From positions 5,287,501 to 5,351,500 of the forward strand of contig OU015675.1 in the NCBI GenBank assembly GCA_907165275.2: a stretch of 64,000 nt of DNA, given 5' to 3'. The stretch is from Zygaena filipendulae. Taxonomy: Eukaryota > Arthropoda > Insecta > Lepidoptera > Zygaenidae. Of this stretch, positions 1 through 64,000 are shown piece after piece. The notes under the pieces are model-generated. The model was not told where the DNA came from, made no database searches, and saw nothing but the letters and a program-made list of their open reading frames with translations. The position numbers were made by a program, and so were the translations under genes. Position 1 is the stretch's first letter; each line of letters opens with the position of its first letter.

Positions 1-72
1 ACATACAAACAAACTTTTCTCTTAAAATTCTAATGTATTAGTAGTACCTATAGTATAGATTATATTGTATTA

Positions 73-289
73 TCTATACTTAAATATTATAAAGATGTAA
101 AGTTGGTGAATGTGAGTTTGGAGTTCGTGAAGTAGTAGGAGGTAATCTCTGGATCTACTGAACCGATTTCAAAAATGTTTCAATTATAGGAAGCTACGGT
201 AGTCTTGAGTGACATAGGGTACTTTTAATCCCAAAAATCTCACGGGCTTTCCAAAATTACCGCGGGTAAAACCGCAGGGGAATAGATAG
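73..289 (+). mobile_element. Non-autonomous Helitron (Lep1-like)
   Basis: The copy begins with TC and ends in a GC-rich hairpin (cgcgggtaaaaccgc) followed about 10 bases later by a degenerate ATAG|T in place of CTAG|T. The interior carries the family's conserved phrases: a ctgaaccgattt stretch and a catagggtacttt stretch. It has no coding capacity. Lep1-type Helitrons are known as a lepidopteran family; assignment here rests on end structure and on many similar copies in this window. Confidence 0.7.
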
Positions 290-480
290 TATTGTATGAC
301 TTAGATACCTACGCCTTACTCCATTTTCTGGAGTTGTTGATGCAATGCTTTAATTTGGAAAATTATATAATTATTTTAGCTCAAATTGAAAAATAAAGCA
401 ATATTAAATAAAAAAATTATAATAAAACATGATGATGACTTACGGATTTATGTCCTACTATACGTAGTACATATTCTACC

Positions 481-578
481 TACGTACGTGGATATAGGTA
501 CATACTGAGAAGCACATGGGGTACTTTTTATCCCGGAATTCCCGAGGAAACTCCCAACATATTGCGGAGAACAGCTAG
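481..578 (+). mobile_element. Helitron 3' fragment
   Basis: A truncated copy keeping the 'ggggtactttttatcccgg' core and the terminal acagCTAG|T. The 5' half and the left side of the terminal hairpin are lost or decayed. Confidence 0.55.
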
Positions 579-1332
579 TTATAAAACTGAGCATATAAAC
601 ATTTCCAGATCAACAATTGCAAAACAAAATTATTATGGTTTAAAATGCAACTTTATCAAATTAGAGTAGAGTTGGTAACAACATAACTCGAAGTTAGTGG
701 AGGGGTTTTGAAGTGAACTGGAGCCGGGTCGGCTCCGGCAAAAGGCAGCAGTAAAATATAAATTGCAACGAAAAGTTTAGCCACTTGTGAACTACAGTAT
801 TTTAGGGTTAAATGTTTTATAGAGGTAAAAATGGTGGGAACCTTTTTCATCAGCTTCGGGGATAATTTAGAAAAAATTCAAGCATGAAAATTGTCACACA
901 GTTCTACTTAGTCCATCTATGCAAATACTTAAATAACTTTTTTCTAAATAGGTATAATATTCTTTTATAAAAGATATAAGGCGTTCCAAAATTAGCTGCA
1001 AATATTTACAGGGTTATATTATATAAAATATTTTCATAAAATAAACCCGTCGAGCCAAACCTCACTAAAAAAAATTAGGGTAGAGGGGAGGGGGTCAAGC
1101 AAAATCTCACCAGGGAGCGCGGGAAGGGAGTGTGGGGGGAAGGGTCGAAAAATTACCAAATTCCCCTCACGTATTAATTAATGGACGCCCCCTAAGTCTT
1201 TTCCCTTCTTTTCTAATCATCATCCATTTTCTACCAGCTCACCCAATCCATTTAACTTTTCTTTGGCCTTCTCTACTCACATAATATACTTGTACCAATC
1301 GTACTAACCCGTCATAATTATGATTTTTTACT
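579..1332. other. No gene recognised
   Basis: AT-rich sequence with one purine/G-rich tract at about 1076-1147 (runs of GGGG and GGGAAGGG). A 64-codon minus-strand open frame at 656-850 has no family resemblance that I recognise and atypical composition, so I do not call it. Confidence 0.4.
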
Positions 1333-1690
1333 AACCGACTTCCAAAAATGAGGAGGTTATGCATTCGATTGTATGTATGTTTTTTTTTTTATGTATGTTC
1401 AACGATTACTCGAAGACGGTTGGACCGGTTTCGAAAATTCTTTTTTTGTTTGAAAGAGTTTACTCCCAATTAGGTCTCATTACCACCAAGTCGGGATCCG
1501 ATGATGGGATCTTGGAGAAATCGAGGGAACTCTTCAAAAATTATAAGCACGCCTATAGCGATTTGGGTATTTTATATAGTAAATCGTTCATTTGCTTTTG
1601 AAAAGCAAAATTTGAAGAAGTGGAACTGATGATGAAGACCACAGATGGTCATCGGAACTACTCAACAATAATACGTGTTTCACGGGTTCC
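1333..1690 (+). repeat. Interspersed repeat, AACCGACTTCCAAAA-end family, left part
   Basis: Starts with AACCGACTTCCAAAA (1333-1347), the same end as the short element at 3406-3648. About 250 bp of the interior (about 1440-1680) is repeated at about 2912-3150 with high similarity, including 'gatgatgggatcttggag' and 'gatgaagaccacagatggtc'. Open frames across it are accidental. Probably a degraded DNA transposon. Confidence 0.6.
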
Positions 1691-1849
1691 AGTGGGAGCG
1701 ATTTGGAAATAGTTATTTGTGCAACAAGAGAGCAAAGTCATTTTTTGCTGCGAGTGCTGATTTTGAATCCTGAGTGTGGCGAGGGATTCAAAGGCACGAG
1801 ATGCAAAAAACTTTGCTCTCGTGTAACACACATAACTTTTCATTACTCA

Positions 1850-2440
1850 TGCTCGGAAAGTAGGTCTGAAGTTGCCTGAGAAGCGGGTTGAAAGTAACCC
1901 TTTTCAGCCCTAGGGAGAATCAACTGACAACTGTCAAATTATTAAAAAAAAACTAGGTCTATTTTCACATTTCTATTGAACCATGTTTCAACTTTCTATA
2001 CAGCCAGCGCGAAGTAAAATTGAAATAACCTAAAGTTTAAGTAGGTATTAATTAAAATAAAATTCACTCACTTTTTCTTAAGCTAATTCCTATTTATAGT
2101 TTTTATTTTCTTTAATTAATACTTAATAATTAAAGAAAATATTTTTTTTAGGTCGCCACAATGTAAATAAAAAATACTGGCTGAATAGCTAGCCGGCCAA
2201 AGAAAAAGAAATAGGTGGGAAAGTGTCAAGCGACTATCCGATCTTCACTCATTTTTTCTTTAGCTAATTCCTATTTTTATTTTGACTTTCCTTGCATTCG
2301 TAATGAAAAGCACAGTGTTACCCTCGGGAGAAAGTAACTTATTTAGTGCCTCGAACTATTGGCGCCCTCGCTACGCTCGGGCGCCAAACCCCGTCTCGGC
2401 ACTAAATGAGTTACTTTCACCCCTTGGATAACAATGTACT
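1850..2440 (-). repeat. ~600-bp unclassified interspersed repeat
   Basis: Reverse-complement copy of the repeat at 57281-57895; a shorter version lies at 38907-39240. Shared landmarks are a 'gcgggttgaaagtaaccc' block near one end, a 'gctaattcctattt' block and, near 2360-2390, a GC-rich palindrome (gcgccctcgctacgctcggg) flanked by inverted copies of an ACTAAAT-containing stretch. No ORF. Transposon class not determined. Confidence 0.6.
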
Positions 2441-2895
2441 ATTTCACTTCAGCAGCAAGAACACTTTAGGAGATATAATATATTACGTGACATTATTGAA
2501 ATTAGAAATAAATATTTACAGGTTAAATAACAGTTTTATTTGCAGTAAATACTTATTTTCGTTTAAATATAATTATATATACATAATTTGTTAAAAATAA
2601 GTTGAAAATTCAATAAATTACAGTAAAAGACATAATTATCTTTTTGCAAAATTTCTTTAGTAGGTACAAATTTTCGAACGTGTTTGTCTTTGAGGTCGAA
2701 TTCATAATTGGAACTTCGAAAGGGCTGGTCTTTGTCTCTCTCTCTCTTTCTAATGGCGGGAAAGAGATAGAGTGTAAACTGAATAAGATATTCGCGGCTT
2801 TCTGAAAACAAAAATTAAAAAGTTACTTTGTCTCACTCAGTGAGCAAAATCGCATTTTGCTCACTGATTTCAGGCAGCAAAACCTACATGTTTGA
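2441..2895. other. No gene recognised
   Basis: AT-rich sequence. The only odd features are a CTCTCTCTCT run at about 2737-2748 and a small palindrome built on 'gtgagcaaaat' near 2838-2862. Confidence 0.4.
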
Positions 2896-2911
2896 GCTAC
2901 TGAAGTGAACA

Positions 2912-3190
2912 TTGTTTTATTGTTTGAAAGTGGATACTTCCGAATTGGTCACATTGTCACCACGTCAGGATCTGATGATGGGATCTTGGAGAAATCGAGG
3001 AAACTCTTCAATATTTATAGGCACACCTATGGCGATTTGGGTATTTTTTATAGTAGGTAAATCGTTTAATTGCTTTTGGAAAGTAAAATTTGAAGAAGTG
3101 GAACTGATGATGAAGACCACAGATGGTCATCGGAACTACTAAATAATAGGTATTTCACAGATTCCGATTCGTTAAATTTAATGTGGTTTC
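2912..3190 (+). repeat. Second copy of the 1440-1680 repeat
   Basis: Direct repeat of about 1440-1680. It carries the same 'gatgatgggatcttggag', 'gcacacctatggcgatttgg' and 'gatgaagaccacagatggtc' blocks. It sits between the 600-bp repeat and a short TIR element, so this end of the window is a composite of transposon debris. Confidence 0.6.
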
Positions 3191-3405
3191 TAAACAATTT
3201 ATGTTCGTCACAATGTATATGGTGAAGTAGAACTGATGGTGATGTACCAGAAGAACTTCTCAAAAATTAACGTCCCTTCATCGGGAAAAGCAATATTTTG
3301 TAAAAGGTGATGAGCAGTTGAGGTTAGGCTATTGTAACTTAGATAAATTACAAACCGACTCACTAAAAAGCAAGAATTAAACAAATTTTTAACAAAAAAA
3401 ATTAA

Positions 3406-3648
3406 AACCGACTTCCAAAAACACAAAACTTAAAAGCTAAAAATAACAAAATACCAATTTAATACAACAGACAAAAATACTATTACTGATTTGTGCTGTT
3501 TGTGCTACCACTTTTCAATTTGAAGTCGGTGACAAGCCAAATTTGGAGTAGGTAGATTGGCTAAGTCCACTCCCGCCACGAGCTCGTCGTGACTCGTGAG
3601 CTGAACAACCCAAGAGGGCAGACGTAAGCGGGCTTTTGGAAGTCGGTT
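3406..3648. mobile_element. Short TIR element (AACCGACTTCCAAAA ends)
   Basis: The ends are perfect 15-bp inverted repeats: AACCGACTTCCAAAA at 3406-3420 and TTTTGGAAGTCGGTT at 3634-3648. The 243-bp element has no ORF. A solo right end is seen at 43221-43236 and a left end at 1333-1347, so the family is dispersed. Confidence 0.65.
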
Positions 3649-3649
3649 C

Positions 3650-4509
3650 TAATATTTTTGTTAATATTTTTTCTTTAGTGCTACAGTACAAACCGTGCCC
3701 TATATACGTATAGTGTATAGTCCCATAAAGTATTATTATATTTATACATCATATTGACTTTTTCTTTGTAACTTGAGTATCTACAATATACATTACAAGA
3801 GAGAACAAAGTAAAATAGAAGTCTTTTCCCGTTTATACTAAACTGAAGAAATTTCTTAGTCAGATTCACGGAGATTGAGAAGCTCTCGCAGAACTGGAGT
3901 GCACTCGAATGGTTTTGCCGAGTCCAAAGTATATTTTTGTTTGACTTAACAATGAGAAAGGTCACTCAACTTTCTAGGCCTCTCAACACCTGATTCTACT
4001 ATACATGCTGTGCGTATAGCTTTTGCAAAACCTCCCCTTTTTAATCTAAGATAAAAGGTACATTGAGTGCTTAACCATCCCGTCTGAGAGTACGGACAAA
4101 CATAGCTGAAATCGCAAAATTAAGCCTTACTCCGATGTTTTAGAGTTCATTTGCTGAAATTTAAAATTTATCTGTTACCGTGCAGCCTCTTATCGGGACA
4201 ATTTGAAGATTGCGGTCTGCTTGGACCGTGCCGCTATGAATATAGAGATGATATTTCAATGGGAGTGTTGTGTTTTAAAATGTGTAGAATCATACTGCAG
4301 ATAGAAGACTTGACAGTGGGGCCTCTTGTTTTACCGGTCGCTGAACGAATTAGACTTGTACTAAAAAGCATAAGCTTGAGCGGGAGCGGAGTGGAAAACT
4401 GCTGATAGTTTTATTTTGGTAAAACAGTCGCCATCTTGCTTTTTATTTTAATATACTATACTATTTTGATATACTATAGGTACATTTTTAAAAAATACCT
4501 ACTATATTT
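3650..4509. other. No gene recognised
   Basis: Unique-looking AT-rich sequence. An 84-codon frame at 4151-4405 (+) is the most gene-like part by base composition but matches no family that I know. It lacks supporting splice or start context. Confidence 0.35.
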
Positions 4510-4510
4510 A

Positions 4511-4755
4511 CTACCCAATGGACGCAGTAGGTCATCATGCCTACCCGCTAATCAAAAGGTTCCGGGTTCGATTACGGTGAGGGTGGACTTTCTGTGATGA
4601 ACTCAGGGTTCCATTTTTCAGTCTGGGCGTGTACCTATATATGTATCTATAGTATAATATATATGTAATAATATGTAGTACATACCACGTTTGCTTGGTT
4701 TCCACGAGACAAGCTCATAGCCTAGTGTGGGATCAACATCAATCATCATTATAAT
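4511..4755 (+). repeat. tRNA-derived SINE
   Basis: The head resembles a tRNA with an internal pol III B-box (GGTTCGATTAC here, GGTTCGATTCC in the best copy). The body carries the shared 'gtgatgaac(t/a)cagggttcca', an ATAT-rich stretch, 'gcttggtttccacga' and 'gtgtgggatca'. Other copies: 7533-7697, 17991-18247, 44601-44867, 56962-57125 and 60111-60335. The most complete copies end in an (ATT)n-like tail. Confidence 0.75.
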
Positions 4756-5169
4756 ACTAAACATACATGGGGGTTCAAACGATAGGTATGTAAGTTCCGT
4801 ATCGCCTCCCGGCTTACTGGAAACATTCTGTGAATATTGGTGTCAGTGTCTTTTTGTACCTACAAGTTTACAACAGCATAATTTGTTAAAAAGTAAAAAT
4901 AAAATCTTAGTTATCTTGTTGCTTATAGTTAGGTACTTTGGCACTGTGCTCCTTCCCTTACGACACCGTCCAACTCTCCCCTAGGGGGGGCTCGCCCCAT
5001 TGACAACAGATTATCTGGATATCGGCACTTTTAATATACACTCATTTACTTTGCAATAACTACGAAGTGAAATAGTCTTTGAGTGAGCTTGTGTCAGTTA
5101 ATACTGTTTTATCTCACCCATACCTGCGTGAAAGTTAAAAGAAAATGTTTATTTCCATTTTATGGATTA
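4756..5169. other. No gene recognised
   Basis: AT-rich. Includes a short C/G-rich palindrome (cccctaggggggctcgcccc) at about 4978-4998. Nothing codes convincingly. Confidence 0.35.
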
Positions 5170-5463
5170 CTAGCTACTCCCCGCAGTTTCACCTGCGTTA
5201 ACTTCGGAGATTCCACGAGAATTACGGGATAAAAGTACCCTATATCCTTTTCTGGACCACGTGTAGTATGCAAAATTTAATGCAGTTTCATCCCAGTTAA
5301 TTTCGGGAATTTCCGCGGGAATTTTAGGATAAAAAGTACCCTATGTCCTTCTTTATACCCCTGAAAATATGTATGCAAAATTTTGTGGTGATTGGTTGAG
5401 CCGTTAAGGCGTGAAAGCATAACAAACAAAGAAACTCGCTTTCGCATTTATAATAAGTGAGGA
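5170..5463 (-). mobile_element. Helitron (Lep1-like), reverse orientation
   Basis: Reads CTAG at 5170, then the hairpin in reverse (ccgcagtttcacctgcg). The core 'gataaa(a)agtaccctat' motif follows twice, so it looks like two fused 3' halves. It ends in the reverse of the typical Lep1 5' end (cgcatttataataagtgagga). Confidence 0.75.
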
Positions 5464-7532
5464 TTACCTATTGGCCCTTCATCAGTGGTTTAACAATAAA
5501 TTCATTCATTACATTGAACGTAACATACTCAAAGAAGATTCAAACACGGGCGCAAATAAACAAATAAGTATAACGATTTATTTTCTTTTCTTTTTCAGAA
5601 AAGAAACAATGCGTAAGGCAATACCCGAATAAAAATTCTTGTGGGAACCTTTAACGTAGGTTCCGATATAAAAGAATTTAATTTAGCTTGCATATCATAT
5701 AAATGTTAACAAAAGCGGACGATGCCTTATAAATGTAATAGATGCCCGTTTTTTTTGTCATTGACTTTTAGCTTACGGCGATGTTATATGCCGTACACTA
5801 TCAGCCATTTAAACTGCACGGTTTTTGTTCTAGACAAACTATTAAACTGTAAAATGCTTTTGTTCAATGAAAAACATTTCACACGATAAAATCTTTTATT
5901 TATTTTTAAACTGAATAGGTATTCAATCTATTGATTCTAGTGAGCGATAGTACCATACCATATAAGCATAAAAGTCATAATATCATATCGGAAGGCAAAC
6001 ATAGGTAATACGTGGATAATTTGTTTGTTAAGTACCTATATAAAAAAACCTACCTATATAAATATCTCTATATATAAGTACCTATATAAATTATTCTCCT
6101 AGGATACAGCGAAGATTCCAGTTTTTCTGTGCATATAATAACACTATTTAACTATCCTAACTATATTACTTTATCGGCATACTTTCTCCCATTTACAAAT
6201 GGCTTAGATGGATGATGCTTTGGTTTTTAATAATTTATAAAATAGTTTTTCTTTCTTTCTTTATTTTTATGATCTCAGTTTTTTTTTGCTAATATCTCAA
6301 AATGAGTGAGAATTACTAAGATTTAAAATATGAAAGTGAGTTTAACAGTGAGTTTAGAAGCTTTAACTGCTCAGCCAATCATCATGCTATTTAATGACAA
6401 AAAGCAAAAAACAACAAACAAACAAACTCACATAGCCATTTTGTTGCGACAGCTGTTTTACTACTTTTTTATTGCATATTTATTTATTTATTTAAACGTC
6501 ATGCACATCATGGTACAAAAGGCGGACTTACTGCCACAGTGGCATTCTCAGCCAATCAACCTTCAGGTAGTACAGAGAGCTCACTTAGCATTTACGATAT
6601 ATATTTAGATAAAAACTCACATAGATATACCCACATACATACATACATACATACATATGTACCTATATAAACACAAATACATAATTACACACATATCTAT
6701 ACATACATACACATCATACACAATAGTAGAAACACATCGAGCACAAATAAACATATATATATATAATAATAATATAACAATTACACAATAAGATAAATAA
6801 AAAATTAAATAGTAAAATAGAATACAAACTATTGCTTGGTGATGAAATGCCAATACACTCTAAATTAAAAACTATATTTAGTTTGAGCCTATTATTTACT
6901 TACTTATTAGCAGCATATTATTTACTTATCTCTGTTTTTACCATTATCGTAACGATTATAATTTGAAGTAGTTATGGATTATTTTAAGTCACACTATACT
7001 TTATTTACCTACTTACACCAAGTAATACAAAATTAAATGATTATTATAACATTGGTGACGGTGCAGTTTCCACTGCACTGCAGTGTGACCGTGTACAATA
7101 GATGTCGTGAACACATTTCCCTCGTTGTTGCCACGGCCCGTATTCGCCTTTATTAGCTGCCAGCTTTTTTATTATTTGATTTATCATAAGAAAATATCTC
7201 GTGATGGGAAAATTTGTCGATTTTTTTCCATGCAAAAATTAACATAATAACTTCTATGATATTAACAATAATGCACCCTTATCGTTTGTCACTCAGAAAC
7301 AGTGGCTTCCTATGAGTGAGACGTTTTGAAATTGGTTAAGTCGTTTTTGAGTTTATCCATTATAAACAAACAATCAAACATACAAAAAAATTTAAAGCTT
7401 TTATTTAACTTGCAATGTATGTATGTAGCTAACTTTAATATTATGTTTGCACGAGTCTCGCTACTTAATTTTGAAGTAGATACCTTTAACCGATCGAGTT
7501 GAAATTTTGTATACCTACACGTTTATTTTGGA
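5464..7532. other. Long non-coding stretch with simple repeats
   Basis: No coding region that I can support. Contains a (CATA)n microsatellite at about 6639-6662, ATATAT runs near 6750-6770, and repeated 'tacctatata' phrases at 6030-6090. Open frames on both strands here are low-complexity. Confidence 0.45.
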
Positions 7533-7697
7533 TGGCAATAATAATAATAATAATAACAATAATCCACTTCACAACACACAGATCTACTTGATCCCACACT
7601 AAGCTATAAGCTTGTGTCGTGGAAACCAAGCAAACGTGGTATATACTACACATATTATTACATATATATTATACTATAGATATATATATATATGGAT
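7533..7697 (-). repeat. tRNA-derived SINE, 5'-truncated
   Basis: Reverse-orientation copy retaining the (ATT)n tail (7533-7552), the 'tgatcccacactaagctata' block and 'gtggaaaccaagcaaacgtgg'. The tRNA-like head is missing, as expected of incomplete reverse transcription. Confidence 0.7.
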
Positions 7698-9718
7698 AGT
7701 TTATTCTTTTTGGCGCATTTGAATAAAAGCTTGTTTTTTTTTAAAAAAATCCATAGTTCATAATATTAGTATAGATAAGTACCTACTATGTATAAGTAGG
7801 TATTTTGAATCACGAACAAGCAAAATAAAACTCTATATTTAAATTCGAATTCAAAGCGTTCTAAATTAATTTTTTTTATAGAGTAAGAAAAGTTCAGTTT
7901 TTTGTTTGCCATAAAAAACAAAAGCGTGCTTTTTGAGCTAGTGAGCCCAGACCTATGATAAAATAAAATAATTCGTCTGAGAATCCATTTATTTTATAAA
8001 TTGTTATTATTTTATTTATCACAGCACATCAATAGAGAAATCTCGAAATTCACGCTAGAGAAACCGCGGGACTCACCATCGGACCGGTAACGTAATAAAA
8101 TATTATGACGTTTCTTGTAACGATTGAACAGTGGAAACGATATCTTTTGTTCCGGGAAATTTCCCACCCGATATCTATCCCGATACCAGTTTAATCCACA
8201 AATCACTGCGGGGACGCTCTGCTATCAAAATATTCATAACGCTCCGCTCGAAGGGTGCTCTAGTACAAGTACAGTAGAACCACAAATTTATGTTATATCC
8301 AACAATATTTACTGGCGCATAATGGTATAGAGGGTAGGTTACATGCTAATCTATTAAGGACAAAAATCCATTTAAGGCCAAGATTTGAGTTTTGTGCCTG
8401 TCCGAATTTTTTCACAGAAATAATATATGCTTACATTCCAAACGACTTATTTCAAGTTTAATTGGTAGGAAAAATTGTGTTTACTAAAATGCCTGTTGTT
8501 TGATTTGCCATTTAGAATCTGATGTTTCAATCCGAGAATATGATACGGGCGTAATAATGTCGAATGTTTTTTTTTGTCAAGATCAATGGTTAGAGATTTT
8601 TTCGACTACTATACAGTTTCAGTTTTTGTCAAAGTAATTCCTAAAAAGTAGACTCTTTTTAAGCCCATTTCAGAAAAATTTACCCTGTATAACTAAAATA
8701 TTTTGCGAATCTGGTGTTCTAGAGCTGGATTGCTATAATTCTGGTATTTTTCGACCCTGGGCCCTGGAAGTGAAACCGCGGGGGAACGGCTATAGTGACC
8801 CATATAATTTGTAGTACTGTACTTTTCTCTACGCTAAAGAATTCTGCGAGTTTTCTTTTCAATTTCGAACTGTCTCGCTCGGGAGAGCCGCGAAACAAGT
8901 GCGGAAATAAGGGTTGCGATAGGATTGTGTGGATGTGACTTAACGTCTATACATACTAGTATAGTATCTATTATAATATAATCTGTGCCGAAGAGAAAGA
9001 AAGAAAGCAAACAAATTAAAAAAATAGGTATGAAAATCATATCTTCCAAGATATTAAATTTAAAAAGAAATCCATTGTAAAATATTATGTAGAATACGGT
9101 TAACACTAATTTTTTTAAATAATTCTGCAGCATTTAAACTTGATGTGAAAAAGTTCATGTGCGCGTTCAGGTTTGAATTTTCAGATAGGTATCAAGTTTT
9201 TTAATAAAATTTACTCCTTTCGGGGAAGGCAAAAGAGTTTAAGTCCATATAGCATTGCCAACTTTTTCGATAGCAGAATTATCATTAAAAATATTGTATT
9301 TACCATACCTATTGTACTTTGAATAAAACATGATTTCTTTTTAAATGTAATATTTTCTAAGATAATTAATGTTTCAGAGCCGGTGACGCTTGTTGTACTC
9401 GTACCTATTTGCACTTTAAGAATGGTATGAATAGAGAGCATAATACAATAACACCAATTCGCTCGTTCAAAACAAAATAGTGGCTTATGTAAGAGAATAA
9501 AAAAATATTTGGAACTAACATTGGTGTAAGCAAGTAGGTAAGTAGTGTGGCTCCTTATCTACTTCAAGTCATATAGATGGGTAATCTACTTCAAATTATA
9601 GATGGGTAACTTAGTCTGGGAGTGTACGGGCTTAATCGGGTTTAAATCCAAACACCAGGTTTAAACCGGTTCTATTGCCCATCTGTACTTCAAATACTTC
9701 AAATTTAAATTTAGTTGT
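7698..9718. other. No gene recognised; one Helitron relic
   Basis: AT-rich. A decayed Helitron 3' hairpin (gtgaaaccgcggggg) is visible at 8772-8786. The 99-codon minus-strand frame at 8834-9133 is hydrophobic and low-complexity, with no recognisable domain. I do not call it. Confidence 0.4.
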
Positions 9719-9856
9719 TATGCGACGTGTTCACGCCTGAACCATTACTCAACCGATCACAGTGAATTGAGTACCTACACGTTGTCTAAGGTATACAGAA
9801 AAAAGCGGGGGGTTTTTGTCCAGGAACTCCCGCGGGATCTCCGAAGCCGCGGGGAA
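9719..9856 (+). mobile_element. Degenerate Helitron
   Basis: Keeps the 'cgtgttcacgcctgaacc' and 'actcaaccgatca' phrases of the 5' half, then 'gaactcccgcgggatctccg' and a decayed end (gccgcggggaacagctaa). Terminal CTAG is mutated to CTAA. Confidence 0.6.
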
Positions 9857-10301
9857 CAGCTAACGTAATATAATCCACACTATTCTTTAGTCAATGGTAA
9901 AGATGCGACGCGCGACGTCTAAAATTTTGCCGACAGAAATAGAAGCTCTCTTGAAAAAAGGTTAGCGGAACTTTTTTCTGTCTGATAGAATTTAAATTGT
10001 CTCCAATTTATTGGAATCGCTACTTTTACGGTAAATATATATAAACATAAACAGAAGGTTTTTATTAGATTCACCGTTCCTTAGCTATTTATTGAGTTCG
10101 AAATGTTTTCGATTAAAGTAAGACCGTTAAGAATTTTACACAAATTGTATCACGGTGTGTTGAGGCTTTGGTTGGGTGGAAAAAAAAAAACGCAATATTT
10201 AACAAGTGAAACTTCAGAAACGTCAGAAGCATTTCATATAAAACTTTACATGGAAATTTGTTCCACTGCAAAGCAATTTTATTGAAAACAGATAATCATT
10301 A

Positions 10302-10614
10302 TCTATAATAATAAAAATTAAAAATGAATCGCCAAATGTGTTGCTAAGCGCATAACTTCCAAACGACTGCACCAAATTGGATAATTGTTTTTTTTTTGTG
10401 TTCGTTATTGTCAGGACAAGGTTTATACAAAAGAAGTTTGGAGTTCCTGCGGGAATTCCGAAACTCACGCGGGTGAATCTCCGAAACGGTTGGACCGATA
10501 TTGACGGGACTTTGATTGCTAATTAGCTGATGTTATAAGAAATAAATTAGGCTACTTCGGAGTTCCTGCGGAAATCCCGCAACTCACGCGTGTGAAACCG
10601 CGGGGCACAGCTAG
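10302..10614 (+). mobile_element. Helitron, second subfamily
   Basis: TC start, ends CTAG at 10611-10614 after 'gtgaaaccgcggggcacag'. Its interior differs from the Lep1 copies: it has 'ggagttcctgcgggaattcc' twice and 'cggttggaccgat', the subfamily also seen at 24345-24575 and 63598-63917. Confidence 0.7.
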
Positions 10615-10797
10615 TAGGTATATAAAAATGAATTGCTGTTCGTTTGTCTCGCTAAAACTCGAGAATGGCTGGACCGATTTGAATAATTCTTTTTTTGTTG
10701 GGTTCGTAATTATCAGGAGAAGGTTTATATTAAAGAAAATTGGGTGTTCCTGTGGGAATTCTGAGCCTCACGTGGCGAAACCGTGATGCACGGCTAG
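10615..10797 (+). mobile_element. Helitron, abutting the previous copy
   Basis: A shorter copy of the same subfamily begins directly after the CTAG of its neighbour. It ends in cggCTAG (10794-10797), so the pair is head-to-tail. Confidence 0.65.
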
Positions 10798-11446
10798 TTA
10801 TTTAAATGAGAAGACAAGTAAATTTTTAAATCACCAAATTTTTTCACCCTGATTCGAAAATCAAACACGGGAAACCCTTGCCGCCGCCCTTAGTTGCCTG
10901 TATTTCCCACCACGTATTTTTTTTTTTTTTTTGTTTTTGGTGACAGTAAAGAATATTTGATTTGATTTGACACCTGGCGTAGCTGTCAGTTTCTTTTACC
11001 AATACACCAATAGTGTTCGAACACTTGTTTTGTATGTTGACAGTGGATACATGGAACGCTGGACTGAAAATTAGGTTATTCAAACTCAATAGACCGGACA
11101 TACTGAAGTTCACTTAACTTGGTTGCGACGGATAGACGCGATGTTTCGACACTAACCTGATTATCGAGGGAACTAAAGCTTGAAATGGGAGACTATGTAT
11201 GTGATAAAAATTGGTTCTTATAAGCTTCAAGCTTCAGAAAGGATAAAGTACCTACCTACTGTGGTTAGAAGTTTGATTTTCGGATAGGTACATATTGGTA
11301 ATTTTGGATAAAGCAAAAATACTTTAGTAGGTACCTACGCTTTGTTCTTATCCTAGATTTCCTATGACTTAAAAATAATTATTTACATAAATTCACGTAG
11401 CAGCTATCTCTTTCTCTCGCATGCAGTCATAATATCGTACACTATT
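10798..11446. other. No gene recognised
   Basis: Contains a poly-T tract at about 10917-10932 and otherwise AT-rich sequence. An 89-codon minus frame (10844-11113) is broken by low-complexity sequence and resembles nothing that I know. Confidence 0.35.
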
Positions 11447-11650
11447 AATGTCTTTCATCATATCAGCCAAAAGACGTCCACTGCTGGACATAGCCTCCTC
11501 CAAGGATCACCGCAACGACCGGTCCTGCGCTTCCTGCATCCATGCAATAGCGTCCCGCAACCCTCACGAAGTCTTCTGCAGTCTACCTTTTAGCGGGCCT
11601 ACTCAGTGCCTACCCACGCCGCGTCTTTCAGTTCGTGGTCGCCACTCAAG
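11447..11650 (-). pseudogene. RTE-type LINE, 3' end fragment
   Basis: On the minus strand this matches the C-terminal coding end and tail of an RTE-like reverse transcriptase. The 'cagccaaaagacgtccactg' block encodes the QQWTS-type terminus also seen at 52252. The reading frame is disrupted and only about 200 bp remain, so this is a dead 5'-truncated copy. Clade assignment is from recognition of the terminal protein motif. Confidence 0.55.
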
Positions 11651-11749
11651 CACTTTCTTGCTGCATCACTCCAAGAACTCCTCATAATCAATTATTTTCG
11701 ACATACCCCATTGAACGTAGTAGGTATACTTTTATTTCTGTACACATTA

Positions 11750-11948
11750 TCCCCACTAATATTATAAATGCGAAAGTAACTCTGTCTATCTGTCTGTCTG
11801 TTACGCTTTCACGCCTTAACGACTCAACCGGTCACCATGAAATTTTGCATACACATTAGAGAGAGAGGGTAGAGAAGGACATAGGGTAGTTTTTGTCTCC
11901 CGCGGGAACTTCGAAATATACGCGGGTAAAACCGCAGGGAACAGCTAG
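11750..11948 (+). mobile_element. Helitron (Lep1-like), near-complete
   Basis: TC at 11750 is followed by the canonical 'actaatattataaatgcga', a short CTGT repeat and 'ttacgctttcacgcctt'. The 3' end has hairpin 'cgcgggtaaaaccgc' and CTAG at 11945-11948. At 199 bp it is one of the cleanest full-length family members here. Confidence 0.8.
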
Positions 11949-12086
11949 TATTATATAAAAACAATAAAATAAAGGGAATGATTCGTCTGTCAACAAACTG
12001 CTATGCAGGTGTAAATTAGGAACAATGCTGATTGATTAAAATTATTATTATTATTATAATATAATCTATACAAGAATACACATTTA

Positions 12087-12430
12087 TACAACGTGTTAAT
12101 AAATTAACTGAAAACCTGATACACCCCATTTAAAAAAATAAACAATAATATGATTAAAATATATTTTATGTCGAAAAAATTAATACTTTAAAAGTTATTC
12201 AACCTTAGTTTGGGGGTGACCTATCTATGAAATTCCAAGCGCTACGCCCGCGCCTACCGGTTTGAATTTTTTTGCTGTGGCCGGCGTACGCGCCAAACAT
12301 TGTATTATAAATAATTTAGACATGGGCTAGTAAAAATGAAAAAAATATAACCTTTATTAAAACATAGTGCGATCGATTCGCTTGTCGATTCTGAGCAAAC
12401 TACTTTCTAGTTTTCAGTTAACACGTTGTA
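12087..12430 (+). mobile_element. 344-bp TIR MITE (TACAACGTGTTAAT ends), copy 1
   Basis: The ends are inverted repeats beginning TACAACGTGTTAAT and closing AACACGTTGTA. The interior has a GC-rich block (gctacgcccgcgcctaccgg) and 'ggcgtacgcgcc'. Four further copies are at 28565, 51396, 55744 and 62924. TIR length of about 30 bp and TA-type flanks suggest a Tc1/mariner-like MITE; no ORF. Confidence 0.75.
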
Positions 12431-12694
12431 TTTCTTTTTACCATGGACATTTTTACATCCCTTTTATCTCGGTACCTCCTTGCGAACTAAGCTTGTTTGA
12501 ACGAAGAGTTTTCGAACTGGTAATGAGCAAAACGAAAAAACGCAACCGCGTATATAGAAAAAGCTACCACCGGGAAACGAGTTCACTGCGTCCGCTGCAG
12601 TCTACAAGAAAATAAGAAAACAAAACTTTGTTTCCATTCCATTCCCGTCTCTGTATGTATCACAGAGTAAGGAAATTAGTGACTAGCTGTATAG

Positions 12695-13151
12695 TAGAGA
12701 TTCTCAAACTTATTTCTTTTACCGCCCCCTATGAAAATCAATTATTTCTCAGCGCCCCCAATTTTTACACACTCCTAAAACTTAAAAATAAAACCGCAAT
12801 TTCATTACTAATTAATTTAGTTATAGTGTGCAATATTAGTCGGTTCTGGTTTTAAGCTTACATTCTAAACTAGACATTTTTACCAGTGATGGCAATCAAA
12901 ACTTAACTTTAAATATTAAGAATTTATTGTAATCAAATTAAAAGAAACAATATATATAGGTAATAAATATAAACTAATTATTCGATATTGAGCAGTAGGT
13001 AGGTTTTAATTTTAGTGAATTTTAAAATATAAACTAAATGGAATTATAAACCACTCCAACGCCCCCCATTTTTATCTGGGCCCCTTAACGCCCCCCTGTA
13101 GGTCTCCAACGCCCACCAGGGGGGCGTTATCGCCCACTTTGAGAAAGACTG
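12695..13151. mobile_element. Non-autonomous hAT element with 8-bp TSD
   Basis: The element is flanked by perfect 8-bp direct repeats CTGTATAG (12687-12694 and 13152-13159). Its imperfect inverted ends read TAGAGATTCTCAAA on the left and CAGTCTTTCTCAAA (reverse of the right end). Just inside both ends are cytosine-rich 'cgcccccc' blocks. The 8-bp duplication is diagnostic of the hAT superfamily. No transposase ORF, so mobilised in trans. Confidence 0.85.
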
Positions 13152-13164
13152 CTGTATAGGTATT

Positions 13165-13217
13165 TAGTATAGCAGTAGAGAAATTCATGCGGGTGAAACC
13201 ACGATAGGAACAGCTAG
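13165..13217 (+). mobile_element. Helitron 3' relic
   Basis: Only the terminal hairpin (gcgggtgaaaccacg) and 'ggaacagCTAG' survive. Confidence 0.45.
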
Positions 13218-13429
13218 CGTTGAATATAGACGTTATCGGAATTTACTAAGACGTTCGGTCAATTTAGTTATATGAGATGAGAATCGAATATTGAATTTCC
13301 CCCTTCAATATTTCCCTCGTTTAACCCGACACCCTGTATATGCTTATTATGCTACCACCAGTCACGTTCTTCGCGAATAATTTACTATAGCAGCAGTGCT
13401 TGCCGAAAGACTAACATGGATATTTAAAA

Positions 13430-13625
13430 TATTAGTCAATATTTAAGTAATTTTAATACATTGTGTTGAAATTTCACATGACGTCACCATCCGGTGCGGT
13501 TTGCATGGGGGCTTATATCGGTTAATGACGTCACGAGCCCCCACCCTAAACTTTAACGCACTTTATCTCTGTATATTTCATTAAAATGAAAAAGCAAAAT
13601 TTCGTTAAACTAATTAGAATTTTGA
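13430..13625 (+). mobile_element. TGACGTCA-bearing MITE, degenerate copy
   Basis: Matches the interior of the family at 18592, 52794, 55287 and 59014. It has two TGACGTCA palindromes (13479-13486 and 13526-13533), the 'cacgagcccccac' block and 'gaaaaagcaaa'. The AGTCCGTC inverted ends have decayed. Confidence 0.6.
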
Positions 13626-13626
13626 T

Positions 13627-13820
13627 AAATAAATGAAATGAAAATGAAATGAAATGAAATAAACTTTATTTGTTACGACAACAGTTAATATGTGAAATAA
13701 CATAAACAAGCACAACCAGCGTGTCGCAACAAATAGGCAACCAGCTCAGCATAAGTCGGGAACTGGGGGGCCCGACGCTGATCTTCCGCTGGTGCCGCAT
13801 GTGGCGTCACGGATGTGAGC
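13627..13820 (-). repeat. Non-LTR retroelement 3' tail
   Basis: On the minus strand a GC-rich stretch leads into 'gtcgtaacaaataaagttta' and a (TTTCA)n-type tail, with an AATAAA signal just before it. A plus-strand relative with the same junction lies at 17766-17935. This is probably the 3' UTR of a non-LTR element or a SINE derived from one; parent not identified. Confidence 0.5.
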
Positions 13821-14464
13821 GAAGAAAGAAAACTTAAATTATACTTTTATATTCTTAAACATGTTCTTCTCAGTACATCCACACTATGCTGTCAACGCTT
13901 CGAAAGGTTTGTTAAAAGCTTTTTATCTATTACTAGAGGACGCATCGTAACACAAAGTAATGTTTATTGGCGCCTGTGCTAGAACATAAAATGTTATGGA
14001 GCGAGCGATTATAATAAATAAAAGTCTTTACAACGTGTTTTTTTTTAAAGTTAAAGCCTGGCATTATAGAGGTCTTTGTAAAACTTATAAAAAAATTGTC
14101 AATAGTCAAATATTTATAATATGATCATATTATATCTGACCATTGTATAACATTTACTCTCTTTTTAATCTCTGTGGTGCTTCTATCAAAGAATTTTGTT
14201 GTCTTTGTGTGCGTTTAGGCCCGCCCTTATATCTTTGAGATTTTTTATTGAAAAAATGCCAGGGGCTTATATAAAATATTTTCTGCAGTATTATTTATAC
14301 ATTAAAAATTTAATTGAAAACCGCCTGAAGTGGGCGTTTTTGGCACTTTTTTAATATTATATGTAAACACACAAAATAAAATATTATATAAAATAAAATT
14401 TTACTTTTTTTTCCTATTTTACACTACCCTTCTATTAATTTCTTTTTAAATGAACTTGGAACTC
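13821..14464. other. No gene recognised
   Basis: AT-rich sequence without identifiable coding or repeat structure. Confidence 0.35.
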
Positions 14465-14467
14465 TTA

Positions 14468-14704
14468 CCGCCGCACTCAGAGTCGACTTTAATGATTACT
14501 TAGTTAAGTATAGATTTTTAAAACAAAACTGTCGCAATCAGACAAGTTTCATAAATTAATGTTAATTGGCATTTAACTAATTAAGTTACGTCTCTTTAAA
14601 TGCCAACTAACATTAATTTACTGAACGTCCCTGAGTGCGGCAGTTTTGTTTTAAAAATCTATACTTAACTAAGTAATCATTAAAGTCGACTCTGAGTGCG
14701 GCCG
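14468..14704. mobile_element. Foldback MITE, PIF/Harbinger-like, copy 1
   Basis: Near-complete palindrome. Outer arms of about 70 bp start CCGCCGCACTCAGAGTCGAC on the left and return on the right. Inner arms also pair (ttaatgttaattggcattta against taaatgccaactaacattaa). It is flanked by TTA on both sides (14465-14467 and 14705-14707), the 3-bp duplication typical of PIF/Harbinger. A second copy at 43326-43528 lies upstream of the gloverin gene. No ORF. Confidence 0.75.
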
Positions 14705-14707
14705 TTA

Positions 14708-17156
14708 GAAGATGATTTTTTACACCAAGTGGAGCTGGTTGACCCCTGTAAGGGCATTAAAGGATAATATGATCTTCAAATGCGACTGTCGTTATCATTA
14801 ATGATTGAGCAACTGTTGTACAATATAAAAGATTTTTGTAAAAATCGCTTGTTGCTTCAATACATCTGTTCTAACTGTACGTTGGGAGAATTACATTTTG
14901 TGTGACTTCCTTACTCCTGATACAAATAGCTAACTCATTAACTAAAGGAGGTATAGCAAATAGCAATCGTACAAATGAAATAGGAGGGGAGAAAAACAAT
15001 GAAGGGGATCAATAAAACTACAAAACAAAAGATGAAAGGAGTTCGATCGTGCGTATTTCAATACCCCTTCCTTGACGATGAGTCTTATAATAGCTGAATC
15101 AAACAATTTCAAGAGATCCTATCGATTGTGTGCAGTACTTTATTTAGTCATTGAGAGCACTTTCAACTCTCAATAAAGCCCTCAAGTTCATTCTGACCAA
15201 TACCTACGGTTGGCTTATTTCAACTAGTTAGACCAGTACCGAACTGTTTGGACATTTTTTTCCAAATTTTTAGACTTACTGAAGAAATTTATCTGACTCA
15301 AACTGAAAACAAAAAAAATAACAACGCTTTTTTTAAATATATAATCTACAATATTAATATGAAGTGTTAAAGTTAGTCAGTTTGGATGTAGAGGGTAATC
15401 GAACTCTATATTACTACTAATATTTTATTCATTTTGGTGTAGATTAAATCGAAACAATTATCGTTACAAATAATGTTGTCAGTAAATAAAAAAAACAGAT
15501 AGAAATCTGTAAGAAAATAATTACAGTACGTTTCTAAAAATACTTATTTTTCTGCCATTATATTCGCGACAAGCGTGACACGGGTATAACACAAAACACT
15601 ATACATATAGATACAAGCAAAGCAATGATATGTACGAAACACCTACATTGGATAAGGAGGCACACAACACCCCCGGTGTATACCTACCTACTTACTTATT
15701 CACCTAAAATATAAAATAAAAACGTATATAATTGTGACAAAACATTATATTCGTACGTAGCAACAAATCCCTCGATTCTCCGGCACGGCGGATTCAGCGA
15801 TATATCGTACAAAGCCTAACATTACTCGGGCTTTGTTAGTGATGTTACTGGCTACATTCGAGTTATATTAATATAACAATTGAAAAAAAAGAAAAAAAAA
15901 TGGTTAACTTTGATATGGCAAGCTCTTTGAAGTGAAACTTTGCTTTGACGTAATGTAGGTAATTATTTTATACTTCACGAAGGGAAAAAAAAAATTGAAA
16001 TCTGTCGACGTCGTTTTTGCTCAAAAATTTAAAAGATTAAATACGCTTTGTGACAGTACCTACCTCTATAATTTATATACTCATAGTTAACAAAAAGGAG
16101 AACTTGCAAACTAAAAAAAATGTATTTCACTCTCATCAAATCGGTAAAAGCCATAGAGTGTAGAGATCGACTCGAATTCCAATTTCGTAAATTGGAATTA
16201 TAAATGATCACTAAATAATATGTACTATAATTTTATAAGCGACGGTGTGCAATATGTCCGCTATCTGATATCTTTGCTCTGAGCCACCTAAAATAGCATC
16301 TAGAGCACTTTTCATACCAGAAAAATTTATGGTTTCCAAGGAAATCTTAACTTCCATTAAACGATGTTATGCAATTTATCGGGACATTCTTAAAAACAGC
16401 GTTATTAAAAAAATATACATATTTATGTAAAAATGCATTATCACAGTCTCATAGAAAAAAAGTTTACCATTTTCCCATAAATAGGTATTTTCGGGGTCGA
16501 ATTTTTCGTTGAACTTTCAGCGACCTGATTGATCTAGAGACGAATAGAACGATTGCCTTCGTCAGATGAAAGTAGAACCCCTTGATTCTTTCGATTAGAT
16601 TAACTCAATTCATAATAATACAATCGAGGCATCGCCATTGTTCACATCTCTACTCAAGTCTGTCCAAGACAATTTCTCGGAAAGGAATAGCTACCTACCT
16701 CCAGTCGCTCGGAAATATATAAAACGTGACTATGTACCATGTATAATATTGTGGTGGGAAAAAAAATGCTTTTGCTTTTTGTGTTTCAACGCGTGGGCGA
16801 GAGAAATCGCGTAGAGGTAAATCAGTTATGTACGTTAACATGATTTTCTTTGAACTTATAGGTGATAAATTTTTCTATCATAAATAGCTACTATTATAAA
16901 CCAACTATATAATAGCTGTCAAGAATTTTTTTTTTTCTTGAATGATATACCCAAGGAGGTAAATCATTATAATACAATCTAGCCAATCTAGTTATGACTA
17001 ATAAGTATTTTAAATTTGACCGAAACTTCTAAACAAGACTATACTAAGAATGTGTCCAATAACACTTTTCTTATTGTCTCTATTAAGGGGAAGACACTTT
17101 GTTCTTGTCTTCTTTGGATATAGTACTCACAGCACTAAATACACTATCACTATACA
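14708..17156. other. No gene recognised; possible solo LTR region
   Basis: Between about 14745 and 15230 the DNA is less AT-biased. It has a TATAAAAG box (about 14825) and an AATAAAGCC polyadenylation-like motif (about 15172), which could be remains of an LTR, but I found no matching second LTR or TG/CA boundary. The rest, to 17156, is AT-rich with no coding region that I can support. Confidence 0.3.
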
Positions 17157-17398
17157 CTACACTAACTCAAAAGGTTTGGTCCTTTTTAGTCTTCGTTTTA
17201 TATTTAATTTTGTGTTGTCGAGGAGCTGGATGGCCTCGACATTCATATGGTTGACATGGTGACGAAGTCTGTGTTGGTGAGCTTCGGCATATTTTTTGAT
17301 AGTATCGTTAACAGATTCCACTCCGAGGTCCCGATGGAGGTCTTCGTTTCTTATGTACCAAGGCGCGTTTACAAGAAAATCGAAATATTTAAAAACAA
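17157..17398 (-). pseudogene. Jockey-type LINE, RT C-terminal fragment
   Basis: Read on the minus strand, an uninterrupted frame of about 80 codons ends at a TAG (17157-17159). It contains the hallmark C-terminal motifs of Jockey-clade reverse transcriptases: NAPWYIRNEDLHRDLG, then LLDNTKL, then RRLKRTKPFELV at the terminus. Everything upstream (the RT palm and endonuclease) is missing, so it is a 5'-truncated, inactive insertion. It is too short and lacks a start codon, so simple ORF calling misses it. Confidence 0.8.
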
Positions 17399-17671
17399 GG
17401 TGTGAAATTATGAAGGTTTAGATACGGGGAAATATATTTTAAAAAATCATTCGTATACTGTCGTCGTTTTTAGAGATTAAAAAAATGCCTTCATATAGAT
17501 AGTATAGCTTTGAGGAACTTTAAAATTTACGAAACACTTTCTAACATATGTCTCTATATTTTATAGTTTATGAGTTTCTTATACTATCCCCTCTCAAAGT
17601 TAATCCTGCTAATTAATTATCATATTCCTATGACCTACCAGCAAATACATTGTTAATACTGCTTCTATAAA

Positions 17672-17775
17672 TGGTAGATTCAGAAAAGGACATAGGGTAG
17701 GTACTCTTTATCCCGGAGTTCCCGCAGAAATTCCGAAATTAACGCCGATGAAACCGTGAAGAACATCCAGTACGG
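17672..17775 (+). mobile_element. Helitron relic
   Basis: Retains 'aaaggacatagggta', 'tttatcccggagttcccgca' and a decayed hairpin (gatgaaaccgtgaagaac). The terminal CTAG is lost. Confidence 0.5.
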
Positions 17776-17935
17776 CAGACAGTAAGTTATACTTGACCGT
17801 TGCATCTACACGAAAATATAATGTCGTAACGAATAAAGTTTCATTTAATTTCATTTTTCATTTAATTTCATTCAATTTTTCATTTATTTTCATTTCATTT
17901 AATTTTGCATTTCATTTCATTTTATCTCAAAATCT
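17776..17935 (+). repeat. Retroelement tail with (TTTCATTTAA)n
   Basis: 'gtcgtaacgaataaagtttc' is followed by about 100 bp of TTTCATTT-type repeats. The same junction occurs in reverse at 13627-13820, so this is a recurrent 3' tail rather than a random microsatellite. Confidence 0.5.
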
Positions 17936-17990
17936 GTGAATGGGGACCAAATTTCGCGAATAACTGCATAGTCCTAATATAATTATTGAC

Positions 17991-18247
17991 GACCCGATTG
18001 GCAGGTTACCATGCCTGCCCGCTAGTCAAGAGGTTCCGGATTCGATTTCCGGTGGGGTGCACTTTGCGTGATGAACACAGGGTTCCACTCTCCGGCCTGG
18101 TTGTGTTTATATATCTATAGTATAATATATATGTCATTCTATGTAGTATATACCACACGTAATTTTGCTTGGTTTCCACGACACAAGCCTACTGTGGGAT
18201 CACTTAGATCTGTGTGTTATGAAGTGGATTATTATGAAAAAAAAAAA
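17991..18247 (+). repeat. tRNA-derived SINE
   Basis: Nearly full-length. It begins gacccgattggcaggttac, with B-box-like GGATTCGATTTCC, the conserved ATAT-rich middle, 'gcttggtttccacgacacaa' and an A-rich end at about 18238-18247. Confidence 0.75.
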
Positions 18248-18559
18248 TGTCGTGTAGCTGCCAAAAGAACCTAGTTACTGAAGAAACTTTCAGCCTGTAC
18301 AACCGAACTGACACATTCGATTCCCTTCAAAAAATCTTTATTGGGGCCATACTTTCATTTTTGTGTTCTATAAAGAACTCATCGGTGTGAATAACAAAAA
18401 CCTCAGTTTTCCCTATCTGCCACTATAATGTTCGCGCCACAAACGTTCATGGTCGACCGCCAGTGACGTGTGAACCGTAAAACATAAACTCACCCTTACT
18501 ACAGCTGGGAACACGATATATCTGACACGAGGAACTTCATTAGAAAACTTATCGGTAAT
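18248..18559. other. No gene recognised
   Basis: About 310 bp of apparently unique sequence, nothing identifiable. Confidence 0.3.
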
Positions 18560-18561
18560 CT

Positions 18562-19329
18562 TCTTCATAATAAAACTGTAGAGAGGTCAATGGGCATGTT
18601 GACTAATTTTTATTTTTTAGTCCGTCTTGTAGATTATTAAAAAATATTGGACACGTGTTTTTTTCTTTTTTTACGTAATCAAAAAATAACGGCGATATAT
18701 TGAGTTGAAATTTCGCGTGACGTCACTATTCTGACAGTTTGCATGGCGGTTTTAGCGGTTAGTGACTCTGTATATTTTAATTTATTTGAAAAAGCAAAAA
18801 ATACGTATCTATTGTTTTTTTATTTTCTAACTGACGGACTAATTAGAATTTTAATTTTCAAAAGTAGTCCACATCCCTATTCTGTACATTGAATATATAT
18901 TCAAAATTAATATTGGAGGGCGAATGGTGATCGATACTGATGCCAAAAATGCAATCAGTAAATTTTTTGTCTGTCTGTCTGTCTGTCTGAATATGCACGC
19001 ACGGGTCAACTACAGAAGGGATTTAAACCAAACTTGGTACGATTGTAGTGCATACTCCTGGGCAGGTTATAGGCTATATAACATAACGCTAAGATATATA
19101 GGAGCTGAGCAGTGACGATAAATTTGAAGCAAGTCGGATGAAAATGCGCTTTCGAGCTCTTATCCTCGCATACTTTACTCAATCACGCAAAAACGGTTGA
19201 ACGGATTTGGATGAAATTTGGCATGCATACGTTGTCAGGGGTACAGAGAAGGACATAGGGTACTTTTTATCCCGGAATTCCGGCGGGAACTCTGAAATTG
19301 CCGTGGGTGAAACCGCAGGGCACAGCTAG
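18562..19329 (+). mobile_element. Helitron (long subfamily) interrupted by a MITE
   Basis: Same subfamily as 38235-38723: 5' 'ataataaaactgtagag', then 'tctgtacattgaatatatat', a (CTGT)n tract, 'gtgacgataaatttgaagca', and a 3' hairpin with CTAG at 19326-19329. Compared with the 38235 copy, a ~287-bp MITE (18592-18878) is inserted between 'gaggtcaa' and 'ttctgtac'. The copy at 38235 shows the uninterrupted sequence. Confidence 0.75.
18592..18878 (+). mobile_element. TGACGTCA-bearing MITE (AGTCCGTC ends)
   Basis: Inverted ends around GGGCATGTTGACTA / TAGTCCACATCCC with internal AGTCCGTC and GACGGACT. One TGACGTCA (about 18718-18725) is intact and the second is lost. It is nested in the Helitron that surrounds it, so it is the younger of the two. 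Confidence 0.75.
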
Positions 19330-21969
19330 TCAATAATATTAGATTGTCTTGTCACTGTTGTATAATTTTATCTTTTTTATATTTTTTATATTTTTTCTTA
19401 TGTCAAATAATAAAACTAATGATTTTACCTTAAGAATTAGAATAATCAAAGAAATCTAATCTTTGCGAGTATCCTAGTATAGTTTCCCGAAAATATAACC
19501 TAAAAAATTTGTGCAGACTTCTAATTGATTCATTGTTTTGGTAAAATCGTTCAAAAATAGTGCAACTGGCCTCATGACTGGGGAACTGAACATTACCCAA
19601 TACTGATTTACAAGCGCACCATTCTAGTACCTTGTTAAGTTATAAAGTAAAAAAAAATTATATATTATTATATCGATATTATATCGGGTCATCGACTGTA
19701 CAGGTTTGATTCTCCCATCCAAGTTGCTCCGCATACCTACTGCCAGTATCGGCGACCCTTCACGGGGACTAAAGTTACATGCTCGGGCAAATCAAGCCAC
19801 TCACACACCGGGACACTGCAATGCGGTTGTCTTTTTATTGCTTTTCAAATGTTCCCGACGACAAACTATCTAAGACTGCTTTCCCATTACTCCGTCTTGA
19901 TATATGCAAAAAGTTTTCGTACTCGTCCGTATTCGCTCTGTGGCATTGAAACAACTGCTATATATAGGTTAGATTCGAAAAAAAATTCGCGTAAAAAATG
20001 GATTTAAAAAACAATTAGAAAATGGAAAGTGTTCTTGCAAAAAGTGTCGTCAATTAATTAAAAACGAAAAATAGAATATAGTGGGGGAACTGCAGTCATT
20101 GGCGTTTCGCTATAATTAATTTAATTGCTAAAAATTCGTACGTATTTTGACATTGACAGAATTAAATGCGATAAATCGCGATAGATTGCAATAATTAAAG
20201 AAGAAGAAGAATCAACTGTCAAATTGTTTTGATTGAAAAAGTACAACGCATTTACCTACCTAAGATTCGTCGTAAGAAGTTATTCTTAAAAAAAAGAAAA
20301 TTTTGTCGTGATTGTTTCACTGTCACACGCTAACTGTACTAATAAAAAAGCTGTCTCTGACTGTGTATTTTGTGTATGTATGTATGTAGGTACATAGTAT
20401 ATCAAAAGTGAAAAATCAATGAGAATAAGTTTTGATAATTCTGGTTTAATCTCATATCCTTCGAGATGTTACAAAAAACTAAATCTCGAAAAGTTTAAAT
20501 ATCAAAAGATTAAAAAATTTAATACATTTTAATCGGTATATAGGTATATAATTATCTATTCAATTTCGGTATTTATTAAAATCGGTTCCGAGACTACTTT
20601 GAGCTTAAAAAAAACTTCAAAATTTAAACTCATTGCACGCAAACACGCAGCAATATGATATCCAAACGATGACGTTACAACTTAGAGATTATATTCAATG
20701 GTAATGAACTTCAATATTTTTTTTGTTATGGTCATTGACTATGGAATGAAAAATGGTAAATAAATTTTGAATAGACAAGTGGTATACTTAAACTGTCCAG
20801 TTTTGTTCTTTTATAAGGAGAAATCAGTAAAAAAAATATTTATCTAACGTAATTTTCCATTCTTATATTACCGATTCCACGTTTTCGTCGAAAATAAAAC
20901 TTATTCGAAGGTTAGAGTTACATTTTTGTTACTGGCAGCGACGACAAATTCTTTTTTTTCCACACACTCAGCGCTTTTCGTGAAGTTTCGCAACGCTTAA
21001 AATCCCAGCTTTAGCAGTAACTGATAAGGGGAAGCTTCGCTTTGAATAACATTTCATATGATATTTTTTTGTAGTTTATGACACACTGTGCTTTCGTACT
21101 TCGTATTTACTCACGCGTAAACTGCGTGTAAATAGTATTTACACGAACTGAAGTAAAACTTACAATTAGATAAAAAACATTATATACTTAAGTACCTAAT
21201 CATGCAAACAATATTTCTCTTATCTATTCGCAGTGTTAAAGAAACTGCATGTGAGTTGAAACTCTGCAAGGGGCCACTAGTGAGTAGGTAGGTACATGTT
21301 CAGGTATTAGTTTGATTATAACTAACTGTAAATACTTATTTATATAGTAATTAATAATAATTTACAGCTGATCCACAAAGGTTATATATCACAAGTGCAT
21401 TGAGATAATTATTTTATTTAACCTACTGAATGAATGCGAAAGAAATAATGTCCACCTCTTTTGGTGACACGATGTAAACTCAATATAGTAATTATTAATT
21501 CTTCATGCGCCTTCTGCCATCTTTAAAATCATTAATCACCCTTGACTAAGTGAGTAAAACTTGAAAAACGTGTCCTTCCTAAACTTGAACGCTGGAAAAC
21601 TGCCCAATGGGACGTTGAAGGGTTAAAAAAAGTTACTGGCGGCGATTCTCGGTGCTCTCCTTAAGGCGGGCGGACTCTACCATGCATAATTAATATCTTA
21701 GGGACACACGATGCATATTCATAGGACAGACGCCTTGCATAAAAGCGCATATTAGACAGAGCACTATAGCTTTTACGATGTGTTTTTCACGGACTGTATT
21801 CAATTATGAGTCTTTTCTGGCTTTTTTTTTAAAGAGAACGGCTGTGAACGCGCTCGGTGCAGATTTATTTTGATTTAACTAAAGCCGGATTGGATTTAAC
21901 CATACCGACGACAGTTTGTAAGTATTTTAAATCTTAGTATTTTGAGAAAGCAATTCTCGTACGTATATA
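19330..21969. other. Long non-coding stretch
   Basis: AT-rich, with no gene that I can support on either strand. Microsatellite-like 'gtatgtatgtatgtag' occurs at about 20374-20390. At 19681-19860 the DNA is more GC-balanced but carries no convincing frame. Confidence 0.4.
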
Positions 21970-22065
21970 TCCTAATAGTAAAATGTTTGTTTGTTTGTTA
22001 CGCGTTCACGTCTAACTACAGAACCGATAATTATGAAATTTTACATGCATGCACGCTTTCAAGAG
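21970..22065 (+). mobile_element. Helitron 5' fragment
   Basis: TC start with 'ctaatagtaaaatgtttg', a (TTTG)n tract, 'ttacgcgttcacgtctaac' and 'aaccgataattatgaaattt'. The 3' hairpin and CTAG are absent. Confidence 0.5.
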
Positions 22066-23962
22066 TTGATAGTTCGAGTGTCAATAGCAGAATCCAGAAC
22101 AATGACTTTTAGAATTGGTGTTTGAATGAGATCTTGAACTGTTAATAAAATTATAGATATGCCAATTTTTTTGAGTGGTTTTAAAGCCTCTTCCGAGATA
22201 CATAGGCACCTACTTAGAGAGATTTGTAATTGTATTGTTTGATTGTTTCATTTCAGCTTCCAAACTGTACTCATTGATGAGATCATTCATTCACACAATC
22301 AAGCTGTCACACCAAAATGTTCATTTTCTTCACAAAAAAAAAACGAAAAGATTAATAAACGCCTCGAGTAGGGTAAAGCATCTCAAAACGTAACGGATGA
22401 CCTGTCGATGCCACCCGGGTTAATGCCCGGATTTTTTTCCCGCCACCGATCCGTATTTTGCGAAACGGTTAGGCACGTAATGACGTGATCATTTTTTATG
22501 TCGGGCGCTAAAAGAGTTTTATGTTGATTAAAGTTGTGCTAGCGCAACAGTTAAATTTTAGGTTATGATATATTTATTGAAGAATTGCTATCCCAAAAAT
22601 TGCAAAATAAATGTGTACGTGTTTGTTATTATAACAGCTAAACGAATCTTAATGCAATGTACATAAAAATAACTACTTTAGTTCCTGGAATAAAAGATAA
22701 GAAACTTTTTATTCCGAAAAGTTTATGAATAATTTCTGAAGGAATCCCCAAATTCACTGCCTAGTACAGCTGTTATTACTAACTTATTGTCAATAATTTC
22801 AGTTTTCCTTTGGGAACTAGTATAGTAGGATAATAGTACCCATAAGCAAACCCGGTACTTAGTAATTTTAAATTCTAATTTATATGTCCATTTTAGAAAA
22901 CAAAAGATATATTTTTAGATTATACATAAGTAAAAAAAGCTAAAGATCCGTAATACTTAATTATTGTCTTCTTGATATATTAATTTATGTTTCTCATAAA
23001 AAAGCTGTGTTACTCTTATTTTTAAATTATATAATATTTAATCATCTCCGTCTACCTCTGTAACTGTTCTTGATAGCAATATGTGAAAGCTGATAATTGG
23101 CCTTATTTTTATCTATTCTTTGTTATCTACTTTTGTATATCTAACTGTTAGCTTTCCAAATAGTGCAAAATAAATAACTAAATAAATAAAATAACATTTT
23201 AATCTGTACAATTATTTTAATGCAGTAGTTAATAACATGTAGATAATGTATAGAAGAAAAATGGTTTTAATAAGTGCACACATTGATGTAAAAGAATCTT
23301 TGTGTATGCATAGAACAAATTTTATAAACATTATCTAATTTTGATTTTTTTTTTTGTTGTATTTTCTATTTTTAAATTAAAAAGTTTTCCTCGGTTCTTC
23401 ATATGAAGAACTGTTTGTCATATGATTTTATATATGTTTTAGGGCAACAAATTAAATTTGAATCAAGTTTTTTGGTCACTACATACCTACATCACACAAC
23501 CAATAACTTAATAGTTATTCACTTTATCTAAAAAAAATACTCGCAAACTAGCCAATAAGAAAACCGATTACCCATATAAGCATTAAATAATAATACTCTA
23601 AGAAACAAATACAATATACCACTAACAAAATCCCCTAAAGAGATAGCGGCAATATAATCTGGTTTTATGTCAAAGACGTCGATGAAAATCTGCTAAGCAA
23701 GCAATTTCGTGATTAAATTCCTTGAATCCGGGTCACTAGAAGTGGACGGATATAAAAATTGTGTCAATAAACCGTGTGTTTACCCTATCTTTTATATACG
23801 AATGAAAAACTTAATCGTCTATCGGATTTGTACAACTTTTTTAATTAATTCTAATGTACCTACTTATGCTCAATTTTTATCAAGAAATATTTTTCGAAAG
23901 AATAATGGCTTAAATGATTCTTCTCTATAGCAGATAGCATCCATATCTAGTATGTATACTAA
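22066..23962. other. No gene recognised
   Basis: AT-rich. A short GC-rich patch at about 22400-22470 contains inverted 'cccggg/cccgg' motifs ('ccacccgggttaatgcccgg'). Small frames are present but none is family-like. Confidence 0.35.
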
Positions 23963-24155
23963 TCTATACTTAATTATAAAGAGGAAATATTTGATTTTTT
24001 GTTTGTTTGTTACGATTTAACTCAAAAACTACTGGACCGATTTCAAAAATTCTTTCACCGTTAGAAAGCTACATTATCCCTGAGTAACATAGGCTATATA
24101 ATAATCCGCAATTCCCGCGGGAATTATCGCGGGTGAAACCGCGCGGGACAGCTAG
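23963..24155 (+). mobile_element. Helitron, compact copy
   Basis: TC at 23963 ('tctatacttaattataaaga'), 'ttaactcaaaaactactgga', hairpin 'cgcgggtgaaaccgcg', CTAG at 24152-24155. Same 5' subfamily as 73-289. Confidence 0.8.
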
Positions 24156-24344
24156 TTCATTAATATACAATAAAATCTCTTCAAACAGTTGCGAAAATCG
24201 TTTGCAATGGCGTTGGAAGTCATGTTCGGCATCACGTGTTTTGAATTTTTATTTTATTCTAAATTGGTAGAATAGAAACGTTTATTTGATAACCATAAAA
24301 ATAAAATAGGTGGGTACAACCGTGAGTCTTAAACTAGAACACTT

Positions 24345-24575
24345 AGTACCAAAATTTCGCTAATTCTTTATTTGTTGTGTTTTTTATTGTATTTGGAGAA
24401 AAGAATGAAAGAAGTTTGGAGTTCCTGTGGGAATACCGAACTCATGCGGCTGAATCTTCGTAACGGTTGGACCGATTTTGACGGGACTTTCACTGCTAAT
24501 TAGCGGATGTTTTAAAAATTAAGCTACTTTGGAGTTCCTGCGGGAATTCCAAAATTCACGCGGGCTCACAGCTAG
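24345..24575 (+). mobile_element. Helitron, second subfamily
   Basis: Interior with 'ggagttcctg' repeated, 'aacggttggaccgattttga' and terminal cagCTAG at 24572-24575. The 5' end is uncertain. Confidence 0.6.
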
Positions 24576-26107
24576 TTAGGTATAAAAATACTTATCTATT
24601 GTAAATTTGCTGCAAAAAAATTTGTTAACCAACTTTTAAACATATTTTTGTGTTTTGTATTTACGAATGAAATGTATACACTATTTTATTTTAATAATTG
24701 TGATCACGTCTCACTGAAATTCTATTTACATAAATAAATGTACAAAGCGCCAGTGTTTATACCTACTACCTGAACAACAAACCTTTTTACTTTTTTTCTA
24801 ATTAGGATAATTGCTTGACATTTTATCGAGTTACGTCACTTTGTTTTGTAATTTACGTTAATTCCAACAAAATTTTATACGTCCTCGCAAGAGCGCTTTG
24901 AAATATTATTATGTCGTGAAAATTTTCCCTAATCTAATTGTGATTGTTGGAATCACCCTCCGCTAGACGGAGAGGAAGCGAGGAACTCAGTGCAGCTGTT
25001 ATTAAAATTCAGTTAATTTATTTAACTATAGACCATAATAATATGCAAATAAGAGCTATTATAATGACAGATGGAAATATCAAACAATGTAGCGTCACTC
25101 GTAAAATTACTGAAAATCAGCTGCTCGTCGCTGTTTTAGTTCGTTCGGGATGACGATCATTTATCCTATGATTGATACTGAAATTGACTTTGGCTTGAAT
25201 TTGATTTCGACTTCGACTTTGACTTTGATTTCGACTTCGACTTTAAATGTGGCTTGACTTTGACGTGTGACTTTAACTGCACAAATTGCTAATCCTCACG
25301 TTTCTCCTGGTCGAAACTCTCTGTATCAGGAACTGTCGCGTAAGAATGATGTATAGCATTCGACTAAATGAATATGTAGAATCTGTTTAGTAGTTCCAGA
25401 GATTTCCTTCTTATAACATTAATGTAGATATATAATGTTGTAAATATAAATGGGAAGAATGGTAGCGGACACTCCGTAAGTCTGACACTTAACTTTAGCT
25501 AAAACCATGCAGCATTGCTATACCTGCCTAGATTTATTATCTACTTCTAAGGCTGCAAAATAAGAAGTTCCCTGGGACTTGAAAAGACTTAATATTTAAA
25601 TAGAATAGCCAAATATCGTATCGCCATAGTACTCCGTACCTTGAAAAGTACATGTGAACATATTTCGTATAGAACGGTCTAAAGTTTATTTCCATCATCA
25701 AGCACACACACTCGTAAATTGACCGTAAAAATACAAGAATAACGTCGATTTTATATTGGACGATAATATTTTCTAAGTCAACATCGGGTTTTATCGAAGT
25801 TTTTAGTGTTTGTTCTAAATATGTTCTTATCGCGTTAAAGGATATAGGAAACGCCGCCTTTTTCTTACAAAGGAGGATAAACACGCGTACCTACTGGTTT
25901 CTTAACATCTTCCACATAATGTTTTTTTTTTATATAATGTACAAAGTTACTCGAACTGTCAAACAATAACCTAGAAATGATGGATTATGGATGATCCAAA
26001 TAAGCAAGCGCCAGAAATTGCAAAAAATCTTTAGCATAAATAATTAAATAAAATAATGGATACGTCAAAACAATTAAAATATCCTGTACTTGCCACGCGT
26101 AGTTCCA
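24576..26107. other. Non-coding, with a hexamer repeat
   Basis: The 115-codon minus frame at 25537-25884 is the longest here but matches nothing that I recognise and has no splice or start support. At 25184-25275 lies an imperfect array of TTTGAC/TTCGAC hexamers. Confidence 0.4.
25184..25275. repeat. TTYGAC hexamer repeat
   Basis: About 90 bp built from variants of gactttga and cttcgac, read on the + strand. On the minus strand the units would encode alternating SKSKS/VEVEV-type dipeptides, but no ORF of any length uses it. Probably a minisatellite. Confidence 0.6.
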
Positions 26108-26410
26108 CACGCGTGGGTTTTGGAATTCCCGCAGGAACTCCAAAGTAGCCTAATTTACTCCTAATAACAGCAGATAATTAGCAGTGAAAGTCCCGTCAAA
26201 ATCGATCCAACCATTACGGTGATTAGCTGTTTCCCGCGGTAATTTCGGAGATGCCGCGGGAATTTCGGGATAAAAAGTACCCTATATCCTTCTCTGTACC
26301 CCTGAAAATGTGTATGCAAAATTTGATGGTGATTGGTTGAGCCGTTAAGGCGTGAAAGCGTATAACAGACAGAGACACCGACAGACAGAGTTACTATCGC
26401 ATTTATAATA
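26108..26410 (-). mobile_element. Helitron pair, reverse orientation
   Basis: A fragment of the second subfamily (26108-26220, 'gaattcccgcaggaactcca') is joined to a Lep1-like copy (about 26222-26410). The latter has hairpin remnant 'ttcccgcggtaatttcgg', 'gataaaaagtaccctatatc' and the reverse 5' end 'gcatttataatatgatg'. Confidence 0.65.
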
Positions 26411-26412
26411 TG

Positions 26413-26579
26413 ATGCAAATTTGAGTTTTTTTTTGTTTGTTTGTTAAGCTTTCACGCTTCCACTGCTCAACCGATCATCATGTAATCAGGGGTACAGAAA
26501 AGGACATAGCGTACTTTTATGCCGGAATTCCCGCGGGAACTCTGAAATTATAGCGGGTGAAAGTGCGGGGAAGAGCTAG
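26413..26579 (+). mobile_element. Helitron, facing the previous copy
   Basis: A plus-strand copy begins within a few bases of the 5' end of the minus-strand one, so the two lie 5'-to-5'. The hairpin is decayed (gcgggtgaaagtgcgg), with CTAG at 26576-26579. Confidence 0.65.
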
Positions 26580-28564
26580 TTTGTCTATAAAAGCATTTGA
26601 CTACTATTAAAAGGTTGGAAGTACCTTCTATTATGTCGAAATTCAACAAAATACCTCATACTTTTTCATAACTGAGCTGCGAATAAAACTTTATATTTCC
26701 GGAATGCCGCGTATTTAAATAGAACGTTATAAAAATAACTTCACTCTAACGAAAGGTTTTTATAAGCGTTTGCCATTAGAGCTTATTTTGCGAAATATTA
26801 AAACTGAATAACTCTCATAAAGTAGACTTTATTTAGGCTGGAGTTTCATTGTAAAAAATGATATTTTTAATACACATGCGAGTGAAATCTCGAGGCGCAG
26901 TTGTTCTTTTCCTTTTTCTTCCATCCCTGATCCCATTATTTGGGGTCGGGTCTCCTCACATTCTCAATTTTGGCAGTTGGCATTGCTTGAAATCCTTTTC
27001 TATGTGAGATCACCAGGTCAATTGCGGGCGGACTCTGCCTCTTTTTTCCGGTAAGTTTAATGAAATTACATAAGTAGTCACCATAAACATACCTCCCGCC
27101 TATCTAAAGTTTTTTTTTCTAATAAATTAAAAAGGAAATAATAATTCCCCAAAGTCGCACAAGTTCGCGGCAGAGAAACTGTTGCCTAAACGATTTCAAT
27201 TTCCAAGCTCGACGGCGGCCTCTCCACGGATACATTAAACACTTAACTATCACAGCCTTGCTTACTTTGTGAGCGTTTTATACGCTATATATGTATATAC
27301 ATACACAGAACAGATAGAAGGGGTACCCTGAGAGAAAAATAGGGATTTGTTCGGTAAAGCTCGCGACCGAAAAGTTCCCCACCGAAGATTGGTCAACAGT
27401 ACTTCTGCTACCGGTGTTCGGTTGGGCGCCATATTTGGTCAGTATACTCTCCCGTAGTTTGCACATTATTGACACCATGCGGAGTCGGTCACTGTGCCTG
27501 CTGGTCACCGATATTGTGTCGCCGACATATCCTTCGGGCAGCGAAGGGCGACCGAAACCTCTTCGGTCTGATTGATTTCTCTCCGTCATGATTGGTACAG
27601 TACAAACTCAGTTTAGTATAAAAACAGATAAAAACCAAAGTCACCGGCTGACTTTTGCACGCAGTTATTTTGTCACGCTCACGGATTGTAATATCTATGA
27701 TATGCCATTCGATCTAGACACACAGCAGTGTGTCAGCCAAGTTCGCACAACGAAACCATAATGTATTCGGTACCCAGATACATCTGTCACAGTCAAATTG
27801 TATAATTAATTAGTTTCCAAAGGTATTATGGGTACTGGGTATAAAAAACGCTGCTGTTATGGGTTATCAAGCACCACGACGTGCTAGGTAAGGTTAAATT
27901 TGAATTGTGTGAGTGTCACCTATTTTGGATGTGCGAGCAACTAACACAACGTATTTTCTGTCCAAGGTTTTGTACAGTAGTTATGATAAACAATGCATTT
28001 AACCCTTTAACTTCCATGGTTTTACAGCCTTAACTTAATCTAATACGTAAATATAAAACTGCAAGGACTGTGCGTGTATGTGTTACTAAAATAGAAGTGC
28101 AGCGGTTTGTTGGTAACGGAATATAACGTGTCTTTCGTAGATCATGATATTACAGGGATGGCGATGAAAGCATTTATAATATAAGCCAAAAATGTATTCG
28201 TGTGTTTTTTCTCTCTTGGAATCGAACCCGCCACCTACGCTCATTTACCCTGTACGTAGGCGAACTAAGGGTTTATAATTATGATAATATTACCTACTTT
28301 TCTATATTTAAATTTCAGGCACTTAATTCCCCCAGCCTGTGATACGCACGGCTAATTTTGTATGACATAATAATGTAAGCACACTCCAGTTGAAGTGTGT
28401 TTGAAGTTAAATGGGGAACACGTTTATGTGTCTTCAAACCAGGGAAGAACATAAAATTATAATAACAAAGTAGGCATTTTAGTAACTCGAGAGACTGAAA
28501 AACGTCGGGCGATCACAATATGTCGGCAAGCAAGAAACATTACTGTTAGTTCAGAGTAATAATA
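26580..28564. other. No gene recognised; several GC-balanced patches
   Basis: At 26895-27060 a stretch resembling retroelement 3' UTR ('ttccatccctgatcccatta') is present but unassigned. At 27278-27589 (minus) a 103-codon frame sits in GC-balanced DNA ('MTERNQSDRRGFGRPSLPEG' start), with no family that I recognise. At about 28205-28270 a reverse tRNA-like B-box (ggaatcgaaccc) suggests a SINE fragment. Confidence 0.35.
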
Positions 28565-28914
28565 TACAACGTGTTAATGAAGTAACTGAAACCTGATAGA
28601 CCTCATTTAAAAAAAATTAAAATAACATGATAAAAATATAGTTTATGTCGAAAAAATTTATACTTTAAAAGTTATTCAACATTAGTTTGGAGGTGACCTA
28701 TCTACGAAATTCCAAGCGATACGCCCGCGCCTACCGGTTCGATTTTTTTTGCTGCGGGCGGCGTACACGCCAAATACTGTATTATAAATAATTTAGACAT
28801 GGGCTAGTAAAAATGAAAAAATATAACCTATATTAAAACATAGTGCGACCGATTTGCTTGTCGATTCTGAGCAAACTACTTTCTAGTTTTCAGTTAATTC
28901 ATTAACACGTTGTA
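28565..28914 (+). mobile_element. TIR MITE (TACAACGTGTTAAT), copy 2
   Basis: Complete, with TACAACGTGTTAATG at the left and CATTAACACGTTGTA at the right (28900-28914). The most symmetrical of the five copies. Confidence 0.8.
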
Positions 28915-28941
28915 TACTACGTACTACTGTTAAGTACGTAG

Positions 28942-29109
28942 TCTATTACCTATAAATGCGTGTTAGTTGGTCTGTTACGCTTTCATGCCTTAACCTAAAT
29001 TTTGCATATACGTTGTCAAAGATACAGACATATGGGGTAACTACTTTTATCCTGGAATTCCTGCAGCAACTTTGAAATTAACGTGGTTGACACCGCAGGG
29101 AACAGCTTG
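28942..29109 (+). mobile_element. Helitron, short copy
   Basis: TC at 28942, 'ataaatgcgtgttagttgg', 'ttacgctttcatgccttaac', decayed hairpin 'cgtggttgacaccgcaggg' and terminal CTTG|T for CTAG|T. Confidence 0.6.
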
Positions 29110-29599
29110 TATAGAGACTTCCTCGATAATTTTACATTTTAAAAGGTATAAAGAGAAAATTTCCCTCGATATCTACATAACACCGTAGGCATAAAACATA
29201 GTAGATACACGAACATACGTATGGCCTAGTATGGAGCTATTGCTACAGTATCTAGCAGTAAATTTGGGAGCTCGCCAAATGCAATGCTCATCCATTATGT
29301 TGACTCGGCACTGCACGGGAAGCAACGCGGTCCCACCGCTGCACACGTCACGATAAAATATACGTAATAATAATGATTGTATAGGTACAAGACGTCCTTT
29401 ATAATTCAATGGTCTACATATAATCCCGTATCCGAGTAAGTCAAGTTCATCATTCATCAAGTTTTGCTTTCTGACAACGAAATAAACGAGTTCAAAATTT
29501 TTTGATTTGACTTTGTCAGATATGGGATTGTGCGTAGGGACCATCGATGATGAATGTTAATATTTAAAGCCTTTGCGGGGGTCGAAATAACTTTGGTAT
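29110..29599. other. No gene recognised
   Basis: A 123-codon minus-strand frame (29173-29544) covers GC-balanced DNA. The peptide contains neither a signal sequence nor any motif I know. Possibly chance, possibly a lone exon. Confidence 0.3.
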
Positions 29600-29790
29600 A
29601 TAAAAGCGAAAGGTCACCAACTCATTGACTAAACACTTAATTTTGAATACTACATGACTTATGAAGCTGAAATTTGGCAGGTATCTAAGTAGACAGTCTA
29701 CGAAGAGGAGAAGTCGACCAAGACCGGATTTTATGGAGTTTCCGCAGGAATTCCTAAATTAATGCGGGTGAAACTGCGGATAACATCTAG
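29600..29790 (+). mobile_element. Helitron, degenerate
   Basis: 'aaagcgaaaggtcaccaact' start region, 'gcaggaattcctaaattaat', hairpin 'gcgggtgaaactgcgg', CTAG at 29787-29790. Confidence 0.6.
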
Positions 29791-30856
29791 TCCTCTATAA
29801 ATCATAACATCTTCTAAGCTATGTCATTTATAAAGAAATCTTTAAGGCATGAGTAGGCTCGTTTCTTTGAAGGTCGCATCAGTTTGGAAAAACCGCCGGC
29901 GAAAGCTGTACCTATCCACAGAGTAATAAGTGCAGTGGAAACAATGTCCCGTACATACAAAGTAAATACAGCTCTCTGGAGTGTGCGCTGTGATTGAAGC
30001 ATGTTACATGTCCGGCGCTTGGTCCATTCCCACAAAATTCGTTGATTTAGCTTACATAATAAATAATGTGTAAATACTAAATACCGTTTCTAAATCCTAA
30101 CTGATACTATAAAATATGTCAAAGCCAAAGTATGTGTGTATGTGTTTGTTTGAACGATTCAAATGGGTTTTCCTTTTCATGAACATTTATCCTACATGAA
30201 AATACCTACGTGCTTATGTCCTACATTCGAAAGAATATATAAAGTATAAAATGTGTGTATAATTAGCAATTCATTAAAAGCCTTTCACCGGTTGTGGCGC
30301 GGAGGTGACTACACAAATTTTGAATTTTATGAAATAATTTTTACTTTTTAAGTAATTTTAACATCATAATTTTAATTACAATACTTCAAGCAACTCCAAT
30401 TCAACACAACTACCAAAAATTATGCTGCAACACTTGAAGCATAAAAAATATTAAAGTGCAGGCGACGAGCAATTAACTGCCCAAGAAAATTCTTCGTCCG
30501 CCTTTATATTATCATTTATTTTCATACCAAAAACTACTTCCTTCATCCACGATGAAACTTTGCTTTTTATTAAAAAAAAAACAAAAACAACCAATGTAGG
30601 TATACTTAATTCCCGCTTTTAGCGTACAGAAGCATTCCAGAGTGGATCTAGTGCTATTTGCAGTTAGCTCAAACAACATGCGGCATCTGTGCCTCGTCGT
30701 ATCTAGGACATCGAATCTGCAATCTGCATGTTTGCTCGCACCAGTTCCATTGCAGTAGGTATACCTACCTACCTAGATGATAATGCCTTCACTTATCACT
30801 CACTGTAAAGAAAGATTGAAACATTTATTAAGATTTAAACTATTTATAAAGAACTG
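29791..30856. other. No gene recognised
   Basis: A 73-codon minus frame at 29814-30035 ('MWEWTKRRTCNMLQSQRTLQ' start) has balanced composition but no recognisable domain. The remainder is AT-rich. Confidence 0.3.
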
Positions 30857-31152
30857 ACTAGCCGTTCTCTGCGATAATACCAGTGTTAAATTCGGAGTTC
30901 CGGCAGGAATTCCGGGACAAAATTACCCAATTTCCTTTTTCTGTAGGTACCCCGAAAAACGTGTTGGTGGTGGTGATGGTGTTAATTTTAGAGATTCTGC
31001 GGAAATTCCCATATGAAAAGTACCCAACGTGCTTTTCTGTACCCCGGCGTGTATACATGCAAAGTTCCATGATGATCGGTTAAGTACTTATGGCGTAACA
31101 AGGTAACAGACCGGCAAACAGAGTTACTTTTGCGTTTATAATATTAGTATGG
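30857..31152 (-). mobile_element. Helitron, reverse, with duplicated 3' half
   Basis: CTAG at about 30858, 'cggagttccggcaggaattc', then 'aagtacccaacgtgcttttc' and the reverse 5' end 'gcgtttataatattagtatg'. It sits about 0.9 kb upstream of the attacin-like gene. Confidence 0.65.
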
Positions 31153-31224
31153 ATTTCATTGCTTGGACAGGGCCACTTCGTGCCAAAATAAGCAGACTTG
31201 TACAGTCAGAATCACAAATAATAA

Positions 31225-31468
31225 TTGGACATAGATAAGCAATAGTGTGTTAACCCATACTGGAGAAATTTTGAGTAAATCGTGTTTTAAAAGTATAACG
31301 CCATTTTGTGTCAACATTTTTTATGTTCAATATTTAGTTACATATTTAAACAATGTAATGAGGTAAACACATAATTAAAAAAACGTTCCCTAACACTCAA
31401 TAAATCGTTCTGAATCAATAACTTAATTTTGAGGGTTAACATGTTACTTATTGCTTATTTGCGTCCAA
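31225..31468 (+). mobile_element. TIR MITE (TTGGAC ends), copy 1
   Basis: About 35-bp imperfect inverted ends: TTGGACATAGATAAGCAATA on the left against TTGGACGCAAATAAGCAATA on the right. Both run into TGTTAACCC. No ORF. The second copy is at 48094-48322. Confidence 0.75.
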
Positions 31469-31489
31469 TTATGTAAACACTTTGGTCAG

Positions 31490-31733
31490 CAGGGCAATTA
31501 TGTAACTTTTGTTGCTATCATATTTCAGTTTCAATTAGAATAATAACGATTTTGTGATAAATTAATAATTTTAAGGCAGCGTCAACTTTTGAAGTATGTT
31601 TATTTTGGTTGATTTCTAGATATTGTAGGTGCCCACTAGGTGCCAAAACGCGCATATTCGATCGCAAAACCACCATGTTTTTGATTGCAACCGAAACATG
31701 ATAGAAACAAAAGTTACCTACATAATTGCCCCT
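31490..31733 (+). mobile_element. TIR MITE (CAGGGCAATTATGTA ends), copy A
   Basis: Left end CAGGGCAATTATGTAACTTT, right end returning as TACATAATTGCCCCT, about 244 bp, no ORF. It is about 290 bp upstream of the attacin-like start codon. Copies B (39863) and C (41065) are inside the same gene. Confidence 0.75.
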
Positions 31734-32026
31734 CAGTACTTAATTACCATTGTAATAAGATCTAATGATTTTACCTCGTTATAGTATAGAATATACATAT
31801 GTAGATGGTAGTAAGTAACCAGTATAGTAGTAAATAACTAAACCGATTGAGGATATACATAACTGTTTCGAATTATTATTATGTGACTCATTATAGATAC
31901 GGCGTAATACCTAGTTTTATTATTTCAATAATAAATATACATTAATTTGTCGTTCACTTTATTCTAAGGTTTGACGAAACCAGACGTTCTATGTATAAAT
32001 TTAATAGTGCATTTTAATTGTTTAAC
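31734..32026 (+). promoter_or_regulatory. Presumed attacin-like promoter and 5' UTR
   Basis: Non-repetitive sequence between a MITE and the start codon. A TATAAAT (31994-32000) is only 27 bp from the ATG, too close for a normal leader. An AT-rich TATA-like stretch near 31930 with a TTCACTT initiator-like motif near 31954 is an alternative. I see no good NF-kB (Relish) decamer here, which is notable for an attacin. Confidence 0.3.
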
Positions 32027-32397
32027 ATGAAAATTATCCAAGCTATTTGTGTTGGGTTGCTTTTAACTACGGCTATTTGTGGAAGCGTTAAAGGATCGGT
32101 CATACGTTATGGAAATGATTACATCATTGATGATCGTCCTAAAGTGATTAGACATTATTATTACGATGACATCGACAGTGTATTTGGTGATCAAAATCAG
32201 GCTATTGCATTTGCTTCGAATAGAGCCAAAAGAGAAGTGGAAATTTCCAAAAATACTGACGACACATACAAAGTGCAAGCTAGAAGAGATTTCCATATAG
32301 ATGCCAATAGAAATTTGAGGGTCAACAGTTTTATTGATGGATTAAAAGCGGGTGGTGTATACGACACAATACATGGAAATGTTGATTATTCTAATCT
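32027..32397 (+). CDS. Attacin-like exon 1: signal, propeptide, N domain
   Basis: Encodes residues 1-123 plus two bases of codon 124. It contains the signal peptide, the RYGNDYIIDD...DDIDSVFG acidic propeptide, RAKR, and the N-terminal domain ending HGNVDYSNL. Donor GTAAGT at 32398. Confidence 0.9.
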
Positions 32398-35300
32398 GTA
32401 AGTAGTATTTTCCATGTTGAATAATTCTTACTGTTATCAATGCGAAAGTGAGTTCGTTTGTTTGTTTCTAATGCTTTTAGTAAAGGCTTTACTGATATTC
32501 ATGAAATTTTGCATTCAGGGGTACAGAAAAGGACATTGGGTATCTATAGTACGGGAGATACCGATGCTAATTCGGGAGCGACTCGAGCGTCGTTGGGACC
32601 TATTGGGTTTTGAAGATTAGGAGATATAAACAAAATAAGGTCATATGATATTTTTTCATTCACCGGTGGGTTTAGCTTCTACAGGCTTTCAAAAATGTAA
32701 AAAAAAATATTAAAATGGAAATACTCGAGCGCGTCAGATATTGTAGTTTAGATACTCCAAGGTGTCTCTGATATCGAAAATATATTCATCTGCCGATTTG
32801 CGTGGTGGGGGTGGCCATCCGGAAGTGGAGAAAATGAAAAAAAAAAAACATTTACTCCAGCGCGTCAGATATTCAAAGGGGATGTTAAGTGAGCCCTAAA
32901 AATGCTCCCCTTCGAAAATCTGCCAATTTGGAGGTGACGCAAGGTAGTAGCGAATTTTTGAAAATGCAAAAAAAAATCTCAATTTTGAAATACTCGAGCG
33001 TGTCAGATTATTTTACAGAAGGTTCAGCTTGCACTCCAAGTTATGTTGGCTTAAAATCTGACAATAATTTTGAGGGGTATTATTAATCTGACTGCTAGAA
33101 ACAAAAATTATGATTTATTTTTAAGATTTTTTTTTTTCTTTCTAACGTGTAAGTTTAATAACTTTATGAGCTATTTCTTGTTCACAAGAAACACACTTTA
33201 TATTTCTATGAAATATGTAAAAGCTCACAAAATATTATTCACAAAACTAACTTTAAAGCACAAACAAGCCAGAGCGTTTTACATATAATAACATGAACGC
33301 GTTGTTTTGTGATGAGCTTTATTATATAATATATATAATTACATTAAAGTGAAAGGTTATAGGTGAACCTATAGTTTGATGTAATACTTACCTTAACTTA
33401 TTTTAATATGTATTTTAACCGACCAAAAAAAGTTATAATTTGACACGTTTAGCGCCGTGATATACTGTGATGACGTTATGGCGACGGAAAGTAGTGTGAG
33501 GACGGTGCGAGAGAGTGAGAGATAGAGAAAAAGTAAAAGAGAAAGAAAGACAGAGATATGAATAGGTACATGTTTCACTGCAGCTGCTCGTTCGATTCGA
33601 AGACGATTTTTGTTTCTTCGGCTTATGAAAATCGGCAGATTATATTTTTCCCGCTATCCTTGAGTTATTTACTTTAAAATAAAAAATAAATCAACTGCGC
33701 TCGAGAATGTCGAAGTTGCGTTTTTTTTTTGCAAGTTTGTGATCCTCTAACTCCCTTACGTCACGTTCAAATGGTCAGATTATTCATATACATACTTCTC
33801 ACTATGTAATTAACCCACCATATCTTAATCTGACGCGCTCGAGTATTTCGAGTTATCGATTTTTTTTTACTAATCTGATCGGTTATTCTAGACGCACCCA
33901 CCAGTGTAGAGGGCCTATATTTGGTGGAGGTACTCAACATGGTGCAAGGTACCCCCCTTATGTTCATCTGACGCGCTTTAGCTAATCCACAAATCCCCTC
34001 TTGGCGGTCCGTACTACTACTTTTAACCCGGGATCCCGGATCACTAAAATTTATGCGGCTGAAACGGGGGGTACAGCTAGTAGTAATAATATATCCAGAC
34101 ACAATGACATAGTAACAGAACCGTTTGGTGTAGAAGTGACGATACGCTTGGTGTCGTGGGTTCGATTCGCGCATCAGGGTAAAGAGTTATGTGATTAACA
34201 ATAATGTTTATCTTGAATCTGGGTGTTTAGTGCTGGACATCGAATCAAACAAAGAAGCATTTCGTGACGAGACCACAATAAAATAAGATTATGATATTTT
34301 CATATCGGCGATGGTATTTAAAAATAAAAATTAACTAAAATGATTGGAAATCGGTTAAAAAAACAATCTGGTTCATAAAATCTAGTCAATGAGTTACCTG
34401 AAGAAACAGTAATTATAATAAATCGGCTGGTATATTAACGAAAGATATTCGAATAAAAATAAAATTAGTATTCCTACAGGAAATTGTAACAAATAAACAA
34501 GCTGATAATACAGTAGTAATAAATACAACAATAGGTATTATTATTTTCATTTAAAATAGCTTATTGCCGTTATTTTACTCTCGCGAATTCCGGAATTCTC
34601 TCGTGAACTTTGTTTACGATTGAAAAGTATAAAATCTATATAATCTATAAGTATATAATCTATAAAATAAGCAGTGATAGCATTTTTCTCTTGAAATTAT
34701 GAGTTCCCAACAATCAGAAAACAGTGTAAATATTTAACATTTATGACTGATCTATTAATTTTTTTTAGATATTTTGCTAGACAAGTGTTATCTAATATGT
34801 ACGGATATATTTCAGAAATGGAAACGGTCTCAGTCTATCAGCTGAGAATGCCAAAGATGTGGCTACTAAATTGACAGCCAATAGTCAGTTTAACATTTTT
34901 AAAACACCAGAGAGAAGTCTAGACGCCAAAGGATTTTTAGAAAGAGATTTTCACACGAAACTGGGTGATGATTATACTAAGTTTGGTACAATTGTTGATT
35001 TTAATACAGTGTAAGTATTCTAAGGTACATATAATAATAATAATATAATAATAAGTTTTTATTAAAGGCAAAAGAACCCAATCTACACAATAAAAGTGTC
35101 ACAACATACATAATACACATACACAATATAAGCTTATCAACTATCTGGGAATGTTAAAAAACTATTCCCAGGTGTCTTGGTCAACATACTAACTATTTTT
35201 TATTACTATTTTGATGCACAGATAGCCAATATCTAAATATATTGCTGGACATTCCATCGCAAACCACCCGAAGGATGCCGTTGCTAGACGCCCGGAGTCT

Positions 35301-38300
35301 CTCCCAAAAAGAAGCTACTCTTTTCCTCATCACAGCAAAGAAATCAGGCACTCCCGATTCGGCAAACATATTCGAGGCACTACAGTATCTAGGCAGACCC
35401 ATCAGTATGCGAAAAGCATCATTATACTGCACGCGCATTGCCGTATAGGACTTTCTGAAAAAATTTGTCCAGAGTTGGCAAGTGTAAAAGCACTGGCAAT
35501 ACGCGTTAAACAGAACAATCTTGACGGATCTGCTGCATTTGCCAAATCTTCGGGCTAGCATATTGCATCGAATCGAGAGTGCCCTTCTCTCCCTCTCAAT
35601 ATCACAGTCATCCCTCAAATCCTCGGTAAGAACATGTCCTAGATATTTGAACTTTGTTACAACCCGAACTGCCGAGCCATCTAACAATACATCAGGTACC
35701 CTCTCCGGACCCTTGCCTGCTCGAAACACTAACATTTCAGATTTAGCTACATTATATTTCAGCCCATGAACATTAGCATAATGTTCACAGACTGAAAGCA
35801 ACCTCCTCAGTCCTTTGATAGACGGACTGAGAACCACCATGTCATCTGCGTAACTGAGACTGTTGACACACGTATTACCAATATGACATCCAATTTTTGT
35901 GGCTCTCAACTCCTCCATCAAGTCGTTAACGTAGATATTAAAAAGATCCGGAGAGGTAATACCCCCCTGACGTACTCCACAATCTAATCTATAAGGATTA
36001 GATGTTGCGTCGCCCCATTTAACACTGTTTATTTGGTTTCCGTACCAGTATCTCAACAGACCCACCACCTCTTTTGAAACATTAGACCGGTACAATTTCG
36101 CCCAGAGAATATCATAATTCACCAGGTCGAATGCCCGGCTCAAGTCCAAAAAACATGCGTAAACTGACGTTTTTCGACTCGTATAGTAGTCCACGGTATG
36201 CTTTAAACTAAGAATTGCCGAGTCTGTCGAGAGACCAGGGCGGAATCCAAATTGCGCATCATCAATCACAATATTTTTTTGCAGCTCGGGCTGTATCAAA
36301 CGTTCCAGAATTTTACCGGTGATGGTACCTAGTGAGATTGGACGGTAGTTGTTTGCTGAACCCAGATCACCGGTTTTATTTTTAACGATCGGTACCACTA
36401 TTGTCTTCATAAGGTCTTGTGGAAGATAAGAGTATTTAACGCACAAATTGAATAACCTACTTAGTTTAGAATGCACAACTTCACCTCCATATAGAATATG
36501 TTCTAAACTAAGGTCATCGTGGCCAGGTGATTTTCCACGCTTCATTTTTATAACTATATTGGTCACCTGTTCTGGAGTAAATTGCACCACAGGATTCTCG
36601 GTTGCTACTGAGGCATGACTGTGCTCGTCTCTCAGATCGGCGTTTATAGTTCGAGGGTGTATCTTGAACTGGTTTGCAAACATATTGGCTATCTGAGCAT
36701 GCTCATGCAACCCATTCACCTTTGTAGGTAGACCTGGCTTATAGGAAAACTTTTTTGTTTCCTTCCAAAACTTTGGAAAGTTACATTCTTTACGGTACAT
36801 AGCTAACATATCTAACTTTATAGACTCTTCATTTCTTTGACACCAGCGAAGTTTATTTTTAAAGTCCTTGCGGGTGGTGACCATTTTTTCATATATAGCC
36901 CCGTTAGAGGGCTTGCCTGTCATTATCCACGTTTCAAAATTTAATCTATAAACATGATGACTATTTTGCACGTGTAGATTCCAACCCGTGACTTGTTTTT
37001 TATACTGATTACATTTAGTATAACATCTCCCCACTGACTTTTTAGAACCTAATTGCATGATTTTAACAATTTGACTATACAAGTTATCTATAAAAATATA
37101 ATGCTCACTTAAATTATCACAGTACTTATAGTTTTCGCATTCATCACATTTAAAACTATCATTAATATTAGCTAAATATTTTTTACAGTAAGTGTAATAT
37201 ATGTCTATCTGCCTTTTATCCCTAACACCCCAGCGAATACTTGTCCTGCCAGCATGTAGGTCGTCAATGATAAGTCCCTGTGAAGCTTCATTGAAATTGC
37301 ACGTGACACATAACGGGAAATGGTCAGACCAAGCAACCTCATACAAAACTTTAACGGATACCATAGTCTTCCATGCCGCTTCAGTAGCAATGCAATGGTC
37401 CAACCATCGACGACTCCCATGGGCTTCACTTACAAAGGTGAATGTGTCTGAACTTATACCTAATTTTGCAACGTCAGCCCATATCCATTGCTGCTCGTCA
37501 CAAAAGCTTTTTAGTTCTTTACCAAAGCTAGCAGTGGGGTGCGCATTGAAATCCCCCAAAACATATACCGCTGAGACCTCCGATTCTTCGGTAAGGGCAC
37601 TTATACTTGCCAAACAATTCGTAAAATCGAGAAGATTATCCAACTCATCAGTGGGCATATACACATTAAAAACTAAAAAAGATCTTGAGTTTAAGGTTAT
37701 TCGAATTGCCATAATTCTATTTGTTGAACAATTTATTACCGAAACATCCGAAAATCGCGACTTACGCCACATAACGGCAAGACCACCGTATGGTCGGCCA
37801 CGCAATACACCCGCTGACACATCAACGGAAGAAATTGCTGCGCAATCAAATTCACTGTCTACGCTATATATAAAATCCAAATCATGCGGCAACAGCCAAG
37901 TTTCCTGTAAAACTAAAATATCTGCTTTTCGACATAGATCGCGAATATAATGGACCGATCTTTTAATTGATTTACAATTAAAAGATATTATGGTCGTATT
38001 ATTATTAGTATTAATGATGGGCGTATTATTCATATTTATTTGTTTATTAAAACGTTGTTAACAATATTACGTTCTCGAAAAACTCGATATTTAACACCTG
38101 CTGGCCAAAACTCACTTTTTAGAAAAAAATCTAATTTAATGCGCGATACTTTAATTTTAAAAGTAATATAAATCTGAGAATGACATAATTAACACATAAT
38201 AACCAAGCTATTGGTAAACTTGGTTTAATCTATATCTATACTTATAATAAAACTGTAGAGGTCAATTCTGTACATTGAATATATATTCAAAATTAATAAT

Positions 38301-41300
38301 GAAGGATGAATGGTTATCGATACTGATGCCAAAAATGCAATCAGAAAATTTTTTGTTTGTCTGTCTGTCTGTCTATTTGTATGTGCACGCATGAGCCAAA
38401 AACTACTGAAGGGATTTTAACTAAACTTGGTACGATTGTAGTCCATACTCCTGGGCAGGTTATATAGGCTTTGTAACATAACGCTAAGACACATAGAAGC
38501 TGAGCAGTGACGATAAATTTGAAGCAAGTCGGATGAAAATGCGCTTTCGAGCTCTTATCCTCGCATACATTTACTCAATCACGCAAAAACGGCAGAACGG
38601 ATATGAATGAAATTTGGCATGCACGTTTTCTGGATTACAGAGAAGGACATAGGGTACTTTTTATCTCGGAATTCTCGCGGGAACTCCGAAATTACCGCGG
38701 GTGAAACCGCGGGGCAAAGATAGTTATTAATAAAAAGGTTTAGTCTAGTGCTTTATTTATAGCAAAACTACAGAATTACTACTATCCAAACCATAGAACA
38801 GTTGCAAGGGACATCAACTGTTAAGTATTGAAAAAAAATCAGTGTCGCCGGGTGATTTTCGCACACAAAACTATGAACTATTCATTAACGTAACGAAATA
38901 ATAGTACATTGTTATCCTAGGGGTGAAAGTAACGTCTTAGTAAAGTAAAGTCTTTCTCCCGAGGATAACACTGTGCTTTTCATTACGAATGCAAGGAAAG
39001 TCAAAATAAAAAGAGGAATTAGCTAAAGAAAAAAATGAGTGAATTTTATTTTACGTAAATCAACCATTAGGTGTGCTACTGGCCAGTAAGTATGCCCCCT
39101 ATGACATAAAAAAAAAACTTGAGTTTCTGCAGTATCCAGCTGTCAGTTGAAAGCGATTCTCCCTAGGGCTGAAAAGTGTTACTTTCAACCCGCTTCTCAG
39201 GTAACTTCAGACCTACTTTCTGAGTATGAGTAATGAAAACGTTATTTGGTTACGTTTTCATTTAGTCACTGTTATCAAAATTCACAGTTTCGGAAATATT
39301 GTGTATAATAATGGGATTCCAGCAAAGCGAGTTTTTGAAAAGTTAGAGTACTTTCTCTAACATCCGTTGCAACCGTGGCGCTTCTGCCCCACCTACAACC
39401 TACATGTCCTCTCTAGTTAATTTATTTTCTCTGTGGTCCGAAACCTGCCGTATTGTATTGCGTGTTACTTTTTCTTAACAAAGACGTATTATCATGTTCT
39501 TATTTGAATAGATCTGGAAGCAACGCAAAACTGGCTTTGGAACACGATTCGTTACTTGGCAACAAAATCCAAGCGGGTGCCGACGTGATTCTTTACAAAA
39601 GTCCCGACAGTCTGCTCAACGGAAAAGCGTTTTGGACCAAAAACATACCTTTAGAAAACTCTAAAACTGCCACAGATTTATATGGTGGTAGTCTTAATTA
39701 TTTAAACAGGTAAGTGTTATTTTTGCCATAGAATTAAACCTAGTGTGAAAGTTTATGTAGATGCTGTGTTGATTATTTTAGCGACATCCAAAAAAGGAGG
39801 AGGTTCTCAATTCTGTTTTTTTTTTTTTACTACAATCAGAATCAAACACTTACAGATATCTGCAGGGCAATTATGCAATTATGTAACTTTTGTTGCTATC
39901 ATATTTCAGTTTCAACTGTTTCAATCAGAAAAATAGTGATTTTGTGATTAATTAACCATGTTTAGGCAGCTTCAACTTTTGAAGTATGTTTATTTTGGGT
40001 GATTGCTAGATGTTGTAGGTGTCAAAACGTGCAATTATTTTGATTGAAACCAAAAAAATTATAGAAACAAAAGTTACGTAATAGCCCCTCTAATTGTAAA
40101 TAATACACGTTTGTTGTAATAATATAATTGTTCATATCTACGCTTACAATCAGGCGAGATTATGGACAAATGTCTGACCAATCAGTTAATAAAAAAAAAA
40201 AAAAATATACGTTTAGCTTTAAGTAAAGGGTCTTTCAATAAGGACGGGTCGATTTTGACATGAAATAAAAAAGGCCGTGTGTGAGATTTTAACGATTTTT
40301 TTTTTTATTTGAAAGAGCTATATATGCCATTATGTGTGGAAAATCACATCGTTTAAATGTCCGCCGCGGCTTCTCACGGTGGCACGAATTCGAGTTGTCC
40401 AATGTTCAACAACTCTGCCGCATAGTTCGGGTTGAATTTCAGCGATAGCCTGAGCTATGTTGACTTTAAGGGCATCGGTCGATTGTGGCTTATTGGTATA
40501 GACCTGCGACTTAAGAAAACCCCACAAAAAAAAGTCTAAAGGTGATAAGTCGCAGGATCTCGGTGGCCAATTCACAATTCAATTTGAAGGACCACCTCGT
40601 CTGCCGTAAAATGGGCGCAATGCACGTAACGTTTGCACTAACGAACACTCATTTTGGTAATACATTTTTAACATTTGGACGTGTTGCTCAACCGTGTAAC
40701 TTGCCATGGTGATTTGGCATTACTAACTGAATAAAAAAATATAGGTTAGAAAGACGACGTTAAAACAACATGGCCGCCACAGGCTGCCAACATCGACCCG
40801 TCCCTATTGAAAGACCCTTTATTTGTTTATATTTACATTTATTTATGTATTAACAGAATACCTCATCGAAGTTTTGACCATTTGTGATTTTGACTATACA
40901 AACAGGGCAAGGTCGAACTTCGAAAAAAAAAAATGATTTTAGTTTAAAATAGCACTTAAGACAGCGGTTTTTGAAGTTATTTCTCTGTGAAGTGATGCAA
41001 CAGAATTGTATACGTATTACAGCACAATGCTCTTAATATAGAGACGATAGTGATGACCATCGATCAGTGCAACTATGTAACTTTTGTTGCTATGATTTAT
41101 CGATTTCAATCAGAAACCAGGCGGTTTAGAAATCGAAAGATTATAGTATGAAGTTACATAATAGCCCTGCAGGCGTATATTTCAACTTTTTCTTCTTAAC
41201 AGAAATGGAAACGTTGCTTCACTATCAGCACAGCACGTACCGAATTTGGGAGATCAGTTTTCCGCTGCGGCTAAACTCCACCTGTTTCACAATGAAAATC

Positions 41301-42857
41301 ACAACCTGGACGTTGATGGAAAGTTCACAAGAACGTTTCCAATGAACACCGCAAGTAATGGCTTCAACATCTATTCGGGTAACGTGGACTATCATTACAA
41401 GTAGGTGTTTTATCAATCATTCCGTCAATTACATGGTGGTAACGTTATTTTTAATTTTGTAACGATAATAAACCTACCGCGATTTCAATAAGACTCATTA
41501 TTCAATGCATAGGTACAGTTGTTAATATTTAATGGAACGTTAAACGCTATTTTTATGCCATGCAATATAAGTCTTTAATTCCATTGCTTAAGACTTAATA
41601 AATTATTATCGTTACAAAATTAAAATTAACGTTGCCCACCTCTACCGTTGAATCGGAGCCGTGCGTTTGGGATTGTGTTTTTGGTACGCGTGTTAACTGT
41701 TATGGGCAAGGAATGCTGTTGGTCATAGTGAATAAGGGCCCAGATGTAAATAGACGGAGTCTGTCGGCGTCTGCCACGGAACACATGTCTGGCACGCTCT
41801 GTAGATATAAACGGACCTCAAATCGGTTCGTTTGTATGAAGTGACACTGGTCTGAATCAGACCAGTGACACTTTCCGATATAATTTATTGTCTTATCTTC
41901 TAATATATATAAATCACGTGTCACGTTGTTTGTCCGCGATGGACTCCGAAACTACTGAACGGATTTTGATAAAATTTTGCAACCATTTATAATATGGTCC
42001 CACTTAAAAGATAGGATAGTTTTTTTCCCGGAATTCCCTCGGGAACTGATGGACATAGAGTACTTTTTTCCCGTAATCTCCGCGGGAACTCCGAAATTAC
42101 CGCGGATGAAATCGCGGGGGACAGCTAGTCTAATATATATAAATCACGTGTCACGTTGTTTGTCCGCGATGGACTCCGAAACTACTGAACGGATTTTGAT
42201 AAAATTTTGCAACCATTTATAATATGGTCCAACTTAAAAGATAGGATAGTTTTTATCCCGGAATTCCCTCGGGAACTGAAGGGCATAGAGTAAATTTTCC
42301 CACAACCTCCGCGGGAATTTCGAAATTACTGCGGATGAAATCGCGGGGGACAGCTAGTCTAATATATATAAATCACGTGTCACGTTGTTGGTCCGCGATG
42401 GACTCCGAAACTACTGAACGGATTTTGATAAAATTTTGCAACCGTTTATAATATGGTCCAAATTAAAAGATAGGATAGTTTTTATCCCGGAATTCCCTCG
42501 GGAACTGAAGGGCATAGAGTACTTTTTTCCCGCAACCTCCGCGGGAACTTCGAAATTACCGCGGATGAAATCGCGGGGGACAGCTAGTATGGACTATACT
42601 TTTGCTTTTGCGTTGTGTGATAGTGTCCAAAGATTATTTATTCTTACCATTTCAGGGATAGATTGGGAGTGAACCTTGGTATAGACCATTCAGATTTGAG
42701 CCAAAGAACTGACTACACCGCAATGGGAAATATGAACATCTTCCGCGACAAAGACACCAGTGTAAACCTCAATGTTGGTGCTACGAAGACATTGACTCCT
42801 TCCTACTCATCACCATTTGAACCGAACATTGGTATCACGTTTAGAAAAGATTTTTAG
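32027..42857 (+). CDS. Attacin-like protein with four G domains (5 exons)
   Basis: Secreted antimicrobial protein of the attacin family, which acts on Gram-negative outer membranes. Exons: 32027-32397, 34816-35010, 39512-39709, 41203-41400, 42656-42857. All junctions are GT-AG and every intron is phase 2. The coding length is 1,164 nt, giving 387 residues with no internal stop. Residues 1-24 or so form a signal peptide (LLLTTAICGSVKG). The propeptide is acidic and Tyr/Asp-rich, ending in the furin site RAKR (66-69). The N domain is 70-124. Four ~66-residue glycine/asparagine-rich repeats follow (125-189, 190-255, 256-321, 322-387). The last two match the usual attacin G1 and G2. Classical attacins have two G domains and a mature length near 185; here it is about 318. 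I chose the ATG at 32027 because the frame upstream opens only with TTG. The C-terminus (EPNIGITFRKDF) is attacin-typical. Family assignment is firm; activity is inferred. Confidence 0.88.
32438..32590 (+). mobile_element. Degenerate Helitron in intron 1
   Basis: Starts 'tcaatgcgaaagtgagttcg', retains 'atgaaattttgcattcaggg' and 'ggggtacagaaaaggacatt'. The 3' end is lost near the border of the following inverted-array repeat. Confidence 0.5.
32665..33990. mobile_element. Foldback-type repeat with ~135-bp subrepeats
   Basis: Three direct copies of CTCGAGCGCGTCAGAT-like motifs lie at 32724, 32855 and 32993, spaced 131 and 138 bp. They are mirrored by inverted copies near 33694 (diverged), 33828 and 33966, spaced 134 and 138 bp. 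Between motifs the units share poly-A and 'gcgaatttttgaaaatg'-like sequence. The unique centre, about 33020-33690, has no ORF. Arms built from tandem subrepeats are typical of Foldback-like DNA elements; superfamily unknown. Boundaries are approximate. Confidence 0.6.
34019..34079 (+). mobile_element. Helitron 3' relic in intron 1
   Basis: 'tttatgcggctgaaacgggg' hairpin remnant followed by gtacagCTAG (34076-34079). Confidence 0.5.
34118..34265 (+). repeat. tRNA-like SINE fragment
   Basis: A-box-like tttggtgtagaagtg and a perfect B-box GGTTCGATTCG about 30 bp later. The body beyond 34190 differs from the main SINE family here, so this is a second SINE type. Confidence 0.5.
34266..34815. other. 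3' part of attacin-like intron 1
   Basis: AT-rich intron sequence without a recognisable repeat. It ends with the acceptor ATTTCAG at 34815, preceded by a T-rich run 'attttttttagatattttgc' some 50 bp upstream. Confidence 0.45.
34816..35010 (+). CDS. Attacin-like exon 2: extra G repeat 1
   Basis: 195 nt (65 codons), phase 2 at both ends. It encodes NGNGLSLSAENAKDVATK through FGTIVDFNTV. It aligns with exon 4 (NGNVASLSAQHVPNLGDQ) from the first residue, showing that it is a G-domain duplicate. Donor GTAAGT. Confidence 0.88.
35028..38234 (-). mobile_element. Non-LTR retrotransposon (LINE), antisense in intron 2
   Basis: Minus-strand insertion with one long intact ORF and a short 3' UTR ending in an AATAAA-like signal. 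The tail is a (TTA)n microsatellite (about 35028-35054 on the + strand as ATT/ATA repeats). No ORF1 is visible upstream, and the 5' limit is placed at the next element (38235) for want of a target duplication, so the copy may be 5'-truncated. It accounts for about 70% of intron 2. Confidence 0.8.
35193..38033 (-). CDS. LINE ORF2: endonuclease-reverse transcriptase
   Basis: 946 residues, uninterrupted. The N-terminal half is an APE-type endonuclease: SFNCKS (about 17-22), LQETW with the catalytic Glu at 44, GDFNAHP (160-166), WLDH (210-213) and SDH (236-238). The reverse transcriptase follows at about 485-800: RGKSPGHDDL (499-508), FGFRPG (595-600), FLDLSRAFD with Asp 630, VRQGGITSP, and the catalytic YADD (728-731). 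The thumb region has FKYLGHVL. A C-terminal domain of about 150 residues is retained, with no RNase H. It nicks target DNA and copies its RNA in place. APE plus RT architecture fits the Jockey/CR1/L2-like groups; I cannot fix the clade. An intact frame argues for a recent insertion. It is not a host gene. Confidence 0.88.
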   Translation of the reverse strand: MNNTPIINTNNNTTIISFNCKSIKRSVHYIRDLCRKADILVLQETWLLPHDLDFIYSVDSEFDCAAISSVDVSAGVLRGRPYGGLAVMWRKSRFSDVSVINCSTNRIMAIRITLNSRSFLVFNVYMPTDELDNLLDFTNCLASISALTEESEVSAVYVLGDFNAHPTASFGKELKSFCDEQQWIWADVAKLGISSDTFTFVSEAHGSRRWLDHCIATEAAWKTMVSVKVLYEVAWSDHFPLCVTCNFNEASQGLIIDDLHAGRTSIRWGVRDKRQIDIYYTYCKKYLANINDSFKCDECENYKYCDNLSEHYIFIDNLYSQIVKIMQLGSKKSVGRCYTKCNQYKKQVTGWNLHVQNSHHVYRLNFETWIMTGKPSNGAIYEKMVTTRKDFKNKLRWCQRNEESIKLDMLAMYRKECNFPKFWKETKKFSYKPGLPTKVNGLHEHAQIANMFANQFKIHPRTINADLRDEHSHASVATENPVVQFTPEQVTNIVIKMKRGKSPGHDDLSLEHILYGGEVVHSKLSRLFNLCVKYSYLPQDLMKTIVVPIVKNKTGDLGSANNYRPISLGTITGKILERLIQPELQKNIVIDDAQFGFRPGLSTDSAILSLKHTVDYYTSRKTSVYACFLDLSRAFDLVNYDILWAKLYRSNVSKEVVGLLRYWYGNQINSVKWGDATSNPYRLDCGVRQGGITSPDLFNIYVNDLMEELRATKIGCHIGNTCVNSLSYADDMVVLSPSIKGLRRLLSVCEHYANVHGLKYNVAKSEMLVFRAGKGPERVPDVLLDGSAVRVVTKFKYLGHVLTEDLRDDCDIERERRALSIRCNMLARRFGKCSRSVKIVLFNAYCQCFYTCQLWTNFFRKSYTAMRVQYNDAFRILMGLPRYCSASNMFAESGVPDFFAVMRKRVASFWERLRASSNGILRVVCDGMSSNIFRYWLSVHQNSNKK
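38235..38723 (+). mobile_element. Helitron, long subfamily, uninterrupted
   Basis: TC at 38235, 'cttataataaaactgtagag', 'ttctgtacattgaatatata', (CTGT)n, 'gcagtgacgataaatttgaa', hairpin 'ccgcgggtgaaaccgcgg', terminal ATAG|T. At about 489 bp it is the empty-site counterpart of the MITE-interrupted copy at 18562-19329. It lies immediately upstream of the LINE in intron 2. Confidence 0.8.
38907..39240 (+). repeat. Unclassified ~600-bp repeat, internally deleted
   Basis: Matches both ends of the 57281-57895 copy ('agtacattgttatcctaggg' at the left, 'aacccgcttctcaggtaact' at the right). It has lost the middle and gained a retroelement tail at about 39062-39115. Confidence 0.6.
39062..39115 (+). 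repeat. Poly(A)-ended retroelement tail
   Basis: 'gtatgccccctatgacataa' followed by A10. The same ending (gtttgccccctatgacatta) occurs at 56740-56775. It is inserted within the surrounding repeat, so it is younger. Confidence 0.5.
39512..39709 (+). CDS. Attacin-like exon 3: extra G repeat 2
   Basis: 198 nt (66 codons), phase 2 at both ends. It encodes SGSNAKLALEHDSLLGNK through GGSLNYLNR. It is the most diverged of the four repeats, with the G/N-rich start reduced to SGSN, but the LG.(K/Q), LY/LF and terminal hydrophobic-(D/N)-Y pattern is kept. Acceptor TTGAATAG, donor GTAAGT. Confidence 0.85.
39863..40089 (+). mobile_element. TIR MITE (CAGGGCAATT), copy B, intron 3
   Basis: 227 bp, ends CAGGGCAATTATG and TAATAGCCCCT. 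The interior matches copy A in 'ttgttgctatcatatttcag' and 'cttttgaagtatgtttattt'. Confidence 0.75.
40226..40819 (-). mobile_element. Tc1/mariner-like element, internally deleted
   Basis: 594 bp with ~28-bp inverted ends (AAGGGTCTTTCAATARGGAC...) and a TA target duplication (40224-40225 and 40820-40821). On the minus strand the N-terminal helix-turn-helix segment survives (MASYTVEQHVQMLKMYYQNE to FYGRRGGPSN, about 40580-40705). It is joined directly to the C-terminal catalytic segment; the central part with the first catalytic Asp residues is missing. A dead but trans-mobilisable derivative. Confidence 0.85.
40330..40575 (-). pseudogene. Transposase C-terminal remnant (IS630/Tc1/mariner type)
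   Basis: Encodes NWPPRSCDLSPLDFFLWGFL, the WPxRSPDLxPxDFFLWG motif that carries the final catalytic acidic residue in IS630/Tc1/mariner transposases. It continues to GGHLNDVIFHT and a stop. Upstream coding is cut by the internal deletion and an in-frame stop after GRRGGPSN. Confidence 0.85.
41065..41169 (+). mobile_element. TIR MITE (CAGGGCAATT), copy C, deletion derivative
   Basis: 105 bp keeping both ends (CAGTGCAACTATGTAAC and GTTACATAATAGCCCTG) with most of the interior deleted. It ends 33 bp before exon 4, so it abuts that exon's polypyrimidine tract. Confidence 0.7.
41203..41400 (+). CDS. Attacin-like exon 4: canonical G1 domain
   Basis: 198 nt, phase 2 at both ends. NGNVASLSAQHVPNLGDQFS through SGNVDYHYK is the best match to the attacin G1 consensus, including HxPxxGDx, the LFHN(E)NH segment and the terminal DYHYK. 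Acceptor TTCTTCTTAACAG. Confidence 0.92.
41899..42587 (+). mobile_element. Tandem triplet of Helitrons in intron 4
   Basis: Three nearly identical units, 41899-42128 (230 bp), 42129-42357 (229 bp) and 42358-42587 (230 bp), each run from TCTAATATATATAAATCACG to acagCTAG with no bases between them. Each has hairpin 'ccgcggatgaaatcgcgg'. A mirrored copy of the subfamily is at 46812-47052. Head-to-tail arrays without spacers are expected of rolling-circle transposition. The array ends 68 bp before exon 5. Confidence 0.88.
42656..42857 (+). CDS. Attacin-like exon 5: canonical G2 domain and stop
   Basis: Encodes DRLGVNLGIDHSDLSQRTDY through SSPFEPNIGITFRKDF and a TAG at 42855-42857. The W/F-EPN-x-G-(F/I)-x-(L/F) ending is the attacin C-terminus. 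Acceptor TTACCATTTCAG. Confidence 0.92.
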
Positions 42858-43325
42858 TTTTTAAGCAGAACTATTTTGTAAAAACATAATACCTATTTAA
42901 ATTGGAAAATAACTAAACATTACATTACATTACATATCGGCCCTTAGCCTACAACACCGCTCAAATCGAAAATCATAAAAGTAACTCAAGATCAGTACTT
43001 ACCTAAGTATAAATAATAATTTCTTAATCGCTAATTAGATATTTTATTATATTGTACCTAACAACTGAAAAATTCCACCGATTTTTTAGAATAGACAGTT
43101 TTTAACGTCTCCTCAAGTTGGTAAAAATGACTGTGGTGTTGTTAGCTAAGGGACAATATTTAAAAACAATGAACATACATAAAAAAAAACATACATACAA
43201 TCGAACATAGAACCTACTCCTTTTTGGAAGTCGGTTAAAAACTCAGTGGATTTAAGTAGCAAGTTGTTTTATGCCAATGTCTATTGTTAGAAATAAGCTG
43301 CATTTAAAATCAGAAGTGATACTTA
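42858..43325. other. Attacin-like 3' UTR and spacer
   Basis: No canonical AATAAA near the stop; AT-rich variants only (for example ATAAAT near 43008). A solo right end of the AACCGACTTCCAAAA family lies at 43221-43236. Confidence 0.4.
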
Positions 43326-43528
43326 CGGCCGCACTCAGAGTCGACTTTAATGATTACTTAGTTAAGTATGGATTTTAAAAACAAAATTGCCGCAATCAGA
43401 GATGTTCAGAAAATTAATGTAAATTGGCATTTAATGGGATGTAACTTAACTTGTGTGATTGCGGCAGTTTTGTTTTAAAAATCTATACTTAACTAAGTAA
43501 TCATTAAAGTCGACTCTGAGTGCGGCGG
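43326..43528. mobile_element. Foldback MITE, PIF/Harbinger-like, copy 2
   Basis: 203 bp. The arms are the same as at 14468 (GCCGCACTCAGAGTCGAC and return), flanked by TTA on both sides (43323-43325 and 43529-43531). It lies between the two immune genes, about 390 bp before the gloverin ATG. Confidence 0.75.
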
Positions 43529-43739
43529 TTAGACAATACAAAGGTAATTCCCTGACTGATGATGAGTCATGGTAAAATATTGTACGTAACCGACTTTCTT
43601 ACTCAGAAAACCGACTTATCTGTAATAGGTAGCCTTACTGTTTTGTGTTTATATCCATTATTTAAAGATCAACCTTCATCCTTATGTTGTAAGATTCCTT
43701 TTCAGAAGTAATCATATTGCATTGCATATTTTGTATTAG

Positions 43740-43815
43740 GGGGACTTAACCGTTCATGTTATTTCTTATATAAATACTTTTCATGAATTATTGTAATTTA
43801 TTCTAATGATAAAGG
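43740..43815 (+). promoter_or_regulatory. Candidate gloverin promoter: kB-like, TATA, GATA
   Basis: GGGGACTTAA at 43740-43749 matches 8 of 10 positions of the insect kB consensus GGGRAYYYYY. TATATAAATA at 43767-43776 is a good TATA box 18 bp downstream. A GATA motif lies at about 43808. This kB/GATA/TATA arrangement is characteristic of insect immune-gene promoters, implying Relish control (inference). Confidence 0.4.
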
Positions 43816-43918
43816 CTATAGAGCGAAGAACTTTTTTTAATATAACTACAATATCTGTGTCACACACGACGTGTACTATCTATATTATTTTAAAGGGAGT
43901 GAAAGAAATCAGTTCAAC

Positions 43919-44007
43919 ATGCGTTATTTTATGTTGATTTGGCTGGTCGCCTGTATGTTTGTGTGTTCGCTAGCGCAAGTATCGATGCCTCCTGGTTATA
44001 AAGAAAA
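43919..44007 (+). CDS. Gloverin exon 1
   Basis: Signal peptide plus QVSMPPGYKEK. 89 nt, ending in phase 2 at donor GTAAGT (44008). Confidence 0.82.
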
Positions 44008-45179
44008 GTAAGTTTGTCTTAAATTTTATTCTAAATTTATAAAAGTCTTCATTTAAATAGGTGACCATAGTTATCCATATTTTAGGTACTTATCGGAAGC
44101 GCAGTTTTTCCCGTATATTTTACCTTGGTAACTTATCTAAATAAATAGGTAATTCGTCTTCATTTCTATCTCACGTCTCAAATGAACTTTGAACGAATAA
44201 TTATTTTGCAAGGAAAATGAACGCGCTTTTTTCACATCAATGGTTATTCTGTAGTCATGTTTAGGTAAGTTATATTCATTTGTGTTTGTGTGTCATTATG
44301 TCTAAATAAAATTGTCTTTCTGTTTTTCTTCTCTCTTTCTATTTCACTCACATTCAAGGATACTGTACCTTCCTGTTAGTTAAATAATTTTTATAATTGC
44401 TTCAGTAATTCCAGAGATTACCTACCCCTGCATCCTTTACAAACATACTTAATTACAATCTCATAAACTTAACCTCCTTATAATATTAGTGGGCTAGTAT
44501 CTAACTATAAGTGCTTTCCTAGCAATAAGTACCTATAATAATAATAATATTAATAATAATAAATACTGTAAAAAACCTAAATTTAAGATAATTAAATGAA
44601 TAATAATAATAATAATAATCCACATCACAACACACAGATCTACTTGATCCCACAGTAAGCTATATTAGCTTATGTCGTGGAAACCAAGTAAACGTGGTAT
44701 ATACTACATAGAATTACATATATATACCATACTATAGATATAATTTAAACACACCCAGACTGGAAAGTGGAACCTTTGTTCATCACACAAAGTGCACCCC
44801 CACCGGGAATCCCGAACCTCTTGATTACCGGGCAGGCATGGTGACCTACTGCGCCAATCGGGTCGTCCACCTATATCAGTAGCTACCTACATAATGATAT
44901 CAGCTTACTTACCTACCTTCAGGACACGGAATGTGGGTTGAAGTCGAAATAGGTTCGTGGGCGCTTCGTTAAATCTTAACTTATAGGTAATAAAATTTCG
45001 TCGGATCAAAGGCTCTGGAACGAAAATTGTATAAGTAGAGACGCGTAGGTACCTTCTTTTCCTCAATTTCTTTTTCGTCCTTCCAGATATCCGGAATACC
45101 ACAAATTTTCAAAAAAAGGTCGCACAGGCAGCGATATTGGGTGGAGAAAGGAAATTGGAAATGAAAATGGTCATGGGAA
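43919..45179 (+). CDS. Gloverin, 5' part (two exons; 3' exons not found)
   Basis: Gloverins are secreted, glycine-rich antibacterial proteins restricted to Lepidoptera. They act on the Gram-negative envelope. Exon 1 (43919-44007) and exon 2 (45087-45179) join GT-AG in phase 2. They encode 60 complete codons and the start of a 61st. The signal peptide is 1-19 (LVACMFVCSLA). The prosequence is QVSMPPGYKEKYPEYHKFSKK with a basic cleavage site ending KKGR (39-42), followed by the mature start TGSDIGWRKEIGNENGHGK. This is the standard gloverin N-terminus. About 110 residues of glycine-rich mature protein should follow, usually from FGTLG onwards. Exon 2 has a usable phase-2 donor (GTAAAA), but no matching exon is seen up to 64000. 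Either a truncated pseudogene or a gene with an intron over 18.8 kb. Confidence 0.8.
44008..45086 (+). other. Gloverin intron 1
   Basis: 1,079 bp containing a reverse SINE (44601-44867). The acceptor 'ttcgtccttccag' ends at 45086. Confidence 0.7.
44601..44867 (-). repeat. tRNA-derived SINE in gloverin intron
   Basis: Near full-length reverse copy: (ATT)n tail at 44601-44619, 'gtggaaaccaagtaaacgtg', then the tRNA-like head to 44867 (reverse of gacccgattggcgcagtagg). The B-box is altered (gggaatcccgaacc in reverse). Confidence 0.75.
45087..45179 (+). CDS. Gloverin exon 2
   Basis: 93 nt, phase 2 at both ends; YPEYHKFSKKGRTGSDIGWR to GHGK. If the donor is not used, translation stops at the TAA overlapping it (45181-45183). 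Confidence 0.78.
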
Positions 45180-45224
45180 GTAAAAATAATTCGATGACAT
45201 CATTTTAAATACTTACCTATAGGA

Positions 45225-45287
45225 AAAAAACTGAAAAAGTGTTAGGTAGGTACCTACTTAATCTACCTAACACTTTTTCAGTTTTTT
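45225..45287 (+). repeat. Perfect 25-bp inverted repeat, 13-base loop
   Basis: Arms 45225-45249 and 45263-45287 are exact reverse complements (aaaaaactgaaaaagtgttaggtag). They lie 45 bp after the gloverin exon 2 donor. The arms are longer than a typical terminator-like hairpin and do not match any MITE here. Confidence 0.75.
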
Positions 45288-45459
45288 CAAACGATTGTAT
45301 CTACTATTTTAGATAATTTAAAAAATAGAGAATAATTATATAAATTAAGTAGGTACTACTAATTTGTGACATTATTTATGTAGTTTTACAGTAAGTTGGT
45401 ATTCTAAATCCATATGTGCCTACTATTATGACTTCGAAAATTATTAAAGTTTATTTGTT

Positions 45460-45717
45460 AGTTTATTTCTTTGTTTGTTACGCTTTCACGCCTCAACGCC
45501 TCAACCGCTCATCATGAAATTTTGCCTACCTTCCTACAGGGACATAGGGTACTTTTTGCTCCGAAATTAACACGCGAGTAAAATCTTAAGAATTTTTGCA
45601 TAATACACGTTGTCAGAACTAGACAGAAGAACATAGGGTACTTTCATCCCGGAATTTCCGCAGGAACTCGGTAATAACCGCGGATTAAACTATGGGCACA
45701 GATAGTGGGACATCTAG
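45460..45717 (+). mobile_element. Helitron with duplicated 3' half
   Basis: 'ttgttacgctttcacgcctc', 'ctcaaccgctcatcatgaaa', two copies of 'acatagggtactttt(t/c)', decayed hairpin and two ends, ATAG and then CTAG at 45714-45717. Confidence 0.6.
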
Positions 45718-46811
45718 TATTAATTTATAAAGAAGAAAAATAGGATAGTAAGTAGCGCTATCTATGTTCATGATATTTATTTATGTACTTTTGAGTCAGC
45801 AGAATTACAGTGTTTGTTGCTTTTCTAGATTGTGCCAAAATAATATCTTAGATGGCGCTGACAACAACGAGATTTAATGGATTGTTTTAACTTAAATTTT
45901 AAGTTACCTATTAAAATAAGAAAATAAAAAGACATTATAATATAATATTTTATTATAATATTTTATTACAATATTATTTATTCGTCATATCATATCCAAT
46001 ACCGTGTAGTGGTCTATTAAAGTGACATCTATACAGTTTATAAATTACTTTAGCATTTATAAGTGTTCACTAATTTAAACATTCATAATAGTTTAAATAA
46101 AGAAATACAGATGTCATTATTATTAAGTAATTATTAAGTTTTATTAGTTTTTTAGTAATAATTAGTATAGATATGGGTAGGAAGATAGGTACTAAGGAAG
46201 TATAGAATAAAGGTAACCCAGTGTTTTCCAAAAATAGGTAGTTTACTAAGACTTGGATTTGTAATGTTAGTCGGCATGACTCTTTGAAAGCATCACTAAT
46301 TCTTTTATGTACCTACAGTTTAATTGGTCCATGGTACCTTCCATGGTACCTACCCAAGTTTTGTAAAGTTCTCAAAGTTCTAAACACATAGCTTTATGTT
46401 GTTTTTTACAAGAGACTTATATTATATCATTAGTCTATTTTGTAATAAAACGCTCTTCAAATATATTTACACTTACCTTACTATTCTTCAAATTCTAATA
46501 ATTATACTTTATTGCTTCAAAAAGAAACATTAAAAAATTAGATCAATGAGGTTAGAGCTCCTACTTTTAGTCACATTTTGAAATGAGCTTAAAAACTCCA
46601 CCCAGGTTCAACTACTCCATCATGGGTAGAGAGAGTGTTATATTTCGATTTCTCTTGCAAAAACGTATGCATATTTAGTAGGTAAATGACAGTTTCCTAT
46701 ATATTACCTTTTATATACCTACCTTCCTTGCTGTGGGCTATAATTAAAGCTGCTTACACATGTACCTACCTACCATACAAATTGTGGTAAGTATAATTAT
46801 TTATAATATTA
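45718..46811. other. No gene recognised; searched for gloverin exon 3
   Basis: AT-rich sequence. No glycine-rich frame resembling FGTLG, or the DW/HDW-type gloverin terminus, on the + strand. Confidence 0.45.
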
Positions 46812-47497
46812 CTAGCTGTCCCCCGCGATTTCATCCGCGGTAATATCGGAGTTCCCGCGGAGGTTGCGGGAAAAAAGTACTCTATGTCCTTCAGTTCCCG
46901 AGAGAATTCCGGGATAAAAACTATCCTATCTTTTAAGTTGGCCCATATCATGAATGGTTACAAAATTTTATCAAAATCCGTTCAGTAGTAGGTACCTAGT
47001 TTCGGAGTCCATCGCGGACAAACAACGTGACACGTGATTTATATATATTAGACTAGCTGTGCCCCGCGGTTTCACCCGCGAGTTTCGGAATTCCCGCAGG
47101 AACTCCAAAGTAGCCTAATTTGCTTTTTAAACCTTCCCGGATCTTCCACAAATATTTCAATATCCAAAATAAGCCAAATTTTAAAATTCATTCTCGCGTT
47201 TTAGCGATTTTTATATACGTACCTACTAGCTGTCCCCCGCGATTTCATCCGCGGTAATTTCGGAGTTCCCACGGAGGTTGCGGGAAAAAAGTACTTTACT
47301 CTACCCCCAATAGTTTAAGGTGATTAGCTGTTCCCCACATTAGTGGTGAAATTCCCGCGGGAATTTCGGGATAAAAACTATCCTATCTTTTAAGTTGGAC
47401 CATATTATAAATGGTTACAAAATTTTATCAAAATCCGTTCAGTAGTTTTGGAGTCCATCGCGGACAAACAACGTGACACGTGATTTATATATATTAG
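46812..47497 (-). mobile_element. Helitron cluster, reverse: three abutting or near-abutting units
   Basis: Unit 1, 46812-47052, is the same subfamily as the intron 4 triplet (ends atatatatTAGA, reverse of TCTAATATAT). Unit 2 follows at 47053 with no spacer and belongs to the other subfamily (hairpin ccgcggtttcacccgcg). Unit 3, 47226-47497, is again the triplet subfamily, but a Lep1-like 3' segment is spliced into its middle (about 47310-47375), so it is chimeric. Confidence 0.75.
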
Positions 47498-47545
47498 ATT
47501 AAGATAAGATAAGATAAATATAAGATAAGATAAGATTAAGAAGAT
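47498..47545. repeat. (AAGAT)n microsatellite
   Basis: Runs of aagat directly downstream of the Helitron cluster's outer end. Confidence 0.7.
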
Positions 47546-48093
47546 ATCGCTGTTTCTGCCAGCGAGTGTCGCGACGTTTAGATAGGTATACCTACCTATA
47601 TCGACGGTTGAAATGCTATTTGTTTTATTTATTAACCTTTATTTAACCCCTAACTTTAAAAAACATCAACTTATTAGTACCTATTTATCATGTATTTTTA
47701 TTTATTTATTCAGATATTTATTTATTTGTTGTAGGTATTATAATTCTAGTACCTACCTAGGTATTTATTAATTTCTATACCTATTTATTATAAAAATAAA
47801 GTAAAAAAATGTGTTTGTTTGTAATGAGTAAACTAAAAAAGTAAAAACTACTTATCTAACTGTTTTTAAAAATATCACATTGGGTACTTCTTATCCCAAA
47901 ACTCCCACGGGAACTATTTTTGATTCCCTGTCACAACTGAGTCTTTTTTTCGCTTTCAAATCGTGATATTCAAAATTTGGGAATTCAACCCTTGATCGAT
48001 CAATAAACAACATTTTTTTTTGCAACTAAAAGTCGAGAGGTGGCTTATTTGTAGTGTAGAACGCCTAATTAACTTTGATTTGCTTTTATTAAA
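47546..48093. other. No gene recognised
   Basis: AT-rich; a Helitron core remnant 'cattgggtacttcttatccc' at about 47879-47898. Confidence 0.4.
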
Positions 48094-48322
48094 TGGACAT
48101 AGATAAGCAATAGTGTGTTAACCCACACTAGAGAAATTTTGAGTAAATCGTGTTTTAAAAGTTTAGCGCCATTTTGTGTAAAAATTTTTTATATTAAATA
48201 TTTAGTTACATATTTAAGCAATGTAATAACATATTAAAAAAATGTTCCCTAACTCTCATTAAATCCTTCTGAATCAATAACTTAAGTTTGTGGGTTAACA
48301 TGTTATTGCTTATCTGCGTCCA
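48094..48322 (+). mobile_element. TIR MITE (TTGGAC ends), copy 2
   Basis: Ends TGGACATAGATAAGCAATAG and GCTTATCTGCGTCCA; interior closely matches 31225-31468. Confidence 0.75.
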
Positions 48323-48640
48323 AATAGAATGTCTTTGATTGACAGGCAGTCGAGCTGAGTACCTACTTACATCTCACGTTGATAGTAAAAAGTACTACAG
48401 CGGTTATATTGGTGCGGTCGTTGACCTTAGTTGATTTGATTGTGAGAAACATTAGGTACTTATTTTGTTATGTAACTTGTAATTTGATTAAAACTTTGAC
48501 AGGTCGTATTTGTTAGTTATGACATCCCTGCTTAATCCGACGGTTGGACGAACCAATTTCCATTTGAACATATTTTATATACTTACCTACATTTGAAACT
48601 ACAAGACGTACCTACCTATACTTTCAGTTTTATAAAAAAC
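48323..48640. other. No gene recognised
   Basis: About 320 bp of unremarkable AT-rich sequence. Confidence 0.35.
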
Positions 48641-48837
48641 TAGCTGTCCCGCGCGGTTTCACCCGCGATAATTTCGGAGTAACAAAACTCAATCACGCAA
48701 AAACGACTGAACGGATTTGGATGAAATTTAGCATGCACGTTGTCAGGGGTACAGAGAAGGACATTCGGTACTTTTTATCCCGGAATTCCCGCGGGAACTC
48801 CGAAATTACCGCGGGTGAAACCACGGGGCACAGCTAG
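48641..48837. mobile_element. Head-on Helitron pair
   Basis: A minus-strand 3' terminus (CTAG with hairpin, about 48641-48680) is joined to a plus-strand copy (48681-48837, 'actcaatcacgcaaaaacga' through CTAG at 48834-48837). Both termini of the unit are therefore Helitron 3' ends. Confidence 0.65.
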
Positions 48838-49149
48838 TAAGTAATAAGTTGTAAATATGAATCCCTATTTCCCTTGGTAACGGCATCACGCGTTTGGTCC
48901 AGCCGTTTGACCAATTTCGGTAATTCTTTTTTGTTGTGTTTGTTATTGTTAGGAGAAGAAAAATATGAAAGAATTTTGGAGTTTCTCGATCGGAGTGAAT
49001 TTGTTTGTTTGTTTATTACTCTTTCACGTTTCAATGGATCACCATGAAAATTTGCAAACACTTTGTTTGGGAACGACACGCTTTTATCTCTGCAGAACTC
49101 CCACGGGAACTCCGAAATGAACGCGGTTGAAACCGCAGGGATCATCTAG
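48838..49149 (+). mobile_element. Composite Helitron, abutting the previous pair
   Basis: Begins directly after the preceding CTAG. It has second-subfamily sequence, then a Lep1-like segment ('ttactctttcacgtttcaat'), hairpin 'cgcggttgaaaccgcag' and CTAG at 49146-49149. Confidence 0.65.
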
Positions 49150-50501
49150 TAGTTTAATAATTCTATGCTGATAAACAAAACCAAAGATTCTAAATTTTCA
49201 ATCTCGTATGGAGTATTCAAATGGTGTTCATAAAAACAAATCAAATTCACAATTAAGCAGCCAATTATCCGTAAAACGAAAAAAAAAAAAAACAAAACAA
49301 TGCACCAGACAGACGGTTACTGAATTATTCAATACCAATCGATTAAAATCGGTTAGTCATTTGAATAAGATAAGACAAAATAAGATTGAAATAAAGTTTC
49401 AGTAAACTAATTATCTGATTTGAAAGTTCATTTAACTTCTTTTTTACAGTTTTTTTAAAGTGACCAAAGTAATTACCTACCAACATTGTATTGGAGCCGA
49501 AAACCCAAGAAAGTTCTTTAGGGTTCCCGAGTCTACAATAGTATACAAACTATATCAGTGAAACTGTACACTTGGCGAGTCTTTAGTATATCTATACATC
49601 TATATTTAATACCTAACTAAAATTAAAGTGTCTGTTTGTAATTCTAAATTAACAGTTTTCATTCAATGCATAATATAAAAGAAATAAGTATATACCTACG
49701 GTACCTACAGTTACATGAAAAAATTCAATTTTTAAATTTTTGTCTCTGTCTGTAATCTCTGAAACGGGTAGACCGATTTTGACTGGACTTACACTACTGG
49801 ACATACAAGAAGTAACTAAGGCTACTTTTATTTAAGAAAAAAATTGTTCCTGCGGGAATTCTTGATGAAACCGCGGAAAGATAACTGAACACATAATAAG
49901 ATCGTTTTGGAGCTTTTGTCTGATTGTCTATATTATATTTGCCAATTAATCAAAAACAAAGCATGTCAGTAGCTAATTTTCGGCTGAATACAAATCGGTA
50001 TGTATTTCAAAGTTTTGGGATGAAACGGGACTGAAACTCTCTTGGGAAGAACAGCAGGGCAATAAATTCAAGCGTATATATTATACACCTGTACGGAATC
50101 TATAGCTTTGGAGTTTCGCTTCGCGCTTGACTGTAAGTTCATAAGATATTTCACCTTCTATTTATTTCTTCGAAAGAAGCCTGAACAAGTCCAATAAAGA
50201 GTTGATTGAACGGAATGTTATTGTGTTCTGAAAATAAATATTCTTACTGGTAAAAATTCAAGCTATTTTGTCTGATTATTGTAGTTTTTTTTTCATCGTT
50301 TTTATATGCTGCTCTACGGGAATTTACACGGAGGATTATTCAGATTATTCCATTATCTATTCGACAATACCTACCTACTGTTTTAATGGAGAATCTGAAT
50401 CACACGCTGTTGTTGTAGTAATGAGAATTAATGAATCAAATAAACCTTTACAAATGTATATTATAAAAAGAGCACTTATTATTATGTACTCATATCTCAT
50501 A
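49150..50501. other. No gene recognised; one Helitron relic
   Basis: A decayed second-subfamily Helitron is visible at about 49735-49885 (gaaacgggtagaccgatttt; gatgaaaccgcgg). A 184-codon frame at 50268-50822 runs through repeat sequence on its 3' side and is not a gene. Confidence 0.4.
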
Positions 50502-50690
50502 CTAGCTGTCTCCCGCGGTTCACCCGCGGTAATTTCGGAGTTCCCGCGAAAATTCCACGATAAAAAATACCCTATGTCACTTAGGATCACTGTAGCTTGC
50601 TATAAGAAAAAGAATTTTCAAAATCGGCTCGAGATCCCTACAACGCGCAACGTCACAAACTCACAAATTTTACCTCTTTATAATATTAGT
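50502..50690 (-). mobile_element. Helitron, reverse
   Basis: CTAG at 50502-50505, hairpin 'cccgcggttcacccgcgg', 'gatcactgtagcttgctata', reverse 5' end 'tttataatattagtaag'. Counterpart of the interrupted copy around 51340-51790. Confidence 0.7.
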
Positions 50691-51340
50691 AAGTATATTA
50701 GTTTTAATCTGCGGTATAAACGCTTTTTCCTGGCGCGACGCACGAATATTACTGCGGGATACCTAACTCCAACCGCAAGCCGCGTTAAGGGACTTCGTTC
50801 AAAAAGAAAACAGCGGCATTAAACTTTTAAGCATCGAAAGTTCCACTATAGAACCAAGCGAGGATGGCGTTCTATTTGCATTTTTTTCTCTCGCTAAATT
50901 AAATTTTATATGGAAGTTGCGTTGCACTTCCGCCACAACGGCACACGAGAGGCATCGTGTATTGCAGCTCGTTTCGGGGTAAACGAAGTGAGAGGATCTA
51001 AGTAGGTTTGTTTTTAAAATGTAAAATATGTAAGTATATACGAATTTATATTTCCGTTCTAATAATGATTACAAAATAAACGTAGTAACAGATAAAATAG
51101 AATTAGTAATGCTTTGTAGATTTCGCTAGTGGAAATAAAATAACTTATTCTGCAGAATCATTATAATAGTATTTAGGAGAACGATAAAAAGTAGTGACTA
51201 TTTGCCGAGTCGTTTATTACATGAAGTAAGAATGAATGTATGTAATGTAGTATAGTGTAATGTATGTAATGTAGAATGTAAGCCAATAATAACAAAAGCA
51301 TGGAAAAAATCAATGGGAATACATTTATCAGTACATAAAA
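50691..51340. other. No gene recognised
   Basis: GC-balanced patch at 50720-51000, no coding signal that I trust; tandem 'gtaatgta' motifs at about 51236-51280. Confidence 0.35.
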
Positions 51341-51800
51341 CGGTGAATATCGATAAAAAGTACTCTATGTTACTCAGGAATACCGTAGCATCCTATATAA
51401 CGTGTTAATGAATTAACCAAAAACCTGATACACCCCATTTAAAAAAATAAACAATAATACGATTGAAATTAAATTTATGTTAAAAAAATTTATAGTTTGA
51501 AAGTTATTCAACCTTAGTTTGGAGGTGACCGATCTACGAAATTTAAAGCGCTACGCCCGCACCTATGCGTCAATGACCCATTCGATTTTTTTCTACGGGC
51601 GGCGTACGCGCCAATTATTGTATTATAAACAATTCAGACATGGGCTCGTAAAAATGAAAAAATATAACCTATATTAAAATATGGTGCTATGGATTCGTAT
51701 GTCGATTCTGAGAAAACTACTTTCTAGTTTTCGGTTCATTCATTAACACCTTGTATAAGTGAAAGAATTTTCTAAATCGGTTCAGTAGATCCAGAGATTA
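51341..51800 (-). mobile_element. Helitron interrupted by a TIR MITE
   Basis: Outer segments 51341-51395 ('cgataaaaagtactctatg', 'ccgtagcatcctata') and 51756-51800 ('agtgaaagaattttctaaat') are contiguous in the relative at 50502-50690. A MITE is inserted between them at a TA/TATA site. Confidence 0.65.
51396..51755 (+). mobile_element. TIR MITE (TACAACGTGTTAAT), copy 3
   Basis: Ends TATAACGTGTTAATG and CATTAACACCTTGTA, with 'gctacgcccgcacctatgcg' inside. TA on each side is consistent with the target duplication. Confidence 0.75.
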
Positions 51801-52058
51801 CCCTCTACATTGTAGAGTTTGTGAGTTTGTTTGTACACGTTTTCAGGGACACAGAGAAGGGCATACAGTACTTTTTATCCCGGAATTCCCGCGGAGACTC
51901 CGAAATCAACGCAATTGAAACTGTATTAAATTTTGCATAATTGTGACAAGTTGTGAAGGGTAGGTAGACAAAAAAATACAGGGTAGAAGATACTTTTATC
52001 TCGCAATACCCGGGGGATCTCCGAAATTACTGCGGGCGGAACCGCAGGGAACAGCTAG
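51801..52058 (+). mobile_element. Helitron with duplicated 3' half
   Basis: 'gtttgtttgtacacgttttc', 'tttatcccggaattcccgcg', a second 3' half with 'gcgggcggaaccgcaggg' and CTAG at 52055-52058. Confidence 0.6.
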
Positions 52059-52251
52059 TAGTAAATAAGGAAAGGATTGCGAAACATTTAGACGGTGACG
52101 TTACGCGATTCATGTTACGTATCAAATGTAAAAGTAATTAGAATAGTTAAAAGTCTAACTAATTAATTACATACGTATTCATACAATATTATTCATACAA
52201 TATTATTCATGTACCGACTGCTGGAAATAGAACGTGATCATCATTATCACA

Positions 52252-52625
52252 TCAGCCGAAAGACGTCCACTGCTGGACACACTCCTCCCCCAAGGATGGC
52301 CACATTTCCCGCCCCTGCGCTCCCCGCATCCAACGGCGCCCGCCCTGCACCACGTCGTTCGTCCACCTTGTTATGTAGCGGGCCTGCCCACGCCGTGTCT
52401 TCCGGTTCGTGGTCGCCGCTCGAGAACTTCCCTGCCCCATCGGTCATCAGTTCTTCCAGCGATGTGCCCCGCCCACTGCCACTTGAGGTTTGCTATTCTT
52501 CGGGCTATGTCGGTAACCTTAGTTAGCCTGCAGATTTTCTCATTTCTGATTCGAACTCGCAACGAAATTCCGAGCATAGCCCTCTCCATAGCCCGTTGAG
52601 CGACTTTGTACTTTCTTATGAGGTC
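52252..52625 (-). pseudogene. RTE-type LINE, C-terminal fragment, frameshifted
   Basis: On the minus strand: LIRKYKVAQRAMERAMLGIS, then RIRNEKICRLTKVTDIARRI, WQWAGHIAGRTDDRWGREVL, GRPAT. A one-base frameshift near 52374 precedes TRWTNDVVQ, and the frame ends QQWTSFG and TGA at 52252-52254. This is the conserved C-terminus of lepidopteran RTE endonuclease-reverse transcriptases. A GAT/ATC tail follows at 52234-52251. A 5'-truncated, dead copy. Confidence 0.75.
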
Positions 52626-52793
52626 CATAGATAGTGAGTAGCTATAATATATTATAACCATAGTAATAATATTAGAACCATAATTAATATCATTTTTTTG
52701 CATCAGGTAACATATTATCCCTTTGAACATTGAGATAATAATATGAGTGATATTATGTAGAGAGTTATTTTCATTCAAAATTCCGTTCGAAAT
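52626..52793. other. No gene recognised
   Basis: Spacer between the LINE fragment and the next MITE. Confidence 0.3.
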
Positions 52794-53121
52794 GGGCTAG
52801 TTGACTAATTTTTTTTAGTCCGTCTTGTAGATTAATAAAAAATATTAGACATGTATGTTTCCTTTTTTACGTACTCAAAAAATTACGGCGATACATTGAG
52901 TTAAAATTTCGCGTGACGTCATTATCCACTTTGTATGGGGGCTTATACCGGTTTATATGACGTCACGAGTCCCCACCCTAAACTTTAATGCGCTTTATCT
53001 CTGTATATTTTCAATTATTTGAAAAAGCAAAAATTATATATATCTATTGTCTATTGTTTTTTTCATTTTCTAACTGACGGACTAATTAGAATTTTAATTT
53101 TCAAAAGTCGTCAACATCTCT
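52794..53121 (+). mobile_element. TGACGTCA-bearing MITE, most complete copy
   Basis: Ends GGGCTAGTTGACTA and GTCAACATCTC, internal AGTCCGTC/GACGGACT, and two TGACGTCA palindromes at 52914-52921 and 52958-52965. No ORF. Confidence 0.75.
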
Positions 53122-53399
53122 ATTGAAGCACAAAAACCGTCGATGTGTGCGTGGAACGGCACGAAATTGCGTTCCCACCCAAACGTGGTGAGGTTGTTCC
53201 ACCACCCGTGCGATTGTGCTGAATAGGGTTGTATGTTTAATTTATGTTAAGTTTGTTAATGAAATGAGTCTTACCAAAGTATTCAACTACAGCTGCTGAA
53301 TTTGATTGTGCTCCAAGATCCCTGGTGTGATATTAAACAACGAAAAACTCAGTATAGAACGATAATAATTTACTACCAATATCTTTACTACTAGATACA
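53122..53399. other. No gene recognised
   Basis: Contains a GC-rich 100-bp patch (53140-53240) with 'gtggtgaggttgttccacca', probably part of a repeat; not assigned. Confidence 0.3.
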
Positions 53400-53628
53400 C
53401 CTCGATCCCACTTGTCGGATTTCGGGGCCGACAATCTTCTCCCCGCTACCCCTTCTTCCGCCCGGCGGCGCCCGTGCGTGCGTCGCGTCTCTGCGAGGTC
53501 GCGGAGCGCAAGCAGAGTTGTTGTGTTGGCGCCAGCTTCGACCGTGTCCGACAGCCGACAAGTGCGAACAGAGGCGCCGACATCCGATTAAAATCCAGAT
53601 CCGACATCCGACAAGTGGGAACGAGCTC
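53400..53628. mobile_element. GC-rich TIR element (CCCACTTGTCGGAT ends)
   Basis: Inverted ends: CTCGATCCCACTTGTCGGAT on the left, and on the right the reverse of CTCGTTCCCACTTGTCGGAT. Subterminal CCGACAAGTG repeats and a CpG-rich centre stand out sharply from the AT-rich surroundings. The open frame on the minus strand is a by-product of composition. Confidence 0.65.
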
Positions 53629-53649
53629 TTAGTTATTAACATGGGCTTT

Positions 53650-53843
53650 TCTTACCCCTCTCCGGGGTGAATGGATCAAAATGCGTTTGTTTGTAGGTAT
53701 AAAATTACCGTAAAATTTTTAAGTCATACAATTCGGTACGTGGACTCTCTTCTATTCAAATAAAGGAAAACGTATTTTAGGGATTTTTCAATTCTTTACT
53801 TAGGGTAAAATGACAGGCGAGTGAAACCGCGCGGACTAGCTAG
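53650..53843 (+). mobile_element. Helitron relic
   Basis: Decayed; only 'gcgagtgaaaccgcgcgg' and CTAG at 53840-53843 are clear. Confidence 0.45.
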
Positions 53844-54121
53844 TGTTATTATAAGATAACAATGAAAGTTATTATATAGAAAGGTGTATCAAATTGCATT
53901 CTTTATGTTTTCATTGTTGTTTTGGTGGGTAAAGTGGGTTATTGGGTTTCTATTGCATCATTTTACATACGTATTCTGAGCTACGTCTGTAATATATTTT
54001 TTTTTTGTTTATTAAAAGGTTCAAACCTTACGTGTACAATAACATTGTAGTAACGTAACGTTAGTTCTAGCTACAAACAAATCTTATTATCTTTACATAA
54101 TCTATAGACAATAATAAATAA

Positions 54122-54437
54122 TCTTTACTAATATAGGTATAAATGCGAAAGTGAGTTTGTTGTTTGTTTGTTACGCTTTCACGCCTTAACGGCTCAACCG
54201 AACACCACGAAATTTTGCATGCACGTTTTCAGGGGTACAGAGAAAGAAATAGGGTACTTTTGTCCCGGAATTCCCACGGGAAATTCGAAATTAACGCGGG
54301 AAATACTACCTTAATTTTACATATCTACACGTTGTCAAGGGTCGGTAAAAAAATGTGGTAGTGAGTACCTACTTTTATCTCGGGATACCCGCGGGATCTC
54401 CGAAATTAACGCGGGTGAAATCGCAAGGAACAGCTAG
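54122..54437 (+). mobile_element. Helitron (Lep1-like), duplicated 3' half
   Basis: TC at 54122, 'ataaatgcgaaagtgagttt', 'ttacgctttcacgccttaac', two 3' halves, CTAG at 54434-54437. Confidence 0.75.
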
Positions 54438-54601
54438 TAATATTATACAGAGGTAAAGTGAATTGTGAGTTTGTGAATTTGTCGTTGGTCGTTGTAGACT
54501 CTACAGGAATAGGGCATTCTTCCCTATTTCCTTTTCTGTATTTCCAGAATTCCCGCGGAAACTCTGAAATCGGGGCGGGTGAAACCGCGGGGAACAGCTA
54601 G
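54438..54601 (+). mobile_element. Helitron, abutting the previous copy
   Basis: Begins right after CTAG; 'attcccgcggaaactctgaa', hairpin 'gcgggtgaaaccgcgg', CTAG at 54598-54601. Confidence 0.65.
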
Positions 54602-54977
54602 TTTTAATATAAATTATTTAAGTACTCGCTATATACATACATACACTGTGTATATTTACATTTTTGGCATAAATTGTACAAATGTTATTGGACTGTTTAT
54701 AATGAATGTAATTAAATAGTAAAATAATCGTAGTTTTAATTTTATCGACATTACCACACAACGCAAGACAACAAAACATAATTATGTAAGACATATGTAT
54801 ATTACCACATGCCCATTAAATCTTGCACCGTAGCGTGCGTTGAAACGAGGGGGTAGATGCTGTGAAAACTGGATTTATCTCGTGCTTTTAGTTTTCGCGT
54901 GAAGCCTCACCCACACGGTCTTCGCTGAGTGCCGGAGGACTAATTCTGCTCACACGAAACCCAACTCACTCAATACA
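54602..54977. other. No gene recognised
   Basis: Mixed AT-rich and GC-balanced sequence, nothing identifiable. Confidence 0.35.
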
Positions 54978-55193
54978 TCCTACTAATATTATAAACGCGA
55001 AAGGATGATGTATGGATGGATGGATGGATGGATGTTTGTTACTATTTCACGCAAAAACTACTGGATTGATTTAAATTTTAAATGAAACTTTACTGTAGCT
55101 TATACATTAGATTAACACATAGGGTACTTTTTATCCGGGAATTCCCGCGGGAACTCTGAAATTAACGCGGGTGAAACCGCGGGGCACAACTAG
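54978..55193 (+). mobile_element. Helitron with (GGAT)n tract
   Basis: TCCTACTAATATTATAAACG at the 5' end, four to five GGAT repeats at about 55014-55034, perfect hairpin 'cgcgggtgaaaccgcg', CTAG at 55190-55193. A related, shorter copy is nested at about 59257. Confidence 0.8.
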
Positions 55194-55286
55194 TATTATA
55201 TACTACATCTACACTAGTATGTATACTAAGATTTCCATAAATATGGTGACGTCGACTGGGACAATAGACTCGTTGAATTCAGGTTT

Positions 55287-55530
55287 TTAGTCCGTCGTGA
55301 AGGTTAAAAAAACAAGATTAGATACGTACCTACATTATTATTTATCTATTCTTACGTAGGTACCTGATAAAAAATAACGTCGATATAATATTGAGTTGGA
55401 AAGTCGCGTGACGTCACGTCTTGTTACAATTTATGCGTAGTTGTGACATCACGAGCCCCCACTGCTAAGCTTTAATGAGCTTTATCTAACAATTAGTATT
55501 TTTTTCATTAATTGGAAAAAGCAAAATATA
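55287..55530 (+). mobile_element. TGACGTCA-bearing MITE, right-truncated
   Basis: Left AGTCCGTC retained, one TGACGTCA (about 55409), the second mutated to TGACATCA (about 55445), 'cacgagcccccac' block, no right terminus. Confidence 0.6.
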
Positions 55531-55743
55531 GAGATCGAAAAGGAACTTTATTAGAAAAATAGTTACCTAGCTTACTTAAAGGTACAAAAAAGTTAGTACC
55601 TACCTATTAAAAAATACTTTTTTCTTGTAAGAACAAGTTCTGGTATACGTTATGATATAGCACAATCGACCTCCTGGTAAATGAGTCTCGACTATCGGTT
55701 TAAACCTTTTATAAAAGCCCGTAGACGCCGTTGATTGCCCATC

Positions 55744-56096
55744 TACAAACGTGTTAATGAATTAACTGAAAACCTGATAGGTAAAACCCAATTTAAAAAA
55801 AATAAATAATAATATTTATAATTAAAATATAATTTAGGCCGAAAAAATCAAAACTTTAAAAGATATTCAACATAAGTTTGGAGGTGACCTATCTACGAAA
55901 TTTCAAGCTACGCCCGCGTCTACCGGTTCGAATTTTTTTACCGCGGGCGGCGTACGCGCCAAATAGGTATTGTATTATAAATAATTTAGACATGGGCTAG
56001 TAAAAATGAAAAACATTAACCATAGTGCGATCGATTCGCTAGTTGATTCTGAGCAAACTTCTTTCTAGTTTTCAGTTAATTCATTAACACGATGTA
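55744..56096 (+). mobile_element. TIR MITE (TACAACGTGTTAAT), copy 4
   Basis: 353 bp; ends TACAAACGTGTTAATG and CATTAACACGATGTA. Confidence 0.75.
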
Positions 56097-56339
56097 CAGT
56101 GTCGACCGTTATTGATGAAATAGTGCATGGTGCAGTTCACTGTACTTAGTGAGTGGAATAGGCCTTCAACCCTGCTGCATTTTATGCCTTGCTTCTGCAT
56201 ATTTTAGGCTGCGTCGGCGTCTAATTATTCATCACAGCACTTAGCGATGCATTTCCTACAATTGTTCCATTTTCTTTCTCTCCTTTGTATGTGATAACTT
56301 TAAGTGGAATGTTGCCAAAGTACCGATATTTAAAAATGA

Positions 56340-56593
56340 AAAGTTACCCAACTCTGTTTGTCTGTCCGTTACCTTTTCAGACGTTAACTAGTCAACTGAT
56401 CAAATGAAATTTTGCGTACAAGTAATTATCAATGGTACATAAAAGGACTTCAAGTCCTTTTTATCCCGGAACTCGAGCGGGGACTCCGTAATGAACGCAA
56501 ATTAAAAAAAAATAATAATAAATAAATATGGCGTGTTTTGTATAGATGTTGTCAGGGGTATACAGAAAAGGACATAGACAAGGATCAGCTAGT
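56340..56593 (+). mobile_element. Degenerate Helitron
   Basis: 'ctgtttgtctgtccgttacc', 'caaatgaaattttgcgtaca', duplicated 'ggacat/aggactt' cores and a terminal cagCTAG near 56593. Confidence 0.55.
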
Positions 56594-56629
56594 ATTATCT
56601 ACATAGCATATAGAGAGAAGTTCTAAAAA

Positions 56630-56785
56630 AACTTGAAAGCCCCACTTGAAAGCCAGTTCTCATCCTCATTCCAGGTCGGCAACGCACCTGCATGCCTCCT
56701 GGTGTTGCAGATGTCAATGGGCGGCGGTAATCATCAGGTGTACCACTTGTCCGTTTGCCCCCTATGACATTAAAATATATATTTT
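56630..56785 (+). repeat. Retroelement 3' tail (SINE-like)
   Basis: GC-rich 'caggtcggcaacgcacctgc', 'ggtgttgcagatgtcaatgg', 'gtttgccccctatgacatta'. This block is widespread in Lepidoptera and ends in A-rich sequence; its poly(A) junction matches the short insert at 39062-39115. Confidence 0.6.
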
Positions 56786-56961
56786 CTATGACGCATTCTC
56801 TCGGAATTATTAAACCAGCGTCATCAGCTATGAAGGTAAGATTGGTTTCCATATTTAGTATAATAATTTAGTATTTAGTATTTCCTTTATCTTGATACGT
56901 ATCATCTTAGGGGGCATCCATTAATTACTCGAGGCGATTTTGGCGATTTTCGCGTGAAAAC

Positions 56962-57125
56962 CAAGCAACACGTGGTTTATACTCCACATTATTACATATA
57001 TATTATTCTATAGATATATAATTATATACATGCCCAGACTGGAAAATGGAACCGTGTGTTCATCACACAAAGTCCACCCCCACCGGGAGTCGAATCCGGA
57101 ACCTCTTGATTAGCAGGTGGCGGTT
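56962..57125 (-). repeat. tRNA-derived SINE, truncated
   Basis: Reverse copy missing the tail; retains 'catcacacaaagtccacccc' and the reverse B-box gagtcgaatccgg. Confidence 0.7.
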
Positions 57126-57280
57126 GGTAGTGGGCTGCCAACTGAAAACCAGCGCTAGGTGTTCCCGCACCTAGTTATGCTGAGTTGGTGACCCTGTCGG
57201 CAGAGCATGCAAGAGATATATCTATGTCTCTTTAGATTAGGACCTGTTTATGTTTGTTTCTTTTTCTTGTGAGTTGTGCT

Positions 57281-57895
57281 GAGATAATAGTACATTGTTA
57301 TCCTAGGGGTGAAAGTAACTTATTTAGTCCCGAGACGGGGTTTGGTGCCCGAGCGTAGCGAGGGCGCCAATAGATCGAGGGACTAAATAAGTCTTTCTCC
57401 CGAGGGTAACACTGTGCTTTTCATTACGAATGCAAGGAAAGTCAAAATAAAAATAGGAATTAGCTAAAGAAAAAATGAGTGAAGATCGGATAGTCGCTTG
57501 ACACTTTCTCACCTATTTCTTTTTCTTTGGCCGGCTAGCTATTCAGCCAGTATTTTTTATTTACATTGTGGCGACCCAAAAAAAATATTTTCTTTAATTA
57601 TAAGTATTAATTAAAGAAAATAAAAAAATATAAATAGGAATTAGCTTAAGAAAAAGTGAGTGAATTTTATTTTAATTAATACCTACTTAAACTTTACGTT
57701 ATTTCAATTTTACATCGCGCTGGCTGTATAGAAAGTTGAAACATGGTTCAATAGAAATGTGAAAATAGACCTAGTTTTTTTAATAATTTGACAGTTGTCA
57801 GTTGAAAGCGATTCTCCCTAGGGCTGAAAAGGGTTACTTTCAACCCGCTTCTCAGGCAACTTCAGACCTACTTTCCGAGTATGAGTAATGAAAAT
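57281..57895 (+). repeat. ~600-bp unclassified repeat, fullest copy
   Basis: Begins 'gataatagtacattgttatc'. Near the left end a fold-back pairs 'gtaacttatttagtccc' with 'gggactaaataag' around the GC-rich palindrome 'cccgagcgtagcgagggcgc'. It ends 'ccgagtatgagtaatgaaaa'. Three copies in the window; no coding capacity. Confidence 0.65.
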
Positions 57896-58709
57896 GTATT
57901 TTCTTTCTTCTTTCTTTCAGGTAGGCATGGTGACCTACCTATCATCGGATCTTTCGTGGACGCTCCCTTATCTACTTAGGTAACTTTCCCCTCGGGAACT
58001 TATACCAATTAAGCACAGTCGTCCAGATATTTAAATAGACTGACTTTCTTCGCCGACTGTACTTAATAATCATCCTTTCCCTTTAGGTCCAATTCCTTGT
58101 AATAAATTTGTTCGGTCTAAAAGACCAGTTCAAAAGTAAATGTACCTGCATACTGTGTATGTACTACAATCGTTATCACCCGAAAGCAATTCACCGGAAC
58201 TATATCTATATAGAGTTGTTAATGCTACTTTAAAAAATGCATTAAACTTTTTTCAGATGAAAACATATTAAGAATCGATTTGTCACATGAGAATTAAAAG
58301 TGCGGATATAGCACTACGTGGTCGTGATTTATTTACTAGTAACACCGGTTTTTACTTCTGCTTTTATGTTGACTTATCAAAACACTTTCTCAAGAGTGAT
58401 GAGGAAAATTCTTGGCAAACATAATTTGTTAATATCAATCCGTTTCTTTCTACTTTAGTCAAGTTATTATGTTGGAATTTTTAATCTCAATAGTTAAAAT
58501 GTCAGAAATTTTCAGACGGTTATGTATATTCGTGCAAAACTTCAAGTAGGTAGGTAGGTATATTTACCGAAATATTCCCAAAACTCATGTAAATTTTGAA
58601 AGTGACTATGTAAAACATAACCATAAAGCGTTTAATACATTTCTTTTCGTGATGAATAGTTTTGTGTGCGAAAATCACCCGGCGACACTGGTTTTCATCT
58701 GTTTTCATA
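57896..58709. other. No gene recognised
   Basis: AT-rich; no gloverin-like frame on the + strand. Confidence 0.4.
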
Positions 58710-58913
58710 CTAGCGATCCCCGCGATTTCACCCGCGTTAATTTCGAAGTTCCCGCAGGAATTCCAGGTTACAATATAGCCTATGTTACTCAGGGATAATA
58801 TAGCATTCTAATGGTGAAGAATTTTTATAATCGGTCCAGTAGTTTTTCAAACAAATCGTAACAAACAAACAAACAAAACATCAAATTTTTCCCCTTTATA
58901 ACATAAGTTTAGA
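58710..58913 (-). mobile_element. Helitron, reverse
   Basis: CTAG at 58710-58713, hairpin 'ccgcgatttcacccgcg', 'ctatgttactcagggataat', (AAAC)n and reverse 5' end 'ctttataacataagtttaga'. Confidence 0.75.
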
Positions 58914-59013
58914 AAACGAAAGTAATAACAAATATTATTTGCGTTCTCAATTTAAAGCTAGAAAAAAACAAGAATTCACTTTGCGAACGCGGGCAATGGC
59001 GCATGCATGTTGA

Positions 59014-59475
59014 CTACAGTTTAATATTTAGTCCGCCTTGAAGATTAATAAAAAATGTTGGACATATTGAATTTTTCCTTTTTTTACGTAGGTAATCAAA
59101 AAATAACGGCGATACATTAAGTTGAAATTCCGTATTACGTCACACCTAGGTACACTTTATACTTAATTATGACGTCACGAGCTCCCACTCCTGAACTTTA
59201 ATGAATTTTATCTACTTGAGCAATTTTTCAATAATTCGAAAAAGCAAGAAATCCTACTTCCTATCCTACTAAGTACTTGTAAGAATGTATGGATGGATGG
59301 ATGGATGTTTGTTACTCTTTCACGTAAAAACTACTGGATGGATTTCAATGAAACTTTACAATAATATAGCTTATACATCAAATTAACACATAGGGTAGTT
59401 AGGGCACACTAGTACGTGTTTATAATTTTTTTACTATCTAAATGACGGACTAAATAGAATTTTGATTTTTATACC
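59014..59475 (+). mobile_element. TGACGTCA-bearing MITE interrupted by a Helitron
   Basis: Left end with AGTCCGCC, TACGTCA and TGACGTCA sites (about 59135 and 59170), 'gaaaaagcaag', and the right end 'ctaaatgacggactaaatag'. A Helitron is nested between the last two. Confidence 0.7.
59257..59413 (+). mobile_element. Helitron with (GGAT)n, nested in MITE
   Basis: TC start region 'tcctatcctactaagtactt', (GGAT)n at about 59290-59306, 'tcacgtaaaaactactggat', terminal cacaCTAG|T. The hairpin region is deleted. Confidence 0.65.
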
Positions 59476-60110
59476 TACCTTGTCATCATGCCTATTGCGC
59501 GCAGTGCCAGCTCGTTAGACTTATCCAAAAGTTTACCTTTCTCGAGTTGCTCTGCACAGTGTACAGTGTACACTAACCATCACTTCCGGGCTGCTATAAA
59601 AACTTCGTGCATCCATTGCAAAGGCACCATTGCACCGAGAGAAGTCAGCGGGCGAAGCGGCACCCGCATTTTTTATACTATACATTAAAAACATGAAGAT
59701 TTTTGTAAGTGATCCTTTCAATTTTTATCTACAATATGTAATAGTGATTTTGCGTGATAAAAGAGAGTCGTGTGTGTCTCTATGAGTGTGTGACGTCGCC
59801 CCCGGGAGTTGTGGGTTCGGTTCCCGGTGGACATTGTAATGGGAATTGTACAAGTTTACCCGAAGTGGGGATCAAAAGCGGTATCTAAGTGTTCACGTGT
59901 CTAAAATTCTAGAAAAATACCATTTCTTCAGATGTGTGCTTCTGCTTAGCTTGCATTGACTCGTCTTACCCTTACGGTACAGGATTCTCGAAATAGATGA
60001 GCCCCAATATCGATTTAGGGACATGCTATACTCTACTAAACAAGATAAAAACAAACTACTTCCTTCTTAATATATACCTACACCCCTTTTCATATCCATG
60101 ACGTCATGAC
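59476..60110. other. No gene recognised; tRNA-like fragment
   Basis: GC-balanced patch at 59488-59690 with short frames on both strands and no family match. At about 59790-59845 'gtgggttcggttcccgg' is a B-box-like sequence from a SINE or tRNA relic. Confidence 0.35.
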
Positions 60111-60335
60111 GATCCGATTGGTGCAGTAGGTCACCATGCCTACTCGCTAATCATGAGGTTCCGGGTTCGATTCCCGGTAGAGGTGGACCTTGTAAAAGTT
60201 CCAATTTCTGGTCTGGACGTGTTTATATATCTATAATATATCTGTTATAATAATTATGTAGTATATACCTGCCAAGTTTGCTTGGTTTCCACTACGCAAG
60301 CTTATAGCTGTGGGATCAAAAAGCTTGCGTAGCTT
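60111..60335 (+). repeat. tRNA-derived SINE, best B-box
   Basis: gatccgattggtgcagtagg head, GGGTTCGATTCCCGG B-box, 'gcttggtttccactacgcaa' and 'gtgggatcaaaaa' end. Confidence 0.78.
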
Positions 60336-60459
60336 ATTGGGTAGGTACGTAGTCCTGCGCAAATGTTCGATTTAAAATCTCTAGATATAGCAAGAAGCGA
60401 TCACATTTTACATAGAATGATTTTCTAACACTACCGAATCTATTTTTACTGTAATAAAA

Positions 60460-60750
60460 GAGTAGAATCCGCGATTCCGTACATTGAAATTTTTACTAAA
60501 ACTTTACAGGAGGCGATAAAAGAAGAGTAGCCAACAGAAAAAAGTTTTTTTTAATTCTTTTCGGTCTGTCTGTCTGTTGACGATAACGTGCGAATCTACT
60601 GAACGGATTGTCATATTATGGTTTTCACAGGTAGATTAAGCTTCGCCTGGAGCAACATATAGGCTTTGTTTCATTTACATCGGCTGTCGGGAAAAAAGTG
60701 GATATTATATAAAAGCGTTTCACGCAGGTGAAACCGCGGGGCACAGCTAG
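60460..60750 (+). mobile_element. Helitron, long subfamily, diverged
   Basis: 'gattccgtacattgaaattt', (CTGT)n, 'ctactgaacggattgtcata', hairpin 'cgcaggtgaaaccgcgg', CTAG at 60747-60750. Confidence 0.65.
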
Positions 60751-62923
60751 TTAATACAATAACTCCTAAAACTGTTTCAAGTTCAACAAATTGAGCTGAA
60801 CGCTCATTCGACAATACCTCACGACACCACCTCATCGAAACCGATTCTAATTTAGATCTTAACGTCATACAAATAAAGTGACTATACTTTTTTCATATCT
60901 GTTTCAAAGCTAAGTCGGAATTCACATGACGCATCAAATAATTAACTGTCATGTTAGACTTGAATATTCAATTAAAATTCGGAAACTGTGTCAGGCAATT
61001 TTCAAACTTATATCACTTGACGCTGAGTTTACCATCGCAGATGATTTGGTTGAAGGCGTTTGTTACATTATTAAAAATTCAATATGGCCTCCAAACCTCA
61101 AACACGGCTTGAAACTTGATCTGGGATTTGATAAAAGGATTAGGTTTTATACTTATCATTAGTGTAATCGAGGGGAGGATTTTGTATACCTACGTATACT
61201 GTGGAGACTTGCGTTAATTTCGATATTCCCTCGGGAACTCTCTAATTTATGTACATAAAACACATAAAAAGCGAATCTGTTTACATACAATTGAAGATCA
61301 GTCAAATACCTACAGTAAAAGTTTTGACGCTTAGGCTATAAAATTCCAAATTCACATTAGTCTAGAAAATATAGAAAAAAAAAAACTAATTTACTCGTTA
61401 GTCGTTACACTGCTTCGGTATTACTATTATGTTATTTTTAGCTTAATTTCTGCTCCGATATCACCATCTTTTTGAAAATCTTTTAACAACTTTACATCCA
61501 AATGTTCATAATAATATCGACTCTACGAGTACATACAGTAAGAAAGACACACAAAATCGAAATTTCAACGGATGCGATGTCAAATTCATATAATATGTAA
61601 CTCTATGGTAAATACTGGAACCTCAGATAATCCAATAAAGACCTGTGAAAATTCTCATACATTTTGGGAGATCTCTTTAAACAGTCACTTTTTAAAATAA
61701 GAATAATAACTATTAAATACTGACCAAACTATGTGAAAGTACACCCTTATTCTAAATATAAACTTAATTTAATCCCAAACAAGTAATAGTCATTTGAGCT
61801 ATAAATTTAATTGCACTAAAAATATATATCTGTTTTAACTGCTTTCGTAAATATGGATCTACGTCAAAACTTTGCTTCATTCAGATTGGCTAGTTAATTT
61901 GCGAGCTACCGTAAAAATGCTCTTCATTTTACACTGTCCAAAACATAAATCATACGTAGGTATAACATAGAGACATATTATTCATTTTTACGTAACAATT
62001 TACTACATCCATACACTCGTTTATAGTTTGTTATACGTATATGATGTGCCGCAGACATTATGAACCGGTTAAATGTGTAATTACAGCGTCTGGATGCGAG
62101 TAAAAGGGAGTAACATTACATTCACTTCCATTTTGTGCTATTCCGAAAGATTACGAAAGTCTCTGCACACGTGAACATCAAGTGAATCATGTAACGTATG
62201 GATTCCGAAGTTAGTCGAAATTAATTGTAACACAAAATATAATTACTAAAAACATAATCATTGATTGTTTAATAACCGTAAAATTCGCTTTAATTAGACA
62301 AAAATGTCTATATAATTTTTAAACTATTATTTATTTAGTGTTTAAACGATACCAAATTACATACGTATAGTAACATAAAGACTCGAGTCTTCGGATAAAA
62401 AAATCGCATATCCTGAATATCCTGGTCAGGATAATGAGATTTAATAAATTATGCTATCGTTACCGGTTTCAGATAAGTGTGCAAAGTTTAAATTCAATCC
62501 GACGTTTTGAAGTGAATGAAAATCACGTTCAAAATTTCATGATGAATCAGAGTGACTTTTTTGTATTTTCACCATTCAATTAAGTCGTTTTCTTCTTTCT
62601 TTACGAGTGCTGCATTGCATAGAGTGAAATATTAAAGCTCTGTTGCGGGATTTCATAATTTGTGCAGGCCCAACTTCAACCTTTTGAATTTTGAGGTAAG
62701 CGTGAAGTGAATATCGGATCCGTTAGTAGAATAAGTGTCTCATATTACTCAGGACGGGATGTATGAGTTTTTGTCTTTGCAACTTTTATGGTATGGATAA
62801 AGATGTTTCTACTCCTCTAATGTCAACACACACACTTACAAACCACCTAATACCATAATATTTCAAAACCAATCTTATAAAACTTTTAAAAATCTCATAT
62901 TTGGTCTTGATTTGAAATATCTA
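60751..62923. other. Long unassigned stretch; one gene-like frame
   Basis: A 78-codon plus-strand frame at 60926-61162 (ending KHGLKLDLGFDKRIRFYTYH) has coding-like composition, and possible acceptor AGs precede it. I recognise no family, and it does not align with the gloverin C-terminus. The rest is AT-rich with no repeat that I can name. Confidence 0.3.
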
Positions 62924-63294
62924 TACAACGCGACGTGTTAATGAATTGACTGAAAACTAAAAATTAGTTTGCTCAGAATCGACTTCCGAATCAATCGCAC
63001 CAAGTTTTAATATGGGTAATATTTTTCGTTTTTACCAACCCATTTCTAAATGATTTATAATAGGTACAATATTTGGCGCGTACGCCGCCGCCCGTAGCAA
63101 AAAAATCGAAACGGTCATTGACACGTAGGTGCGGGCATAGCGCTTGAAATTTCGTAGAAAGGTCATCTCTAAACTAATGTTGAATAACTTTTAAACTATT
63201 AATGTTTTCAACATAATTTATATTTTAATCATATTATTGTTTATTTTTTTAAAATGGGGTGTATCAGGTTTTTGTTTTTCATTAACAGGTTGTA
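62924..63294 (-). mobile_element. TIR MITE (TACAACGTGTTAAT), copy 5, reverse
   Basis: Same ends but inverted interior: 'ggcgcgtacgccgccgcccg' precedes 'cgtaggtgcgggcatagcgc'. A few bases at the left end are duplicated (tacaacgcgacgtg). Confidence 0.72.
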
Positions 63295-63597
63295 TAATTG
63301 TATAAAAATGAATTTAGACATATTCGGTGCATCACCACCTAAATTTAAAAGGCAAGTCCGAGCCTACTTATAAAATTCTCGAAATATACTTTTGCAGTTG
63401 GTTATTTTTGTGATATTACCCAAGCTTTTCTGTTCCTACGTTCTTTTACTAATAAGTTTTTGTTTTTCGATGTAATAAACATGTATTGCCTTCTTTAAAA
63501 TTGCATGCAGTGTTTACCTATAAAAGTTGTACACTTAGATTCAAAGTATTTTCTGTTAATATAGATTTAAGATGTTTTGGTGTGTTAACTGCTGGTA
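63295..63597. other. No gene recognised
   Basis: AT-rich spacer. Confidence 0.3.
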
Positions 63598-63917
63598 GAC
63601 CAATAAATGAAAATATAATAAAAATAAAATCCCTATTCACTGGGTCACAGTATCACGCATGAACGGCTGGATCAATAATGCTAATTCTTTTTTTTTGTTG
63701 TGTATTTATTGTAACAAGAAGAAGAACAGGTATTAAAGAATTTTGGAGTTCCTGCGGGAATACCGAAACTCACGCGGGTGTATCTCCGAAACGGTTGCAC
63801 CGATTTTGCCGGGACTTTCACTGCTAATTAGCTGATGTTATAAAGAGTAAATTAGGCTACTTTGGACTTCCTGCGGGAATTCCAAAACTCACGCGGGTGG
63901 ACGCGGGGTACAGCTAG
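63598..63917 (+). mobile_element. Helitron, second subfamily, full-length
   Basis: 'ggagttcctgcgggaatacc', 'cgaaacggttgcaccgattt', 'aattagctgatgttataaag', hairpin remnant 'cacgcgggtggacgcgg' and CTAG at 63914-63917. Confidence 0.72.
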
Positions 63918-64000
63918 TTATAAATAATAATCAAACATTTTTCTTTACTAATTAATTCACAAAAACACATTACTAATCTACTTCGAAGTGTTTTTTGTTC

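Follow-up and report, generated by a model that had tools for sequence, protein, structure and literature searches.

A predicted attacin-family gene with four G-type exons in the moth Zygaena filipendulae

Lepidopteran attacins are described as a signal peptide, a P domain with an RXXR site, an N domain and the G1 and G2 domains (PMC7924397). According to the same source, in other attacins exon 2 encodes G1 and exon 3 encodes G2, and the mature part has about 190 aa. It has been proposed there that attacins, sarcotoxin II and diptericins stem from one ancestral G exon; diptericin has one G domain and attacin has two. The locus described here appears to have four. Do all four modules belong to one gene, how could they have arisen, and what kind of protein would they form?

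The window, that is, the whole stretch of 64,000 nucleotides that was analysed, has a G+C content of 35%. On its plus strand lies an attacin-family gene of five exons with GT-AG borders, joined at phase 2 in all four introns (Table 1). The spliced frame is uninterrupted from ATG to TAG and encodes 387 residues. Thus, the five-exon model proposed in the first-pass annotation, with its open frame and canonical splice sites, was borne out. The N-terminus is hydrophobic and signal-like. The protein has a single R-X-K/R-R site, the RAKR motif at residues 66–69, and the propeptide that had been annotated up to this motif agrees with it as the predicted cleavage site. The part after RAKR has 318 residues and four G-type modules, so the protein differs from a canonical attacin, which has exactly two G domains, and is about two thirds longer than the usual mature part (PMC7924397), in line with the annotation, which had called it much longer. 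Upstream of exon 3, its reading frame continues without a stop for about 95 bases into the intron (39417–39713, plus strand).

Table 1. Exons and introns of the attacin-family gene (positions in the window)
Feature	Position	Strand	Description
Exon 1	32027..32397	+	Signal-like N-terminus, propeptide ending in RAKR, mature residues 1–54 (N segment); GT donor, phase 2
Intron 1	32398..34815	+	2418 bp, phase 2
Exon 2	34816..35010	+	G1-type module 1 (G1a); Attacin_C match; four strands predicted by AF2
Intron 2	35011..39511	+	4501 bp, phase 2; contains a non-LTR retrotransposon ORF on the opposite strand
Exon 3	39512..39709	+	G1-type module 2 (G1b); Attacin_C match
Intron 3	39710..41202	+	1493 bp, phase 2
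Exon 4	41203..41400	+	G1-type module 3 (G1c), probably the ordinary G1; Attacin_C match; four strands predicted by AF2
Intron 4	41401..42655	+	1255 bp, phase 2; contains three tandem copies of a 230-bp unit
Exon 5	42656..42857	+	Terminal G2 module with the stop codon; Attacin_C match above the cut-off by itself

The modules were assigned to the family using the Attacin_C profile, whose curated cut-off is 28.8 bits. The whole spliced protein scored 137.8 bits, above the cut-off, in four stretches, which upholds the four G-type modules of the first-pass annotation. By itself, exon 5 scored 41.7 bits, exon 4 scored 27.3 bits (aligned to profile positions 53–102), and exons 2 and 3 scored 20.6 and 20.8 bits, each below the cut-off. 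When exons 2 and 3 were joined, the score rose to 52.4 bits, above the cut-off. The annotation had made its reading depend on whether these two exons align to the attacin G domain, and they do. Exons 4 and 5 joined scored 86.6 bits and covered the whole profile (positions 1–120). Taken alone, exons 2 and 3 align to the first half of the profile and exon 4 to the second half; together with exon 5, exon 4 moves to the first half. This switch makes the typing of the modules as G1 or G2 less sharp. The other Pfam matches of the protein (PPS_PS, DUF2188 and CreS_N) were weak and all under their cut-offs. The Attacin_N profile matched neither the spliced protein nor the N segment, so the N domain named in the annotation is one that Pfam does not recognise. 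According to a view cited in PMC7712779, Attacin_N is an artefact.

We searched the genome (365.9 Mb, 56 contigs, six frames) with Attacin_C at E ≤ 10. It turned out that all four candidates gave matches and that these four are exons 2–5 of this gene. Exon 5 scored 40.7 bits and exon 4 scored 26.4 bits. Exons 2 and 3 are weak singly (18.3 and 18.1 bits, E 0.62 and 0.72), and both matches fall inside this gene, with the right frame and phase. The genome-wide search thus strengthened the observation of an attacin with four G exons, which we regard as confirmed. The spliced protein found five matches among six candidates, its own five exons. Neither search detected a second attacin in the genome, but only the best candidates are scored, so a strongly divergent attacin could escape such a search. 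There was also no second attacin in the window, and in 200 kb of flanks tblastn gave nothing at E ≤ 1, the best match of a module model having E 0.46. A control search for lysozyme found seven places from ten candidates, as exon pieces. Four of the lysozyme-type pieces are clustered on contig C7:8165631-8171957, and another match, at C54:3456990-3457343, lies within an open frame of 1443 aa. The Gloverin profile gave no candidate in the six-frame genome search, which by its nature does not establish absence.

Exons 2, 3 and 4 resemble each other. Their pairwise scores had z values of 6.5, 10.0 and 12.9, and none of 1000 shuffles reached the score in any pair. The window was translated in six frames into 2,940 fragments; with exon 4 as query, phmmer picked out exon 3 (E 1.3e-4) and exon 2 (E 1.7e-4), and the next best fragment had E 4.5. 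Exons 2 and 3 in turn found exon 4 at E 8.3e-4 and 3.7e-4, and found each other weakly (E 0.14 and 0.10). Exon 5 is not clearly like any of them: 45, 520 and 112 of 1000 shuffles reached its scores with exons 2, 3 and 4. Since exons 2–4 are mutually alike and exon 5 is different, we read the architecture as signal-pro-N-G1-G1-G1-G2. The annotation had placed two additional modules before an ordinary G1 and G2; the additional modules stand, but they are better typed as part of a tripled G1 followed by one G2. The N segment showed a weak pairwise likeness to exon 4 only (10 of 1000 shuffles, against 250, 359 and 395 for exons 2, 3 and 5). With a model built from exons 2–4, the N segment scored 6.7 bits and exon 5 scored 6.6 bits, each matched by 2 of 1000 shuffles. 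Perhaps the N segment is itself a distant module.

The identity among exons 2–4 is low (21–25% in pairwise alignments, 17–25% in the multiple alignment), so either the duplications happened long ago or the modules evolve quickly. In the comparison of exon 3 with exon 4, 28 codons differ at the third position only and 8 at the second position only (p 0.0006). This suggests constraint between these two exons. The same test was not significant in the pairs with exon 2 (p 0.08 and 0.29).

The AF2 models of exon 2 (pLDDT 86.7; strands 4–12, 15–29, 33–45 and 53–64) and exon 4 (pLDDT 77.3; strands 4–12, 16–30, 33–46 and 56–65) are both four-stranded beta-meanders. According to these two models, the introns around exons 2–4 fall in turns between modules. 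Foldseek with the exon 4 model gave 520 matches at E ≤ 10 and none at E ≤ 1e-3, the best being an actin-capping protein. The extended barrel proposed in the annotation is thus supported at the level of two single modules, whereas a barrel of the whole chain goes beyond single-module models. Such a barrel, or a multivalent surface, might alter binding to LPS or membranes.

We consider it probable that this gene, the only attacin detected in the genome, arose when a symmetric (phase 2-2) G1 exon was duplicated twice, giving a protein with a longer beta-sheet. Exons 2–4 have phase 2 at both ends, so that neither duplication nor skipping of any of them would shift the frame. The protein would be secreted and cut after RAKR, and its mature product would remain one chain of roughly 35 kDa with about 16 or more strands. 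This long chain may act on the Gram-negative envelope as other attacins do. The attacin Hill_BB_C10074 of Hermetia is also predicted to be an antiparallel beta-sheet, but there each chain gives one five-strand sheet and a predicted homotrimer forms a 12-strand barrel (PMC10690985). Two of the ten PDB neighbours listed for it in that paper (1wzn and 2w4y) are among the 50 matches listed for our exon 2 model. The protein described here would join a larger part of the sheet or barrel covalently, so that it might rely less on the assembly of several attacin chains. A more far-reaching version, which we put forward only tentatively, is that the sole attacin consists of four covalently linked beta-meanders forming a one-chain sheet or barrel of at least 16 strands, which does by itself what other attacins are predicted to do as oligomers, and that in-frame exon skipping tunes the number of strands.

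After one G domain in diptericin and two in attacin, this gene adds a case with four, and its exon borders are of the same type and phase. Whether module number sets activity could thus be tested on a natural example. The search suggests that the species has no other attacin, in which case the gene would not be a spare copy. Having just one attacin is not unusual: one was reported in the Ostrinia furnacalis transcriptome (PMC3895045). Besides the signal-like start, the RAKR site and the Attacin_C modules, the protein shares with the Lepidopteran attacins of PMC7924397 one exon per G module and a mature part without cysteine. It differs from Lepidopteran attacins in having three G1-type modules instead of one, in leaving the Attacin_N profile unmatched and in not being clearly glycine-rich. 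Glycine makes up 25 of the 318 mature residues (7.9%), so the glycine-rich character that the annotation had attributed to the protein is not supported. The net charge is −4.

This composition bears on the main alternative, a fate like that of X-tox: a secreted repeat protein derived from an antimicrobial peptide (AMP) that has lost killing and taken another role in the blood or in development. We regard it as unlikely, though it is the rival that deserves most weight. The X-tox proteins of Lepidoptera consist of defensin domains repeated in tandem and have lost antimicrobial activity; Spod-11-tox is secreted, is not cut into active defensins, and on purification separated from the antimicrobial activity (PMC2728511). 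As in X-tox, several AMP domains follow one another in a chain that is predicted to be secreted and shows no sign of being cut between the repeats. The low glycine content and the net negative charge also fit such a fate, but attacins with a net charge as low as −3 are known (PMC7924397). The X-tox domain is unrelated, cysteine-stabilised and cationic (PMC2728511), and its cysteine-stabilised defensin motifs have no counterpart in the cysteine-free mature part. Upstream of the gene, two stricter patterns found no kB-like site within 1 kb, where few are expected by chance anyway, and a loose pattern found one match against 2.95 expected. A strict match lies at −1017 on the opposite strand. The lack of a strict match within 1 kb agrees with an X-tox-like fate, but such pattern counts are weak evidence both ways. 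Such a fate would also mean that no classical attacin was detected in this species. In a moth, this protein would join X-tox as a second AMP turned repeat protein. A TATA-like site is present at 31994, 33 bp ahead of the ATG; if it is used, there would be hardly any 5' leader, the distance being too short for a normal one.

The absence of cleavage sites also separates this protein from multipeptide precursors. When the whole 387-residue protein was scanned, the module borders proved free of R-X-K/R-R and dibasic sites. The N segment contains a dibasic pair (residue 86) and a loose RXXR (residue 95), and a further dibasic pair at 384 is near the C-terminus. As no second R-X-K/R-R site follows RAKR, the product is more likely to be one long chain than a polyprotein, and a multipeptide AMP precursor was ruled out because there are no processing sites between the repeats. 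The hymenoptaecin multipeptide precursors of ants likewise carry repeated AMP domains behind a single signal and pro-sequence, but their repeats share a single exon and have EAEP and RR processing sites on either side (PMC3415428), whereas here each module has its own exon and no such RR site lies between modules. Blattellicins, as described in PMC7712779, are also derived from attacins and longer than ordinary attacin-like proteins. Their extra length comes from a Gln/Glu-rich stretch that precedes the C-terminal Attacin_C domain.

The remaining alternatives concern the role of exons 2 and 3. These exons, singly or together, could be skipped in frame so that the gene mainly makes an ordinary N-G1-G2 attacin and the longer forms are minor. 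The four phase-2 introns allow any subset of exons 2–4 to be removed in frame, exons 4 and 5 suffice for the whole Attacin_C profile, and, judged by eye, the pyrimidine run before exon 3 (acceptor gaatag) is poorer than at the other three acceptors. However, exons 2 and 3 have gtaagt donors, compared to gtaggt at exon 4, and we find such isoforms improbable as the main output of the gene. There is very little likelihood that two genes were merged, with exons 2–3 belonging to a separate attacin gene whose first or last exon was missed. A precedent is known in Blattella, where the long annotated protein C0J52_26498 with several Attacin_C-like regions was revised into several genes (PMC7712779). 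In our case, the whole genome yields just one exon 1 and one G2 exon, the 200 kb of flanks were negative and the intron phases fit throughout. Between exons 2 and 3 there are two open stretches that start with M and contain a hydrophobic run (44 and 36 aa), which are candidate exons at most. It is similarly hard to believe that exons 2 and 3 are recent relics, intact-looking but out of use, as their lowest Attacin_C scores and the apparently intact retrotransposon ORF in the large intron 2 might suggest, since both have stop-free frames (65 and 66 codons) in the correct phase with GT-AG sites on either side.

Protein searches with the whole protein, residues 255–387 and residues 70–254 gave 4298, 55 and 597 word-sharing candidates, with none at E ≤ 1e-3. 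A viral scan gave 17 pattern matches and no relatives, and PDB sequences gave nothing at E ≤ 10. No attacin of any kind was among these matches, so they are uninformative on how common the four-G architecture is. In a search of open-access papers, the sole match for an attacin with extra G domains was a gelsolin paper. We therefore describe the architecture as a variant of the known attacin family and do not claim that it is previously unreported.

Rfam and tRNA scans of the window gave no matches, and among nine other long frames of the window Pfam matched only a retrotransposon frame. This open frame of 954 aa (35193–38057, minus strand) lies in intron 2, opposite to the gene, and has the endonuclease and reverse transcriptase domains of a non-LTR retrotransposon. 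By eye, the start of a 932-aa frame just beyond the window resembles it. The tandem copies of the 230-bp unit in intron 4 extend over 41899–42588 with 95% matches, and pieces related to this unit occur elsewhere in the window.
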